Shown: positions 1 to 64,000 of the stretch, in pieces
Layout of the letters: the number at the start of each line of letters is the position of its first letter
Position numbering within the stretch: the first letter of the stretch is position 1
From: Candidatus Pelagibacterales bacterium
GTDB taxonomy: Bacteria > Pseudomonadota > Alphaproteobacteria > TMED109
Assembly (NCBI GenBank): GCA_002715505.1
Contig: PAZF01000002.1
Span: 118,644-182,643, forward strand
Length of the DNA stretch: 64,000 bases
Reading direction: 5' to 3'
Translations under genes and position numbers: made by a program
The notes under the pieces: generated by a model
Databases searched by the model: none
What the model was told of the DNA's origin: nothing
The model's input: only the letters and a program-made list of their open reading frames with translations

Positions 1-410
1 ACAGGAGCAATAATACCTAATATTAATAAAGTTATTATATAAATACTAAATAAATTTGGATCTAATATTGTAATTTCTTTTCCCGGATCAAGCCCTTGTT
101 TTAATAGGTTTTCCTTAAAAAGAGGAGCTTGGTCTTCTGCTGCTAGTTTGCTTAGTGAGTTTAGTAATATATTTCCTAAATTTGATTGGATTTGAATATT
201 ATAAATGAGTATAAAATTAAATAATATAGCTACAAACGTAGCAATTAATCTCACTAGTATATATAAATTTCTTATTATATATGCAGTAATTATTACTACA
301 AAAAAGTAAAATAGTATTGTAAAAATTTGAAACGCAATAGTTAATTCATGAGTTCTCATATTCTGATTTACTAGTGTTTCAGCTAATAAGTAAATAGATG
401 TTTGTTCCAT
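1..410 (-). CDS. hydrophobic membrane protein, 3' part cut by window edge
   Basis: Open frame on minus strand from ATG at 410 running off the window (MEQTSIYLLAETLVNQNMRTHELTIAFQIFTILFYFFVVIITAYIIRN...); not in ORF track because truncated. Confidence 0.55.
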   Translation of the reverse strand, partial: MEQTSIYLLAETLVNQNMRTHELTIAFQIFTILFYFFVVIITAYIIRNLYILVRLIATFVAILFNFILIYNIQIQSNLGNILLNSLSKLAAEDQAPLFKENLLKQGLDPGKEITILDPNLFSIYIITLLILGIIAP

Positions 411-505
411 ATATACTATTTAAAAAAGTAACATTTTTTATATTTTATACAAAGTTTTTTCATTAATTAAAATTAGTTAAATTGCCCAGCAGTTAATATA
501 TTTTA

Positions 506-2551
506 CTATACAATTTTTGATATTGGGCTTATTAGATTTGAGTAAGTTCCATTACCTTCTAGTATTGTGTATCTTTCATTAATAATTTTTCTTAGGTATC
601 TATAAGATCCTAAATTCATAAAGTCCTTATGGCTCATCCCTATTCTATCCGCTAATTTTTCTTCAAAATTAAAAATCTTATCTATTAAAGGCTTTATTAA
701 TTGCAAATCATTCTTAAATTTATTTAAATCTTCTTTTTTATAACCAAACTTTACAGAAAATGGATAAAATAAAGTATTAAAAACTAATGCATCATTCTCA
801 CTAAAAATTTTTCCAATCTTAGATTTAGAAACACTACCAAAGGCTGGCATATGAGGATTGCTTCTATCTCCCCACCACTTTTTTCCTTGTGCTGTCATTT
901 CAAATAGACTTTTTTCTTTTTTGATACCCATCCATTTACATAGCAAGGTAATTGTATTTTCAGGTTTACTTTTAAGATCTTCTAACTTTAAACCTATTAC
1001 ATCCTTATTAAAAAAAAATATATCATCTACCTGAAGCAACATTGCCCTAATACTATTGACTACCTCATAATACCTATTTTCATAAAAAGCCTTATAAATC
1101 CATGACTCAAGGCTATCTACAGGGTTTCTAACAATTACAATCCATTTAGCATCAGGTTCTTGTCTAGCAAAGTTAAGTTTTGTAATAACGTCAGGATTAT
1201 GAATATGATACAAAATAATCTTTTTATTATTTTTTTTATTAATTAATTTTTCATAAGCATAATGAACTAAATAGAAAAAAGTTAAGTGATCTAAATGTTT
1301 ATATTTAGAAATCAAATTAAATAATTCATTTTTAAATAAATTTTTATCTAAAAAAAGATACTCATTTTTATTTGCTCCTAATGAAGTCATTCCTTCTAAT
1401 ATTCCTATTTTCTCTATTTTACTTTTATTTATTGATTGTATAGGATAAGGGCTTCGAGCATCAAAAAAAACAGGATAAAACTCTATAAATCTATCTATAA
1501 TTTTTTCCCAACCTAGCTTAATAAGTTCATCCCAATTATCTGGATCAAAAAACTCACTAAAATAAATGCTTGGTAAAGTCATAACTTCAGAGTGATTATC
1601 AATAAGACTATGCAATAGCCCAGAACCACTTCTTCCAAAATGTAGCAATCCTATCACTTTATTAGGTTTTATTTTAACACTATTTTCTATTGGTTTTGGA
1701 TTTTTAATTATATTCTTTTTTTTAACTAATAATGAAGTAAGCGCTTTATCATAAAATTGTTTAGCTTCTTTTTTTCCAATATTAAGTTTATATTCTAAGA
1801 TAGCTAATTTTAAATTAAGATTTGTATATTCTTGCTTATTAATAAAATTAAAGTAACTTTTCAAAGATTTAGTATCATATGGTTTAATTAATTTAATTGG
1901 ATAGTAAATATTATTCCAAGCCTCTTGATAGTCTGGTGTAATTTCTATTGCATTAAGAAATGAATAAAAAGCATCATTTAATTTATTCAACTCAAAATGT
2001 GTATAACCAAGATAATTGTGAGTTAAGGAAATATCAGGTTTTAAGTTATTAGATTTTCTAAAAAATTTTTCTGAATCTTTATATTTATTCATTTCTAAGA
2101 ATGTTACACCTAAATTTATGTTAGCTGCAAAATGTCCAGGGTTTATCTCTAGAGCTTTAAGGTAATAACTTTTTGCTTCTTCTTTTCTTCCTAGCTTATG
2201 AAAAGTATTAGCTAAATTAAATTTTGCTTCTGGATAACTAGGGTTTATTTCTACAGATTTTTTAAAACTAACTACTGAGTCTCTTAATTCACCTAAATCC
2301 TGTTGAATTAATCCAAGATTATTTAGTAGCCCTGCATCTTCAGGAATTAACTCTACTGCTTTTAAAATAGCATAAAGTGCATCAGTGGCTCTATTTTGAT
2401 CTGTATATAACTTTCCTAAGATCCGCCATGCAATATCATGATGAGGAAATTCAGTTACAATATTATTTGCAATTTTTTCAGTATTTAAAAAATCGTCATT
2501 TTGAAAATTTTTTATTAAATAACTTAAACTTTCTGAAGAAGGAGCTTGCAT
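506..2551 (-). CDS. TPR-repeat protein with C-terminal sulfotransferase-like domain
   Basis: N-terminal TPR units (AWRILGKLYTDQNRATDALYAILKAVELIPEDAGLLNNLG...), then GLLHFGRSGSGLLHSLIDNH (PAPS-binding-like) and IVRNPVDSLESW. Confidence 0.8.
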   Translation of the reverse strand: MQAPSSESLSYLIKNFQNDDFLNTEKIANNIVTEFPHHDIAWRILGKLYTDQNRATDALYAILKAVELIPEDAGLLNNLGLIQQDLGELRDSVVSFKKSVEINPSYPEAKFNLANTFHKLGRKEEAKSYYLKALEINPGHFAANINLGVTFLEMNKYKDSEKFFRKSNNLKPDISLTHNYLGYTHFELNKLNDAFYSFLNAIEITPDYQEAWNNIYYPIKLIKPYDTKSLKSYFNFINKQEYTNLNLKLAILEYKLNIGKKEAKQFYDKALTSLLVKKKNIIKNPKPIENSVKIKPNKVIGLLHFGRSGSGLLHSLIDNHSEVMTLPSIYFSEFFDPDNWDELIKLGWEKIIDRFIEFYPVFFDARSPYPIQSINKSKIEKIGILEGMTSLGANKNEYLFLDKNLFKNELFNLISKYKHLDHLTFFYLVHYAYEKLINKKNNKKIILYHIHNPDVITKLNFARQEPDAKWIVIVRNPVDSLESWIYKAFYENRYYEVVNSIRAMLLQVDDIFFFNKDVIGLKLEDLKSKPENTITLLCKWMGIKKEKSLFEMTAQGKKWWGDRSNPHMPAFGSVSKSKIGKIFSENDALVFNTLFYPFSVKFGYKKEDLNKFKNDLQLIKPLIDKIFNFEEKLADRIGMSHKDFMNLGSYRYLRKIINERYTILEGNGTYSNLISPISKIV

Positions 2552-2753
2552 TTTTTCCTTATTAACAATAATTAATTAGATAGCAATAAAAATGCCATTT
2601 ATTTGTAAAAATTAGTTTATTTGAGATTTTTTAAAAATAATAAGAAGTATTAATTACAAAAGAAAAATATATTAGGCATTTATAATAAATAACAATTTTG
2701 CTTAACAGACCATTATTTACAAAAATACATCAATTTAAATTATTAATATAATA

Positions 2754-2830
<77 letters not shown>

Positions 2831-2844
2831 AGTACGGTGTTTGG

Positions 2845-2920
2845 TGGTGGGCGATGACGGGATCGAACCGCCGACCCTCTCGGTGTAAACGAGATGCTCT
2901 CCCAGCTGAGCTAATCGCCC
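2845..2920 (-). tRNA. tRNA-Val(TAC)
   Basis: Cloverleaf on minus strand: GGGCGAT acceptor, loop TTTACAC with anticodon TAC, TTCGATC T-loop, encoded CCA. Confidence 0.95.
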
Positions 2921-2948
2921 TATTTTATATTTTTCTGCTTGTTAAAAT

Positions 2949-3221
2949 TTAATTAACAGCAGATTTTAATGCCTTACCTGCAGAAAACTTTGGTTGGTTA
3001 GAAGCAGGAATTTGAATTTCAGCTCCTGTTTGTGGGTTTCTTCCAGTAGTAGCTTTTCTTTTAGAAATTTTAAAAGTCCCAAAACCAATAATCTTAACTT
3101 CAGATCCATTTTTTAACTCACTCGTGACAGTGTCTATAAATGATTGTAAAACTTCAGAACATTGTGTTTGATTTAAATTTGTAGCGCTTGCTAATGCAGA
3201 AATTAATTCGTTTTTATTCAC
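2949..3221 (-). CDS. hup: HU-family DNA-binding protein
   Basis: 90 aa; GFGTFKISKRKATTGRNPQTGAEIQIPASNQPKFSAGKALKSAVN is the HU/IHF signature. Confidence 0.93.
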   Translation of the reverse strand: MNKNELISALASATNLNQTQCSEVLQSFIDTVTSELKNGSEVKIIGFGTFKISKRKATTGRNPQTGAEIQIPASNQPKFSAGKALKSAVN

Positions 3222-3299
3222 CTTACTCTCTCCTTTTAAAATATATGCTATTTTAGAACAATTTATACTATAAGGTCAATAAGTTATTAATATAATACA

Positions 3300-5687
3300 T
3301 TAATGCGTAATAAGGTTTTCATCAGTATTTTTTACAGATCTTTCGGCTACTATATCATCCTCTTTCCAATCAATTGGCGTGATTTTTTTTGATAATGACT
3401 CTTTTAAAACATCCATTATATTCTCTGCAACTATTATCTTAATAGATTTCTTAACATTATCTGGAATATCTTCTAAATCTTTTTCATTTTCTTTGGGTAT
3501 GATTACTTTGGAAATTCCTGACCTTAAAGCAGCTAAAAGTTTTTCTTTTAAGCCTCCTATAGGTAGAACTCTGCCTCTTAAAGTAATTTCTCCAGTCATT
3601 GCTACTTTGCAATTAACAGGTATTCCAGTGAGAATTGAAACAATAGAAGTAACTATTGCAATACCTGCTGACGGACCATCTTTTGGTGTCGCGCCCTCTG
3701 GAACGTGTACATGAATATCCTTTTTTTCAAACTCAGGAGGTATTATTCCTAATAAAGTAGCATTATACCTCACATAAGATACTGCAGCCTGAATAGATTC
3801 CTTCATTACTTCCCCTAAATGTCCTGTAATTTGTCTTCTTCCCTTACCAGGCATTAAGACAGCTTCTATTGCTAGTATATCCCCACCAAAATCAGTGTAA
3901 GCTAATCCTGTAGTAACTCCCACTAAATTTTTTCTTTCTGCCTCACCATGTCTAAACTTTTTTACACCCAAAAAGTCTTGAAGGTTATTAGCAGAAATGG
4001 AAATATTTTTTTTATTACCTTTAACAATTTCTGTAGTAGTTTTTCTACATAATTTGGATATTTCTCTTTCTAAATTCCTAACTCCAGCCTCTCTTGTATA
4101 ATATTTTATGATATTGGTAACAGCAGCATCACTTATACTACATTCCTTTAAGGACAAACCATTTCTATCGTACTGTTTTTTTAGTAAATGATTTTTTGCA
4201 ATTTGAAGTTTTTCTGTTTCAGTATACCCAGATAACTTTATTACTTCCATTCTATCCAACAAGGGCTGTGGCATATTTAAAGAATTAGCGGTAGTTATAA
4301 ATAAGACGTTAGATAAGTCATAATCCACTTCAAGATAATGATCACTAAAGGCGGAATTTTGCTCAGGATCTAATGCTTCCAATAAAGCTGAAGATGGATC
4401 TCCTCTCCAATCAGCTCCTAATTTGTCTATTTCGTCTAATAAAAAGAGAGGATTAGATGATCCTGCTTTTTTCATTCCCTGGATAATTTTGCCTGGCATA
4501 GAACCAATATATGTTCTTCTATGTCCTTTTATTTCTGCCTCGTCTCTAACACCTCCTAAAGAAATTCTCACAAACTTTCTTCCAGTTGCTTTTGCTATGG
4601 ACTTTCCTAGAGAGGTTTTTCCCACTCCAGGTGGTCCTACAAGGCATAAAATTGATCCCTGTACTTTTTTCACACGTTTTTGAATAGCTAAATACTCAAT
4701 TATTCTTTCTTTAACTTTCTCTAATCCAAAATGGTCTTGATCAAGAGATTTAATAGCTGAGGCTAAGTCATATTTAATTCTTGATGGACTTTTCCATGGT
4801 ATATTTAATAACCAATCTAAATAGTTCCTTACAACTGTTGACTCTGCAGACATAGGACTCATATTTTTTAATTTTTTAAGTTCACTTTCTGCTTTTTTTC
4901 TTGCTTCTTTAGTAAGTTTAAGAGAATGTATTTTTTTTAAAAATTCTTCATTATCATCAACACCGTCTTCGTTATCTCCCAATTCTTTTTGAATAGCCTT
5001 TAGTTGCTCGTTTAGATAATATTCTCTTTGAGTTTTTTCCATTTGCCTTTTTACTCTAGACCTAATCTTCTTTTCAACTTTAAGAACATCAAGTTCAGAC
5101 TCGAGAAGCTCTAATATTTTTGTCAGTCTTAATTCCGTTTTTTCAATTTCCAGGAGCTCTTGTTTCTCACTAATTTTAATTCCTAAATGAGCCGCTACAG
5201 TATTTGAAAGCTTGATTGGATCATCTATTTGAGAAACTGAAGTAGTAACTTCTTTTGAAACCTTTTTATTGACTTTAACATAATCGTCAAATTGTTCCGT
5301 GATGGCTCTAACTAAAGCTTTACATTCGTCAGTTTTAGATATTTTTTCCGGAAATTGATCTAAACTTGCTGAAATGTAATCACCATTGTCTTTGACATCT
5401 TTAATTATTACTCTAGAAACCCCTTCAACTAGCACTTTTACTGTGCCATCAGGTAATTTTAACATTTGTAACACATTGGCTAATACGCCAACCTTGTATA
5501 AATCTTTTGTACTTGGGTTGTCTACTTGTGACTCCTTTTGTGTAATAAGTAATATACTTTTATCCTTATTGTCTGCTTTCATTACTTTTTCTACTGCAAC
5601 AACAGATTTTTCTCTACCTACAAATAGTGGTACAATCATATCGGGAAAAATAACAATATCTCTTAAAGGTAATAAAGGTAGTCTCAT
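3300..5687 (-). CDS. lon: ATP-dependent protease La (Lon)
   Basis: 795 aa; GPPGVGKTSLGKSIA Walker A, PKDGPSAG catalytic Ser motif. Confidence 0.97.
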   Translation of the reverse strand: MRLPLLPLRDIVIFPDMIVPLFVGREKSVVAVEKVMKADNKDKSILLITQKESQVDNPSTKDLYKVGVLANVLQMLKLPDGTVKVLVEGVSRVIIKDVKDNGDYISASLDQFPEKISKTDECKALVRAITEQFDDYVKVNKKVSKEVTTSVSQIDDPIKLSNTVAAHLGIKISEKQELLEIEKTELRLTKILELLESELDVLKVEKKIRSRVKRQMEKTQREYYLNEQLKAIQKELGDNEDGVDDNEEFLKKIHSLKLTKEARKKAESELKKLKNMSPMSAESTVVRNYLDWLLNIPWKSPSRIKYDLASAIKSLDQDHFGLEKVKERIIEYLAIQKRVKKVQGSILCLVGPPGVGKTSLGKSIAKATGRKFVRISLGGVRDEAEIKGHRRTYIGSMPGKIIQGMKKAGSSNPLFLLDEIDKLGADWRGDPSSALLEALDPEQNSAFSDHYLEVDYDLSNVLFITTANSLNMPQPLLDRMEVIKLSGYTETEKLQIAKNHLLKKQYDRNGLSLKECSISDAAVTNIIKYYTREAGVRNLEREISKLCRKTTTEIVKGNKKNISISANNLQDFLGVKKFRHGEAERKNLVGVTTGLAYTDFGGDILAIEAVLMPGKGRRQITGHLGEVMKESIQAAVSYVRYNATLLGIIPPEFEKKDIHVHVPEGATPKDGPSAGIAIVTSIVSILTGIPVNCKVAMTGEITLRGRVLPIGGLKEKLLAALRSGISKVIIPKENEKDLEDIPDNVKKSIKIIVAENIMDVLKESLSKKITPIDWKEDDIVAERSVKNTDENLITH

Positions 5688-5706
5688 AACAATCTCCTAT
5701 CTATCT

Positions 5707-5737
5707 ATACGTGATAATTTAAATAAAGGATTTCAAG
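5707..5737 (-). promoter_or_regulatory. candidate sigma-32 (RpoH)-type promoter upstream of lon
   Basis: Minus strand CTTGAAA - 17 nt - CACGTAT in the clpX-lon gap. Confidence 0.4.
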
Positions 5738-5745
5738 ACCTAAAA

Positions 5746-7005
5746 TTATGCACTAGTTTCAATTTCTTTTTTATTTTTAGCATATGCTAAAATTGGCTTC
5801 GATTTTCCTAAAACTACATCTTCATTCAATACTACCTCGCTGATATTAGCGTCAGAAGGTATCTCATACATGCTGTCTAAAAGAATTTCCTCTAATATAG
5901 ATCTAAGTCCTCTAGCCCCAGTTTTTCTTGAAATTGCTTTTTTTGCAACTGCTACTAAAGCGTCTTTTGTAAAAGTGAGCTTTACATTTTCTAGGTCATA
6001 TATTTTCTTGTATTGTTTAATAAGAGCATTTCTAGGAACAGTTAGTATTTCGACTAATGCTTTTTCATCTAAATCATCTAATGAAGCTAATATAGGCAAT
6101 CTACCAATAAATTCAGGAATTAAACCAAACTTTAATAAATCTTCAGGTTCAACATCACTTAGCAAATCTGAAAATTTTCTGTTATCAGAAACACTAACAT
6201 TAGCACTAAAGCCAATTCCAGTATCAACGCCTCTTTTAGAAATAATTTTCTCTAAACCACTAAATGCTCCTCCGCAGATAAATAATATGTTAGAAGTGTT
6301 TACATTTAAGAATTCTTGTTGGGGGTGTTTTCTTCCACCTTGAGGCGGAATACTTGCAACTGTTCCCTCCATTATTTTTAATAATGCTTGTTGGACTCCC
6401 TCACCAGAAACATCTCTAGTAATTGATGGGTTGTCTGATTTCCTGCTTATTTTATCTATTTCATCAATATAAATTATTCCTTTTTCAGCTCTCTCTATAT
6501 TATAATCAGCGGACTGAACCAATTTTAAAATTATGTTTTCAACATCCTCTCCTACATACCCTGCCTCAGTTAAACTTGTAGCGTCAGCCATAGTAAATGG
6601 AACGTCTAGGATTCTAGCTAAAGTTTGGGCAAGAAGAGTTTTTCCTGATCCAGTAGGACCTATTAAAAGTATGTTAGACTTAGATAGCTCTACATCTCCT
6701 TTATTTTTTGAAAAATTAATTCTTTTATAATGATTATGAACTGCAACAGATAAAACTTTCTTTGCTTTATGTTGGCCTATAACATAATCATTTAAAACTC
6801 TATTAATTTCTGCTGGACTCGGAATTCCATCAATTTTTTGATTATTAGTTTTATTTTCTTCTTTAATAATATCCATGCATAGCTCTACGCATTCATCGCA
6901 TATGAAAACAGTAGGACCAGCTATTAGTTTTTTTACCTCATGTTGACTTTTTCCACAAAAAGAACAATAAAGGGTGTTCTTGTTATTTGATTTATCTTTA
7001 GACAT
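5746..7005 (-). CDS. clpX: ATP-dependent Clp protease ATP-binding subunit ClpX
   Basis: N-terminal CSFCGKSQ...CDECVELC zinc finger, [23 protein letters not shown]. Confidence 0.97.
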
Positions 7006-7049
7006 ACTATTTATTACTCATTTAAATATACAATACTAATCTATTAACT

Positions 7050-7673
7050 TCAACTAAACTTCATCTGACTTCTATTGTCTATAATTTCATCTATTATTCC
7101 AAACTTTTTTGCTTCTAATGGACTTAAAAAATAATCTCTTTCTAAGGTTTTTCTAATAACATCTATTTTTTGCTTCGTATGTTTTTCATAAATTTTATTT
7201 AACTTTTCTTTCATATCTAATATCTCTTTTGCATGTATTTCTATATCTGTTGCTTGTCCAGAAAATCCGCCTGAAGGTTGATGCAACATAATCCTTGAAT
7301 GAGGAAGAGCAAATCTCATGCCAGTTGCACCAGCAGATAGCATTAATGAGCCCATAGATGCAGCTTGTCCTACACATAGAGTAGAAACTTTTGGTTTGAT
7401 ATATTGCATCGTATCATAAACACCCAATCCAGCTGTTACTAATCCACCGGGACTATTGATGTAAAAAAAAATATCTTTTTTTGGATTTTCTGACTCAAGA
7501 AATAATAACTGTGCTATAATTACACTAGCTACTTCATCAGTTACAGGCCCCGTTAAAAATATAATCCTTTCTTTCAATAATCTTGAGTAGATATCATAAG
7601 CTCTTTCACCTCTGTTAGATTGCTCCACTACCATTGGTATCAAAGAACTGTTAAAAAGATCATTTTTTATCAT
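7050..7673 (-). CDS. clpP: ATP-dependent Clp protease proteolytic subunit
   Basis: 207 aa; [30 protein letters not shown]. Confidence 0.97.
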
Positions 7674-7685
7674 AGTAAATCCTTT

Positions 7686-9020
7686 CTAGCTTATATTAGA
7701 TCCCATCTCTTTTTCTATTGTTGCTATTTTTGAATTAAGTTCTTCAGAGCTTACCTTTTGCTCTTTTACCGAGGCTTTTTCTGATATCAGCTTAATTACT
7801 TTATTCTCAAAAATAGGGCTTTTTAAAGAATTCATTTGTGCAGGATTATTTTTATAAAATTCTACTATTTCTTTTTCTTTGCCAGGATATTGCATACAAA
7901 TTCTAGCTAATTCAGTTTCTATTTCTTGATTAGTAATATTGATTTTATGCTTTACTCCTATTTCTGATAACACTATACCTATTTTAACTTTATTTTCTGC
8001 CTCTTTAAGAATTTTTTTATCTACATTTTTTTCTTTATCATTATTTGCGGGCTTACCTTTATTGTAATTACTCTTAATAATTTCTACCTCTCTTTCCACT
8101 AAAGTAGGCGGTAATTCAAACTTATAATCATCAACAATATTTTTGATGATTTGATTTTTTAATATAGCAAAACTTAACTCACCAGAATAGCGTGTGAGCT
8201 CATTTTTTATTTTTTCTTTTAATTCATTGACATTCTTAGCCCCCATTTTGGATGCTAGTGCTGAGTCGTCTTTTAGAGGCTCAGGAATAGAAATTTCATT
8301 TACAGAAATTTTAAAGGTTGCTTTTTTTTCTCTTAAATTTTCAGCATGATAATTTTTTGGAAATACAATGTCTAAATTAAACTCTTGCTTAACTTTCTTA
8401 CCAATGAGATTTTTTTCAAATTCTGGTAAGTATGAATTATTTCCTAAATCAATGATTTGATTTTCTGCTGTTCCTCCTTGAAACTGCTCTTCTCCTAAAA
8501 ACCCTTTATAATTTATTACCAATCTGTCATTTTTTTTTGCTAACCTGCTAGATGGAGCTTTTTTGAATATCACATTATCTCTATGTAGCTTTTTAATAAC
8601 ATTATCTATATCATTTTCTGAAATAGAAGAAGTGTATTTTTCTAATTTTATCTTGCTGAAATCATTTAAGGTAAATGTTGGTAAAATTTCAAATATATAT
8701 TCTGCTTCTAAATCAACATTCTCTTTAAGTTCACTTAAAAGCTTTACTTTTGGTTGAAACGCTAGTCTATAATTATTTTTTTCAAAGTTTTTATTTCCCT
8801 CTTCTTGAATAAGCTTCTCCGAAGTTTTATTTATAACTTCTTTAAAATATTTATTTTTTACAAAAGAGAGGGGAACTTTTCCCGGTCTAAACCCAGGAAC
8901 TTTTAGAGATTTAGATAAACTTTCAAACTCTACATCCATGCTTTTTTTTATTTCAATATACGGCACTTTAACTTTGAATGTTTTCTGCAAAGACGATTTT
9001 TTAATATTTTTTTCTTCCAT
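7686..9020 (-). CDS. tig: trigger factor
   Basis: GFRPGKVP motif, FKBP-like middle, position next to clpP-clpX. Confidence 0.92.
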   Translation of the reverse strand: MEEKNIKKSSLQKTFKVKVPYIEIKKSMDVEFESLSKSLKVPGFRPGKVPLSFVKNKYFKEVINKTSEKLIQEEGNKNFEKNNYRLAFQPKVKLLSELKENVDLEAEYIFEILPTFTLNDFSKIKLEKYTSSISENDIDNVIKKLHRDNVIFKKAPSSRLAKKNDRLVINYKGFLGEEQFQGGTAENQIIDLGNNSYLPEFEKNLIGKKVKQEFNLDIVFPKNYHAENLREKKATFKISVNEISIPEPLKDDSALASKMGAKNVNELKEKIKNELTRYSGELSFAILKNQIIKNIVDDYKFELPPTLVEREVEIIKSNYNKGKPANNDKEKNVDKKILKEAENKVKIGIVLSEIGVKHKINITNQEIETELARICMQYPGKEKEIVEFYKNNPAQMNSLKSPIFENKVIKLISEKASVKEQKVSSEELNSKIATIEKEMGSNIS

Positions 9021-9100
9021 AGATAAAGATATAACAGATTATAAAAGTAATTTTAATATAAAATTAATAAAATTATTAATTAACAGAAATTAAAACTACT

Positions 9101-9529
9101 TTATTTGCACGGCCATTTTTGACTTAAGGCTTTTGAAGCATGCAACCATGCTATTTGATTAATAAAATGAGGATATTTTTTAGAATAACTCATAATTTCA
9201 TCAATAAGTTCATTAGTAGAGGTGACATTAGATAAATCTGCATAAGTCATAGCATCTTCTGAAGAAATTAGTTTTTTTTTAACTAACATACATCTTTTAT
9301 TTAAGGTTGTTGATAAAGACAATATAAAATTCATACAGTTCCTATATTTTTTCCTACCATCAATTATTTTTTCTTTTGGTTCATTTTCAGGTGACAGTCT
9401 TTTTTTCATTATCTGACAAGAATCTGTTATGTAAGACAAAGGGTAATCTAAGTAACTTTCTGCCGAAAGAGAACAAAAGTTCATAATAATTAATATAAAT
9501 ATAAATTTCCTAAATATATTGTTTGTCAT
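9101..9529 (-). CDS. hypothetical exported protein
   Basis: Signal peptide MTNNIFRKFIFILIIMNFCSLSAES; the track ORF (to 9583) starts inside tRNA-Leu, so the internal ATG is preferred. Confidence 0.6.
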   Translation of the reverse strand: MTNNIFRKFIFILIIMNFCSLSAESYLDYPLSYITDSCQIMKKRLSPENEPKEKIIDGRKKYRNCMNFILSLSTTLNKRCMLVKKKLISSEDAMTYADLSNVTSTNELIDEIMSYSKKYPHFINQIAWLHASKALSQKWPCK

Positions 9530-9541
9530 AATTATATTGTA

Positions 9542-9626
<85 letters not shown>

Positions 9627-9633
9627 AAGAAAT

Positions 9634-11934
9634 TTATTGTAATATAAATTTAGCTATTCGATCAACAATAGAATTTAAATCAATTTCGCTGATTTGGTAT
9701 AATTCATTCAAGTCACCTGACTGCCCAAAGTTATTTACCCCTAGAGGTATTACTTTTTGACCCTTTACTGCTCCTATCCAAGACAAAGAACTAGAATGTC
9801 CATCTATAATAGTAATAACGGGAACACTTCTATCTACAGCAGAAAGTTTATATTCTAAATGAGAAATAAAATTTGTATTTTTTGTTGATTCTATCCAATC
9901 ATGATAGAGCTTATCAGGAGAAGTAACAATAAATAATCCTATTTTCAAGCTATCTTCATAAATGGCTTCTAAACTTTTTAAAACTTCCCCTACTATTACA
10001 CCAGTGCAAATAATTACAATATCAAGTTTATGACTATATTCTTTTAACCAATACCCCCCTTTAATTAAATCGTTCTTAGCAGATTCATTTAGTTTTCTAT
10101 TAGGTTGCAATAACTTTTTTGTACTTAATCTAAGGTATACTGAGCTTCCATCTTTTTTCTGAATATTTTCTAATGCCCAAAAAAATAAAATATTTAATTC
10201 ATCGGCATAACTTGGTTCATAGTAGCACAAATTTGGCTGAGAAATTCCTATGCTAGGAGTTACTATAGATTGATGCGCTCCTCCTTCATGAGATAGTGTT
10301 ATACCAGATGGAGTTCCAACTAAAATAAATCTAGAGTCAATATAAGTAGCGTAATTTAAAGCATCAAGTCCTCTTCCTATGAAAGTATCATATATTGTTC
10401 CTATTGGAAGTAATCGTGTGCCAAAAATACTCTCAGATATCCCCAAAGAGCCTAATAAAAGAAATAAATTATTTTCAGCAATCCCTAACTCAATATGCTG
10501 TCCGTGTGGAGAATACCTCCATTTTTGTGCTGAAGAGACATTTTTTTCCCTAAATATATCACTTTTAGAATTTCTGCTGAAAACATCTCTCTGGTTTACC
10601 CAACCACCTAAATTTGTTGAAACCGTTACGTCAGGTGAAGTAGTAACAATTCTTTTAATGTTTTTATCTTCTTGCTTCCCAATTTCATTTAAAATTTGTC
10701 CAAATGCTTCCTGAGTACTAATATAATTTTTAAATTCAATATCTACTTGCTTAACTTTAATGCTTTGATCTTCAAAAAATCTATTGTTTATGTTTTTATA
10801 AAATAAATTTTCTGACAAATATTTTTCAAAACTTTCCTTTGATACCTCTAAGCCTTCTGTTTTGTTCCATTCTTTTCCCTCTCTGATTTTCAGTGCAGTT
10901 TGATAAACTTTAAACTGTTTCTTATTCATAATTCCTGAATGATTATCTTTGTGTCCAGCAAGTGGTAATCCAAAACCTTTAACTGTATAACAAATAAAAC
11001 ATTTTGGTTTATCACTTTTTTTATTATAAGAAAAAACTTTTGTTAATTCTTCCAAATCGTGTCCAGCTAGATTTGTCATTATTGAATGAAGCTCTTGATC
11101 ACTTAAAGGATCTAATATCTTAAGCACATTTTTATCTCTTTTATAATCATCAAGCAATGCTCTTCTCCATGCAATTCCTCCTTGAAAGGTTAGAGCAGAG
11201 AATAAATCATTAGGACAGTCATCTATCCATTTTAAAATTTTTTCTCCACCTTCTAATGTTTTTAATTTTTGTAACTTTTTTCCATATTTTAAAATATGTA
11301 CATCCCAATCCATAAGCCTAAAAAGACTAATAAGTTTTTCAAATAGTTTTCCATGAATTATGCCATCTAAAGATTGTCTATTGTAATCAATAATCCACCA
11401 ACAATTCTTAATATTATGCTTAGCTCCTTCTAAAAGAGCTTCATAAATATTACCTTCATCCAACTCTGCGTCGCCAAAAAGTGCAATCATTTTAGATTTA
11501 TTTTTTTTTTCTAAAAAATCATTACAAATCAGATAATCTTGTACCATGGAGCTAAAAATAGTCATAGCACCGCCTAGTCCAACTGAACCAGTAGAAAAAT
11601 CAACATTTCCAAAATCTTTTGTAATAGAAGGGTATGCTTGAGCTCCATTAACTTTTCTAAAGTTTTTTAAATTTTCTAAAGTTTGATTTCCCAATAAATA
11701 TTGAATTGCATGAAAGACTGGACTAGCATGAGGCTTAATAGCAAGCCTATCAAAATTATTAAGTATTTTAAAGTATAGCACTACTAATATAGAAACTACT
11801 GAGGCACAAGACGCTTGATGTCCTCCTACTTTTAAATCATCATCTTTAGATCTTAAGTGATTGGCATTGTGAATAATATAATTTGCCAACCAGGCAACTT
11901 TAGCTTCTATTTGTTTTAAAGTATCAAAATCCAT
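9634..11934 (-). CDS. thiamine-diphosphate-dependent transketolase / AceE-type E1-like protein
   Basis: 766 aa; GGHQASCAS, TGSVGLGGAM, ALFGDAELDEGNIYEALLEGAKH, LGIAENNLFLLLGSLG. Confidence 0.75.
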   Translation of the reverse strand: MDFDTLKQIEAKVAWLANYIIHNANHLRSKDDDLKVGGHQASCASVVSILVVLYFKILNNFDRLAIKPHASPVFHAIQYLLGNQTLENLKNFRKVNGAQAYPSITKDFGNVDFSTGSVGLGGAMTIFSSMVQDYLICNDFLEKKNKSKMIALFGDAELDEGNIYEALLEGAKHNIKNCWWIIDYNRQSLDGIIHGKLFEKLISLFRLMDWDVHILKYGKKLQKLKTLEGGEKILKWIDDCPNDLFSALTFQGGIAWRRALLDDYKRDKNVLKILDPLSDQELHSIMTNLAGHDLEELTKVFSYNKKSDKPKCFICYTVKGFGLPLAGHKDNHSGIMNKKQFKVYQTALKIREGKEWNKTEGLEVSKESFEKYLSENLFYKNINNRFFEDQSIKVKQVDIEFKNYISTQEAFGQILNEIGKQEDKNIKRIVTTSPDVTVSTNLGGWVNQRDVFSRNSKSDIFREKNVSSAQKWRYSPHGQHIELGIAENNLFLLLGSLGISESIFGTRLLPIGTIYDTFIGRGLDALNYATYIDSRFILVGTPSGITLSHEGGAHQSIVTPSIGISQPNLCYYEPSYADELNILFFWALENIQKKDGSSVYLRLSTKKLLQPNRKLNESAKNDLIKGGYWLKEYSHKLDIVIICTGVIVGEVLKSLEAIYEDSLKIGLFIVTSPDKLYHDWIESTKNTNFISHLEYKLSAVDRSVPVITIIDGHSSSLSWIGAVKGQKVIPLGVNNFGQSGDLNELYQISEIDLNSIVDRIAKFILQ

Positions 11935-12070
11935 AATAAAATTTTAAATTAATAATTAATAGTAGCAAATGAAAATTTTTATAACTTTAAAGTTTTTTAT
12001 GTACAAACAATAATTTTTGCTATATGTTTCATTTTTCTAGGTATTTAGTAGTATTTATAAAGGTTATATT

Positions 12071-12532
12071 GTGAATAGTGTTATAAAAATTTTTCTTTCT
12101 TTAAGCATTGCTTTCTTTTTTTCAGGTTGCGCTAGTCAAAGTGCTAAAATGGCTCACAAAATACAAAATGACAAAGATGGTAAATTTTCTGAAGTATCCT
12201 CTAATAATTGTAAAACTGCTATTTCTCAAACTCAAAAAGAGGACCTTCTATTTAATGGGAGAATGATTACTACACCAATTATAGGAGTATTAGGTCTATT
12301 TTCTGCTCCTTTAATCTTGGCAGCCAATGTATCATTAGATGTTAAAGATAGATTGTCAGCATCAGATATGAGTGAAAGCTGTGGGGGTGAACCCATTGGT
12401 AACAAAAAAATTGCACAAGATGTTGCAGTTAACGGTTCATTGGGATTTCTTCTGCAAGGAACAAACCTTTCTGTTTATCCAGGAGGGGAAGAAGTACCAG
12501 TTAGCACGGCTGCTGAAGCCGCAAGTAACTAA
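12071..12532 (+). CDS. hypothetical lipoprotein-like exported protein
   Basis: N-terminal FLSLSIAFFFSGCASQSA lipobox-like. Confidence 0.6.
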   Translation: MNSVIKIFLSLSIAFFFSGCASQSAKMAHKIQNDKDGKFSEVSSNNCKTAISQTQKEDLLFNGRMITTPIIGVLGLFSAPLILAANVSLDVKDRLSASDMSESCGGEPIGNKKIAQDVAVNGSLGFLLQGTNLSVYPGGEEVPVSTAAEAASN

Positions 12533-12534
12533 TT

Positions 12535-12993
12535 ATGTATCTTAGAATTTGTTTTCTAATAATATTAATCTTAAATACTTCAAATTATTTAAACGCAAGA
12601 GAAATTATTATAATAAAAAAAGACGGAAATTCTATACAATATGATCATGACGTGATGCGTCCATATTTATCAAACGACCAAATAGCTTTAGATACTGAAA
12701 TAACATATGCCAAAGCAATAAGGTTACAAATGGGAGGAAATTGGAAAGAGACAGCAGAATTATATGAAAAAATTGCAAATAGAGGTCATCCTACCGCTCA
12801 AGTTCATTTAGGAAAACAATACGTTCATGGAAACGGTGTAGAAATGAGCCTAGTGCAAGCTTATAAATGGTTTTACTTGTCAGAAACTTCTATAGGAAAA
12901 CATTTTATAAAAATTATTTCAAAAGATATGAGTCCACAGCAGATAAATAATGCTAAAAATTTAATAAAAAAATTTAAACCAAAATATAATTAA
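12535..12993 (+). CDS. Sel1-like repeat protein
   Basis: Signal peptide and AELYEKIANRGHPTAQVHLGKQYVHGNGVEMSLVQAYKWFYLSE. Confidence 0.75.
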   Translation: MYLRICFLIILILNTSNYLNAREIIIIKKDGNSIQYDHDVMRPYLSNDQIALDTEITYAKAIRLQMGGNWKETAELYEKIANRGHPTAQVHLGKQYVHGNGVEMSLVQAYKWFYLSETSIGKHFIKIISKDMSPQQINNAKNLIKKFKPKYN

Positions 12994-13662
12994 TTAATTT
13001 AATATTTTACAAAAATTATCTAACTTTTCTCTTTCTGTCTTAAGAGTATTAATATTGTTATTTTTATTTTCATAACCAATTGCCATTCCACAATGCACTG
13101 TAAAATTATTCTCAAGGTTTAAAAACTTGTTAGCTTTTTTATAAACCAAACCCCATGCAGCTTGTGGGCAACTATGAAGACCAAAACTTCTACAAAGTAA
13201 ACAAATATTTTGTAAAAACATCCCATAGTCTAACCAACTCATCCATCCCAAATCTTTTTCTATTGAAAATATTAATCCCAGTGGAGCATTAAAAAAACTA
13301 TAATTTAAAGTATGAAAGTTTAACGTTTTCTTGTAGTCTCCTTTTTTTATATTTAATAATTCATATAAGTCCCATCCTACCTTTCTTCTTCTTTCCTGAT
13401 AAGGAGATCTATATTTTTTCATATAATTAAGTCTTTCTAGCTTAAGAGATTGGTTGTTCTTTTTAAATTCTTTTACCATTTCTTCAGTAAATTTATTTAA
13501 ACTATCTCCAATAAGAACGTGAACATTCCAAGGTTGTGTGTTGCTTCCACTAGGCGATAATGAAGCTAACTCTAGTATTTTTTTAACAGTATTTAGTGAA
13601 ACTTTCTTTTTTTTAAAAGACCTAACACTTCTTCTGCTCTTTATAGCATTAATTACATCCAT
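12994..13662 (-). CDS. nitroreductase family protein
   Basis: MDVINAIKSRRSVRSFKKKKV...LASLSPSGSNTQPWNVHVL. Confidence 0.88.
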   Translation of the reverse strand: MDVINAIKSRRSVRSFKKKKVSLNTVKKILELASLSPSGSNTQPWNVHVLIGDSLNKFTEEMVKEFKKNNQSLKLERLNYMKKYRSPYQERRRKVGWDLYELLNIKKGDYKKTLNFHTLNYSFFNAPLGLIFSIEKDLGWMSWLDYGMFLQNICLLCRSFGLHSCPQAAWGLVYKKANKFLNLENNFTVHCGMAIGYENKNNNINTLKTEREKLDNFCKILN

Positions 13663-13691
13663 ATTATTTCCTTATCATTTTACTTTTTTTT

Positions 13692-13721
13692 CTTGATAAA
13701 CATATTTTAATAATCATATCT
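13692..13721 (+). promoter_or_regulatory. candidate sigma-32 (RpoH)-type promoter upstream of htpG
   Basis: CTTGATA - 16 nt - CATATCT, 22 nt before the htpG ATG. Confidence 0.35.
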
Positions 13722-13742
13722 TATTTAACAGAGGAATATATT

Positions 13743-15605
13743 ATGAGCAAAGAAAATTTTCAGTTTCAGGCAGAAGTAGGAAAAATCCTAAATATAGTGG
13801 CTAATTCTTTATATAGTGAAAAAGAAATATTTTTAAGAGAATATATTTCTAATGCTTCAGACGCATGCGATAAACTCAGATATGAGAGCTTGCAAAACTC
13901 TAATCTAAGTAATAAAGAAGATTTTAAAATATTAGTTAGCTTTAGTAAAAAAAATAAAACTATTTCCATATCAGATAATGGTATAGGAATGGGAAAAAGC
14001 GAGCTTATTAATTCACTTGGAACAATAGCTAAGTCTGGAACAGAAGAGTTCATTAAGAAACTGGAGAATAAAAATGAAAAAAATATTGAGCAAATAGGAA
14101 AATTTGGAGTTGGTTTTTATTCAGGTTTTATGGTAGCAGAAAAAATTACTGTTTTATCAATAAAAGCAGGGGAGAAATCTGGTTGGAAGTGGTCTTCTGA
14201 TGGAAAAGGTGGTTTTGATATAGAAGAAGATTCCTCTCACAAGATAGGAAGCATAATTACACTTTATCTTAAAAAAGACGCAATGGATTTTTTAGAAAAT
14301 GTTAGACTTAACAACATTATAAAAAAATATTCTGATCACATTACTCACCCAGTATTTCTTTTTGATAAAGACAAAAAAGATTACAAAGAAGAACAAGCCA
14401 ATCAAAGTCTAGCTTTATGGACAAAAAATAAAAGGGACATCAAAGAAGAAGATTATAATAATTTTTACACTCAGTCAGGTCTTAATTACGATAAACCTTG
14501 GAAAGTTCTTCACAATCAGAATGAAGGGACAATTAATTTTACAAATTTAATATTTATTCCTTCTGAAAAACCTTTCGATTTGCTTCACGCTGATAAAAAA
14601 GTAAATATTAAACTTTATGTAAAAAAAGTATTTATTACTGATAACTGTGAAAATCTTATACCTAAGTACATGAGATTTTTAAATGGTATAATTGACTCAG
14701 AAGATATTTCCTTAAATATAAGTCGTGAAATGCTTCAAAATGATCCTGTTATTGCAAAAATTAGAAATAATATAGTTAAGAAAGTTATTTCTGAATTAGA
14801 AAAAGAGCTTAAAAATAATAAAGATAATTATACCAAATTTTGGGAAAACTTTGGTCCAGTTTTAAAAGAAGGCATACATGAAGATTTTACAAACAAGGAT
14901 ACAATTCTTAAATTATCAATGTTTGAAAGCAGCAAAAAAGAGGGATGGACAACATTAGATGATTACATAAAAAGAATGTCTAAAGATCAAAAAGAAATTT
15001 ATTATATTAGCGGAGAAAGCAAAAGTAACCTATTGAAAAGCCCCCAAATGGAAAGCTTTATAACGAATAATTTAGAGGTACTTTTTTTTACAGACCCAAT
15101 AGATGAATTTTGGATTCCTAACATAGATAACTTTAATGATTATAAGTTTAAATCCATTACTAAAGGAGCTGTAGATTTTAAAAATAAAGAAGTTAACAAA
15201 AAAGAGAAAGAAAACAAAGACAAGAGCTTCGAAAAGCTTACAGCATACTTAAAAAGTTTTTATGGTGATAAAGTTAAGGATGTGAGAGTATCTAATAGGT
15301 TAACTAGCAGCCCTGTATGTTTTGTAGCTGATGAAAGTTCTATGGATATACATTTAGAAAATATTTTAAAAAAACATAAACATCTCAATGAAATAAGCGC
15401 TAAAATATTAGAAATTAATCCTAATCACGCCCTAATTAAATTTTTAAATAAAATTGATACCAATGATAAAAAAAATTTAATTAAAGTTAAAAATATTTCT
15501 AATATGCTTTTAGACCAAGCAAACCTGTTAGAGGGAATTCCGCTGGATGATAGTAAAGATTTTTGTAATAAGCTTAACGATTTAATTTTATTAAGCATTA
15601 ATTAA
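13743..15605 (+). CDS. htpG: chaperone HtpG (Hsp90)
   Basis: 620 aa; IFLREYISNASDACDKLRYE, ISDNGIGM, GKFGVGFYSGFMVA. Confidence 0.97.
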   Translation: MSKENFQFQAEVGKILNIVANSLYSEKEIFLREYISNASDACDKLRYESLQNSNLSNKEDFKILVSFSKKNKTISISDNGIGMGKSELINSLGTIAKSGTEEFIKKLENKNEKNIEQIGKFGVGFYSGFMVAEKITVLSIKAGEKSGWKWSSDGKGGFDIEEDSSHKIGSIITLYLKKDAMDFLENVRLNNIIKKYSDHITHPVFLFDKDKKDYKEEQANQSLALWTKNKRDIKEEDYNNFYTQSGLNYDKPWKVLHNQNEGTINFTNLIFIPSEKPFDLLHADKKVNIKLYVKKVFITDNCENLIPKYMRFLNGIIDSEDISLNISREMLQNDPVIAKIRNNIVKKVISELEKELKNNKDNYTKFWENFGPVLKEGIHEDFTNKDTILKLSMFESSKKEGWTTLDDYIKRMSKDQKEIYYISGESKSNLLKSPQMESFITNNLEVLFFTDPIDEFWIPNIDNFNDYKFKSITKGAVDFKNKEVNKKEKENKDKSFEKLTAYLKSFYGDKVKDVRVSNRLTSSPVCFVADESSMDIHLENILKKHKHLNEISAKILEINPNHALIKFLNKIDTNDKKNLIKVKNISNMLLDQANLLEGIPLDDSKDFCNKLNDLILLSIN

Positions 15606-15623
15606 GAACTATTATAAAAATAA

Positions 15624-15701
15624 TGGGGCGACTGATGGGTCTCGAACCCACGGCCTCCGGTACCACAAACCAGCGCTCTAACCAACTGAGCTACAGTCGC
15701 C
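15624..15701 (-). tRNA. tRNA-His(GTG)
   Basis: Cloverleaf on minus strand: G-1, GCGACTG:CAGTCGC acceptor stem, C73, CCA; loop TTGTGGT with anticodon GTG. Confidence 0.95.
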
Positions 15702-15757
15702 ATATATATTTTTTACTGTTACTTTCTACATTGTTATAATACTATATCATTTGATGA

Positions 15758-16114
<357 letters not shown>

Positions 16115-16170
16115 AAAGATAATTTAACTATTATAGTTGACATCAGATTTAAACATAATAATATAGTATA

Positions 16171-16220
16171 ACGTTCAATCTACTGAGTAGATCGGAAGTA
16201 AGCTTATGCTGAAGGAACGC
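16171..16220 (+). promoter_or_regulatory. glutamine riboswitch (glnA RNA motif) aptamer candidate
   Basis: ACGTTCAATCTACTGAGTAGATCGGAAGTAAGCTTATGCTGAAGGAACGC: P1 CGTTC(16172-16176):GAACG(16215-16219), P2 ATCTAC:GTAGAT, P3 AGC:GCT, with CGGAAGUAAGC and GAAGGAACGC conserved strings; directly 5' of glnA. Confidence 0.85.
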
Positions 16221-16309
16221 GGTAAGAATGCTGGAAATACATTTCATTTAAATATACTACCGTTGTAATCAATAAGCTCTTTTTTTAATAAGATTATATG
16301 GAGTGAGAA

Positions 16310-17713
16310 ATGACAGAAAAAATTTTTAAAATGATAAAAGACAATGAAGTAAAATTTGTTGACTTTAGATTTACAGACCCAAAAGGAAAATGGCAGCATA
16401 CTGCTCAAACTGTTGAAAGTGTTGATGAAGAACTGCTTAAAAATGGAATTATGTTTGATGGTTCTTCTATTTCAGGATGGAAATCTATAAACGAGTCTGA
16501 TATGATACTTAAACCTGATTTAAATACAGCAGTGCTGGATCCTTTTACTGCTCAGCCTCAGCTAATAATTTTTTGTAATGTAATAGAGCCATCTACAGGA
16601 GAAATGTATTCAAGATGTCCTAGATCAACTGCAGTAAGAGCTACTGAATACTTGAAAAATAGCGGTATTGCAGATACAGCATATTTTGGACCAGAAGCAG
16701 AGTTTTTTGTTTTTGATGACGTTAAATGGAATGTTTCTATGCATGATACATTTTATCAAATAGACTCGGATGAAGGCCCATACAACTCAGGGAATTCCTT
16801 TGATGGTGGTAATATTGGACATAGACCCTCAATTAAAGGAGGTTATTTTCCAGTTCCTCCTGTAGACTCTATGACAGACATGAGAGCTGAAATGGTAGGA
16901 ACTATGATGGAAATGGGTCTTGAAATGGAAAAACATCATCATGAAGTTGCTCCTTCACAAAATGAACTAGGTGGAAAATTTGATGAACTATTATCATGTG
17001 CAGATGATTTGCAAAAGTATAAATATGTAGTTCATATGGTTGCACATTCATATGGAAAAACAGCTACCTTCATGCCAAAGCCTGTAATAGACGATAATGG
17101 ATCTGGTATGCACTGTCATCAATCTTTATGGAAGGGTAATTCTCCTTTATTTGCTGGTAATGAATATAGTGGTTTATCTGAAAGTTGTCTTTTTTATATA
17201 GGAGGTATCATTAAACATGCTAAAGCTATAAACGCTTTTACTAATTCTACTACAAACAGTTATAAAAGATTGGTTCCAGGTTTTGAAGCTCCAACTATTT
17301 TAGCCTACTCTGCTAGAAATAGATCTGCTTCTATTAGAATTCCTTATGCGGAGGGAGATAAAGCTAAGAGACTAGAAGTAAGATTTCCTGATGCTGCATC
17401 AAATCCATATTTAGCCTTTTCCGCTATGCTAATGGCAGGATTAGATGGAATAAAAAATAAAATTCATCCTGGAGAAGCTATAGATTTTGATTTATATGAA
17501 GCTTCAGAAGATCAATTAAAGAATCTTAACACAGTAGCTACTTCATTAGAAAATGCGTTAGACTCACTTCTTAAAGATAAATCTTTTTTAACTGAAGGAG
17601 GAGTTTTTACTGATGATCAAATTGAAGGATATATAGAATTAAAAAGAGATGAAGTCAGTAAATTAAATAACTCTACTCATCCAGTAGAGTTTGATATGTA
17701 TTACAGCGTTTAA
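16310..17713 (+). CDS. glnA: glutamine synthetase type I
   Basis: 467 aa; [38 protein letters not shown]. Confidence 0.98.
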
Positions 17714-17724
17714 TTTTTATGTAA

Positions 17725-18102
17725 TTATAAATGTGGCAGTTCTCTTGGTTTGCCGCCTGAGTCTATTGCCACATATATAAACTTACCATTAGTAACCTCT
17801 TTAATGTTACTATTTTCAGAGTTTTCTGTAGTTACTCTTAAAATAATTGAAATTGACGTTTTTCCTACTTTATCAACTTTTCCATAACATGCCACAGTGT
17901 CTCCTACCTTTACTGGCAATAAAAACTTCATGCCTTCTATGGCGACTGTAGCAACTCTTCCTTTAGCCATTTTACTAGCTAAAATACCACCTGCTACATC
18001 CATCTGACTTAATAACCATCCACCAAATATATCTCCATTAGTATTTGTGTCCGCAGGCATCGCCACTGTTTTAGTCAAAATATATTCTTTACTGTTTTCC
18101 AA
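17725..18102 (-). CDS. acyl-CoA thioesterase (hotdog fold, YciA-like)
   Basis: MPADTNTNGDIFGGWLLSQMDVAGGILASKMAKGRVATVAIEGMKF. Confidence 0.88.
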   Translation of the reverse strand: MENSKEYILTKTVAMPADTNTNGDIFGGWLLSQMDVAGGILASKMAKGRVATVAIEGMKFLLPVKVGDTVACYGKVDKVGKTSISIILRVTTENSENSNIKEVTNGKFIYVAIDSGGKPRELPHL

Positions 18103-18167
18103 AACTTATTATTTATAATGATTATTATTTAATGATAGTTTACATTTAAATAAATTAATACAATTTT

Positions 18168-19493
18168 ATGGTAAAAAAATATAATATAGGGCTTTTAAAT
18201 GGAATAGTATGCACTCATAATAATCAGAGAAAAGCCTCTATTGGAATTAAAGACAAAAAAATTATAAAAATTGGAAAAATTAAACCATCAGAATGTTCAC
18301 AAATTATAGATTGTCAAAATAAGCATATATTACCTGGTATAATAGATACCCAAGTACATTTTAGAGAGCCAGGTTTAGCGCATAAAGAGGACATAGGGTC
18401 TGGAACAAAGTCTGGACTTCTAGGAGGTATTACAACAATATTTGAAATGCCAAATACATCCCCTGCCACAATAAATAAAAAAGAAATAGATAGAAAGTTG
18501 AGAATTGCAAAAAATAAAAGCTGGATTAATTATTCTTTTTTTATAGGAGCATGTAAAAAAAACCTAGATAAACTTGCAAAACTTGAGAAAATAAAAGGAT
18601 GCGCTGGAATAAAAATTTTTATGGGATCATCAACAGGAAGCTTGCTATTATCAGAAGAAAAGGATTTGGAAAAAGCATTAAAAATTTGTAAAAGAAGAGT
18701 AGCTTTACATTCTGAGGATGAACAAAGACTAAAAACCAGATTTATTAATATAGATAAAAAAAAGGGTGTTAGTCAGCATGAAGTATGGAGAGATGTAGAA
18801 TCAGCTATACTGTCTACAAAAAGAGTATTAAAATATGCAAAAAAATATAATACTAAGGCTCATATACTTCACATATCTACCAAAGAAGAAATAGATCTGC
18901 TTAAAAAAACAGGCAAAAATATTACAGGTGAAGTAACTCCTCAACATCTAACGTTGCACTCACCTAATTGTTATAGAAAACTAGGCACCAAATCTCAAAT
19001 GAATCCTCCTATCCGAAATAGATCACATCAGAATGGTTTATGGAATGGAATACATAATGGAATAGTTAATGTTATTGGATCAGATCATGCTCCACATACC
19101 ATTGAAGAAAAAAAATTAAATTGGCCAAACTCACCATCAGGATTACCTGGTGTACAAACTACCTTACACATAATGTTAAATCATGTAAATAAAGGTAAAA
19201 TAACCTTAAAAAAAGTTATAGAATTACTGTCATATAATCCTGCCAAAATTTATAAAATTAAAAATAAAGGCCAAATTAAAAAGAATTTTGACGCAGATAT
19301 TACAATTATAGATCTAAATAAAACATATATTATAAAAAATAAAGATATGGCTTACAAATGTGGCTGGACTCCTTTTGATGGAATGAAGGTTAAAGGAGAT
19401 GTTTTCGCCACTCTAATAAATGGAAAAATTAAAATGATTAACAAGAAAGTTTTAGGAAAGCCTGATGGAAAAATGGTACAATTTCATAAGTAA
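18168..19493 (+). CDS. dihydroorotase / dihydroorotase-like amidohydrolase
   Basis: GIIDTQVHFREPGLAHKEDI, HSEDEQR, IGSDHAPHT. Confidence 0.85.
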   Translation: MVKKYNIGLLNGIVCTHNNQRKASIGIKDKKIIKIGKIKPSECSQIIDCQNKHILPGIIDTQVHFREPGLAHKEDIGSGTKSGLLGGITTIFEMPNTSPATINKKEIDRKLRIAKNKSWINYSFFIGACKKNLDKLAKLEKIKGCAGIKIFMGSSTGSLLLSEEKDLEKALKICKRRVALHSEDEQRLKTRFINIDKKKGVSQHEVWRDVESAILSTKRVLKYAKKYNTKAHILHISTKEEIDLLKKTGKNITGEVTPQHLTLHSPNCYRKLGTKSQMNPPIRNRSHQNGLWNGIHNGIVNVIGSDHAPHTIEEKKLNWPNSPSGLPGVQTTLHIMLNHVNKGKITLKKVIELLSYNPAKIYKIKNKGQIKKNFDADITIIDLNKTYIIKNKDMAYKCGWTPFDGMKVKGDVFATLINGKIKMINKKVLGKPDGKMVQFHK

Positions 19494-20097
19494 AAGAAAT
19501 TTAATATTTTTGTTAATAACTTTTATTTTTTCATATAAAAACAATAGTTTGTCTCAGACTTTTGATATTCCAGCTAACTTTGTAGAGGGTCCGCTAATTT
19601 ATTCTTATGAAACTAACTTAAAAGGAATTAGTAAGATATCTCCTATAGATGATGCTTTTGTAAAATATTCAAGTTTAGAATTAAGTATTGTAAATTCTAA
19701 GATAAACTATCCATCCAAATGGTTAGAAGATAAAATTTATGATGAATTAGGTGATGTTGCAGAAATGGAGAGACTACTTAGAAGTAAAGATAGTCCTCTA
19801 GCAGATCCCATATTTGACCAATTCAAGCATTTGCCAATTTATATTGATGATACCATAGAACAACTTGCTATTAATCCTTTAGTTTTCTGTAAAAAAATAA
19901 GTGTGCTTTATAATAAAACTGGTAAGTTTTATGAACTTAACTGCACTATACCTTTTGGTTTTTTTAATAATTATTTATTAATGCGCCTACAATTTAAAAG
20001 AAATATTTGGTACTTTACTAAAATAACTACTTTAAATTATAATAGATTATTAGACTTTTTAACTATAGCTGATAGCTTTCGAATAAAAAAAAATTGA
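19465..20097 (+). CDS. hypothetical protein with N-terminal hydrophobic segment
   Basis: Open frame overlapping the upstream 3' end; NLIFLLITFIFSY signal-like; no family recognised. Confidence 0.55.
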   Translation: MEKWYNFISKRNLIFLLITFIFSYKNNSLSQTFDIPANFVEGPLIYSYETNLKGISKISPIDDAFVKYSSLELSIVNSKINYPSKWLEDKIYDELGDVAEMERLLRSKDSPLADPIFDQFKHLPIYIDDTIEQLAINPLVFCKKISVLYNKTGKFYELNCTIPFGFFNNYLLMRLQFKRNIWYFTKITTLNYNRLLDFLTIADSFRIKKN

Positions 20098-20109
20098 TTT
20101 TTAATAATT

Positions 20110-21315
20110 ATGCTTAAAAAAAATAAAATTTTTAATAAATCTGACAGTAAATTTAATTATGCTGATCCATTTAGATTAGAAGATCAACTTACTGAAGAAG
20201 AAATACAAATTAGAAATTTAACAAAGTCTTTTGCATTAAAAGAATTATTGCCAAATATAATTACACAAAATAGATATGAAAAATATGACAAAGACTTATT
20301 CAAGCGTTTAGGGAAGCTTGGGATTTTAGGAGCACAGATTAAAGGGTATAGCTGTGCAGGAGTATCATCAGTAGCGTATGGATTAATTGCAAGAGAAATA
20401 GAAGCTATAGACTCGTCTTACAGATCTAGTTTTAGCGTTCAATCAAGCTTAGTTATGCAACCTATTTTTGATTACGGTAGTGAAAATCAAAAAAGCAAGT
20501 GGTTGCCTGAACTAGCTAAAGGTAGCCTGATAGGTTGTTTTGGTTTAACAGAATCTGACCATGGATCAGACCCATCTTCTATGCAAACAAAAGCAAAAAA
20601 AGTTAATGGAGGCTACATAATTAATGGATCTAAGAACTGGATTTCAAACAGTCCAATAGCAGATCTATTTCTAATTTGGGCTAAGGATGAAGACAATGTA
20701 ATTAGAGGTTTTATTTTAGAAAGAAAAGATAGTAAAAGCATTAAAACACCAAAGATTGAGGGAAAGTTTGCACTAAGAGCTTCTCCTACTGGGATGATAA
20801 TGCTTGATGATGTTTTTGTTCCTGAAAATAATTTACTAGAAAAAGCAAAAGGTTTACAAGCTCCTATGACATGTTTAACGTCTGCTAGATACGGAATATC
20901 TTGGGGAGTTTTAGGGGCAGCTGAATTTTGTTGGTTAAAGACTTTAGAATATGTATTAGAAAGGCATCAATTTGGAAAACCCTTAGCTGCCAATCAACTT
21001 ATACAAAAAAAGTTAGCTGATATGCAGTCTGAGATTGCTATTTCCTTGCAAGCGGCATTTAGAGTGGGAAGATTAAAAGATGAAGGAAAGGCCTCAAATG
21101 AAATGATATCAATTTTAAAAAGAAATAATGTTGGAAAAGCATTAGATATTGCTAGAAATGCTAGAGACATGCATGGAGGTAATGGTATTTCCGATGAATA
21201 CCATGTTATTAGACATATGATGAATTTAGAAGCAGTAAATACGTACGAAGGAACTCATGATATTCATGCATTGATATTAGGAAGAAGTCAAACAGGAATT
21301 CAGGCTTTTAAATAG
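20110..21315 (+). CDS. acyl-CoA dehydrogenase, glutaryl-CoA dehydrogenase-like
   Basis: [45 protein letters not shown]. Confidence 0.88.
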
Positions 21316-21320
21316 AATAA

Positions 21321-22214
21321 TTATTTTTTAATTAAAATTTTTATAATAGCAGCATAATCAAGATTATTTTGATCTTGACTGCAAAATTTTTTGTAAAGCT
21401 CTAGCGCTTTTTTACCCATTCTAGTATTTAATTTTACACTTTTAGACATCTCCTGAGATATTTTTAAGTCTTTTAATATAAGTTTTGCTGCATACCCTGG
21501 TTTAAATTTATTATTAGCAGCAGAGCTTTTTACAATTCCCTGAATGGGCAAATGATTCTGCATTGCCCAAGAAGCACTTGTCGATGTTGCGCAAATTTTA
21601 TAAAATTTCTTTAAATCAATACCAAACTTTTTTGCCAATAAGAAAGCCTCACATACCCCTATCATATTTATTCCCAACATCATATTATTACATGCCTTTA
21701 CTATTTGGCCTGATCCACTATTTCCAATATGAATTATATTGTTTCCTAAACATTTAAGTATTTTTTTCGATTTATTGAATGCACTTTTATTTCCTCCCAC
21801 CATAATAGTTAAAGTTGCATTTTTTGCTCCAGAGACGCCTCCTGAGACAGGCGCATCTAAAAATCTAATATTTTTTTTTTTTAACGCTTGTGAAACTTTA
21901 ATAGTACTTTCATAGTCAGATGATGAACAATCAATAAAAACCGAATTTTCTTTAATTCTTCTAATCATACCATTTTTTCCTAAGACTAGATTATATAATG
22001 CTTTGCCGTCGGGAAGCATGGTTATAAATACGTTACTGTTTTTTCCAAGCTCATCAAAGTTTTTTGCTGCTTGCACATTTGCACTTTTAAAAGGTTTATA
22101 TAAGTTTTTGTTTATATCATATATCTTAACATGATAATTTTTTCTAATTAAGTTAAAAGCCATTGGCATTCCCATATTCCCTAGGCCTATAAAAGAAATA
22201 TTATTCATTCTCAA
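21321..22214 (-). CDS. mmsB: 3-hydroxyisobutyrate dehydrogenase family
   Basis: ISFIGLGNMGMPMAFNLIRK, FLDAPVSGGVSGAKNATLTIMVGG. Confidence 0.88.
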   Translation of the reverse strand: MRMNNISFIGLGNMGMPMAFNLIRKNYHVKIYDINKNLYKPFKSANVQAAKNFDELGKNSNVFITMLPDGKALYNLVLGKNGMIRRIKENSVFIDCSSSDYESTIKVSQALKKKNIRFLDAPVSGGVSGAKNATLTIMVGGNKSAFNKSKKILKCLGNNIIHIGNSGSGQIVKACNNMMLGINMIGVCEAFLLAKKFGIDLKKFYKICATSTSASWAMQNHLPIQGIVKSSAANNKFKPGYAAKLILKDLKISQEMSKSVKLNTRMGKKALELYKKFCSQDQNNLDYAAIIKILIKK

Positions 22215-23262
22215 ACAAATCCTTTTGCCCTAACTCAACAAAATGTTCTTTTATTAAGCTTTCCTTGATATCATAAATATTATTAGGATTCCATTTGGGA
22301 TTTCTATCTTTGTCTACCAAATTTGCCCTAACTCCTTCATAAAAATCATGCTTTGCCATCATTGCCTGACAAATTCTAAATTCCATTTTAAGGCAATCCT
22401 TGAGACTAAGTTTTTTAGCCTTAACTAATTGTTCGACAGTAACACTCATACTAGTAGGAGATTTTTTTGATAGTATTTCAAGTGTGCTATTTGCCCACTC
22501 ACTATCATCTTTCTTTAAAGATTCAAAAATTTGAATTAAACTATCTTTATTAAAGTGTTTTTCAATATTTGCAGTGTTTTTTTCTATAGATGATTTTTCT
22601 TCAAAAACTAATTTTGAGTTTTTATTTAATAAATTATCAATATAATCCGCATTGTAATTAGGTTTATTTATTATATTATCTAATATTTTTTTAATAATAT
22701 TATCTTCTAAGTAATGTGTTCCTATACCAACATACATAGAATCTAAACCATTCATTGTTTTTCCTGTTAAGGCTAAATAAGTTCCCACTGATTTCATTTT
22801 AGACAAAAAGAAGCCTCCTCCAACATCTGGGAATAGCCCAATAGCTGTTTCTGGCATTGCAGTAATAGTTTTATTGTTTACAATTCTGTGACTACCATGA
22901 ACTGATAGTCCTAAACCACCGCCCATTGCAATACCATTTAATATTGATATCCAAGGCTTAGAAAATTCAGCAATTGCTAAGTTTAAAATATATTCCTCTC
23001 GAAAAAAAATATCCGAAAGATTGTTTTCTTTTTTATCTTTAGATTTATAAACACTAACTATATCTCCTCCAGCACAAAAAGATTTTTCTCCAGCACCTTT
23101 TATAATAATTCCTGAAATACTATTGTCTTTTTCCCATTCATAAATGTGCTTAAATATTTCTCGTACCATATTTAAATTCAGTGCGTTAAGAACTTTTTCT
23201 CTGGCAAGAGTAATTATTATTGTGGAGTTTAACTTTTCTATATGTATATCATTCATTTTCAT
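22201..23262 (-). CDS. 3-hydroxyisobutyryl-CoA hydrolase / enoyl-CoA hydratase family
   Basis: GAGEKSFCAGGDIVSVY, GIAMGGGLGLSVHGSHRIV, ETAIGLFPDVGGGFFLSK. Confidence 0.9.
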   Translation of the reverse strand: MKMNDIHIEKLNSTIIITLAREKVLNALNLNMVREIFKHIYEWEKDNSISGIIIKGAGEKSFCAGGDIVSVYKSKDKKENNLSDIFFREEYILNLAIAEFSKPWISILNGIAMGGGLGLSVHGSHRIVNNKTITAMPETAIGLFPDVGGGFFLSKMKSVGTYLALTGKTMNGLDSMYVGIGTHYLEDNIIKKILDNIINKPNYNADYIDNLLNKNSKLVFEEKSSIEKNTANIEKHFNKDSLIQIFESLKKDDSEWANSTLEILSKKSPTSMSVTVEQLVKAKKLSLKDCLKMEFRICQAMMAKHDFYEGVRANLVDKDRNPKWNPNNIYDIKESLIKEHFVELGQKDLFENE

Positions 23263-24418
23263 GTCGTCCCAATATTTTTCTAGAAATAATTAATCTCATT
23301 ACTTCATTAGTTCCCTCTAAAATTTGGTGTACTCTGCAGTCTCTAACCATCTTTTCAATCCCAAAATCAGATAAATAACCATACCCTCCATGAATTTGTA
23401 ATGCTTGATTACATATTTTAAAGCAAGCATCAGTTACAAATCTTTTTGCCATTGCTGAATAAACTGTAGAGTCACTGTCTTTATTTTCTAAAGAAACTGC
23501 GGCTTTATTAACCATCAACCTTGCAGCTTTATATTCAGTAACCATATCAGCTATTTTAAATTGAATATCTTGAAATTCTTTAAGATACTTTCCAAATTGC
23601 TTTCTCTCATTAGCATAATTTATACTCTTATCTATGCAAAACCTTGCTGCTCCTAATGAACAAGAAGCAATATTTATTCTACCACCATCTAATCCTTGCA
23701 TAGCTATTTTAAAGCCCTCTCCTTTACTGCCAACTAGATTGGATATTGGTACAATACAGTTATCAAATGAAACAGTTTTAGTTGGCTGGTTTTTCCAACC
23801 CATTTTTTCTTCGTTTTTACCAAAACTTATCCCGTCATTATTTTTATCTACTATAATACAAGATATGCCATCTTTTAAACTTTCTTCAGTTTTCAGCATT
23901 ACAAAATAAACATCTGACTCTCCAGCACCTGAAATAAAAGATTTTGAACCATTTATATCATAAGAGATATTATCTTTGTGATGTTTTGCTTTAGTTTTCA
24001 TCGCTGCAGCATCAGAACCGGAACCTGCTTCCGTAAGACAATAAGAAGCTATCGAATCCATATTAATTATCTTGGATAAATATTTTTCCTTTATTTGTTT
24101 ATTACCAAAATTACTTAGCATCCAAGCTGCCATATTATGAATTGTTAGAAAAGCAGAAGTTGAAGGACAGGCGTAAGCTAATTCTTCAAAAATAAGAGAT
24201 GCATCTAGTCTGCTTAGTCCTAAACCACCATCTTTTTCTGAAACGTAGATGCCGGCTAATCCTAAATCACCTGCTTTTTTATAAATTTTTTTTGGAAAAA
24301 AACACTCCTTATCCCATTTAAGTGCATTAGGAGTAATATTTTCAAAAGCAAATTGACTAGTACTCTCAATTATTGCTCTTTGATCTTCATTTAAATCTTT
24401 ATATTTATCAAGCAGCAT
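23249..24418 (-). CDS. acyl-CoA dehydrogenase (isobutyryl-CoA dehydrogenase-like)
   Basis: ASYCLTEAGSGSDAAAMKTKAK, QIHGGYGYLSDFGIEKMVRDCRVHQILEGTNEVMRLII. Confidence 0.88.
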   Translation of the reverse strand: MLLDKYKDLNEDQRAIIESTSQFAFENITPNALKWDKECFFPKKIYKKAGDLGLAGIYVSEKDGGLGLSRLDASLIFEELAYACPSTSAFLTIHNMAAWMLSNFGNKQIKEKYLSKIINMDSIASYCLTEAGSGSDAAAMKTKAKHHKDNISYDINGSKSFISGAGESDVYFVMLKTEESLKDGISCIIVDKNNDGISFGKNEEKMGWKNQPTKTVSFDNCIVPISNLVGSKGEGFKIAMQGLDGGRINIASCSLGAARFCIDKSINYANERKQFGKYLKEFQDIQFKIADMVTEYKAARLMVNKAAVSLENKDSDSTVYSAMAKRFVTDACFKICNQALQIHGGYGYLSDFGIEKMVRDCRVHQILEGTNEVMRLIISRKILGRHENE

Positions 24419-24461
24419 TATTCTTTACACTAAAATTTTAAAATATTATAATTTATACTCT

Positions 24462-25466
24462 ATGAACAATTATTTATCAAACTTTCCTTTACATAGACCT
24501 AGAAGATTAAGGAGCAGTAAATGGATTAGAAAGTTAGTGCAAGAGACAAAATTGCTCACAGAAGATTTAATTTTTCCAATCTTTGTTACATATGAAAGAA
24601 AATCTAGTAAAATTAAATCAATGCCTGGTATTTGTAGATACAATATCGAAGAAGCATTAGATCTTGCACATAAAGCAAAAGAACTTGGAATTAATGCTGT
24701 AGCATTATTTCCACAAGTATCCCAAGATATAAAAGATGATAAAGGTAGTGAAGCTTTTAAAAAAGATAATATAATTTGTAAACTTGTAGAAAAAATAAAA
24801 AAAACTATTCCATCACTAGGAGTAATATGTGATGTGGCGTTAGACCCGTATACTAAATCAGGACATGATGGTTTAGTAGAAAATGGAAAAGTAATAAACG
24901 ATAAAACTTTAGATTTATTATGTGAGCAAGCCTTAATAAATGCACAGGCTGGATGCGACATAGTCGCCCCTTCAGATATGATGGATGGTAGAGTTCAAAA
25001 AATTAGAAATTATTTGGATAAAAATAATAAAGAAGAAACCCTAATTATGTCATACGCCGTTAAATACTCTTCTTCAATGTATGGACCCTTTAGAGAAGCA
25101 ATATCTGCTTCTTTAAATCTTGGGGAGGATAAAAAGAAATCATATCAAATGGATTATGCTAATATTAATGAAGCCTTAAAAGAAGCCTCAATGGATATAA
25201 AAGAAGGTGCAGACATATTACTTATAAAACCTGGAATAATGTATCTAGATGTTTTAAAAGAAATAAAGAAAAAATTTAAATATCCTACTTTTAGCTATCA
25301 AGTATCTGGAGAGTATTCTATGCTAAAAAATGCAATACTATCAGGAACTTTTAAAGAGGAGGAAGTTTTGTTAGAAATACTTAGTTGTTTTAAACGTGCT
25401 GGAGCTGATTCAATAATAACTTATTTTGCTCTAGACGTAGCCAATATATTAAAAAAGGGTGCTTAA
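24462..25466 (+). CDS. hemB: delta-aminolevulinic acid dehydratase (porphobilinogen synthase)
   Basis: 334 aa; RPRRLRSS, VAPSDMMDGRV, YQMDYANINEAL. Confidence 0.96.
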   Translation: MNNYLSNFPLHRPRRLRSSKWIRKLVQETKLLTEDLIFPIFVTYERKSSKIKSMPGICRYNIEEALDLAHKAKELGINAVALFPQVSQDIKDDKGSEAFKKDNIICKLVEKIKKTIPSLGVICDVALDPYTKSGHDGLVENGKVINDKTLDLLCEQALINAQAGCDIVAPSDMMDGRVQKIRNYLDKNNKEETLIMSYAVKYSSSMYGPFREAISASLNLGEDKKKSYQMDYANINEALKEASMDIKEGADILLIKPGIMYLDVLKEIKKKFKYPTFSYQVSGEYSMLKNAILSGTFKEEEVLLEILSCFKRAGADSIITYFALDVANILKKGA

Positions 25467-26098
25467 GAAATAATCTGACCTCTTTCTAGTTTTACTATTT
25501 CAGCATCTATTATTTTAGAGTATGTATCGTCTGATTCTGTTATTAAAGTAATCAATTTTAATTTATTTAATTCTACTATTAGTTCAACTAGCCTTTCAGC
25601 TAATGCTGGCGCTACTCCCTCAAAAGGCTCATCTAACAATAATAAATTCCTTCCTATTATCATAGCCCTTGCTAATGCTACAAGTTTTTGTTGACCACCA
25701 GAAAGTTGATAAGAATCACTATAAAGGAAAACTTTAATTTCAGGAATAAAACTCAATACTCTTTCTAGACTACTGTTTTCATTGATTTTTTTATTGCACC
25801 ACAATGGAAGTAATATATTTTCTTTTACAGATAAGTTCGGTATCAGCCTTCTATCTTCTGGCATATATCCGATACCAAAAGAACTCAGACTACTTGTATT
25901 ATAATTATTTAAATTGTTATCATTGAATTCAATATTACCTGAGTCTAGTTGTAATATTCGCATAATTGATCTAACTAATGTAGTTTTTCCTGCTCCATTT
26001 CTACCTATGATGCTAGTAAATTTATTGATAATTATAGAAATATTCGTAAGTATTTTTACGTTATCAATGCTTACATCAATATTATTAATCTTTAGCAT
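25463..26098 (-). CDS. livF: branched-chain amino acid ABC transporter ATP-binding protein
   Basis: GRNGAGKTTLVRSIM, LSGGQQKLVALARAMI; follows livG. Confidence 0.88.
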   Translation of the reverse strand: MLKINNIDVSIDNVKILTNISIIINKFTSIIGRNGAGKTTLVRSIMRILQLDSGNIEFNDNNLNNYNTSSLSSFGIGYMPEDRRLIPNLSVKENILLPLWCNKKINENSSLERVLSFIPEIKVFLYSDSYQLSGGQQKLVALARAMIIGRNLLLLDEPFEGVAPALAERLVELIVELNKLKLITLITESDDTYSKIIDAEIVKLERGQIIS

Positions 26099-26838
26099 TA
26101 ACTTTTTCCTACGATATATTTTAGAACATCTTTTTGTTTTAATGCTTTTTGAGGATTACCATCGGCTATAATCCTTCCATTATAAAAAGCTAGGACTCTT
26201 TTTGAATATTTTCTAATTATATCCATATCATGCTCTATAAAAAGAACTGAAATATTAAAACTTTTTATTGCTTTTAAGGTATGATTCATAACAGAGTATT
26301 TTTCATCTGTACTTATTCCTGAAGTAGGTTCATCTAAAAGCACTATTGAAGGTTTGCCCAAAATTGCAATTAGAATATCTAGAATTTTTCTTGCTCCTTG
26401 TGGTAATAAATTAACTTTTCTATCTGTATACTCTTTAATATTAAATTGATTCAATAAAAACTTAGCATAGTCTATGTTTTCTTTACTGAAGGCTAAATCA
26501 GAAAAAGAAAACTGCTTATTTTTTGAAACTAAATTTGAAATCATAACATTTTCTAAAACACTTAGTGAGTCAAAAACTTGAGGAATTTGAAATGACCTAT
26601 GTATACCTAAGTTTTTAATTTCTAAAACATCAAGATTAGAAATATCTTTGCCTTTAAAAAAAATTTTTCCTTTATCTTGTTTAGTATACCCAGTAATTAT
26701 ATTGCAAAATGTAGTTTTTCCAGCTCCATTAGCTCCTATAATTCCTATTACCTCATTATTATCCATAGAAAAATTAATATTTTCTGCTGCAATAACAGAA
26801 CCAAATTTTTTAAAAAGTTTTTTTACTTCTAATAGCAT
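26098..26838 (-). CDS. livG: branched-chain amino acid ABC transporter ATP-binding protein
   Basis: GANGAGKTTFCNIITG, LLPQGARKILDILIA, VLLDEPTSGI. Confidence 0.88.
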   Translation of the reverse strand: MLLEVKKLFKKFGSVIAAENINFSMDNNEVIGIIGANGAGKTTFCNIITGYTKQDKGKIFFKGKDISNLDVLEIKNLGIHRSFQIPQVFDSLSVLENVMISNLVSKNKQFSFSDLAFSKENIDYAKFLLNQFNIKEYTDRKVNLLPQGARKILDILIAILGKPSIVLLDEPTSGISTDEKYSVMNHTLKAIKSFNISVLFIEHDMDIIRKYSKRVLAFYNGRIIADGNPQKALKQKDVLKYIVGKS

Positions 26839-27790
26839 TTTTAATTCTTCTTAATTTAAAAATAATTGAACCCAAGCCTTCTGGAAGATAAATAATTCCT
26901 ACAATTAAAATTATACCTATTGTCATTTGCCAAGTATTAGGAAATAAATACAAAGCATATGATCTTATAAACTCAAAAAACAATGACCCAATTAATGGAG
27001 CAATAACATTCATCGTGCCTGAAAGAATTGCAACAAATACAAATTCTCCTGACTTAGTCCAATAAGCAGTATCTTCTGGAGTAACATGCCCTACTAAAAT
27101 GACCATTAATGCTCCTCCGAGAGAAGCTAATATGCCAGAAATTATATAAACGTTATGAATTTGTTGAGTTACATTAATTCCAAGATAACTTGCTCTAATT
27201 TCATTATCTTTTATTGCTAAAACCATTTTTCCAGTTGAAGAAGAAGTATATTTGGAAACTAAAAGAATGCATACAAAACTAATGACTATTATAAAAAAAT
27301 AAGAAACTATATTTAAACGAACTTGGTCAATTATTTCAAATCCGAAATATGTAAGATCTTTTATACCAAATCCGTCTGTAGAGCCTAAAGATACGCTCTT
27401 TACAATAATACCAAATAATATCATTGATAGAGCAAGATTCATCATAGCAAAGAAAATACCTCTAAACTTCCTCACAAAAAAACCTAACAACCAGGATACG
27501 ATTCCTCCCAAAATTGCTGTAATTAATATAAGTAAAAATGCATCTTGTATATTTAAAAAATTGTAAGATATCGCAACTGAATAACCACCTAAGCAATAAT
27601 ACAAACCGTGCCCAAATGAGATCAAGCCTGCTCTCATTAATACTAATAAACTAAGAACTACAAGACCATTACTGCAAGCAAGACAGACTATATTTAAACT
27701 CCAGCTAGGGAGATAGAACCAACTAGCTAATAGAAATAATAAGAATAAATAAATAGTATAATTATTATATTTTTTATATTTTGAAATCAT
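26810..27790 (-). CDS. livM: branched-chain amino acid ABC transporter permease
   Basis: Multi-TM; GLISFGHGLYYCLGGY; operon context. Confidence 0.88.
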   Translation of the reverse strand: MISKYKKYNNYTIYLFLLFLLASWFYLPSWSLNIVCLACSNGLVVLSLLVLMRAGLISFGHGLYYCLGGYSVAISYNFLNIQDAFLLILITAILGGIVSWLLGFFVRKFRGIFFAMMNLALSMILFGIIVKSVSLGSTDGFGIKDLTYFGFEIIDQVRLNIVSYFFIIVISFVCILLVSKYTSSSTGKMVLAIKDNEIRASYLGINVTQQIHNVYIISGILASLGGALMVILVGHVTPEDTAYWTKSGEFVFVAILSGTMNVIAPLIGSLFFEFIRSYALYLFPNTWQMTIGIILIVGIIYLPEGLGSIIFKLRRIKNAIRSKKTF

Positions 27791-28701
27791 ATTTTCCTAA
27801 TTTCCTTCGATCCTAATAATCCGTCAGGTTTGAATGAAAGAATTATTGCCATAACAAAAAAGACTATAAATAATTCTAGTTGAGGAAAATAAAAAATAGC
27901 TAAAGTTCTAAACAATCCTATTAGTATTGCTCCTATCGCAGCTCCAGAAATACTCCCCAATCCTCCTGTCACTACTACTGCAAAAGCCAAAACTATAACT
28001 TCAACTCCTATTCCTGGAACCACTGAAATCATCGGGGCAGAAACGGCACCGCCTAAACAACCTAGAAAACATCCTATAAAAAAAGTATATACAAAAAACT
28101 TAGAAACATTTATTCCCATGGAGGATGCGATTTCTCTATCATGAATTACGGCAATCAATAGTTTCCCAATTTTAGTAAGTTTTATAACAGAATAAAATGA
28201 GAGCCAAACCAAAACAGCCAAGCAGATTATTAATAAATCGTATATCACATATGGTAATCCAAAAACATCAATGTCTCCTAACATTAGTCTGGGTTGAAAT
28301 GGTAAATATGAACTTGTACCAAATAAAATTTTCATTGTGTCTTCAAAAATTAAAAATAATCCATATGTTACTAAAACTATAACTATCTCATCTCTTCCAT
28401 ATATTTTTCTTAAAAATAACCTTTCTATAAAAATACTTAGTATAAATCCAACTAAAATGGCAGCTATTGGAATAAATAAAAAGTTTAAAGTTTGATAGCT
28501 TTCATAATTAGATGAAAACCATCCAATTAACCAGGCAGTAGTGTAAGCTCCAAAAGCATATAAACTTCCATGAGCTATGTTTAAGACTTTCATAACTCCA
28601 TAAATCAGAGTTAAACCAGATGCAACTAAAAAGAGCCAAGAAGCATAAACTAAGCTATCCAAAAGTATAAAAGGAAATGAATCTAACATATATAATAACA
28701 C
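27787..28701 (-). CDS. livH: branched-chain amino acid ABC transporter permease
   Basis: Multi-TM; LTLIYGVMKVLNIAHGSLYAFGAY; operon context. Confidence 0.88.
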   Translation of the reverse strand: MLLYMLDSFPFILLDSLVYASWLFLVASGLTLIYGVMKVLNIAHGSLYAFGAYTTAWLIGWFSSNYESYQTLNFLFIPIAAILVGFILSIFIERLFLRKIYGRDEIVIVLVTYGLFLIFEDTMKILFGTSSYLPFQPRLMLGDIDVFGLPYVIYDLLIICLAVLVWLSFYSVIKLTKIGKLLIAVIHDREIASSMGINVSKFFVYTFFIGCFLGCLGGAVSAPMISVVPGIGVEVIVLAFAVVVTGGLGSISGAAIGAILIGLFRTLAIFYFPQLELFIVFFVMAIILSFKPDGLLGSKEIRKI

Positions 28702-28756
28702 TAATAAAAATTTACATTATTTGCACTAAATAATTTGATGCACTATAATCTTATAA

Positions 28757-29716
28757 ATGGTTGTTTCTGATATGTTTTATTGTGTTGCTCCAATGATGGG
28801 AAAAACTGATAGTTTTTTTTGTTATTTATTGAATTTAGTTAATAAAAAAACTTTAGTATATACAGAAATGATGCATGCAGAAAGTATTATTAGAACAAAT
28901 ATATTAGAGAACTATAATATCCTAAACAACTTAAGCAATGTTGCAATTCAAATTGCTGGAAGTGATCCTCGCAGATTAGCATTAGCAGCAAAAAAAGCTG
29001 AAAACTATGGATTCAACGAAATTAATATTAATTGTGGGTGCCCTAGTAAAAGAGTAGTATCAGGAAGTTTTGGTATAAATCTACTTTTAAATCCATCATT
29101 AGTTCGTGAATGTGTAGAAGAAATTAAAAACAAAGTTTCTAAGCAAGTTAGCATAAAAACTAGAATTGGTGTTGATAGTCAAACATCAGATAATGTTTTA
29201 GATTACTTTTTAATTGAACTAAATAAAGAATACATTAATAAGTACATAATACATGCCCGAATAGCCATTAGAGGCAAATTAAATACTAAAGACAATCTTA
29301 GCGTTCCCTCATTAAATTATGAAAGAGTATTTAGATTAAAGGAAAAGTTTAAGGGAAATAAAATAATAATTAATGGTGGTTTCAAAAATACAGATTATAA
29401 TAAAGAGGTTTTCAAAAATATTGATGGTATAATGATAGGCAGGGAAGCTTATAAAAATCCATGGATGTTTAATAAAAATATTAATTCAAATGACATAGAT
29501 AAGAAAAAAAAAATAATTTATCTTTATTTAAGTTTTTTGAAAAATAACTTTCAAAAGCATCTATTTAATAAAAATTCTCTTCTTCATATACAAAATATTT
29601 TTAATGGTTATAAAGGGGCAAAAAATTGGCGTCAAAAAGTAGCTATTGCAATCCAAAATAAAGACTTAAATGATTTATTAAAATTTATAGATTGTGATAA
29701 TATAAATAGAATATGA
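28757..29716 (+). CDS. dusA: tRNA-dihydrouridine synthase (DusA-like)
   Basis: VAPMMGKTDSFFCYLL, INCGCPSKRVVSGSFGINLL, KTRIGVD. Confidence 0.9.
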   Translation: MVVSDMFYCVAPMMGKTDSFFCYLLNLVNKKTLVYTEMMHAESIIRTNILENYNILNNLSNVAIQIAGSDPRRLALAAKKAENYGFNEININCGCPSKRVVSGSFGINLLLNPSLVRECVEEIKNKVSKQVSIKTRIGVDSQTSDNVLDYFLIELNKEYINKYIIHARIAIRGKLNTKDNLSVPSLNYERVFRLKEKFKGNKIIINGGFKNTDYNKEVFKNIDGIMIGREAYKNPWMFNKNINSNDIDKKKKIIYLYLSFLKNNFQKHLFNKNSLLHIQNIFNGYKGAKNWRQKVAIAIQNKDLNDLLKFIDCDNINRI

Positions 29717-30678
29717 AATTTATTTTGAAACAATTAATTAATTATAGCATTTTTTTTACTATCATTTTTTTAATTAATTCATGTGCACATTTTAGAATTA
29801 TTAATTTAGAAAAAAGCAAATATGACGAACATAATTTTTTTTATTTTTTAAGCCAAGAATACTTAAGCATGGCAAAGTTTGAATTGTATGATATGCATGA
29901 TGAAATAGATGCTAATTTATTTGCTTATAAAGCCTCATTATCAATAAAACAAAATATATTTTATCCTGAAAATCCAGAAAATTGGAAAATACCTTCCAAC
30001 TATAAAAGCGAGGCCTTTTTATTTTATGAAGAAATTAACGACTTTATAAATAAAAAAATATATTTAAAATACCCAAAAAAATTTTCAAAAGTTATAACAG
30101 CTTATGATTGCTGGATTGAGCAAATAGAAGAAAACTGGCAAACCGATCATATTAAAGCATGCTATGATAAATTTAATCAAAATTTGGAAGCTATTAGAGT
30201 AAATATTTCCGAACTAGAAACTAACATTGAAGACAATATTACTGATATTCAAGAAAATATCGCTATTGATGAGGATGATAATAATTCACAAGTTTCTGTC
30301 AAGGAGCCGACTAATACAAAAATTAAAAAAGCTATCACAGAAAAAAATAAAGAAAATAAAGTGAAAGTTTTTTTTGAATTTGATAAATTTACATTATCAG
30401 CCGATCAAATTATTGAATTAGAATATTTTATAGATATTGCCCTAAAAAACTCTAGTATGGAGGTTTTGATTGAAGCACATACTGACACTATGGGATCTAA
30501 AACCTATAACGATAATTTATCTAAAAAAAGAGCTAATTATATAAAAAAATATTTGATAAAAAGAAATTTAGAAAATATAATCATTACTAAATCCTATGGA
30601 GAAAGTAATCCCTTTATTATTACTAATGATGAAGTTAAAGAAAAGAAAAATAGAAGAGCAGAACTTTATTTGAAATAA
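29713..30678 (+). CDS. OmpA-family lipoprotein
   Basis: N-terminal IFLINSCAHF lipobox; C-terminal IEAHTDTMGSKTYNDNLSKKRANYIKKYLI. Confidence 0.88.
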   Translation: MKFILKQLINYSIFFTIIFLINSCAHFRIINLEKSKYDEHNFFYFLSQEYLSMAKFELYDMHDEIDANLFAYKASLSIKQNIFYPENPENWKIPSNYKSEAFLFYEEINDFINKKIYLKYPKKFSKVITAYDCWIEQIEENWQTDHIKACYDKFNQNLEAIRVNISELETNIEDNITDIQENIAIDEDDNNSQVSVKEPTNTKIKKAITEKNKENKVKVFFEFDKFTLSADQIIELEYFIDIALKNSSMEVLIEAHTDTMGSKTYNDNLSKKRANYIKKYLIKRNLENIIITKSYGESNPFIITNDEVKEKKNRRAELYLK

Positions 30679-30691
30679 ACTAATTTAAACT

Positions 30692-31999
30692 ATGATACCT
30701 AGATATTCTACAAAAGACATGTCATTGATATGGAGCACTAAAAACAAATACAAGCTTTGGCTTAAAATAGAAATTTTAGCATGTGAAATTCAAGAAAAAT
30801 TAGGAGTTATTCCTAAAAATAAATCTGCTGTTATTAAAAAATTAGCAAATTTTGATGAAGAAAAAATTTTACTAATAGAGAAAGAAACTAAACATGACGT
30901 AATAGCATTTTTAACAAATTTAGCTGAATATGTCGGAGATAATTCAAAGTTTATTCATAAGGGACTGACCTCATCTGATATTTTAGATACTTGTTTTTCA
31001 ATACAATTATCTGAGGCTACTGATCTTTTGATTAAAGAGCTAAAAGAAGTTTTATTAGTACTTAAAAAAAAAGCAGCTAAATATAAATATTTACAATGTA
31101 TTGGAAGAAGCCACGGAATACATGCTGAACCAATGACAATGGGACTTAAATTTGCTTATGCATATGCAGAATTTGATAGAAATTTATATAGACTTAAAAA
31201 TGCAAAAAAAGAAATATCAGTTTGCAAAATTTCTGGACCTGTTGGAACTTACTCAAGTGTTTCTCCAAAAGTAGAAGAATATGTAGCAAAAAAATTAAAA
31301 CTTAAACCAGAAACTGTATCTACCCAAATTATCCCCAGGGACAGGCATGCCAATTTTTTTTCGACACTTTCTATATTAGCATCCTCTATTGAAAGGTTAT
31401 CAGTTGAAATTAGACATATGCAAAGAACTGAAGTGCTAGAAGCAGAAGAATATTTTAGTGTGGGACAAAAAGGAAGTTCTGCTATGCCACATAAAAGAAA
31501 TCCTGTATTATCAGAAAACTTAACTGGCCTTGCTCGCTATATCAGAAACACCTGCAACTCAAGCACAGAAAATATAGTTTTATGGCATGAGAGAGATATC
31601 TCTCATTCTTCTGTAGAAAGAATTATTGGTCCTGATATTACAATAGCTATGCATTTTTCGTTGATAAGGTTAAAAGATCTAATAAAAAATTTGGTTATAT
31701 ATCCAAAAAATATTCAAAGAAATCTAGACCAATTACAAGGTTTACATTTTAGTCAAAATGTTATGCTTAAGCTTATAGACAAAGGTGTTACCAGAGAAGT
31801 GGCATATAAAATAGTCCAGGAAAGTGCTATGAAAACCTGGAATAGTATAAGAACAAATAAAAATAAATCTTTTTTAAGCTTTCTTCTTTCTAATAAAAAA
31901 GTTTCATCAAAAATAAATAAAAAAGAGTTAATTAAAATATTTAATAATAAATTATTTATTAAAAATATTAATCACATCTACAAAAATGTTTTTAAATAA
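30692..31999 (+). CDS. purB: adenylosuccinate lyase
   Basis: TKHDVIAFLTNLAEYVG, HKGLTSSDILDTCFS, GSSAMPHKRNPVLSE. Confidence 0.96.
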   Translation: MIPRYSTKDMSLIWSTKNKYKLWLKIEILACEIQEKLGVIPKNKSAVIKKLANFDEEKILLIEKETKHDVIAFLTNLAEYVGDNSKFIHKGLTSSDILDTCFSIQLSEATDLLIKELKEVLLVLKKKAAKYKYLQCIGRSHGIHAEPMTMGLKFAYAYAEFDRNLYRLKNAKKEISVCKISGPVGTYSSVSPKVEEYVAKKLKLKPETVSTQIIPRDRHANFFSTLSILASSIERLSVEIRHMQRTEVLEAEEYFSVGQKGSSAMPHKRNPVLSENLTGLARYIRNTCNSSTENIVLWHERDISHSSVERIIGPDITIAMHFSLIRLKDLIKNLVIYPKNIQRNLDQLQGLHFSQNVMLKLIDKGVTREVAYKIVQESAMKTWNSIRTNKNKSFLSFLLSNKKVSSKINKKELIKIFNNKLFIKNINHIYKNVFK

Positions 32000-32039
32000 T
32001 ATAGCTTTGTATTGTTAGCATTTTTTAAAAATTGTCTTT

Positions 32040-32792
32040 ATGTGCATACTTTTTATATTAAGAAAAAAAAATAGTAAATGGCCGCTGCTAATTGCTACTA
32101 ATAGAGATGAATTTTACAATAGGAATTTTTTATCACCAGGTACTCACTGGAGAAGATATCCTTTTATATTTGCAGGAAAAGATAAAAAAGCTGGTGGTTC
32201 TTGGCTAGGAGTGAATAAACATGGTCTTTGTGTTTCTATTTTGAATAGAGAATCAAAAATCAAACCTCAACACAAACTGCTATCTAGAGGTAATTTGGTA
32301 ATTAATGCGCTGAAAAATAGAAAAGCGGAAGAAACTAAGAATAACTTTCTAAAATGTTTTCAAAAAAAATATCATTTTTTTAATTTATTTATTGCCGATA
32401 ATAGCAATGCATATTGGATTAAATATGATAATTTTGAAATTAAAGTATTTTCTATACCCTATGGATACTCTATACTTGATAATTTTGATTTAAATGACAA
32501 AAATTCCTTAAGACAATCTCTTAATAAAGAAATTTTTTATAAATCCAAGCACCCTAGACCAGATAGTGATGATTTTGATGATTGGTCGAATTTGTTGACA
32601 CTAAGCAAACAAAGTCTAGACGAAAAACAGGCTTCAATATATGTTAATAAATATAAAAACAATTATGGCACTGTTAGTTCATCTATTATAGGGTTGCCTA
32701 GCAGTAGAGTTAGTAGTAAAAATATATTTTGGTTGTATAGAAATTCTTTAAGCAACCAACCAAGTTTTAAAAAATTAAAGGTTTTTAGTTAA
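32040..32792 (+). CDS. NRDE (TANGO2) family protein
   Basis: MCILFILRKKNSKWPLLIATNRDEFYNR, GGSWLGVNKHGLCVSILN. Confidence 0.88.
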   Translation: MCILFILRKKNSKWPLLIATNRDEFYNRNFLSPGTHWRRYPFIFAGKDKKAGGSWLGVNKHGLCVSILNRESKIKPQHKLLSRGNLVINALKNRKAEETKNNFLKCFQKKYHFFNLFIADNSNAYWIKYDNFEIKVFSIPYGYSILDNFDLNDKNSLRQSLNKEIFYKSKHPRPDSDDFDDWSNLLTLSKQSLDEKQASIYVNKYKNNYGTVSSSIIGLPSSRVSSKNIFWLYRNSLSNQPSFKKLKVFS

Positions 32793-32798
32793 AAATTT

Positions 32799-33509
32799 AT
32801 GAAGCTAGTATTAGAAGGAAAAGCAAAAAAAATTTTTCAAAGTGAAAATAAAAGTTATTATATACAATACTTTAAGGACAGTGCTACCGCTTTCAACAAT
32901 AAGAAAAAAAGAGACTTTAACAAAAAAGGTATAATTAATAATTTAATATCATCTGATATATTTATATATTTAAATAAAAATAATATAAGAACTCACTTTG
33001 TAAAAAAAATAAGCGAGAGAGAACAATTAATTAAAAAGGTAGATATAATTCCTGTAGAAGTTGTTGTAAGAAACTACGCAGCAGGTAGCTTAGTAAAAAG
33101 GCTAGCAATCAAAAAAGGAAAAAAATTAAAAACTCCATTAATTGAATTTTATTTTAAATGTGATGAATTAGACGATCCCTTTATTTCTGATGACCATATA
33201 ACATTACTTAACTTAGCAAATAGAGATGATATAAAAAAAATAAAAAAAGTAAGTATAAAAATTAATAATCTACTTATAAAATATTTTAGGAAAATAAATT
33301 TTATTTTAGTAGATTATAAATTAGAATTTGGAATTCTTAATAAAAAAATAATTTTAGCTGATGAAATTTCTCCAGATAGTTGTAGGTTATGGGATATTAA
33401 AACTAAAATAAGTTTTGATAAGGATATTTTCAGAGAAAATAAAGGAAATTTACTTAAATCTTATAATGAAATTATAAAAAGATTAAAAATAGAGGTAAAA
33501 AATGTTTAA
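32799..33509 (+). CDS. purC: phosphoribosylaminoimidazole-succinocarboxamide synthase
   Basis: 236 aa; EGKAKKIFQSE, VPVEVVVRNYAAGSLVKR-like segment, LADEISPDSCRLWD. Confidence 0.95.
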   Translation: MKLVLEGKAKKIFQSENKSYYIQYFKDSATAFNNKKKRDFNKKGIINNLISSDIFIYLNKNNIRTHFVKKISEREQLIKKVDIIPVEVVVRNYAAGSLVKRLAIKKGKKLKTPLIEFYFKCDELDDPFISDDHITLLNLANRDDIKKIKKVSIKINNLLIKYFRKINFILVDYKLEFGILNKKIILADEISPDSCRLWDIKTKISFDKDIFRENKGNLLKSYNEIIKRLKIEVKNV

Positions 33510-33756
33510 ATTAGATGTACTGGTAAAATTAAAAAAAGATGTTTTAGACCCACAAGGTAAAGCAATAGAATTAGCTGCAAAAAATATTAATATTAAAAAT
33601 ATATATTCAGTTAAACAAAATAAATATTTTGAAATAATAGTTGAAAAAGTTCCTAATAAAAAAAAGGCAGAAGAAATTGTTGAGAAATTAAGTAAAAATT
33701 TACTAGCTAATGAAGTTATAGAAGATTATCAAGTAATTGGTAGTAAGAAAATATGA
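33502..33756 (+). CDS. purS: phosphoribosylformylglycinamidine synthase subunit PurS
   Basis: 84 aa; VLVKLKKDVLDPQGKAIELA; between purC and purQ. Confidence 0.92.
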   Translation: MFKLDVLVKLKKDVLDPQGKAIELAAKNINIKNIYSVKQNKYFEIIVEKVPNKKKAEEIVEKLSKNLLANEVIEDYQVIGSKKI

Positions 33757-34439
33757 CTCCAGCAATTATAGTTTTTCCTGGTTCTAATTGTGATAAGGAT
33801 ATACTTAACTCTATAAAAGATATATCTGGTAAATATCCTAAACTGATTTGGTATCAAGAAAGTATTCCTAAAAATACTGACTTTATTATAATACCTGGTG
33901 GTTTTTCATTTGGAGATTATCTGAGATGTGGTGCAATTGCTTCTAAGTCAAATATTCTAAAACAAATTAATCTATTTATAAAAAAAGGAACACCTGTTTT
34001 AGGGATATGTAATGGTTTTCAAATTTTAACCGAAGCGGGATTTCTTCCAGGTATGTTGCTTATGAATAAAAATTTAAAATTTATTTGTAAATGTGTAAAT
34101 TTGATTGTTACTAATACTAAAAGTAAATTTACTAATATGCTAAACGAGAAAGAAATTCTTTCTCTACCTATTGCCCATAAAGTAGGAAATTATTACATAA
34201 ATGAGTCAGGTTTAAGGGAATTAATTTTAAACAACCAAGTAGCTTTGAGATACTCTGATGAAAAAGGCACTTGTAAAGACACTCAGAATCCAAATGGATC
34301 AATATATAATATTGCAGGAGTCACTAATAAAAAAGGTAATGTCATGGGAATGATGCCGCACCCAGAAAGGTATTATGATAATAAAAATAAAGATACAGTA
34401 ATGAAAAAAATTATAGTGGCAATATCTAATGAAAAATAA
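33753..34439 (+). CDS. purQ: phosphoribosylformylglycinamidine synthase subunit PurQ
   Basis: IVFPGSNCDKDI, GGFSFGDYLRCGAIA, GICNGFQILTEAG, MPHPER. Confidence 0.95.
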   Translation: MTPAIIVFPGSNCDKDILNSIKDISGKYPKLIWYQESIPKNTDFIIIPGGFSFGDYLRCGAIASKSNILKQINLFIKKGTPVLGICNGFQILTEAGFLPGMLLMNKNLKFICKCVNLIVTNTKSKFTNMLNEKEILSLPIAHKVGNYYINESGLRELILNNQVALRYSDEKGTCKDTQNPNGSIYNIAGVTNKKGNVMGMMPHPERYYDNKNKDTVMKKIIVAISNEK

Positions 34440-36612
34440 ATATATTATTAATTACATAAAACAAATTGGACTATCAAAAGAAGATTATCAAGAATGTAAG
34501 AGTTTATTAAGAAGAGATCCCTTGAAGACTGAATTAGCTTTGTTTTCAGCTATGTGGAGTGAGCATTGCTCATATAAGTCTTCCAAATATTGGCTTAAAA
34601 AACTTCCTCATCAAGCCAATTATGTTATTCAAGGTCCTGGAGAAAATGCTGGTGTAATAGATATTGGCTCTAATAATGCTATAGTTTTTAAAATAGAAAG
34701 TCATAATCATCCGTCTTTTATTGAACCCTACCAAGGTGCAGCAACTGGAGTTGGAGGAATAATGAGAGATATTTTTACAATGGGAGCAAGACCAATAGCC
34801 AATCTTAATTGTTTAAGGTTTGGAAGTTTAGAAAATAAAAAAACCAAATACTTATTTAATGGAGTTGTTTCAGGTGTTGGAGATTATGGAAATTGTACTG
34901 GTATTCCTACCGTAGCGGGTGAATGCAGCTTTGATAGCAGATATAATGAAAATATTTTAGTAAATGCTATGACTGTTGGGATAACCAAAAAAAATAAAAT
35001 ATTTTATGCTAAAGCAGGCAAACCAGGTAACAAAGTGGTGTATGTAGGATCTAAAACAGGAAGAGATGGAATACATGGAGCAAGCATGTCATCTGAAGCT
35101 TTTTCAGAAAAGTCTGAAAGTTTAAAGCCTACAGTACAAGTAGGAGACCCTTTTTCTGAAAAATTATTGATGGAAGCTTGTTTAGAGTTGATGAATTATA
35201 ACTCTATTATAGGGTTACAAGATATGGGTGCGGCAGGTTTAACTTCTTCTGCAGTAGAAATAGCAGCAGCATCTAAACTTGGTATTAAATTAAATTTAGA
35301 CAGAGTGCCTTTAAGAGACGGAAAAATGTCAGCCGATGAAATAATGTTATCAGAAAGTCAAGAAAGAATGTTAATGATAATTAAACCAGAAAAATTAAAT
35401 ATTGCTAAAAAGATATTTGAAAAATGGGGTCTGTCATTTTCTTCAATTGGAGAAATTACTAATAATCCAAACATTAAAATTTCCTTTAAGAAGAAAGTTG
35501 TTGCTGATATACCACTTGAATTTCTTACTAGTGCTAAAACATATAGAAGACCTTTTATAATAAATAGAAATATTTACACGAATAAAGCATATCCCAAAAA
35601 AACTATAGCAGATATAGTAAAAAAAATTTTTAATGACTCCAATTTAAGTTATCGAGAACTAATTTGGGAACAATATGACCATATGATTACAAGAGATGTA
35701 ATATCAAAAATGGGTGGAAATGCTTCTATAATCAAAACTAATGATAAATATCAGGCCATAGCAACAACTACCGATTGTAATATTTTTTATTGTGACACTG
35801 ATCCATATTTAGGAGTAATCCAGGCTATATCTGAGAGTTTTAGGAATTTAGTTTCAGTTGGAGCAAGACCTTTAGCAATAACCAATTGTTTAAATTTTGG
35901 GAACCCTGAAAAAAAAGAAATCATGGGACAATTTGTGCAGACTATAAAAGGAATGAAAATTGCCTCAAAAAAATTATCATTACCAATAGTATCTGGAAAT
36001 GTTTCATTTTATAATGAGACTAATAATAGAAGTATACCCCCTACTCCTCAAATAGGAGCAGTCGGAGTTATAAATGACTATAGAAAGACTAAGTCACTTT
36101 CTTCCTTTTATAATAATGATTTTTTATATATTATTGGAGAAACTAAAGGCCATTTGTCTTCTTCAGCCTATGAAAGGTGTTTTTTTGATTTTTCAAAAAC
36201 TAAGAGCACTTCTATGCCTCCTGTTACTGATTTAGATTTGGAAGTTAAGATGTCTAAGGTTATATTATACCTAATTAAAAAATCACTGATTACTGCTTGC
36301 CATGATGTTTCAGATGGTGGTATATTAATTTCTGTTTTAGAAATGTGCTTAGCTAAAAAAATTGGTCTTAATTTTTCAAACTTATCTTCTAATCATAAGT
36401 ATTTATTCGGGGAGGATCAATCTAGATATTTAGTAGCTATTAATAAATCTAAAATTAAAGAAGTTTGCAAAATTTTAAATAAAAACGATATTAAACACAA
36501 AAAATTAGGGATATTTTCTAATAAACACCCTATATTGCTATTTCCTGATAAAAGCAGTATAAAATTAAATGATTTAAGTTTTTCAAGAAAAATTTGGGAA
36601 AAAAAGGTATAG
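34429..36612 (+). CDS. purL: phosphoribosylformylglycinamidine synthase subunit PurL
   Basis: MWSEHCSYKSSK, ESHNHPSFIEPYQGAATGVGGIMRDIF. Confidence 0.96.
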   Translation: MKNKYIINYIKQIGLSKEDYQECKSLLRRDPLKTELALFSAMWSEHCSYKSSKYWLKKLPHQANYVIQGPGENAGVIDIGSNNAIVFKIESHNHPSFIEPYQGAATGVGGIMRDIFTMGARPIANLNCLRFGSLENKKTKYLFNGVVSGVGDYGNCTGIPTVAGECSFDSRYNENILVNAMTVGITKKNKIFYAKAGKPGNKVVYVGSKTGRDGIHGASMSSEAFSEKSESLKPTVQVGDPFSEKLLMEACLELMNYNSIIGLQDMGAAGLTSSAVEIAAASKLGIKLNLDRVPLRDGKMSADEIMLSESQERMLMIIKPEKLNIAKKIFEKWGLSFSSIGEITNNPNIKISFKKKVVADIPLEFLTSAKTYRRPFIINRNIYTNKAYPKKTIADIVKKIFNDSNLSYRELIWEQYDHMITRDVISKMGGNASIIKTNDKYQAIATTTDCNIFYCDTDPYLGVIQAISESFRNLVSVGARPLAITNCLNFGNPEKKEIMGQFVQTIKGMKIASKKLSLPIVSGNVSFYNETNNRSIPPTPQIGAVGVINDYRKTKSLSSFYNNDFLYIIGETKGHLSSSAYERCFFDFSKTKSTSMPPVTDLDLEVKMSKVILYLIKKSLITACHDVSDGGILISVLEMCLAKKIGLNFSNLSSNHKYLFGEDQSRYLVAINKSKIKEVCKILNKNDIKHKKLGIFSNKHPILLFPDKSSIKLNDLSFSRKIWEKKV

Positions 36613-36614
36613 AA

Positions 36615-36848
36615 ATGGGAATGAAAGTTGACGAAATCAAGGACCTAATTAAAAAGTCCATACCAGATGCTAAAATAGAAATTAAGGATTTAGCAGGAGA
36701 TGATAATCATTATGCTGCTACAGTAAAGTCAAAGATGTTTGAAGGAAAAACGAAAGTACAGCAACATAAGCTTGTGTATGATGCATTAGAAGGAAGAATG
36801 GGTGGTATTCTTCATGCATTATCTCTCACCACGATAATAGATAATTAA
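36615..36848 (+). CDS. BolA-family protein
   Basis: Small protein 3' of purL and 5' of grxD; VKSKMFEGKTKVQQHKLVYDAL; ATG at 36615 preferred over the TTG in the track ORF. Confidence 0.9.
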   Translation: MGMKVDEIKDLIKKSIPDAKIEIKDLAGDDNHYAATVKSKMFEGKTKVQQHKLVYDALEGRMGGILHALSLTTIIDN

Positions 36849-36863
36849 TAATAGGAGATTTAA

Positions 36864-37196
36864 ATGAGTGATATTGATTCTAAAATTAAAGACCTAAATA
36901 AAAAGAATGAAGTAGTATTATATATGAAAGGAAATCCAACTTTTCCTCAATGTGGTTTTTCTTCTACTGTGGTTCAGATATTGAAACACTTAGGTGTAAA
37001 TTTTCAATCACATGATGTGCTGCAGGATGAAGAGTTAAGAGATGGAATAAAAAAATTCAGTAATTGGCCAACTATTCCTCAATTATACGTAAAAGAAGAG
37101 TTTGTTGGTGGTTGTGATATAATTAGAGAAATGTTTGAAAGCGGAGAGTTAAAAAAATTTTTTAATGATAATAAAATTGAGCTTTTAACTGAATAA
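36864..37196 (+). CDS. grxD: monothiol glutaredoxin, Grx4 type
   Basis: VVLYMKGNPTFPQCGFSSTVVQIL (CGFS), NWPTIPQLYVKEEFVGGCDI. Confidence 0.95.
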   Translation: MSDIDSKIKDLNKKNEVVLYMKGNPTFPQCGFSSTVVQILKHLGVNFQSHDVLQDEELRDGIKKFSNWPTIPQLYVKEEFVGGCDIIREMFESGELKKFFNDNKIELLTE

Positions 37197-37811
37197 TTAT
37201 CTAGAATAGTATTCTATAACCAAATTTGGTTCCATTTGAACCGGATAAGGAACTTCGCTTAACTTAGGAATTCTTATTAATCTTCCAACTATTTTTTGCT
37301 TATCAAACTCAATATAGTCAGGCACTTCCTTAATTGATTTATCTGTAGATTCTAATACTACAGGATGCTGTAAAGATTTTTTTCTTACACATATTACGTC
37401 TTTAGTGGTAACACTAAAAGATGCTATAGTTACTTTTTTATTATTTACCTCGATATGTCCATGACTTATTATTTGTCTGGCTGCAAAAACTGTAGGAGCA
37501 ATATTCATTCTATATATTACAGCATCAAGCCTTGTCTCTAGGAAAGCTATAAGGTGTTCACTGGTATCACCTTTTTTCTTAAGAGCCTTTTCATAATATT
37601 TCCTAAATTGCTTTTCCGATACATTACCATAATATCCCTTAAGTTTCTGCTTTGCAAATAACTGAACACCATAGTCAGATAGTTTTTTTCTTTTAGATCC
37701 ATGTTGCCCTGGTCCATACTCTCTTCTATTAAAAGGAGACTTAGGCTCACCCCAAAGATTACATCCTAATCTTCTATCAATTTTATTTCTGGGTTCTGTT
37801 CTTTTACTCAT
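37197..37811 (-). CDS. rpsD: 30S ribosomal protein S4
   Basis: [39 protein letters not shown]4 RNA-binding domain. Confidence 0.97.
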
Positions 37812-37826
37812 AATCGCTAAATTTGA

Positions 37827-37854
37827 AGAATACTTGTCTTTCTTGCGTTGTCAA
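37827..37854 (-). promoter_or_regulatory. candidate sigma-70 promoter of rpsD
   Basis: Minus strand TTGACA - 16 nt - TATTCT just upstream of the rpsD ATG. Confidence 0.5.
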
Positions 37855-37863
37855 TTATATTTT

Positions 37864-38613
37864 TTATTTTTTTTTTAAACTTGTAATTATTCCGTGTAAA
37901 ATTCTTAATTCTTTATTTGTTAAATTATTTTTTGAAAAAATATTTTTTAAGTTTATAATTAATTTTTCATTTTCTTCAATATTGGAAAAAAACTTTTTGT
38001 CACTCAAAATTTGTACTAATCTTGTATTAAATTGGTTAATTTCCTTTTTATTCGCTAGATCTTTTATTTTGTAATGTTGGACTCTAGTAATTTTATTATT
38101 CTTAATATACCATTCATAACATATTATATTTACTGACATTGCAAGATTTAATGAACCAAAAGCGTTTACGGTAGGTATATTAATTATCATATTTGCTTGC
38201 GATAGATCTTTGTTTTGCAATCCTGCTTTTTCTGGCCCAAATAAAAAAGCAATTGAGTTTCCTTTATAAGACTTTTTAACTTTTTCAATTGTATTGCTAG
38301 GAAAGTCGACAAAACTATCTAAGTCCCTCTTTCTTACTGAAGTAGCACACAGAACTTCTATATCATCAGTTGCATCTTCTAGACTATTAAATACTTTAAC
38401 TGAGTTTCCAATTATATCATACGCTCCTGCAGAGCTTGCTATGGCCTTATAATTAGGCCATTTTATTTTCGGGCTTACCAATCTTAAGTTTTTAAATCCA
38501 AAATTTAACATAGTTCGCATTACCATACCTAAATTTTCAGGAAGTTGTATGCCCTTCAAAATTATAATTGGGTCTTGATAAGTTATACTTTTAGAACTAT
38601 CTGTTCCTGCCAT
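37864..38613 (-). CDS. SpoU/TrmH-family RNA methyltransferase (TrmJ-like)
   Basis: PENLGMVMRTMLNFGFKNLRLVSP, FLFGPEKAGLQNKDL, NLAMSVNIICYE. Confidence 0.88.
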   Translation of the reverse strand: MAGTDSSKSITYQDPIIILKGIQLPENLGMVMRTMLNFGFKNLRLVSPKIKWPNYKAIASSAGAYDIIGNSVKVFNSLEDATDDIEVLCATSVRKRDLDSFVDFPSNTIEKVKKSYKGNSIAFLFGPEKAGLQNKDLSQANMIINIPTVNAFGSLNLAMSVNIICYEWYIKNNKITRVQHYKIKDLANKKEINQFNTRLVQILSDKKFFSNIEENEKLIINLKNIFSKNNLTNKELRILHGIITSLKKK

Positions 38614-40239
38614 TTAGTTTTTATATCTGTTAGTGATTGGATATCTTCTTTCTTTTCCAAAAGCTTTTGAGGTTAATTTAACTCCTGGCGGAGCTTGTCT
38701 CCTTTTATATTCTGATTTAAAAACTAAAAAACTTACCTTCTTAACAGTATCCTCCTCAAAACCTTTTTGGATAATTTCTTTTACTGATAATTCTTTTTCG
38801 ATCAAAAAATATAATATTTGGTCTAATACTTCATAGGGAGGAAGGCTATCAGTATCATTTTGGTCTGGTTTTAATTCTGCTGAAGGATTTTTTGTAATAG
38901 AATTTATAGGAATTACTTTTCCTTTTGGTCCTTTAAAATATTTGAATTTTAAACTATTTCTCCATTTAGCTAATTTATATAAATCTGTCTTATATACATC
39001 TTTTAAGACATTAAACCCTCCATTCATATCACCATAAATTGTAGAATATCCTACAGACATTTCGCTTTTATTTCCTGTGCTAATTAATAAATATGAAAAA
39101 TTATTTGAAAATGCCATAAGAATTGAACCTCTAATTCTAGATTGTAAATTCTCATCAGTTAAGGATTTTAGATTATTTGAAAAATGCTTTCTAATGCTTG
39201 AAATAAATGTTTGATGTATTTTTTTTATATCAAATATATTAGTATTAATTTTTAGTAAACGTGCTGTCATTTTTGCATCCGTTATACTTCCTAAAGAAGA
39301 ATATTTTGATGGCATCATAATACCTATTACATTTTTACTTCCTACTGCATCAACTGCTATAGCTGCACTAACTGCAGAGTCTATACCCCCTGACAGTCCA
39401 AGGACTATTTTATTAAAAGAGTTCTTTTTATAGTAATCTTTCAAGCCTATTGTTAAACCACTCCATGTATTAAATTCATTTTTTTTCTGTACTATGGTTT
39501 TATATTTGTTATTTTTTTTATCTGATAAGTTAACAACTTTAATATCTTCCTTCCAACCTTTACATTGCTCTATTATATCACCTTGGGTATTCATTATAAA
39601 AGAATTACCATCAAAAACTAATTCATCTTGCCCACCTACTTGATTTATGTATATTAAAGAAACTTTATCTCTTCTAACTATTTTAGAACAAATTTCCTTT
39701 CTTAATTTTAATTTTTCATTTTCATAAGGAGATGCATTTATACAAATAAATATTTTTGCTCCTTTTTTTTTAAGATATCTTGGCAAAGTGTCAAACCACA
39801 TATCTTCGCATATTAAAAGTCCGATTTTTTTATTTTTATACTTTATCGTATTATATTTTTTTCCTTTTTTAAAAACTCTCTCTTCATCAAATACACCATA
39901 ATTAGGAAGACTATTTTTATTAATAATAGTCATAGTTTTTTTATAAATAAAAATTCCAGAATTATAAACACCGGTTTTTTTTTTAATTGGAGCTCCTAAT
40001 ATTACTGCAACATTTTTTTGAAAGATATATCTTCTTAATTCTTCAATATAATGATTTATTTCTAGCAAAAAACTAGTCTTCAAAACTAGGTCTTCCGGTG
40101 GATAACCACTCATAGATAATTCTGGAAGTACGATAAGATCGGCTTTTTTATAATATTTATCTATAATTTTAGTAATTTTGTTATAATTTCCTTTTGTGTC
40201 GCCTACTGTGGGATTAATTTGTGCTAAAACTATTTTCAT
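38614..40239 (-). CDS. nadE: glutamine-dependent NAD+ synthetase
   Basis: N-terminal nitrilase/amidase domain plus VLGLSGGIDSAVSAAIAVDAVG. Confidence 0.95.
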   Translation of the reverse strand: MKIVLAQINPTVGDTKGNYNKITKIIDKYYKKADLIVLPELSMSGYPPEDLVLKTSFLLEINHYIEELRRYIFQKNVAVILGAPIKKKTGVYNSGIFIYKKTMTIINKNSLPNYGVFDEERVFKKGKKYNTIKYKNKKIGLLICEDMWFDTLPRYLKKKGAKIFICINASPYENEKLKLRKEICSKIVRRDKVSLIYINQVGGQDELVFDGNSFIMNTQGDIIEQCKGWKEDIKVVNLSDKKNNKYKTIVQKKNEFNTWSGLTIGLKDYYKKNSFNKIVLGLSGGIDSAVSAAIAVDAVGSKNVIGIMMPSKYSSLGSITDAKMTARLLKINTNIFDIKKIHQTFISSIRKHFSNNLKSLTDENLQSRIRGSILMAFSNNFSYLLISTGNKSEMSVGYSTIYGDMNGGFNVLKDVYKTDLYKLAKWRNSLKFKYFKGPKGKVIPINSITKNPSAELKPDQNDTDSLPPYEVLDQILYFLIEKELSVKEIIQKGFEEDTVKKVSFLVFKSEYKRRQAPPGVKLTSKAFGKERRYPITNRYKN

Positions 40240-40244
40240 AATAA

Positions 40245-41366
40245 CTACTTTATTAAAAACTCTCTTCCTTTTTTAACGAGACTCTTATTATTATACTTTA
40301 TAATATCTGCCGTAGCGTAGGTTTCTTCCCAATTATTAGGTATATAAGAGCCAGTTCCAATAACATCAATAGGGGCATTCGTATTTGCAAATAATAAACA
40401 TTTTTGAGGATTAAATCCTGAAGATGCTACAATCTTTACCTTTTTCCATCCATTTTTATCTAATATATTTCTTAAGTAAAATATTGAAGAAACGCTTACG
40501 CCAGTACCTACTAACCATTTCATTTCTTGTTCATTTCTATATGTTTTAATTGAATTGGGACAAAATTTTTCTAATATTTCATATGATTTTTCAATATCCA
40601 ATCCCTCTAAATACCTTCCTCCATGAGTATCTAATCTTATGGAAAGTTTACCATTTTTAGCATGTTTATTAAAATAATTACATACTTCTAAGGTATCACT
40701 AATTTCTTTTCCAAAATAATCTACCAAAACAGTCATATCTTCTTTTGGAAAAGATTCATAAAATAGTTGAGCCGCTCTCAAAGTAGATTTTGCAAAACCA
40801 ATAAAAGCGTGTGGCATGGTTCCTAAACCTTGTTTCTTTCCAAAATAATTGGCTGTAGATGAACATGAAGTCCCAATAAACCCTACAGCTTTTATTTCAT
40901 TCTTTGCTTTTTTTGAACCTACACTGGCTCCATATGCCATCATTTCATGCATTTCTGCACCAGCACAATGTCTAGCATCCATAGCTAAAAATCCAGTTTT
41001 AGGCATATTTTTACTCATTATATAGGCGTTGTATGCAGCAACCGATGAAGGTCCTATTAATTGTAAGTAAATTGTCTCTAAATCTACTAATTTTCAAAAA
41101 TAACCACTTACATACATTAATGGATCTCCAGCCCCTACCCAATCACCTTCTTTATGACATAACTTAATATAAAACTTTGTTTTTCTTTTTTTTTCAACTT
41201 CTTTAAACCATTTTAAAGCCAGTCTGGGACAAAACAAAACAGGCCTTCTCATAAATACTGCATAAGTAACTTTGACATCTATATTTTTTTTAATAATCTC
41301 TTTTGTCTTGCGAAAATAATGATCTGTATTGTTTTCTATAAATTTTTCTAGAGATAGTTTAACCAA
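40245..41366 (-). pseudogene. nicotinate phosphoribosyltransferase-like gene interrupted by one in-frame TGA (41094-41096)
   Basis: Track ORFs 41094..41366 and 40245..41018 share a frame; bridging translation ...PLMYVSGYF*KLVDLETIYLQLIGPSSVAAYNAYIMSKNMPK... is continuous apart from the TGA. Confidence 0.75.
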
Positions 41367-41377
41367 AAAATCACCAA

Positions 41378-42721
41378 TTAATTAGTTTTTAAAAACTCTG
41401 ATATTTTAAAAGCCAATTCGACTCCCTGATTAGCATTCAATCTAGGGTCACAATGAGTATGATATCGATCAGAAAGATTTTCTTCTCTTATTTTTTGTTC
41501 TCCACCTACACACTCGGTAACATTTTGGCCTGTAATTTCTAAATGTATTCCTCCAGGAAAAGTTCCTTGCTTTTTATGAATAGAAAAAAATACTTCTATT
41601 TCTTCAGCTATTTTATCAAAAGACCTAGTTTTATAACCATTGTTAGATTTATAAGTATTAGCATGCATGGGATCACATGACCAAATAACTATCTTCTTAT
41701 TTTTATTAATTTCCTCAATTAATCTAGGTAAATTTTCAGATAAATTTTGAGCACCCATTCTTGTAATAAGCGTTATTCTTCCTGGTTCATTTTTTGGATT
41801 TAATTTGTTGATTAAGTCAATTAAATATTGATTTTCTGTTTTAGGCCCTATTTTTACACCAATAGGGTTTTCTATTCCTCTCATGAACTCAACGTGTGCT
41901 TCATCTAATTTTCTTGTTCTTTCTCCAATCCATAGCATATGGGCTGAACAATCAAACCATCCTCCCATAAATGAGTCAGTTCTAGTTAAACATTCCTCAT
42001 AATTTAGCAAAAGTGCTTCATGACTGGTAAAAAAATCTACCTGTCCAAATTTAGAATTATTTTTGTTATCCAAACCACACGCTTTCATGAAATCTAATGC
42101 TTTGCTTATTCCATTAGCTATTTCTAGAAATCTACTTTTTGTACTTTGTTTTACAAAATCTAAATTCCATTTATGGACTTTTTCTAAGTCAGCTAACCCT
42201 CCAGTTGCAAAAGCTCTAAGCAAATTTAAAGTAAAAGCAGACTGACTATATGCTTTTAACATTCTTCTAGGATCTGGCTTTCTTCCTCCTTCATCAAATA
42301 CGATATCATTAATAATATCCCCTCTGTAAGAAGGTAGTTTTACTCCATCCTTAAGTTCTAAGTTTTCAGAACGAGGTTTAGCAAATTGTCCTGCCATTCT
42401 GCCTACCTTTACTACTGGCAATGATGAAGCATAAGTTAAAATAGCGGACATTTGTAATAAGACTTTAAATGAATCTCTTAAATTATTAGCACTAAAATCT
42501 GAAAAGCTTTCTGCACAATCTCCACCTTGCAACAAAAAAGCTTTGCCAGCAGCAACATTAGCTAATTTTTTTTTTAATTTTCTTACCTCATCTGCAAAGA
42601 CTAAAGGCGGTAATTTCTCTATTTCTTCTTCAATTTTTTTAACTAAATTTTTATCATCATAAATAGGCTGTTGACTAATAGGATAATTTCTCCAAGAATT
42701 TTTTTTCCAGATATTTTCCAT
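41378..42721 (-). CDS. class II 3-deoxy-7-phosphoheptulonate synthase
   Basis: AAGKAFLLQGGDCAESF, VVKVGRMAGQFAKPRS, GGIHLEITGQNVTECVGG. Confidence 0.95.
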   Translation of the reverse strand: MENIWKKNSWRNYPISQQPIYDDKNLVKKIEEEIEKLPPLVFADEVRKLKKKLANVAAGKAFLLQGGDCAESFSDFSANNLRDSFKVLLQMSAILTYASSLPVVKVGRMAGQFAKPRSENLELKDGVKLPSYRGDIINDIVFDEGGRKPDPRRMLKAYSQSAFTLNLLRAFATGGLADLEKVHKWNLDFVKQSTKSRFLEIANGISKALDFMKACGLDNKNNSKFGQVDFFTSHEALLLNYEECLTRTDSFMGGWFDCSAHMLWIGERTRKLDEAHVEFMRGIENPIGVKIGPKTENQYLIDLINKLNPKNEPGRITLITRMGAQNLSENLPRLIEEINKNKKIVIWSCDPMHANTYKSNNGYKTRSFDKIAEEIEVFFSIHKKQGTFPGGIHLEITGQNVTECVGGEQKIREENLSDRYHTHCDPRLNANQGVELAFKISEFLKTN

Positions 42722-42723
42722 AA

Positions 42724-44088
42724 TTATACTCTTTTAATTCTTCTTGATGGACCTTTGAAAGTCACAAACTCTTCAGCAACTGTGGGATGAATAGCCATCG
42801 TATTATTAAAGTTATCTATTGTAGCATTAGCTTGAATTGCTATAGCTAATACTTGAATTATTTCTGGGGCTTCATCTCCAAACATATGCGCTGCAATTAT
42901 CCTTTTATTTTTTCCATTTACTAATATTTTAATATATGTCGGTATCTTCTTATTAACAATAGAATACTTCAACGAAGTAAAAACACTTTCGTAAATATCA
43001 ATATTTTTATATTTTTTTAAAGTTTCCTTTTCAGTAGGCCCGATGGTACTTATTGGAGGAGAAGAAAAAACAGCCGTTCCTATATTATCCAGGTTTATTT
43101 TTTTATTATTTATTCCACCAAATAGTTTATCACTTAAAAATTGTCCCTCTGCTATGGCTACTGGTGTCAGATTTACCCTGTCAGTCACATCACCTATCGC
43201 GTAAATATTTCTAATATTTGTTTTTAAATTTTTATCTACTATAATTGATTTCTTTTTAGAAAGTTTTATACCTATATTATCCAAACAAAGTCCTTTGATA
43301 TTTGCATGTCTTCCTATGGCTACTAAAATTTCATCAGTTAATAAAACACTCTTGCTTTTTTTTAAGGAAATTTTTTTTAAACTATTTTTTAAGGAAATTT
43401 TTTTTACTTCCTCGTTTAACAATACTTTTACTCCCGAGGCAATTAACCTTTCCTTGACTAATTTAATCAAATGATCATCAAACCCTCTTAATATATTTTT
43501 CCTGCAAATTAAAACTACTTTAGCGCCAAGCATTGAAAATATAAAAGCAAACTCAATTGCTATGTAACCGGAACCAATAATGCTTAATTTTTCTGGAATT
43601 TTATTCAACTCCATTATTTGATCAGAATTTATACAGTATTCATTTCCAATTACATCCAGGCTTTTAGGAACTCCCCCAGTAGCTATTATAATATTTTTTG
43701 TAAAGAGTTTTAAATTGCCTGCCTTTACTATATTTTTGCTTTCTAAAAATGCTTCCTCATGAAAAATTTTAACTCCAGATTTTTTTGCATTTTCTTCATA
43801 TATTCTCTCTAGTCTTTTTAATTCCTTATTTTTATTTATAATTAATTTTTTAAAATTCTTAGAAATATTTTTAATGCTCCAACCATAATTACCTGCAATA
43901 TCCAATGTATTTTTAAACTGAGCAGAATAAAATAGTAATTTCTTTGGTATACAACCTCTTATTACACAAGTACCGCCCATTCTATCTTTTTCAAATAATG
44001 CAACTTTTGCTCCATGCATAGCAGCAATTCTTGCAGCTCTGACACCACCTGATCCTCCACCTATTACTACTAAATCAAATTCTCTCAT
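42724..44088 (-). CDS. gor: glutathione-disulfide reductase
   Basis: VIGGGSGGVRAARIAA, GGTCVIRGCIPKKL redox motif, C-terminal AIHPTVAEEFVT. Confidence 0.92.
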   Translation of the reverse strand: MREFDLVVIGGGSGGVRAARIAAMHGAKVALFEKDRMGGTCVIRGCIPKKLLFYSAQFKNTLDIAGNYGWSIKNISKNFKKLIINKNKELKRLERIYEENAKKSGVKIFHEEAFLESKNIVKAGNLKLFTKNIIIATGGVPKSLDVIGNEYCINSDQIMELNKIPEKLSIIGSGYIAIEFAFIFSMLGAKVVLICRKNILRGFDDHLIKLVKERLIASGVKVLLNEEVKKISLKNSLKKISLKKSKSVLLTDEILVAIGRHANIKGLCLDNIGIKLSKKKSIIVDKNLKTNIRNIYAIGDVTDRVNLTPVAIAEGQFLSDKLFGGINNKKINLDNIGTAVFSSPPISTIGPTEKETLKKYKNIDIYESVFTSLKYSIVNKKIPTYIKILVNGKNKRIIAAHMFGDEAPEIIQVLAIAIQANATIDNFNNTMAIHPTVAEEFVTFKGPSRRIKRV

Positions 44089-44092
44089 TTAT

Positions 44093-45154
44093 TTAATCTC
44101 TTAAGTTCTTAATTAAAGAGTTTATATTTTTTAAGTATTCATCAAAAGTAAAATATTTTTTATATTTTTTTTTTGCATTTTTTCCTAATTTTAATCTTAA
44201 ATCAATACTATCCCTTAATCTTGTAATTGCACTTTTTAATTCTGTAACGTTATTTTTTTCTATTAATAATCCGTCTATATTATTTTTAATAATATCAATA
44301 GGGCCATTACAATTAGTACTTATTACTGGAATCCCCCTAGACATTGCTTCTATTATAACTAATCCAAAAGGTTCTTCATATGAACTGCAACAAAATACAT
44401 CTATCTTTTTAAAAAATAAATCCTTATTCTCTATCCATCCTAGTAAATTAATATTATTATTATTATTAGAAATTCTTTTTAATTTATTAAATTCTATTCC
44501 ATTTCCAGCAATTAGTAATTCCACATTATCTATTTTCATACAAGTTTTAACTAAAAAATCAAAGCCTTTCTTTTTTACTAACCTTCCCATTCCACCAACT
44601 TTTAATTTTTTATTTGCATGACATGACTTTGATCTATGCAATTGATTTTTTTGACTTTTTTCTTTTTTAATAGAATTAGGAATATAAATGGCTTTTCCAA
44701 AAAAAATATCATTAATTTTTTTTTCCATTGTTTTATTTACTGTAACTACTTTATCAGCATACTGAAAGTCTTGTAATTGCGATAATTTATCAGTATGAAA
44801 AAACATCACAATTTTTTTTTCAGGAAAATAATTTCTGATTACCTTCAATAGTTTACTGTTATGAACAAATATAATATCAGAATCTTTTAAACTTTCTCTC
44901 ATACTGCTTCTCAATAAGCTAAATTTAAAAAACTGCCTGTCTGTAAAACTTAAATTTTTTAAAACTAAATTTTTAATTTTAGATAAATTAATTGAAAATT
45001 CTTTATTTTCTAAAATTGCGTTAGTTAAAAGTAAATTAACGATATTGCAATTAGATGCTATAGCCATTGTAGATAATTGAATCATGGCAGAAATTCCCCC
45101 TGGCTTCTTATCTAAAGAGACAATACTAAATATTTTGTATTTTTTTTTTTGCAA
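44093..45154 (-). CDS. glycosyltransferase (GT4-like)
   Basis: KVGGMGRLVKKKGFDFLVKTC, CCSSYEEPFGLVIIEAMSRGIPVISTNCNGPIDII. Confidence 0.88.
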   Translation of the reverse strand: MQKKKYKIFSIVSLDKKPGGISAMIQLSTMAIASNCNIVNLLLTNAILENKEFSINLSKIKNLVLKNLSFTDRQFFKFSLLRSSMRESLKDSDIIFVHNSKLLKVIRNYFPEKKIVMFFHTDKLSQLQDFQYADKVVTVNKTMEKKINDIFFGKAIYIPNSIKKEKSQKNQLHRSKSCHANKKLKVGGMGRLVKKKGFDFLVKTCMKIDNVELLIAGNGIEFNKLKRISNNNNNINLLGWIENKDLFFKKIDVFCCSSYEEPFGLVIIEAMSRGIPVISTNCNGPIDIIKNNIDGLLIEKNNVTELKSAITRLRDSIDLRLKLGKNAKKKYKKYFTFDEYLKNINSLIKNLRD

Positions 45155-45158
45155 TTAA

Positions 45159-46652
45159 TTAATTACTTATACCATCGAAACAAATATACTTAATTTCCAA
45201 GTATTCATCTAGTCCTTCTGCAGCGCCTTCTCTACCTACGCCAGATTCTTTTATGCCCCCAAAGGGAGCAACCTCTGTAGATATCACCCCAGCATTTACA
45301 CCTATCATTCCATACTCTAAAGCTTCAGCTACCCGCCAAATTCTGCCAATATCTTTGCTAAAAAAATAACCGGCTAGCCCATAACTAGTATCATTTGCCA
45401 TTTGTATTACTTCTTCATCATCTGAAAATTTTATTAGCGGCGCGACGGGCCCAAAAGTTTCCTCATAAAATATCTTCATATCATTGGTAACTTCCGTCAT
45501 TACAGTAGGCTTATAGAATTGTCTGCCTTCATTATCTAATTCTCCTCCTGTAATTATTTTTGCGCCTTTACTTTTTGCGTCGCTTACATGATCCTGAACT
45601 TTTTCAACCGCAGCCATAGTAATTAATGGTCCTATTTGTGCCCCCTCTTTTCTTCCATCAGAGACTTTCAGTTCTGCTGATTTTTTTGCTAATTTTTCTG
45701 CAAATTCATCATGAATTTTTTCGTGCACAAATATTCTATTTGCTGAAACACAAACTTGCCCGCTATTACGATATTTATTTGCCATAGATCCCTTAACAGC
45801 CTCATCTATATCTGCGTCATCAAAAACTATTAAAGGAGCATGTCCTCCTAATTCCATGGAAACCTTCTTTATTGTTGATGCAGATTTAGCCATTAAAGAC
45901 CTACCTACATTTGTAGAACCCGTAAAAGATATTTTTCTCACATGTCTATTAGTACAAAGTTCGTCTCCTACCTGACTAACATCTTTTTCTGATACGGATA
46001 TTAAATTTATCACTCCTTTTGGGACACCAGCACGGTGTGCTAATTCCACAAGAGCAGTAGCTGAAAAAGGAGTAGTTCCCGCTGGCTTGATTACAACTGT
46101 ACAACCAGCAGCTAGAGCAGGTGCAACTTTTCTTGTTATCATTGCAGAAGGAAAGTTCCATGGCGTAATTATACCACATACTCCTACCGGTTGTTTAATA
46201 GTTATAATTCGTCTATCAGCTGTAGTAGATGGTATTGTCTTTCCATAAGCTCTCTTAGCTTCTTCTGAAAACCAATCAGTAAACCAAGATGCATACATAA
46301 TTTCTCCTCTTGAGTCATTTATAGGTTTTCCATTTTCTAAGGTCATTATTAGTGCTAAATCGTCTATATTTTTAATTATTAATTCATGCCAATTTCTAAT
46401 AATTATAGATCTATCCTTACCTGATAACTTTTTCCATTTTTCCCATGCATTATTTGCAGACTCTATAGCAAATATAGTTTCCTTTTTTGAGCAATTTGGC
46501 ATAAGACCTATTAATGTTGAGTCAGAAGGATTATATATTTCAAAGGTCTTACCACTTTCAGAATCCATCCATTCTCCATTTATAAAGCATTTTTGCCTGA
46601 ATAAATTTTTATCTTTTAATTTCGTAGCTAAATTTGTATCATCAAAGTCCAT
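45159..46652 (-). CDS. gabD: NAD(P)-dependent succinate-semialdehyde dehydrogenase family
   Basis: ITPWNFPSAMITRKVAPALAAGCTVVIKPA, SMELGGHAPLIVFDDADID, NSGQVCVSANR. Confidence 0.9.
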   Translation of the reverse strand: MDFDDTNLATKLKDKNLFRQKCFINGEWMDSESGKTFEIYNPSDSTLIGLMPNCSKKETIFAIESANNAWEKWKKLSGKDRSIIIRNWHELIIKNIDDLALIMTLENGKPINDSRGEIMYASWFTDWFSEEAKRAYGKTIPSTTADRRIITIKQPVGVCGIITPWNFPSAMITRKVAPALAAGCTVVIKPAGTTPFSATALVELAHRAGVPKGVINLISVSEKDVSQVGDELCTNRHVRKISFTGSTNVGRSLMAKSASTIKKVSMELGGHAPLIVFDDADIDEAVKGSMANKYRNSGQVCVSANRIFVHEKIHDEFAEKLAKKSAELKVSDGRKEGAQIGPLITMAAVEKVQDHVSDAKSKGAKIITGGELDNEGRQFYKPTVMTEVTNDMKIFYEETFGPVAPLIKFSDDEEVIQMANDTSYGLAGYFFSKDIGRIWRVAEALEYGMIGVNAGVISTEVAPFGGIKESGVGREGAAEGLDEYLEIKYICFDGISN

Positions 46653-46685
46653 AAGGCTCTCCTACTAAAAATAAAGTTATATTTT

Positions 46686-47084
46686 TTAACCAAATCTATT
46701 TTCTCCTCTTGTACCTGGCGAAAGAAACCAGAACAATAGAATAAGAAAACTAATAACAGATAAGATTATAGACATATTAGTATTTTTTGTAAAAAAGAAA
46801 AAAATCATGCCTAAAAATGGAAGCAGCAACCACCAACCAGATTTATTTACATCGTGCAGTCTTCTAACACTTACACAAATTCCTGGAAGAAAAGTGAAAA
46901 AAAATATAAATAAAGAAAATGATCCAGACGTATTTTCACCAAAAAAAATATTATCTAGCCTAAAAGAAATATATGCTAAAAAAAACTCAAATAAACGCCA
47001 ATACCAATATTCAGCGCGATTGGCCCTACCTTTAAGTACTGTATACTTTTTAAAACAAATATTAATTGCTTGGAAAAAGTTCAT
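46686..47084 (-). CDS. DUF805 membrane protein
   Basis: KGRANRAEYWYWRLFEF, VRRLHDVNKSGWWLL. Confidence 0.88.
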   Translation of the reverse strand: MNFFQAINICFKKYTVLKGRANRAEYWYWRLFEFFLAYISFRLDNIFFGENTSGSFSLFIFFFTFLPGICVSVRRLHDVNKSGWWLLLPFLGMIFFFFTKNTNMSIILSVISFLILLFWFLSPGTRGENRFG

Positions 47085-47105
47085 ATAATTAGTTACTATT
47101 TTAGT

Positions 47106-47564
47106 ATGAATACCATTTACAATAACACATGTATTGTTAAAACTAAAATAGGTAATTTTTTAATTGAAATTAAAAACAATAAGATATCTAAAATATTCCC
47201 TACAAATACAAATGAAACTCTTCCTGTAAAAGTAGCTGTTTTTAGATTGGTTAAAAAAGAAATAAACTTTTTCTTAGAAGGTAAAATCACTGATTTTAGC
47301 TTTTCAACTTTACTTGAAGGAACTAATTTTCAAAAAAAAGTATGGGCGATTATTAAAAAAATTAAATATGGAAAAACTAGTTCATACTTAGATATAGCAA
47401 ATAAAATTAATTCCTCACCTAGAGCAGTTGGGAGAGCTTGTTCGAAAAACAAGTGCTTATTTATAGTTCCTTGTCATAGAGTAATTTACTCTAATGGAAG
47501 TATAGGAGAATATGTATTAGGAAATAATATTAAAAGATATTTACTTAAAATGGAAAAAAATTAA
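47106..47564 (+). CDS. ogt: methylated-DNA-protein-cysteine S-methyltransferase
   Basis: GRACSKNKCLFIVPCHRVI active site; ATG at 47106 preferred over 47070. Confidence 0.9.
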   Translation: MNTIYNNTCIVKTKIGNFLIEIKNNKISKIFPTNTNETLPVKVAVFRLVKKEINFFLEGKITDFSFSTLLEGTNFQKKVWAIIKKIKYGKTSSYLDIANKINSSPRAVGRACSKNKCLFIVPCHRVIYSNGSIGEYVLGNNIKRYLLKMEKN

Positions 47565-47565
47565 T

Positions 47566-48216
47566 ATGCTTTCTTTTTATTGTGAAAGAGTTTCTGATGA
47601 TTTTTTTGGTGAACCCTTTAATGCATTTACTAATATATTTTTTATTTTTTCAAGCATACTAATAATAAGACTCAGTAGAGACTATATTTCTTTTTTTTCT
47701 GTTTCATTTATAGGTTTAGCATCATTTTTATTTCATACTTATCCTAGCTCTTTGACTGGATTTTTGGATGTTTTGGCTATAATAATTTTTATGTTGCTGG
47801 TTACTAATAAAATATATTTGCAATTTTTTAACTTAAGGTTTCTGTATTCAATATTTATATCAATTTTTTTTGTTATAATTTGTTACATATGCGGAATGCT
47901 TTTGCATGAAAGTATTTTGGGCACCTCTAGCTTTTATTTTCCAATAATCTTGCACCTTTTCTTTCTAATAATTTATTTGCATAAAAAGAAATTTACTTTT
48001 GAAAATTTAAAATATCTATATTATTCCACTTTATTATTTAGTTGTTCTATATTATTCAGAATACTTGACAAGAAAGTTTGTGTTTTTTTTCCTGTAGGAA
48101 CTCATTTTATTTGGCACATATTTAACGCTATTTTTTTATATCTCCTAATAAAGTTTTTATATTTAAGTAGCCACAGAGCCACCCCAAAAAAACCACCCCA
48201 ATCCTATAGCAAATAA
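47566..48216 (+). CDS. ceramidase-like (CREST superfamily) membrane protein
   Basis: YCERVSDDFFGEPFNAFTNIFF, FLFHTYPSSLTGFLDVLAI, GTHFIWHIFNA. Confidence 0.72.
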   Translation: MLSFYCERVSDDFFGEPFNAFTNIFFIFSSILIIRLSRDYISFFSVSFIGLASFLFHTYPSSLTGFLDVLAIIIFMLLVTNKIYLQFFNLRFLYSIFISIFFVIICYICGMLLHESILGTSSFYFPIILHLFFLIIYLHKKKFTFENLKYLYYSTLLFSCSILFRILDKKVCVFFPVGTHFIWHIFNAIFLYLLIKFLYLSSHRATPKKPPQSYSK

Positions 48217-48810
48217 AGAATTTCCATATAGAGCATGCTCTAAGGAAACCAAAATTAATGATCTGGTTTTTTTATAGGTGCTAGCAAAAATAAACCCTCC
48301 AAATATACTTAGAAGCGGCGCTACCCAGTTTATGGAAAAGATATGTGCAAAACAAAAAATAATAGCGCTTGTTAAAACTAAATTTTTTTCATTTTTAAAC
48401 AAACTTTTGTATCTAATGAAAAAAAAAGTACAAAATATAAATTCTTGAGGTAATGCAGATAAAAAAGGATATAAAATAAAAATTTTATATAATAAATCAA
48501 CGTTATTTTTTTGAATTAAAAAAAGTTTATTTGGAAATATATAATATGTAAAAAGCAATAATAGGAAGCTTAGCAGCAACCATCTAATAAAAATAATATA
48601 AAAATATAATCTATTTTTATTGTAATTTATGTGTAATAAGCTTTTAAGATTAAACTTGTTTCTATAAAATATTACCAACAAAATAATAGCGTAAATATTT
48701 ACAAACCATAAGAATAATAAAATAAATTGAGAAAATTTAAATACAACTATAGTTAAAGGAAATAATACACCTAATATAAAAAGTTCAATTATTTTAAAAT
48801 AGTTTCCCAT
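48163..48810 (-). CDS. CPBP-family intramembrane metalloprotease-like protein
   Basis: FLSALPQEFIFCTFFFIRYKS, AIIFCFAHIFSINW, SLILVSLEHALYGN. Confidence 0.68.
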   Translation of the reverse strand: MGNYFKIIELFILGVLFPLTIVVFKFSQFILLFLWFVNIYAIILLVIFYRNKFNLKSLLHINYNKNRLYFYIIFIRWLLLSFLLLLFTYYIFPNKLFLIQKNNVDLLYKIFILYPFLSALPQEFIFCTFFFIRYKSLFKNEKNLVLTSAIIFCFAHIFSINWVAPLLSIFGGFIFASTYKKTRSLILVSLEHALYGNSLFAIGLGWFFWGGSVAT

Positions 48811-48856
48811 AATCTTATTAACAAAATAAAAAAAATAACATATTATTATTCTTACT

Positions 48857-50908
48857 TTGTATAAAATATCAACATCTGCCTGTCCTCATGATTGCCCTAG
48901 TACTTGTGTGCTTGATATAGAGCATGATAATGAAAAAATTTTAAAAGTAAAAGGTAATACAAATAATACTTATACCAAAGGAATTATATGCTCAAAAGTA
49001 TCTAGATACCCTGAGAGAACTCATAACAATAAAAGGCTTACAGTTCCTTTAATAAGGGTAGGTAAAAAAGGTGAAGGTATATTTAAACCATCAACATGGG
49101 ATGATGCCCTAAATATTGTTAGTAAAAATTTAAAAGAAATAATTAGAAAGCATGGCAGTCAAGCAGTATGGCCGTATTTTTATGCAGGAACTATGGGCTT
49201 AATTCAAAGAGATAGTATTAATAGATTGAGGCATTATTTTAATTTTTCAGGACAATATTCGACTATATGTACAACCTTAGCAGCAACAGGATGGTTAGCT
49301 GGCACCGGTTGTTTAAAAGGAGCTGATCCAAGAGAAGTAATTTATTCTAAAATTATAGTTATGTGGGGTGGCAACCCAGCCTCCACTCAAGTAAACTTTA
49401 TGAAACATGTTCAAGAAGCTAGAAAAAAAAGGAATGCTTTTTTTGTTGTTATTGATCCTTACCAAAATAAAACTGCAAGATTAGCTGACCTGCACATAAA
49501 AATCAGGCCTGGCACCGATGGCGCATTAGCATGTGCCATTATGCACAACATTTTAAAAAATAGAAAAGAAGATGAAGAGTACTTAAAAAAATATACTAAA
49601 GACTATGATCTATTATCAAAACATCTAAAAATTAAAACACCCGAGTGGGCAGAAAAAATTACGGGGGTACCTGTAAAGATTATAAATAAATTTTCAAAGA
49701 TTCTGTGTAATGAGTCACCAAGCTATTTTAGATTAGGATATGGATTTACAAGACAAAGAAACGGATCTTTCAATATGCATGCAGTAAGTTGTATCCCGAC
49801 ACTTCTGGGATCTTGGAAATATAAAGGTGGGGGTGCTTTTTACAATAATTCTGGAATTTATAATATAGACAAAGATACGATAGAAGGTCTTAGATTTATT
49901 AATCCTAAAATAAGAATACTGGATCAGTCAAGAATAGGTCCAATATTAAATAATGATTTGTCTGCTTTGAATGGCGGGCCGAATGTTAAAGCTATTTTCA
50001 TACAAAATACAAACCCTCTTGTAGTTGCGCCTGAGACAAATAAGGTGAGAACAGGTTTTAAAAGAAAAGATTTATTTGTATGTGTACATGAGCAATTTAT
50101 GACTGAAACAGCAAAATATGCTGATGTGCTATTACCTGCCACTAGTTTTGTTGAACATGACGATATCTATATTTCTGGAGGGCATCAACACTTAACTTAT
50201 GGTCCTAAACTCATTAAAAATATTGGCAAGTCCTGGTCTAATAATAAATTAATAAATGAGTTAGCAAAAAGGTTAGGTAGCAAAGATGAATGTTTTAAAA
50301 TAAATGAGAAGCAAATTATAAATATTACTTTAAAAAAGTCAAAATTAGGAAATTTTAATAATTTAAAAAAAAATAAATTTCTAGACTTACAGCCTTCATT
50401 TGAAGAATCTCATTTTTTAAATGGTTTTGGACATAAAGACAAAAGATTTCATTTTTCTCCTAAATGGAAAAAAGATAATAAAAATTTTAACAATAAATAT
50501 AATCTTCCTGATCACTATGAGTTGATAGAAAAAAATAGTAAAAAACATCCATTTAAACTTGTAACTGCACCTGCACATAATTTTTTAAATAGCTCATTCA
50601 CAGAATTAGATACATCAAAAAAAAAAGAAATAAAGCCTACAATTAAAATACATCCTAAAGATTTAAAAGAATTAAACCTTATATCTGATGAAATAGTCAT
50701 GATAGGAAATAATAGAGGAAAACTTAGGATACATACAGAAAAATTTTCAGGCCTTTTGCAAGGGATTACAATCGTGGAAGGAATTTGGCCGAATGAATTT
50801 TTTTTAGATAACTTAGGTATAAATACTTTAGTAGGTTCAGATGTTCCCGAGCCTGCTGGAGGAGCAGTTTTTCATGATGTTGCGATTTGGATCAAGAAAA
50901 TAAATTAA
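48857..50908 (+). CDS. molybdopterin-dependent oxidoreductase
   Basis: CPHDCPSTCVLDIEH...GIICSKVSRYPER Fe-S motif; VMWGGNPASTQVNFMKH; DVLLPATSFVEHDD; TTG start. Confidence 0.9.
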   Translation: MYKISTSACPHDCPSTCVLDIEHDNEKILKVKGNTNNTYTKGIICSKVSRYPERTHNNKRLTVPLIRVGKKGEGIFKPSTWDDALNIVSKNLKEIIRKHGSQAVWPYFYAGTMGLIQRDSINRLRHYFNFSGQYSTICTTLAATGWLAGTGCLKGADPREVIYSKIIVMWGGNPASTQVNFMKHVQEARKKRNAFFVVIDPYQNKTARLADLHIKIRPGTDGALACAIMHNILKNRKEDEEYLKKYTKDYDLLSKHLKIKTPEWAEKITGVPVKIINKFSKILCNESPSYFRLGYGFTRQRNGSFNMHAVSCIPTLLGSWKYKGGGAFYNNSGIYNIDKDTIEGLRFINPKIRILDQSRIGPILNNDLSALNGGPNVKAIFIQNTNPLVVAPETNKVRTGFKRKDLFVCVHEQFMTETAKYADVLLPATSFVEHDDIYISGGHQHLTYGPKLIKNIGKSWSNNKLINELAKRLGSKDECFKINEKQIINITLKKSKLGNFNNLKKNKFLDLQPSFEESHFLNGFGHKDKRFHFSPKWKKDNKNFNNKYNLPDHYELIEKNSKKHPFKLVTAPAHNFLNSSFTELDTSKKKEIKPTIKIHPKDLKELNLISDEIVMIGNNRGKLRIHTEKFSGLLQGITIVEGIWPNEFFLDNLGINTLVGSDVPEPAGGAVFHDVAIWIKKIN

Positions 50909-51401
50909 TTCTATTTCTAATAAATTTAATGTTAATATATTTGCTATCTTTCCAGTTTACGCTTTTATAACCATCATTAGTATGATTGGAAATGCTATGC
51001 GAACATGCATCTCTCAAAAGCTTCTTACTTCCGCCCCAATTTTTAAATCCTTTTTCAATTACACTAAAATATTTTAAAGTTGGCACTGCATATTTATACT
51101 TTTTATTCATTGTATAAATCAAAATTTCTCTATTTCTTCCTTCAATATTTTTTTTAATGATTGTCTTATTATAAATGTCTGGATACTCTTCATAATTATC
51201 TAAAGATTTTTCACATAAATTAGTTATATCATATACTCCTATAAAACTTATACTGCCCCTTTTTTTTTCTAAGTCTGCTACACCCTTAAAAACCAGCCTA
51301 TAATCATCTAGGTATAAAGAGCATATTGGATAAGCCCTAGGACATCTTTTTTGCATTTGTTTAATATTAAGGTTAGACCCGTAAGCTCCATATAATTTCA
51401 T
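50892..51401 (-). CDS. gamma-glutamylcyclotransferase-like protein
   Basis: MKLYGAYGSNLNIKQMQKRCPRA; start trimmed from 51455. Confidence 0.75.
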   Translation of the reverse strand: MKLYGAYGSNLNIKQMQKRCPRAYPICSLYLDDYRLVFKGVADLEKKRGSISFIGVYDITNLCEKSLDNYEEYPDIYNKTIIKKNIEGRNREILIYTMNKKYKYAVPTLKYFSVIEKGFKNWGGSKKLLRDACSHSISNHTNDGYKSVNWKDSKYINIKFIRNRINLFS

Positions 51402-51435
51402 AGATTTAATTTGTAATAATGTTATAAAAAAATGT

Positions 51436-51894
51436 ATGAAGTATTTACATACCATGATCAGAACCAGTAATCTAGAAAAAAGTATCGACTTTTATTGTGA
51501 TAAATTAGGCTTGATAGAAATTAGACGAATAGTGAATGAATCAGCTAGATTCACTTTAATTTTCCTATGTGCACCAGACGATATGATTGTTAAGAATGAA
51601 ACTATAAAAAGTCCATTAATTGAAATAACATATAATTGGCCTGACGAAAATGGTAAAAAAGAAAAACTTGGTGAAGGGAGAAATTTTGGTCATTTAGCAT
51701 TTTCAGTTGATAATATTTATAATTTTTGTGAAAGATTATTAAAAAAAGGAGTGATTTTAAACAGACCTCCTAGAGATGGCTATATGGCTTTTATAAGATC
51801 TCCTGATAATATATCTATAGAGATATTACAAAAGAATTCTCCTTTAGAAATTTCTGAGCCATGGGTAAGTATGCAAAACACAGGAAACTGGTAA
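51436..51894 (+). CDS. gloA: lactoylglutathione lyase / glyoxalase family
   Basis: HTMIRTSNLEKSIDFYCDKLGL, ITYNWPDENGKKEKLGEGRNFGHLAFSVDNIY. Confidence 0.88.
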   Translation: MKYLHTMIRTSNLEKSIDFYCDKLGLIEIRRIVNESARFTLIFLCAPDDMIVKNETIKSPLIEITYNWPDENGKKEKLGEGRNFGHLAFSVDNIYNFCERLLKKGVILNRPPRDGYMAFIRSPDNISIEILQKNSPLEISEPWVSMQNTGNW

Positions 51895-51898
51895 AAAA

Positions 51899-52492
51899 CT
51901 ATTTATTGATAAATGCTATTTCCCAGCCTCCCTTATCATAAGTTATTTTAGTAACTTTAAGATTATCAATTTTAAAATTTCCTACACTTACCTGTTTATT
52001 ATTAAGTGCTATATTAATAGCACTTCTTATAGGACCACCATGAGAAAATATTACAAAGTTTTCATTATCATTCTCTAATATTTTTTCTTGCAAGAACTGG
52101 TTTACTCTTTCATTAAGATTTACAAAACTCTCCCCTCCTGCTGGAATATATTTTTCATTCATTAACCAATGAGGAGAATAAACTTTTAATTCTTTTGTTA
52201 ATTTATATAGTTCTTTATATTTCATTCCTGCAAATTTACCTATATTCTGTTCTTTTAATCTTTCATCTTCAAAATAGGATTTAAATTTAAAGCCTGATTT
52301 AACCGTAGCCGTAAAAGTTCTTTTTGCCCTTGATAGTGTTGAGGAATATGCTTTGGAGTTACCTGGAAGAAGCTTTGCCAAATATATAAACCGCTTAATA
52401 TTCGATGTATCACAATCTACTTCGTTATCACCATAACAACATCCTAGGTTATTAACGACAGGTGCATGTCTAACCCACCAAAAATTCAACAT
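51899..52492 (-). CDS. histidine phosphatase family protein
   Basis: FWWVRHAPV, YSSTLSRAKRTF, FVIFSHGGPIRSAI. Confidence 0.85.
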   Translation of the reverse strand: MLNFWWVRHAPVVNNLGCCYGDNEVDCDTSNIKRFIYLAKLLPGNSKAYSSTLSRAKRTFTATVKSGFKFKSYFEDERLKEQNIGKFAGMKYKELYKLTKELKVYSPHWLMNEKYIPAGGESFVNLNERVNQFLQEKILENDNENFVIFSHGGPIRSAINIALNNKQVSVGNFKIDNLKVTKITYDKGGWEIAFINK

Positions 52493-52532
52493 GCTATACC
52501 AGAAGAGATTAAATTACTAATTTTTTTTTGCA

Positions 52533-52742
52533 CTAAACAATTACTCCAACTAATGAGAAATATTCTAAATATTCTTTATTTTTTTTAGGCTTAAATCTAT
52601 TTTTTTCAATTACGAATTTAAAATCTGTAAAAAAGTCCCAATTTTGAATGTATTTAGTTAGAAATGCTGCTAATTGTTTGTTAATATTGAAAGTATGATA
52701 AAAATTACTCTTTAAGAGATATTCTTCTTTATTTCTATTCAT
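52533..52742 (-). CDS. hypothetical protein
   Basis: 69-aa ORF in a gap; no family recognised. Confidence 0.35.
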   Translation of the reverse strand: MNRNKEEYLLKSNFYHTFNINKQLAAFLTKYIQNWDFFTDFKFVIEKNRFKPKKNKEYLEYFSLVGVIV

Positions 52743-52779
52743 TTTTTTAGTATAAAAAAAAAATATAAAAGGTAAAGAG

Positions 52780-53130
52780 GTGTGTTTGAAGATTTTTTAC
52801 GATAATAAATGTAATATCTGTTCTAAAGAAATACAGTTTTATAAAAAGCGTAATATTAAAAGTATTGAATGGATAGGTATCCACAATAATACAGAAAAAT
52901 TAAATAAAGCAAACATATCAAAAGAAAGTTCTTTAAAAGAAATTCATATCATCGATGAAAACAATAATGTTTACAAAGGAGTTGATGCATTTATAGTATT
53001 ATGGAAAAACTTTAAATATTTCAGATATTTAGCAATAATAATTAACTTCTATCCTATAAAAATTCTTGCAAAATTTGCATATAAAATATTTGCTAAATAT
53101 AGATTTAAAAAGTTATATAAATTTAATTAA
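52780..53130 (+). CDS. DCC-family thiol-disulfide oxidoreductase-like protein (DUF393)
   Basis: IFYDNKCNICSKEIQFYKKRN; C-terminal YRFKKLYK. Confidence 0.78.
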   Translation: MCLKIFYDNKCNICSKEIQFYKKRNIKSIEWIGIHNNTEKLNKANISKESSLKEIHIIDENNNVYKGVDAFIVLWKNFKYFRYLAIIINFYPIKILAKFAYKIFAKYRFKKLYKFN

Positions 53131-53614
53131 TAGGTTTTCCAAAATACATTTTATTGGACTTAAAAATATAGCCCTCAATAAATGAACCAGCATTTACGTT
53201 ATGATCTAGTTTAGTTTTAGCAATTTTTTCCATATTCATTTTTTTATAAAAATTAACCGCCTTATCATTGGTTTTATTTACTGCTAGATAAACTGAACCT
53301 TTAGCACAATTAATAAATTTAATAAAAACATGCCTTAATAAATCAGTATTACTTTTTTTTTTATTTTTTACTAACTGTTCAAGAATTGTATTACCGGCAT
53401 TAACCCTAAAAGTGCCTAATTTATATTCATTTTTTAAAATTTTAAAAGTTATTAATATACCATTTTCGTAAATACATTCTTTGTTATTAATTTTTTTAAT
53501 AAAATGTTTTTTATCTAAATGTGAAAACCAAACATTATATTGTTTAATTAAATCATTTATTTCTTCAAGTTCATCTAAACCTGCATATCTAAAAAATTTC
53601 CAACACTCATCCAT
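53123..53614 (-). CDS. GNAT-like acetyltransferase
   Basis: SVYLAVNKTNDKAVNFYKKMNME motif. Confidence 0.6.
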   Translation of the reverse strand: MDECWKFFRYAGLDELEEINDLIKQYNVWFSHLDKKHFIKKINNKECIYENGILITFKILKNEYKLGTFRVNAGNTILEQLVKNKKKSNTDLLRHVFIKFINCAKGSVYLAVNKTNDKAVNFYKKMNMEKIAKTKLDHNVNAGSFIEGYIFKSNKMYFGKPIN

Positions 53615-53630
53615 AGATAATTATTTTTAT

Positions 53631-54017
53631 TTAATTTTCATTATGTTGTCTATTATTAATCATAATTATTTTAGGATTTAAAAGACCCTCTAATTTATTA
53701 AGATCAAATTTTGTTTCTGCCCATATATTGCATTTATCAGCGAGTCTAATTTCATTTCTAACAGATAAAGGAGTTTTTCCATAGCCTATAGCAATAGCAT
53801 CCCCAGCTGGCCAATAGGCAATCTCTCCAAAACTAATAACCTGTTTAGCAGTTTCTTCTAAAGGTATTTTTAAATGAGTGTAAAAATAAAATTCTTTACC
53901 CCATTTTTGGCACTCTCCTTTGAGAGGAAGGTTTTGAGTAATCTTTTTTGCAGTTTCAGTATTTCTTAAGGTTATTTCAAAATCTAAAGTATCTATGCTA
54001 ATCCAATACTTTTTCAT
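53631..54017 (-). CDS. cyclophilin-like (TM1367/DUF3830-type) protein
   Basis: NTETAKKITQNLPLKGECQKWGKEFYFYTHL, GEIAYWPAGDAIAIGYGKTPLS. Confidence 0.68.
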   Translation of the reverse strand: MKKYWISIDTLDFEITLRNTETAKKITQNLPLKGECQKWGKEFYFYTHLKIPLEETAKQVISFGEIAYWPAGDAIAIGYGKTPLSVRNEIRLADKCNIWAETKFDLNKLEGLLNPKIIMINNRQHNEN

Positions 54018-54020
54018 AAA

Positions 54021-54200
54021 TTATCTAGAGTTTCTTTCTTTTAAAGGTTCTTTCATTACTTTTAAACACCTTCTAGTAATTATTTTTCTCTCACAATCAC
54101 TGTAAAAAAGCCAATTACTAATTTCTTCTGATGTTCTGGTACACCCTATACATTTATTTTTAACTACGGTACAAACGCCTACACATGGAGATTCTATCAT
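54021..54200 (-). CDS. DUF1289-like small cysteine-rich protein, absent from the ORF track
   Basis: 59 aa: MIESPCVGVCTVVKNKCIGCTRTSEEISNWLFYSDCERKIITRRCLKVMKEPLKERNSR; ATGA overlap with the upstream ORF. Confidence 0.82.
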   Translation of the reverse strand: MIESPCVGVCTVVKNKCIGCTRTSEEISNWLFYSDCERKIITRRCLKVMKEPLKERNSR

Positions 54201-54388
54201 AACTTTTCTGTAATTAAATTTATTAATTTATTATTAACAAATGTAAATAATAGTAAAAATACACCACTTACTAAAAATCTATCCTTTCCCTCTGTGACAG
54301 CAATTATAAAACATAAAAATGCTCCAAATCCAAATAAAAAGAAATTTGTAAAAATTAAAAATTTTCTGAGTATATATTTAACTTTCAT
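54197..54388 (-). CDS. small hypothetical membrane protein
   Basis: 63 aa, two hydrophobic segments; TGA overlaps the ATG of the DUF1289 gene. Confidence 0.55.
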   Translation of the reverse strand: MKVKYILRKFLIFTNFFLFGFGAFLCFIIAVTEGKDRFLVSGVFLLLFTFVNNKLINLITEKL

Positions 54389-54396
54389 TACTTAAA

Positions 54397-54780
54397 CTAT
54401 AAAAAATTTAAAATCATTTCTGGAGGTCTACAAACTATATATCTAACTCCATTAAAAAAAATTGGCCTTTGCAAACAAATGGGGTATTTATTTAAAAAAG
54501 ATATTACCAAATTTTTATTATTAATATCAAATTTATTTTGCTTAAATACCTTTTCATTTGTCCTAATAATTTCACTGAGTGGGCTAGCAAGGTTATTAAT
54601 AATATCTTCTAAGACATTAAGCGTAAGCCCTGTTTTTAAATAATTTACTTCTTTAAATGAAACGTCTTTATCCTGTAAAATTTTTAGGCATGATCTAGAT
54701 TTTGAACATCTAGTATTATGGAACAATGAAAATTTTTTTTTGTTTGTATTACGCTTCATTGGTTTTACTTTTTTCCTCAT
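54397..54780 (-). CDS. arsC: ArsC-family arsenate reductase-like protein
   Basis: FHNTRCSKSRSCLKILQDKDVSFKEVNYLK, CLQRPIFFNGVRYIVCRPPE. Confidence 0.85.
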   Translation of the reverse strand: MRKKVKPMKRNTNKKKFSLFHNTRCSKSRSCLKILQDKDVSFKEVNYLKTGLTLNVLEDIINNLASPLSEIIRTNEKVFKQNKFDINNKNLVISFLNKYPICLQRPIFFNGVRYIVCRPPEMILNFL

Positions 54781-55210
54781 GCTCGTCAGCTGAGTCTTCT
54801 CTAATGTGTTTTAAACCTGTTGGCAGCTTTTCGGTAGGCCCAGCATATTTAATATTTTCATTAGATTCAATATTTTTTTCTAATTGACTCTCTTTTTCAT
54901 CAATTAAAGGTTTATTTTTTTTAATGTTAGCTTGATCATCTTTGTTTTTTTTATTAACAGTAGGGTTTAACACTTGATTAATATTACTACTTAACTCAGG
55001 GTCAGAAAAAGAGATTTCTTTTCTCACCTCCTCTAGTTCACTATTTTTAATAGCATCATCAACAGTCTCTCTAAAATCACTTGTAATACCTCTAATCTTA
55101 CCAACAAGCTTTCCTATGTAACCTAAAAATTTTGGTATATCTTTAGGTCCTATTACAAATAAGCTTACTATTGCTAAAATTAAAATTTCAGTCCATCCAA
55201 TATCAAACAT
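54749..55210 (-). CDS. tatB: Sec-independent protein translocase TatB
   Basis: MFDIGWTEILILAIVSLFVIGPKDIPKFLGYIGKLVGKIR. Confidence 0.9.
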   Translation of the reverse strand: MFDIGWTEILILAIVSLFVIGPKDIPKFLGYIGKLVGKIRGITSDFRETVDDAIKNSELEEVRKEISFSDPELSSNINQVLNPTVNKKNKDDQANIKKNKPLIDEKESQLEKNIESNENIKYAGPTEKLPTGLKHIREDSADEHEEKSKTNEA

Positions 55211-55289
55211 AATAACATTGTAACACTAATTAAATAAAATTTGCTTTAAATTTTAAAATAAATAATATATTTATACTTATGGTCAAATT

Positions 55290-56003
55290 ATGCCTTCTGG
55301 AATAGTAGAAATAAATAAAAATAAAGAAATAAAATTCAAAGGTTATGTTACAGCTCCTGCTAATGGGGTTTATCCGGGGGTTTTATTGCTTCATCAAGAA
55401 TTTGGGATAGATGCAAATATAAGAAGTATAGCTGAATTATATGCTGCCAAAGGCTACACTGTATTTGTTCCTGATTTATTTTGGAGACAGCTGCCAGGCT
55501 GTGAACTTAACAGTAGTAAAAAAGAAGACTTAAATAAGTCTATAAAACTTATTAAAAATTATAACATTGATAATGGCTATGAAGATATAGTTAGCTGTTT
55601 GAAATGGTTAAGAGAAACACCCCAGTGTAATGGGTTAATTGCAACTGTAGGGTATGGTATTGGAGCCAATCTTTCTTATTTATCAGGCTTATGGTTAGAT
55701 ATAGAGTCTTCTGTTTGCTATGATTTTGAAGGGTATGATTTCTTTCAGGAACATGACACCTTTATCAGAAGACCCATGCTAATACATTTATGTAAAACAG
55801 TTTTAAATAATTTAAAAAATAATTCTAAACTTAAATATCTGGAAAATATTAAAAATATTAAATTAAATATTTACGATAACTGTGAAAAAGGATTTACAAG
55901 AGTTTCCGACGAAAAATTTGATGAAAATGAGGCCTTAAAAAGTCAAAAAGAAACTTTTGAGCATATTCTTGCATCTTTTAAACAGCCTCATACTCATTCT
56001 TAG
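55290..56003 (+). CDS. dienelactone hydrolase family protein
   Basis: PGVLLLHQEFGIDANIRSIAELYAAKGYTVFVPDLFWR. Confidence 0.88.
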   Translation: MPSGIVEINKNKEIKFKGYVTAPANGVYPGVLLLHQEFGIDANIRSIAELYAAKGYTVFVPDLFWRQLPGCELNSSKKEDLNKSIKLIKNYNIDNGYEDIVSCLKWLRETPQCNGLIATVGYGIGANLSYLSGLWLDIESSVCYDFEGYDFFQEHDTFIRRPMLIHLCKTVLNNLKNNSKLKYLENIKNIKLNIYDNCEKGFTRVSDEKFDENEALKSQKETFEHILASFKQPHTHS

Positions 56004-56012
56004 TATGTTATA

Positions 56013-57329
56013 CTAATCCAGCAAATTAAATTGATATTCTCTAGCTAATTGTATCTCTCTGCTAATTTCTAGATCGACTTTATCAATTGTAATCAATTCA
56101 TTTTTTTTAATATTTTCTTTTACCTTAGCCCCATCAGATAAACCTATTGGAAGAATATTTTTTCTCTTACTTAATTTTGCTGATATCCCTTCCCCTCTTA
56201 CTGTAAATCCTCCTTCTCCATCTAACAAGTCTCCTTTCACAAGGTCTTTCTTAGCAATACTAGCAACGTCGGCCTTAAAAAATTTAGTCTTTCCAGTAGG
56301 CTCTCTTTTTAAGGCAATATTATATATGCTTTGCGCTAATTCTAAGCCTACATAATGGTATGGCCTCCAAATTGCTGAATAATATCCAGAATCATCAGTA
56401 ATAATTCCATATTGTTTGAAACAACTTTTTACATAATCATTTTTTCCTTCAATTACTATAAATACTCCCCACCTTAGATCATTTAGGATTTTTTCTTTTT
56501 TCTCATTTATACTAGATATTACCTCTACTTGATTAACCTCATTTAAAACACCTCCTTTTTTTTTAGGAATTAATTTTTTGGCAATATTGTCTACACTGAT
56601 TGGTAAATAACTTAATCCATTTTTTGGATAATGTAAGTGTGAAGCATTTACTACTGCAGTCATTTCAATTGCACTTTTATCTCCTGTAATAAATGAATTA
56701 AACATTTTTTTATTCATGCCAGCCTTTATAGCAATATCTGGATGAATACCATAATTATCCCAAACTGTATCAGGTGTAGAATATTTATAAGTATGATGAT
56801 ATTTAGTACCCTTGCCTGCTGCTATTACATTAAACCCATTGACAAGGCCCCATTCTATTTGCTCAATAATTAAAGAAGGTTGATCACCGTATGCCATAGA
56901 ATATATTACATTATATTTATCAGCTAAATCAGACATATATTTTCCAGCAACTACATCTGCCTCTACATTTACCATAATAATATCTTTGTGGTTTTTAATT
57001 ATTTGTATCGCATTAGTAATTCCTGCTACTGCATTTCCAGTAGCTTCTACAACTATATCAATATCATTTTTTTCAAGAATAGAGTCTATGGAAGTGCTAA
57101 AATTAATTTTAGATACTAAATCTTTATTTAAACCTGCAGCGTAGCAATTCTTCTTTGCTTTTTCTACATCAATATCTACAATTGTGTGAATAATTATTTT
57201 ATTTAAGCTATGATATTGTGACAAAAACATTGATATAAATTTGCCACAACCAATAATTCCAATATTAATATTCTTTTTATAATCTTGAAGTTTAGAATAT
57301 AAATACATTTGAAAAATATTAAAGATCAA
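56013..57329 (-). CDS. SAF-domain NAD(P)-dependent oxidoreductase (homoserine dehydrogenase-like)
   Basis: NIGIIGCGKFISMFLSQ; GEGGFTVRGEGISAKLSKRKNILPIGLSDGAKVKENIKKNELIT. Confidence 0.82.
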   Translation of the reverse strand: MIFNIFQMYLYSKLQDYKKNINIGIIGCGKFISMFLSQYHSLNKIIIHTIVDIDVEKAKKNCYAAGLNKDLVSKINFSTSIDSILEKNDIDIVVEATGNAVAGITNAIQIIKNHKDIIMVNVEADVVAGKYMSDLADKYNVIYSMAYGDQPSLIIEQIEWGLVNGFNVIAAGKGTKYHHTYKYSTPDTVWDNYGIHPDIAIKAGMNKKMFNSFITGDKSAIEMTAVVNASHLHYPKNGLSYLPISVDNIAKKLIPKKKGGVLNEVNQVEVISSINEKKEKILNDLRWGVFIVIEGKNDYVKSCFKQYGIITDDSGYYSAIWRPYHYVGLELAQSIYNIALKREPTGKTKFFKADVASIAKKDLVKGDLLDGEGGFTVRGEGISAKLSKRKNILPIGLSDGAKVKENIKKNELITIDKVDLEISREIQLAREYQFNLLD

Positions 57330-58104
57330 ACTCTACTATTATAGGAACGTGATCACTTGGCTTAATCTCTCCTCTGATCTCTTTACATATTTGGGTCATT
57401 TTAACATTAGGCTTTAAATCTTGTGAAACAAAAATATGATCAAGTCTACGTCCTCTATTAGATTTTTTCCAATCTTTATTTCTGTAAGACCACCAACTAT
57501 ATAACTTTTCATCAAATTTATTATTACTTCTAATAATATCCACCCATTTTCCCCTATCAATTAATTTCGACAAAAGTTCTCTCTCAACCTCAGTATAAGA
57601 AACAACATTGAGTAGTTGATTGTGAGACCAAACATCGTATTGGCTAGGAGCTATATTAAGATCTCCAGCGAGAACTTTACATGAAGCAGTATCTTTTGAA
57701 AAAAAATCTATCATTTCTTTTAAAAACTCTAACTTATATTTAAACTTTGGGTTTGCTTTAACATCAGGAATATCTCCTCCAGCAGGAACATAAAAGTTAT
57801 GTATTAAAAAATTATTTTCAAGTTTTACCAAGACATGTCTGGCTTCAGCAATACCACACCAATTTATTATACCATTTTTAATAATTGGAATTTTTGTAAT
57901 TACTGCAACTCCATTATATGATTTTTGGCCAGTAAAATGAAAAAACGGATATCCGTTTTTTTTAAAATCTTCAATAGGAAAATATCTGTCCTCAGTTTTT
58001 GTCTCTTGCAAACATAAAATATCAATATTAAAATTTTTTATAAAATTAATTATACTTTTTATTCTTAACCTTACTGAATTAATATTCCAAGAAGCCAGCC
58101 TCAT
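57319..58104 (-). CDS. xth: exodeoxyribonuclease III
   Basis: MRLASWNINSVRLR, LCLQETKTED, RRLDHIFVSQ, SDHVPIIVEF. Confidence 0.92.
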   Translation of the reverse strand: MRLASWNINSVRLRIKSIINFIKNFNIDILCLQETKTEDRYFPIEDFKKNGYPFFHFTGQKSYNGVAVITKIPIIKNGIINWCGIAEARHVLVKLENNFLIHNFYVPAGGDIPDVKANPKFKYKLEFLKEMIDFFSKDTASCKVLAGDLNIAPSQYDVWSHNQLLNVVSYTEVERELLSKLIDRGKWVDIIRSNNKFDEKLYSWWSYRNKDWKKSNRGRRLDHIFVSQDLKPNVKMTQICKEIRGEIKPSDHVPIIVEFDL

Positions 58105-58227
58105 ATTTTTTACGATATCATATAATAGTACAAATTGCTTATTTATCTTAACAATATAAACCCAGAACCATTTGGAATTATAAAATTAGGAGAAAAAAAG
58201 TAGCTTATTTATATCAGCTTAAAACTT

Positions 58228-58800
58228 TTAATGAAAAGACTTAGATAAATTAAAGCCATTTTTATACTCTTCTTTTTTTTCTAATTCTCCATTGTCATAA
58301 TAGACTTCCCTTACTCCATGCAGAACTCCATTCTTATAACTATTTTTAATCCATAATTTTCCATTACTGTAATAGTAATAATAATCTCCTTCTAACTTCC
58401 CATTTCTATAATTTCTTTTTTCTTTAATTTTTCCATTTTCATAAAAGCTTTCGCTCAAGCCTTCTTCTTTATTATTTTTGTAATTTTGTTTGAGTTTTAA
58501 TTGACCTTTTTTATAATATTCAGATAACTGACCTTCTAATTTTCCTTTAATTAAATATCCTTTTTCTTTTAAGTTCCCATCACTAAAATAATTTAAAAAC
58601 TCTCCATTTAAAACACCCTCTTTATAATTACTTTCAGATAAAATTATACCTTTTTCAGAATATTCTTTCCAATTTCCATCTGGCAGGCCATCTTTAAAAG
58701 TTCCTGTTGCTAATCCTTCTACCTGCCCATTAAAGGGAGTATTAGATTCTTTTTCATAAAATTTTCCATCTATTTCTTTTAGATCTTTAATATTCATCAC
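58228..58800 (-). CDS. MORN/YwqK-type repeat protein
   Basis: About eight ~23-aa repeats such as GxxxxYYxNGKxKxKxxYKNGKxxG. Confidence 0.82.
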   Translation of the reverse strand: MMNIKDLKEIDGKFYEKESNTPFNGQVEGLATGTFKDGLPDGNWKEYSEKGIILSESNYKEGVLNGEFLNYFSDGNLKEKGYLIKGKLEGQLSEYYKKGQLKLKQNYKNNKEEGLSESFYENGKIKEKRNYRNGKLEGDYYYYYSNGKLWIKNSYKNGVLHGVREVYYDNGELEKKEEYKNGFNLSKSFH

Positions 58801-58835
58801 ACTTATTTCTATTTTAATTATAATGTATTAATAAT

Positions 58836-59657
58836 TTGCTTTTTTCAAAAAAAATACTCTATATAAATAATATGTATAAATTAAATCAAATTTATAAAAC
58901 TTTCATCCATTTATTATTAGTTCTTGTTTCTGTTTTTATTCATTCTTATGCCATAAGCGATAATAATTCCAACGATGCAGTAAAAACAAGTATTACTGAA
59001 TACTGTAAGGATGCTTTAGATTTTTATTTAGATAGACCAGATTTAGAAACTGAGTTTCTTAGAAGACTTGAGTTTTGTAAAAATACTGTAAGAGATGTAA
59101 GTCCTAATGGCTTTAAAGTAAATCCAATAATATCTGACTTTAAAAGTATGTTTGGTGTAAACGGAAGAACTAGAATGAATATACATCAAGGTATTGATAT
59201 CATAGGATATGCAAATCAGCCTATCATCGCTATAGCTGATGGTATAGTACTTGAAACAGATAAAAAATTATGTGAAGGTCCCACTTTAGTAATAGATCAT
59301 GGAAAATCTATAACAGGAGAAAAATTAATAACAATTTACACTCATACTGGAGAATTCTTAGTTAAAGAAGGTGAAAAAGTAAAAAGAGGGTCACCCATAG
59401 CAAATTTGCCTGAAAAAATTTCATTTCCATGCATGGCTAGAGTAAGACACCTACATCTTCAAATTGGTCAACAATATTGTGAAAAAGAAGAAAAAAATAG
59501 CTGGGGTTGCGATTTTTTTATTAAAGACAAATACAGCTCTTTAAATCCTCATTCTTTTTGGGCTAACGGTAAGGGTAATGTCACATGCTTTAGCGAGAAT
59601 AAACAATACAAAAATGGTACTATTACTTATCCATTTGTTTGCGAGAAAGATGATTAG
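58836..59657 (+). CDS. M23-family (LytM-like) peptidase domain protein
   Basis: GINVNGRTRMNIHQGIDI-like HxGxD (MNIHQGIDIIGYANQPIIAIADG), TYTHTGEF, VRHLHLQIG (HxH). Confidence 0.78.
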   Translation: MLFSKKILYINNMYKLNQIYKTFIHLLLVLVSVFIHSYAISDNNSNDAVKTSITEYCKDALDFYLDRPDLETEFLRRLEFCKNTVRDVSPNGFKVNPIISDFKSMFGVNGRTRMNIHQGIDIIGYANQPIIAIADGIVLETDKKLCEGPTLVIDHGKSITGEKLITIYTHTGEFLVKEGEKVKRGSPIANLPEKISFPCMARVRHLHLQIGQQYCEKEEKNSWGCDFFIKDKYSSLNPHSFWANGKGNVTCFSENKQYKNGTITYPFVCEKDD

Positions 59658-59671
59658 TCAAACTTCTTTTA

Positions 59672-59836
59672 TTAACTTAAAGCTACATAAATAGTTGCAC
59701 ATAGCGAAATAATCAAAATTAACGGCATAAAGTAAGTAAGATAAATATCTTTGTTATTAACTTTTGAATTGCTTTCAAACCATCTTCCAGTTTTAGCTAA
59801 CCTTTTCTCTCTCTCCTTATTTAATCTTCTATCCAA
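59672..59836 (-). CDS. 54-aa small membrane protein with TTG start, absent from the ORF track
   Basis: GGGAGG-5 nt-TTG then MDRRLNKEREKRLAKTGRWFESNSKVNNKDIYLTYFMPLILIISLCATIYVALS*. Confidence 0.6.
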   Translation of the reverse strand: MDRRLNKEREKRLAKTGRWFESNSKVNNKDIYLTYFMPLILIISLCATIYVALS

Positions 59837-60009
59837 AAATTCCTCCCGGAAAACGTGAATAAATTTTGGGTAATAGTATATATTATTTTACTATATTTAC
59901 AATACTAAATTAAATAATTTACAAATTTTTACTTTTATAGACTAATCTTACTATTAGATTATTAATAAATAAGTAATAGTTAATGAAAAAGAAATTAAAT
60001 TATTAATAT

Positions 60010-60390
60010 TTACAAACTTTTCTTCATCTCTTTCCAAACTATTTCAATTCCTTTTAACGGTCTTAAAAACACTTTAAATTCTACTATTAAATTATTACTA
60101 ACTTTTATCGTATCAATTCCATTTACCAATGTATCTCCAAATAAAGCCTCGAATTCTGCACAAATATAATTTTCTGATTGTACTTTATTTACATAATTAA
60201 ACTTTTTATTTTGGAATATTTTTACTGCTGACGAAAGGTATTTTATTACAATTTTTTTGCCTATCTGTGGGGTGAATACTATAGGAGAATAAAAAACAGC
60301 ATCTTTATAAATTATTTTTTCAAGTTTATCGGTTTTACCTGTTAAAATAATATTTTCCCATTGTTCTAAGCAAGATATATTTTTTTTCAT
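60010..60390 (-). CDS. SnoaL-like / NTF2-fold protein
   Basis: 126 aa; WENIILTGKTDKLEKIIYKDAVFYSPIVFTPQIGKK...IVEFKVFLRPLKGIE. Confidence 0.65.
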   Translation of the reverse strand: MKKNISCLEQWENIILTGKTDKLEKIIYKDAVFYSPIVFTPQIGKKIVIKYLSSAVKIFQNKKFNYVNKVQSENYICAEFEALFGDTLVNGIDTIKVSNNLIVEFKVFLRPLKGIEIVWKEMKKSL

Positions 60391-60574
60391 ATATAATTAA
60401 TTCAAAATAAATATTAGTAAGTAATCACTTTATTTTAATACAATAATTATATTTAATAAAAAACTTTTTAATTTTTTTTATTAAATTCTCAATAATATAA
60501 AATTATTTATCATAATTACATTTTTGATGCGCAAGGACTAATCAGAATGCTCATAAATTTTAGACTTATAAAAT

Positions 60575-60712
60575 AAAAACTCTGAGATTGTTGAAAGTGG
60601 CGGTGGTATAAATACCTAAATAGCAGGAACAGGAAAATACAAAAAATATGATAGGCTTAAAGTGCCCATACGGGGTTCAATATCATGAGGGCACTGTTTA
60701 GTATTAGTATAA
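60575..60712 (+). pseudogene. possible decayed fragment of a GTGKY-type secreted protein (or a structured RNA)
   Basis: Frame NSEIVESGGGINT*IAGTGKYKKYDRLKVPIRGSIS*GHCLV, interrupted by stops; resembles GGGVGKARFLNGTGKYIHLIGQ of the 61722 ORF. Confidence 0.4.
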
Positions 60713-60724
60713 ATGCAAAATAAA

Positions 60725-61168
60725 TTAGTTTTTACATTTAACTGGAGAAAAAACTATTTCTTCTACATAAACAACAGAGTAAGTGCACTTATATCCTATG
60801 TAATTTTTCCAAAAACCTTCAGCATCAATGATATTAGTCTGTCCTACCGCTCTATCTAAGTCAGATCCTTTTTTCCTTTTTCCCATGCTAATGAAAATGT
60901 CTCCATTCTGATCTATGTTTCTACAAGCAAAAAACATATTTTCTAATGCAGATTGTTTATTATATAAAATACTTCCATTACATTGGTATCTTCCATATTT
61001 TCCTATATTAGTTTCAAACCCACCCTCATGTTTGAAGGAAATAAATTTACCACCATCAGGAAATTCTGTAACTTCGTTTCTTATCAATTTCCCGGTACTT
61101 TTAAACGTTAATTCCTTAGCATTTAAGCTAAAAGTAAAAAAAATTAATAAAAAAAATATACTCTTCAT
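60725..61168 (-). CDS. secreted four-Cys protein, paralog family copy A
   Basis: Signal peptide; NIGKYGRYQCNGS, MFFACRN, YKCTYSVVYVEEIVFSPVKC. Confidence 0.72.
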   Translation of the reverse strand: MKSIFFLLIFFTFSLNAKELTFKSTGKLIRNEVTEFPDGGKFISFKHEGGFETNIGKYGRYQCNGSILYNKQSALENMFFACRNIDQNGDIFISMGKRKKGSDLDRAVGQTNIIDAEGFWKNYIGYKCTYSVVYVEEIVFSPVKCKN

Positions 61169-61172
61169 AACT

Positions 61173-61643
61173 TTACTTTTTTAACTCATTAAATAATTCA
61201 TCACTAATTACACATTTGTTATTTCCGAATATTTTATTTTTAAAATAACTTACTGCATAAGTGCATTGTTTTCCTTTTAACTTATTAAAGCTTTTTGTTC
61301 CACCTAAAAAGATAAATTTACTTACTCCAACATCAGACTCTCCGGATGATCTGCTTACTTTAGTCCAAAATTTATTCCCATCATCAAGCTCAATTTCGCA
61401 ATAAACTGTTAATTCTTGAAGTTTACCATTTTTATCTCTTCTGTTTCCAGAGCATTTACTTACAGAATATTTTCCTAAATTACTTGTACCCTGCCCTGAT
61501 TGCTCAAAGTTTTTATAAATAGAACCATCTGGCATCACTATTTCATCAGTGATCGTAACAGTTGCAAAAGTACTTGATTTCCAATCTGCAGAATTCAGGT
61601 AAAGACAGTTAAAGTTTAAAAATATAAGTATTAAATATCTCAT
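61173..61643 (-). CDS. secreted four-Cys protein, paralog family copy B
   Basis: Signal peptide; NLGKYSVSKCSGN, VYCEIELDDG, GGTKSFNKLKGKQCTYAVSYFKNKIFGNNKC. Confidence 0.75.
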   Translation of the reverse strand: MRYLILIFLNFNCLYLNSADWKSSTFATVTITDEIVMPDGSIYKNFEQSGQGTSNLGKYSVSKCSGNRRDKNGKLQELTVYCEIELDDGNKFWTKVSRSSGESDVGVSKFIFLGGTKSFNKLKGKQCTYAVSYFKNKIFGNNKCVISDELFNELKK

Positions 61644-61721
61644 TTTATAAATTACTTTACAAATTTATCCCAAATACAAAAAATAAATTATTATTAACAA
61701 ACTAAAAATAGGAGTTTCATT

Positions 61722-62195
61722 CTATTGATTTACAATTTTTTTGTACTTTTCATCATCAATTTTACATTTATGCTTATGAAAATTAACTTTATTAAAATAC
61801 CTAGCAACAAATGTACAATCTTGACCTATCAAGTGAATATATTTTCCAGTACCATTTAGAAATCTTGCTTTCCCAACTCCTCCACCTTGATCGCCTCTTT
61901 CTCTAAAAAATAAAATCCAGAACTTTTCATTTTTCTCATTTTTATTTTCACACACTACTTCTAAGTTAAACTTTCCTGTTATTAATGTTTCTACTTTACC
62001 ATGGCAGAATGCCGTTCCTATATCACCAAAACTGTCCCTCCATGCTCCTCTATTAATAAGAATATTATATTTTTTATTATCTGGAGTTTCGATTTTTATA
62101 AATTCTGACTCAAAATTACCTTCATAGGAATAATCAAAGCAAAATAAATTTTTAGTTAATAATATAATTAATAATAATTTATAAATATATTTCAA
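61722..62195 (-). CDS. secreted four-Cys protein, paralog family copy C
   Basis: Signal peptide; SFGDIGTAFCHGK, VVCENKNEKNEKFW, NGTGKYIHLIGQDCTFVARYFNKVNFHKHKC. Confidence 0.75.
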   Translation of the reverse strand: MKYIYKLLLIILLTKNLFCFDYSYEGNFESEFIKIETPDNKKYNILINRGAWRDSFGDIGTAFCHGKVETLITGKFNLEVVCENKNEKNEKFWILFFRERGDQGGGVGKARFLNGTGKYIHLIGQDCTFVARYFNKVNFHKHKCKIDDEKYKKIVNQ

Positions 62196-62231
62196 TGCCC
62201 TACTTTACCTCAATATTTTTACTGGCAACTA

Positions 62232-62423
62232 TCATTTTTTTATTATGGTTTCAAATTCTTTAATTCCTTTATTATTTATTTCTAGCTTTATGCTTATATC
62301 AAATCTATTAGAATTATTATTTTTTATTTCGTTTTCTATTAATTGATGAGATCCAACACCTACTTGTTTTAAAAACTTTCTTATTTGAGTTGTTATCTCT
62401 TCATTATTATTTAAATCGTTCAT
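62232..62423 (-). CDS. small DUF6494-like protein
   Basis: 63 aa; IRKFLKQVGVGSHQLIENEIK. Confidence 0.45.
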   Translation of the reverse strand: MNDLNNNEEITTQIRKFLKQVGVGSHQLIENEIKNNNSNRFDISIKLEINNKGIKEFETIIKK

Positions 62424-62512
62424 TATATATTCCTTTTATAAAACTTTGACTAATGGAAAAAATAGCCTTCAATAACTTTTTTGTAATACTATTAACCTAT
62501 AAATAGATATAA

Positions 62513-62725
62513 TTATGTTTCTAATTTTTCTAATCTATCAAAAATAACCTTAAATACTTTATAAAACCAAAAATAAATAAAATAAAAATATCCAAAAATT
62601 GGAATTATAGAGAGTATAACAGGTACTACATAATTATTTTGCATTCTCTTTGCAACGATGTATATAAATATTGAGTAAATAATTTGAAGTAATATCATTG
62701 GTAAAAATGCTATAATAATTTCCAT
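62513..62725 (-). CDS. small hypothetical membrane protein
   Basis: 70 aa, two hydrophobic segments. Confidence 0.45.
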   Translation of the reverse strand: MEIIIAFLPMILLQIIYSIFIYIVAKRMQNNYVVPVILSIIPIFGYFYFIYFWFYKVFKVIFDRLEKLET

Positions 62726-62946
62726 AAATAAATTTCCTAATTTAATAGTATAGTATAGCAGTATTATGAAAAGTATTCTAAATTATTTTTTGATAAAATC
62801 TTTTCTTTAACTTGGAATACTATTGATTTATATAATTAAAAGTAATGATTTAAAATGAAATGTAAAAAATATATTTTAAATTAAATTTGGTTTTTTTTTA
62901 CTTTTGTGCAGTCTGCTTTATATCTAAATAAATACATTATACTTAT

Positions 62947-63420
62947 TTAAAGATTATTTTTGATTTTGTTTAATATACTTTTATCAACATTACACTTTGT
63001 GATAAATTGTAGATTATTTTCAAAGTACGAAACAGCATATTTACAACTTGTATTTAATAGGCTTTTATAATCTTTTGTTGCATCAATAATTTTTATATAC
63101 CCTACTCCTGCTTCTTGAAGTGATTTTTCTCGACCTCCTCTAGTTATTATTTTACCTTTTTCAGACTCTTTTTCACATAATACATCCAAATATAGTGTAA
63201 TTTTTTCTTTTTTTTCTAAAGTACCGTAACACTTGTTACTCCCAAAACTTCCTAAGTTATCTTTCCAATGACCAATTATGGATACTACAGAAAATTCTGT
63301 GTTATCTGATAGTTTAATATTTGCAATTGTCTCAAATGTTGCTGTATCTTCCATCGTATAATCTTTTCCAAGCAACCTCATAGAATAAAAAACAAAAAAA
63401 ATAATCAGTAAATATTTCAT
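62947..63420 (-). CDS. secreted four-Cys protein, paralog family copy D
   Basis: Signal peptide; NLGSFGSNKCYGT, DVLCEKESEKG, ATKDYKSLLNTSCKYAVSYFENNLQFITKC. Confidence 0.75.
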   Translation of the reverse strand: MKYLLIIFFVFYSMRLLGKDYTMEDTATFETIANIKLSDNTEFSVVSIIGHWKDNLGSFGSNKCYGTLEKKEKITLYLDVLCEKESEKGKIITRGGREKSLQEAGVGYIKIIDATKDYKSLLNTSCKYAVSYFENNLQFITKCNVDKSILNKIKNNL

Positions 63421-63424
63421 AAAG

Positions 63425-63727
63425 TTATATTATTACTTTAAATCCTTCAAATACAGGGTGTCCTATATATATATCTCTGTGTTGCCCAGCGCCCTTATGC
63501 GCTGAACGAAATGCTTCAGATTTAGTCCAATTTAAAAAAGCGTCTTCTGAGTCCCATACACTATGGGATGCATAAAGCGTAAATGATTTCTCAGAAACTC
63601 CTTTGATCAAATGAAACTCTTTAAATCCTTTGACACCTTCTAAATGAGAGTCTCTTTCCATCCAAATTTTTTCAAAATCATTTTCTCTTCCCTTAACTAT
63701 TTTAAATCTATTCATTGCAATATACAT
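63425..63727 (-). CDS. antibiotic biosynthesis monooxygenase-like (HmoA-like) protein
   Basis: MYIAMNRFKIVKGRENDFEKIWMERDSHLEGVKGFKEFHLIKG...YASHSVWDSEDAFLNWTKSEAFR.AH. Confidence 0.85.
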   Translation of the reverse strand: MYIAMNRFKIVKGRENDFEKIWMERDSHLEGVKGFKEFHLIKGVSEKSFTLYASHSVWDSEDAFLNWTKSEAFRSAHKGAGQHRDIYIGHPVFEGFKVII

Positions 63728-63738
63728 TTTTTATTCTC

Positions 63739-64000
63739 TTATTCTTTATTTTTTGATGAGTAATTATTAATTCTATTCATTGTACTTTCTGAAACTTCAA
63801 ATTTACACTTAGACATCCAGTTAGAGTCCTGCATCGCAAAGTAAGCACAAGGTATAGTTAAACCTACTAACTCTTCAAAAGGACCAGTTCCAGCGATCCA
63901 TTCCCAATATGCTATAGAAGTACCAATTATTTTTCCTATTTGAAGTTCTTTTATATTTTTCTTTGATGCAGGAACAGAACGCATGCTGCCTAAATTTTTA
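63739..64000 (-). CDS. secreted four-Cys-like protein, paralog family copy E (C-terminal part, cut by window edge)
   Basis: Frame stays open upstream of the track ATG to the window end (KNLGSMRSVPAS...); WIAGTGPFEELVGLTIPCAYFAMQDSNWMSKC. Confidence 0.6.
   Translation of the reverse strand, partial: KNLGSMRSVPASKKNIKELQIGKIIGTSIAYWEWIAGTGPFEELVGLTIPCAYFAMQDSNWMSKCKFEVSESTMNRINNYSSKNKE

Follow-up and report, generated by a model that had tools for sequence, protein, structure and literature searches.

A type-1 glutamine riboswitch occupies the place of lost NtrC control at glnA in a marine alphaproteobacterial lineage

Here, we report that the leader of glnA in a small-genome marine alphaproteobacterium carries a type-1 glutamine riboswitch (a confirmed member of an RNA class that is known already), and that at this locus the RNA occupies the place of the lost control of glnA by NtrC, GlnD and a sigma-54 promoter, a conclusion that is well supported by comparison within the family. 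Folding of the leader further suggests that the element would act as a translational OFF switch doing the job of NtrC, and as a complete explanation we regard this as reasonably probable. Unless a contig is named, positions are those of the window, that is, the whole 64,000-nt stretch of DNA that was analysed.

Results

A type-1 glutamine aptamer lies between glnB and glnA

An earlier sequence-only reading of this DNA had proposed a glutamine-I riboswitch with three helices at 16168-16222, between glnB and glnA of an alphaproteobacterium. The sequence that it quoted is present in the window, and a search with the Rfam covariance model, which it had suggested as a check, placed RF01739 at 16170-16223 (+) with 58.3 bits, far above the gathering score of 35 (cmscan; E 2.7e-12 in 601 bases and 2.9e-10 across the whole window). 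The match spans the full model (all 53 positions), P1, P2 and P3 all fit it, the earlier coordinates were off by 1-2 nt only, and both neighbouring genes were verified by Pfam (Table 1). The three-way junction of these helices, with the conserved CGGAAGUA and GAAGGAACG strings, is present in the model alignment as well as in the MFE fold. The glutamine-II model (RF01704) gave no match up to E 10 in 15900-16500 (cmscan). The assignment of the host to the Alphaproteobacteria likewise agrees with its genome relatives and with the named close relatives TMED93, TMED62 and 'Rhodospirillaceae' AG-390-K05.

The fold of the element is no more stable than its dinucleotide shuffles (z-score 0.11). Since stability is uninformative here, the case for the aptamer consists of the model score, the further copies in the genome, the conserved position and covariation. 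Compensatory changes are found in both P2 and P3 across 151 distinct non-cyanobacterial aptamers: pair 1 of P2 is A-U in 109 and U-A in 35, pair 1 of P3 is A-U in 102, G-C in 35 and G-U in 13, and standard pairs make up 84-100% at P2 pairs 1-6 and P3 pairs 1-3, all of these being counts that ignore kinship (tree relatedness uncorrected). Moreover, the aptamer recurs at this position in seven genomes belonging to two genera (our own genome and six further ones; g1 and g2), and the earlier expectations of covariation in relatives and of conservation in related glnB-glnA gaps were both borne out. The ligand of the window aptamer is presumably glutamine.

The aptamer lies within a glnB-glnA gap of 195 nt, with 86 nt separating it from the start of glnA. 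The sigma-70-type promoter-like site preceding it is weak when taken alone (5 such sites were found vs 4.5 in shuffles), and its TTGACA is retained at the same spot in the g1 and g2 relatives. Transcription from this site would begin at or just before the aptamer; if the site is used, the glnA transcript would thus be separate and glnB would remain outside riboswitch control.

Table 1. Features of the glnB-glnA locus in window coordinates.
Feature	Position	Strand	Basis
glnB, P-II protein, 112 aa	15776..16114	+	ORF; Pfam PF00543
Sigma-70-type promoter-like site, TTGACA, 16 nt, TAATAT	16137..16164	+	motif match, weak alone
Type-1 glutamine riboswitch aptamer (RF01739)	16170..16223	+	cmscan; conserved in relatives
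P1, CGUUC with GAACG	16172..16176 with 16215..16219	+	model alignment, RNA fold
P2 hairpin, AUCUAC-UGA-GUAGAU	16178..16192 (strands 16178..16183 and 16187..16192)	+	model alignment, fold, covariation
Conserved junction CGGAAGUA	16193..16200	+	model alignment
P3 hairpin, AGC-UUAU-GCU	16201..16210 (strands 16201..16203 and 16208..16210)	+	model alignment, fold, covariation
Putative anti-P3 5' strand, AGCUUAU	16201..16207	+	complementarity with 16272..16278; ligand-free folds of relatives
P4, predicted antisequestor part, GCGGUA with UACCGU	16219..16224 with 16258..16263	+	RNAalifold consensus, folds
Putative sequestering stem, 5' arm	16255..16270, pairing with 16292..16305 including Shine-Dalgarno GGAG	+	aptamer-formed fold
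Anti-P3 3' strand, AUAAGCU (function putative)	16272..16278	+	
Shine-Dalgarno GGAG of glnA	16300..16303	+	sequence
glnA, glutamine synthetase type I, 467 aa, controlled gene	16310..17713	+	ORF; Pfam PF03951 + PF00120

Within the family, genera with the glnA riboswitch lack the sigma-54-like site, NtrC and GlnD

Our family comparison covered 29 genomes of genera g1-g8, with our own genome in g1 (completeness 97.6, 91, 74 and 72% for the g1 genomes and 93% at best for g2). NtrC above the TIGR01818 cut-off occurs in g3, g5, g6 and g8, bar two incomplete g6 genomes, and the same profile search found none in any g1, g2 or g4 genome; the best match in our own genome reached 315 bits vs a cut-off of 558.6 and covered profile positions 135-463 only. 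GlnD (TIGR01693) is encoded in g3, g5, most of g6 and all of g8 and is absent from g1, g2 and g4, while GlnE (PF03710) was found only in g8, whose genomes are large (2.5-3.8 Mb), and is missing from our own genus g1 and from g2. GlnB of the window retains the usual uridylylation tyrosine motif RGAEY, though no GlnD was detected in its genome.

The promoter regions divide the family in the same manner. A sigma-54-like site (TGGCAC-N5-TTGC-like) lies 54-69 nt before glnB in 16/16 genomes of g3 and g5-g8; upstream of glnB/glnA of the g1/g2 genomes it was found in 0/6, even with up to 2 mismatches allowed, and in Markov controls it occurred in ~3% of 350-nt stretches. The glnB-glnA gap is 22-49 nt in g3 and g5-g8, too short for the aptamer, and 190-203 nt in all six g1 and g2 genomes. 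Genera without the glnA riboswitch keep the sigma-54-like site, and most of them also NtrC and GlnD. On the GlnA tree g1 and g2 form one clade (support 100/100), which argues for a single replacement event rather than many. Hence, the loss of the sigma-54-like site, NtrC and GlnD and the gain of the glnA riboswitch are strongly correlated and fall, as a single event, on one branch.

The sequence-only reading had also suggested that the riboswitch may replace NtrC-type control of glnA. This stands as far as NtrC, GlnD, GlnE and the sigma-54-like site are concerned, all of which are gone in g1/g2, but RpoN is still encoded in g1; sigma-54 itself has thus been kept and only its use at glnBA lost. 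Since no sigma-54 sites were found before amtB in g3, g5 or g6, the replacement case is restricted to glnA, where we consider it quite probable that control was taken over from NtrC by the riboswitch.

Further copies in the genome and their fate in relatives

Our own genome (G000) contains four RF01739 copies above the gathering score: one upstream of glnA, one upstream of amtB and two in tandem ahead of a 35-aa ORF. The amtB copy (C2:93819-93868) lies upstream of a gene of 398 aa, and without ligand most of this aptamer is predicted to base-pair with a conserved tail (the AAAGUAGAAU block). The tandem pair (C12:68288-68341 and 68345-68396) is situated 34 nt upstream of the 35-aa ORF, with the two aptamers 3-5 nt apart; this basic ORF (MDRMSLYYFTKERQ...) stops just before a terminator-like hairpin, and the same arrangement is seen in two g2 genomes. 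The encoded protein has no Pfam match. Between g1 and g2 the ORF differs by 3, 6 and 13 changes at codon positions 1, 2 and 3, respectively, and since these changes fall mainly at third positions, it is probably translated. In genera g3 and g6, tandem aptamers instead precede a secreted protein of 91-123 aa (a signal peptide followed by AGPTG...), of which the fragment scanned gave no Pfam match; these genera keep NtrC.

Two g2 genomes contain a decayed aptamer (33 bits, below the gathering score) at sites from which amtB has been deleted or at which a remnant of it survives: in G023 it stands beside a 47-aa amtB remnant, and in G026 another gene comes next downstream. These decayed aptamers are a natural record of amtB loss followed by riboswitch decay. 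The aptamer of G004 carries substitutions in the core and P3 and scores 43.8 bits.

Predicted switching between two leader folds

We folded six glnA leaders under three conditions: without constraint, with the aptamer imposed and with an alternative hairpin imposed. In the mechanism that these models favour, the aptamer would start a separate glnA transcript whose leader, at low glutamine, would adopt a long irregular hairpin with AGCUUAU (the P3 5' strand plus its loop) paired to AUAAGCU, and GCGGUA to UACCGU. This ligand-free hairpin would expose the Shine-Dalgarno sequence, and glutamine synthetase would be made. With glutamine bound, P1 and P3 would form and free the downstream strand, which would then pair with the Shine-Dalgarno region and stop translation, i.e., the end product would exert feedback repression.

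The [AG]UAAGC of the anti-P3 3' strand is conserved in all g1/g2 glnA leaders, and AUAAGCU is followed by a U run (16280-16286), kept in shorter form in relatives. The predicted alternative hairpin additionally pairs UGA (16210-16212) with UCA (16269-16271). The P4 pairs are invariant apart from one gap (RNAalifold, 6 leaders), and in the folds UACCGU alternatively contributes to the arm predicted to sequester the Shine-Dalgarno region; in the aptamer state of the window leader, 16244-16249 is moreover predicted to pair with the glnA start codon. The alternative hairpin was the best free fold in 4/6 leaders (G014, G002, G001 and G004). When it was forced, the mean open probability of the Shine-Dalgarno sequence was 0.50-0.65 in 6/6 leaders, and when the aptamer was forced it was 0.01, 0.19, 0.01, 0.02, 0.33 and 0.45, the two computations using slightly different stretches of 5 and 4 nt. 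In the window leader itself the two states are near-equal (ensemble -27.0 and -27.6 kcal/mol), and the Shine-Dalgarno sequence is mostly hidden either way (open 0.07 in the free and 0.01 in the aptamer-forced fold). Shuffled tails matched the observed closing, relative to the unconstrained fold, in 0, 0 and 1 of 60 cases for three leaders; for the other three the closing was no better than in shuffles (11, 9 and 11 of 60). A terminator scan of the glnA leader found no terminator-like site.

As the alternative helix is conserved and does not covary, six related leaders cannot prove it. Their consensus fold recovers P2, P3 and P4 but puts a competing helix in place of P1, and the MAFFT alignment of the tails misplaces AAGC; hence, neither provides a covariation test of the switch. 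A general pairing of the P3 loop with the tail was rejected: it covaries between paralogues (UUAU/AUAA in glnA, UUGU/ACAA in the amtB copy from a single g1 genome), but the g2 amtB copies do not conform to it.

Discussion

Sign and level of the predicted switch

Given that the forced-aptamer folds close the Shine-Dalgarno sequence and that the leader has no recognisable terminator, we favour, as a prediction, an OFF switch that acts on translation. The same aptamer and ligand could also act by transcription attenuation, with the AUAAGCU hairpin and the adjoining U run forming a weak terminator, or with the structure that competes with this hairpin serving as an antiterminator. The U run that comes straight after the alternative hairpin's 3' strand, together with its shorter counterpart in the relatives, would suit this reading; however, the terminator scan was empty, the stem is rich in A and U and its loop long and irregular, and a terminator formed in the ligand-free state would shut glnA down under glutamine scarcity, the opposite of what a biosynthetic gene requires. 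We regard attenuation as rather unlikely. That glutamine switches glnA on is, in our view, improbable, although the one at cyanobacterial gifB, the type-1 riboswitch that has been characterised together with its target, does activate expression (PMC6316151). The gifB product inhibits glutamine synthetase, so that turning gifB on and turning glnA and amtB off would have one and the same purpose, and the predicted folds close the Shine-Dalgarno sequence once the aptamer forms. An OFF switch at glnA would be consistent both with an end product repressing its own synthesis and with the ON sign at gifB.

Doubts about the aptamer itself carry even less weight. The decayed copies in the two g2 genomes and the substituted aptamer of G004 might indicate a relic, or an RNA with a changed ligand, that no longer responds to glutamine, but the window copy retains the conserved core and all pairs, and decay occurs where the gene is gone, which suggests that selection is tied to the gene; we hold such a loss of function to be very improbable. 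A chance match or assembly contamination, for which we saw no sign, can practically be dismissed in view of the E value across the window, the four copies in the genome and the recurrence of the aptamer at this position in single-cell and metagenome assemblies that are independent of one another.

Relation to known systems

A 2010 study described the glnA motif in cyanobacteria and in marine samples, adjoining genes for glutamine synthetase (glnA), P-II, glutamate synthase and ammonium transporters and sometimes occurring in tandem (PMC2864571); a later count lists 157 doublets and 4 triplets (PMC9481103). A 2018 review describes the class as restricted to cyanobacteria, with the links to glnA and amtB in uncultured environmental sequences only, and presents gifB of Synechocystis, which encodes a glutamine synthetase inhibitor, as the characterised type-1 example and an ON switch (PMC6316151). 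Our literature search, which lay mostly outside subscription papers, found no description of the class in alphaproteobacterial hosts. The element described here shares with this class the model, the three-way junction, the conserved strings and the association with glnA, P-II and ammonium transporter genes; unlike the characterised cyanobacterial members, it belongs to an identified alphaproteobacterial lineage and is predicted to be OFF. The glutamine-II or Downstream-peptide motif (RF01704) binds the same ligand, has some sequence features in common and sits before small cyanobacterial ORFs (PMC2864571), but contains a pseudoknot (PMC6698751), and the window element does not match it. The same aptamer class is carried by the marine phages Melnitz and Mosig and is thus shared among streamlined marine bacteria and viruses; there, however, it is phage-encoded and beside phage genes, and the OM43 host has none (PMC9004378).

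The statement of the earlier reading that the class is known mainly from cyanobacteria and marine metagenomes agrees with the 2010 report but needs to be widened, as the class is also common in several uncultured marine proteobacteria. A pattern scan of named genomes returned at least 118 stretches, mostly in single-cell genomes from marine Alphaproteobacteria and SAR86, and among the matches listed glnA was the commonest target. The aptamer was present in 6/387 alphaproteobacteria sampled across the class and in 1/399 genomes sampled across the phylum, the latter being our own genome, which marks it as a feature of certain marine lineages.

Compared with NtrBC/sigma-54 control of glnBA, the riboswitch has the same target gene and the same ultimate signal (glutamine status); the former is a protein cascade of GlnD, P-II and NtrC, of which g1 has neither NtrC nor GlnD nor the promoter site. 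An owner has thereby been found for the glnA- and amtB-linked glutamine riboswitches hitherto assigned to uncultured marine sequences, and a single family offers a before-and-after comparison: the sigma-54 site kept, mostly together with NtrC and GlnD, or the site gone and a riboswitch between glnB and glnA. Nitrogen regulation without the Ntr cascade in streamlined ocean bacteria thus becomes testable through a small leader RNA. The case gains interest from this clean evolutionary swap at glnA, in which a protein cascade gave way to an RNA switch whose predicted sign is the reverse of that characterised at cyanobacterial gifB.

One might go further and suppose that nitrogen control is RNA-based throughout the lineage, with glnA and amtB repressed by glutamine and the tandem pair conferring a near-digital response on the conserved 35-aa basic protein, which would curb glutamine synthetase as the cyanobacterial inactivating factors do. 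We consider this wider scheme decidedly improbable, and the role given to the small protein is a guess.

Glutamine riboswitches at other marine loci

Other loci encountered in the course of this work show further arrangements. Glutamine riboswitches of SAR86 and other marine proteobacteria (L033, L036, L055, L035, L066, L040, L048 and L136), some of them occurring as triplets, precede genes that include a Gcw_chp (PF09694) protein, a TonB-receptor-like gene, a second glutamine synthetase type, glutamate synthase subunits and a putative circularly permuted ATP-grasp gene, all target names other than Gcw_chp being assigned by eye only. Tandem arrays with a linker of at least 14 nt (from L005, L006, L007 and L032-L149, many of them close relatives) have, among the matches listed, CAUGC in the linker and GCAUG after the second aptamer in 51/52 distinct cases, and usually hold a second complementary block, AGUUAU with AUAACU or AUAGCU. 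A CAUGC/GCAUG helix enclosing the second aptamer is likely from these sequences, and we know of no earlier description of it. Finally, in other marine bacteria (L017, L078, L092 and L111) the riboswitches lie upstream of short, mostly basic ORFs of 38-66 aa, one of them truncated at the locus boundary, which resemble the small proteins under cyanobacterial glutamine riboswitches.
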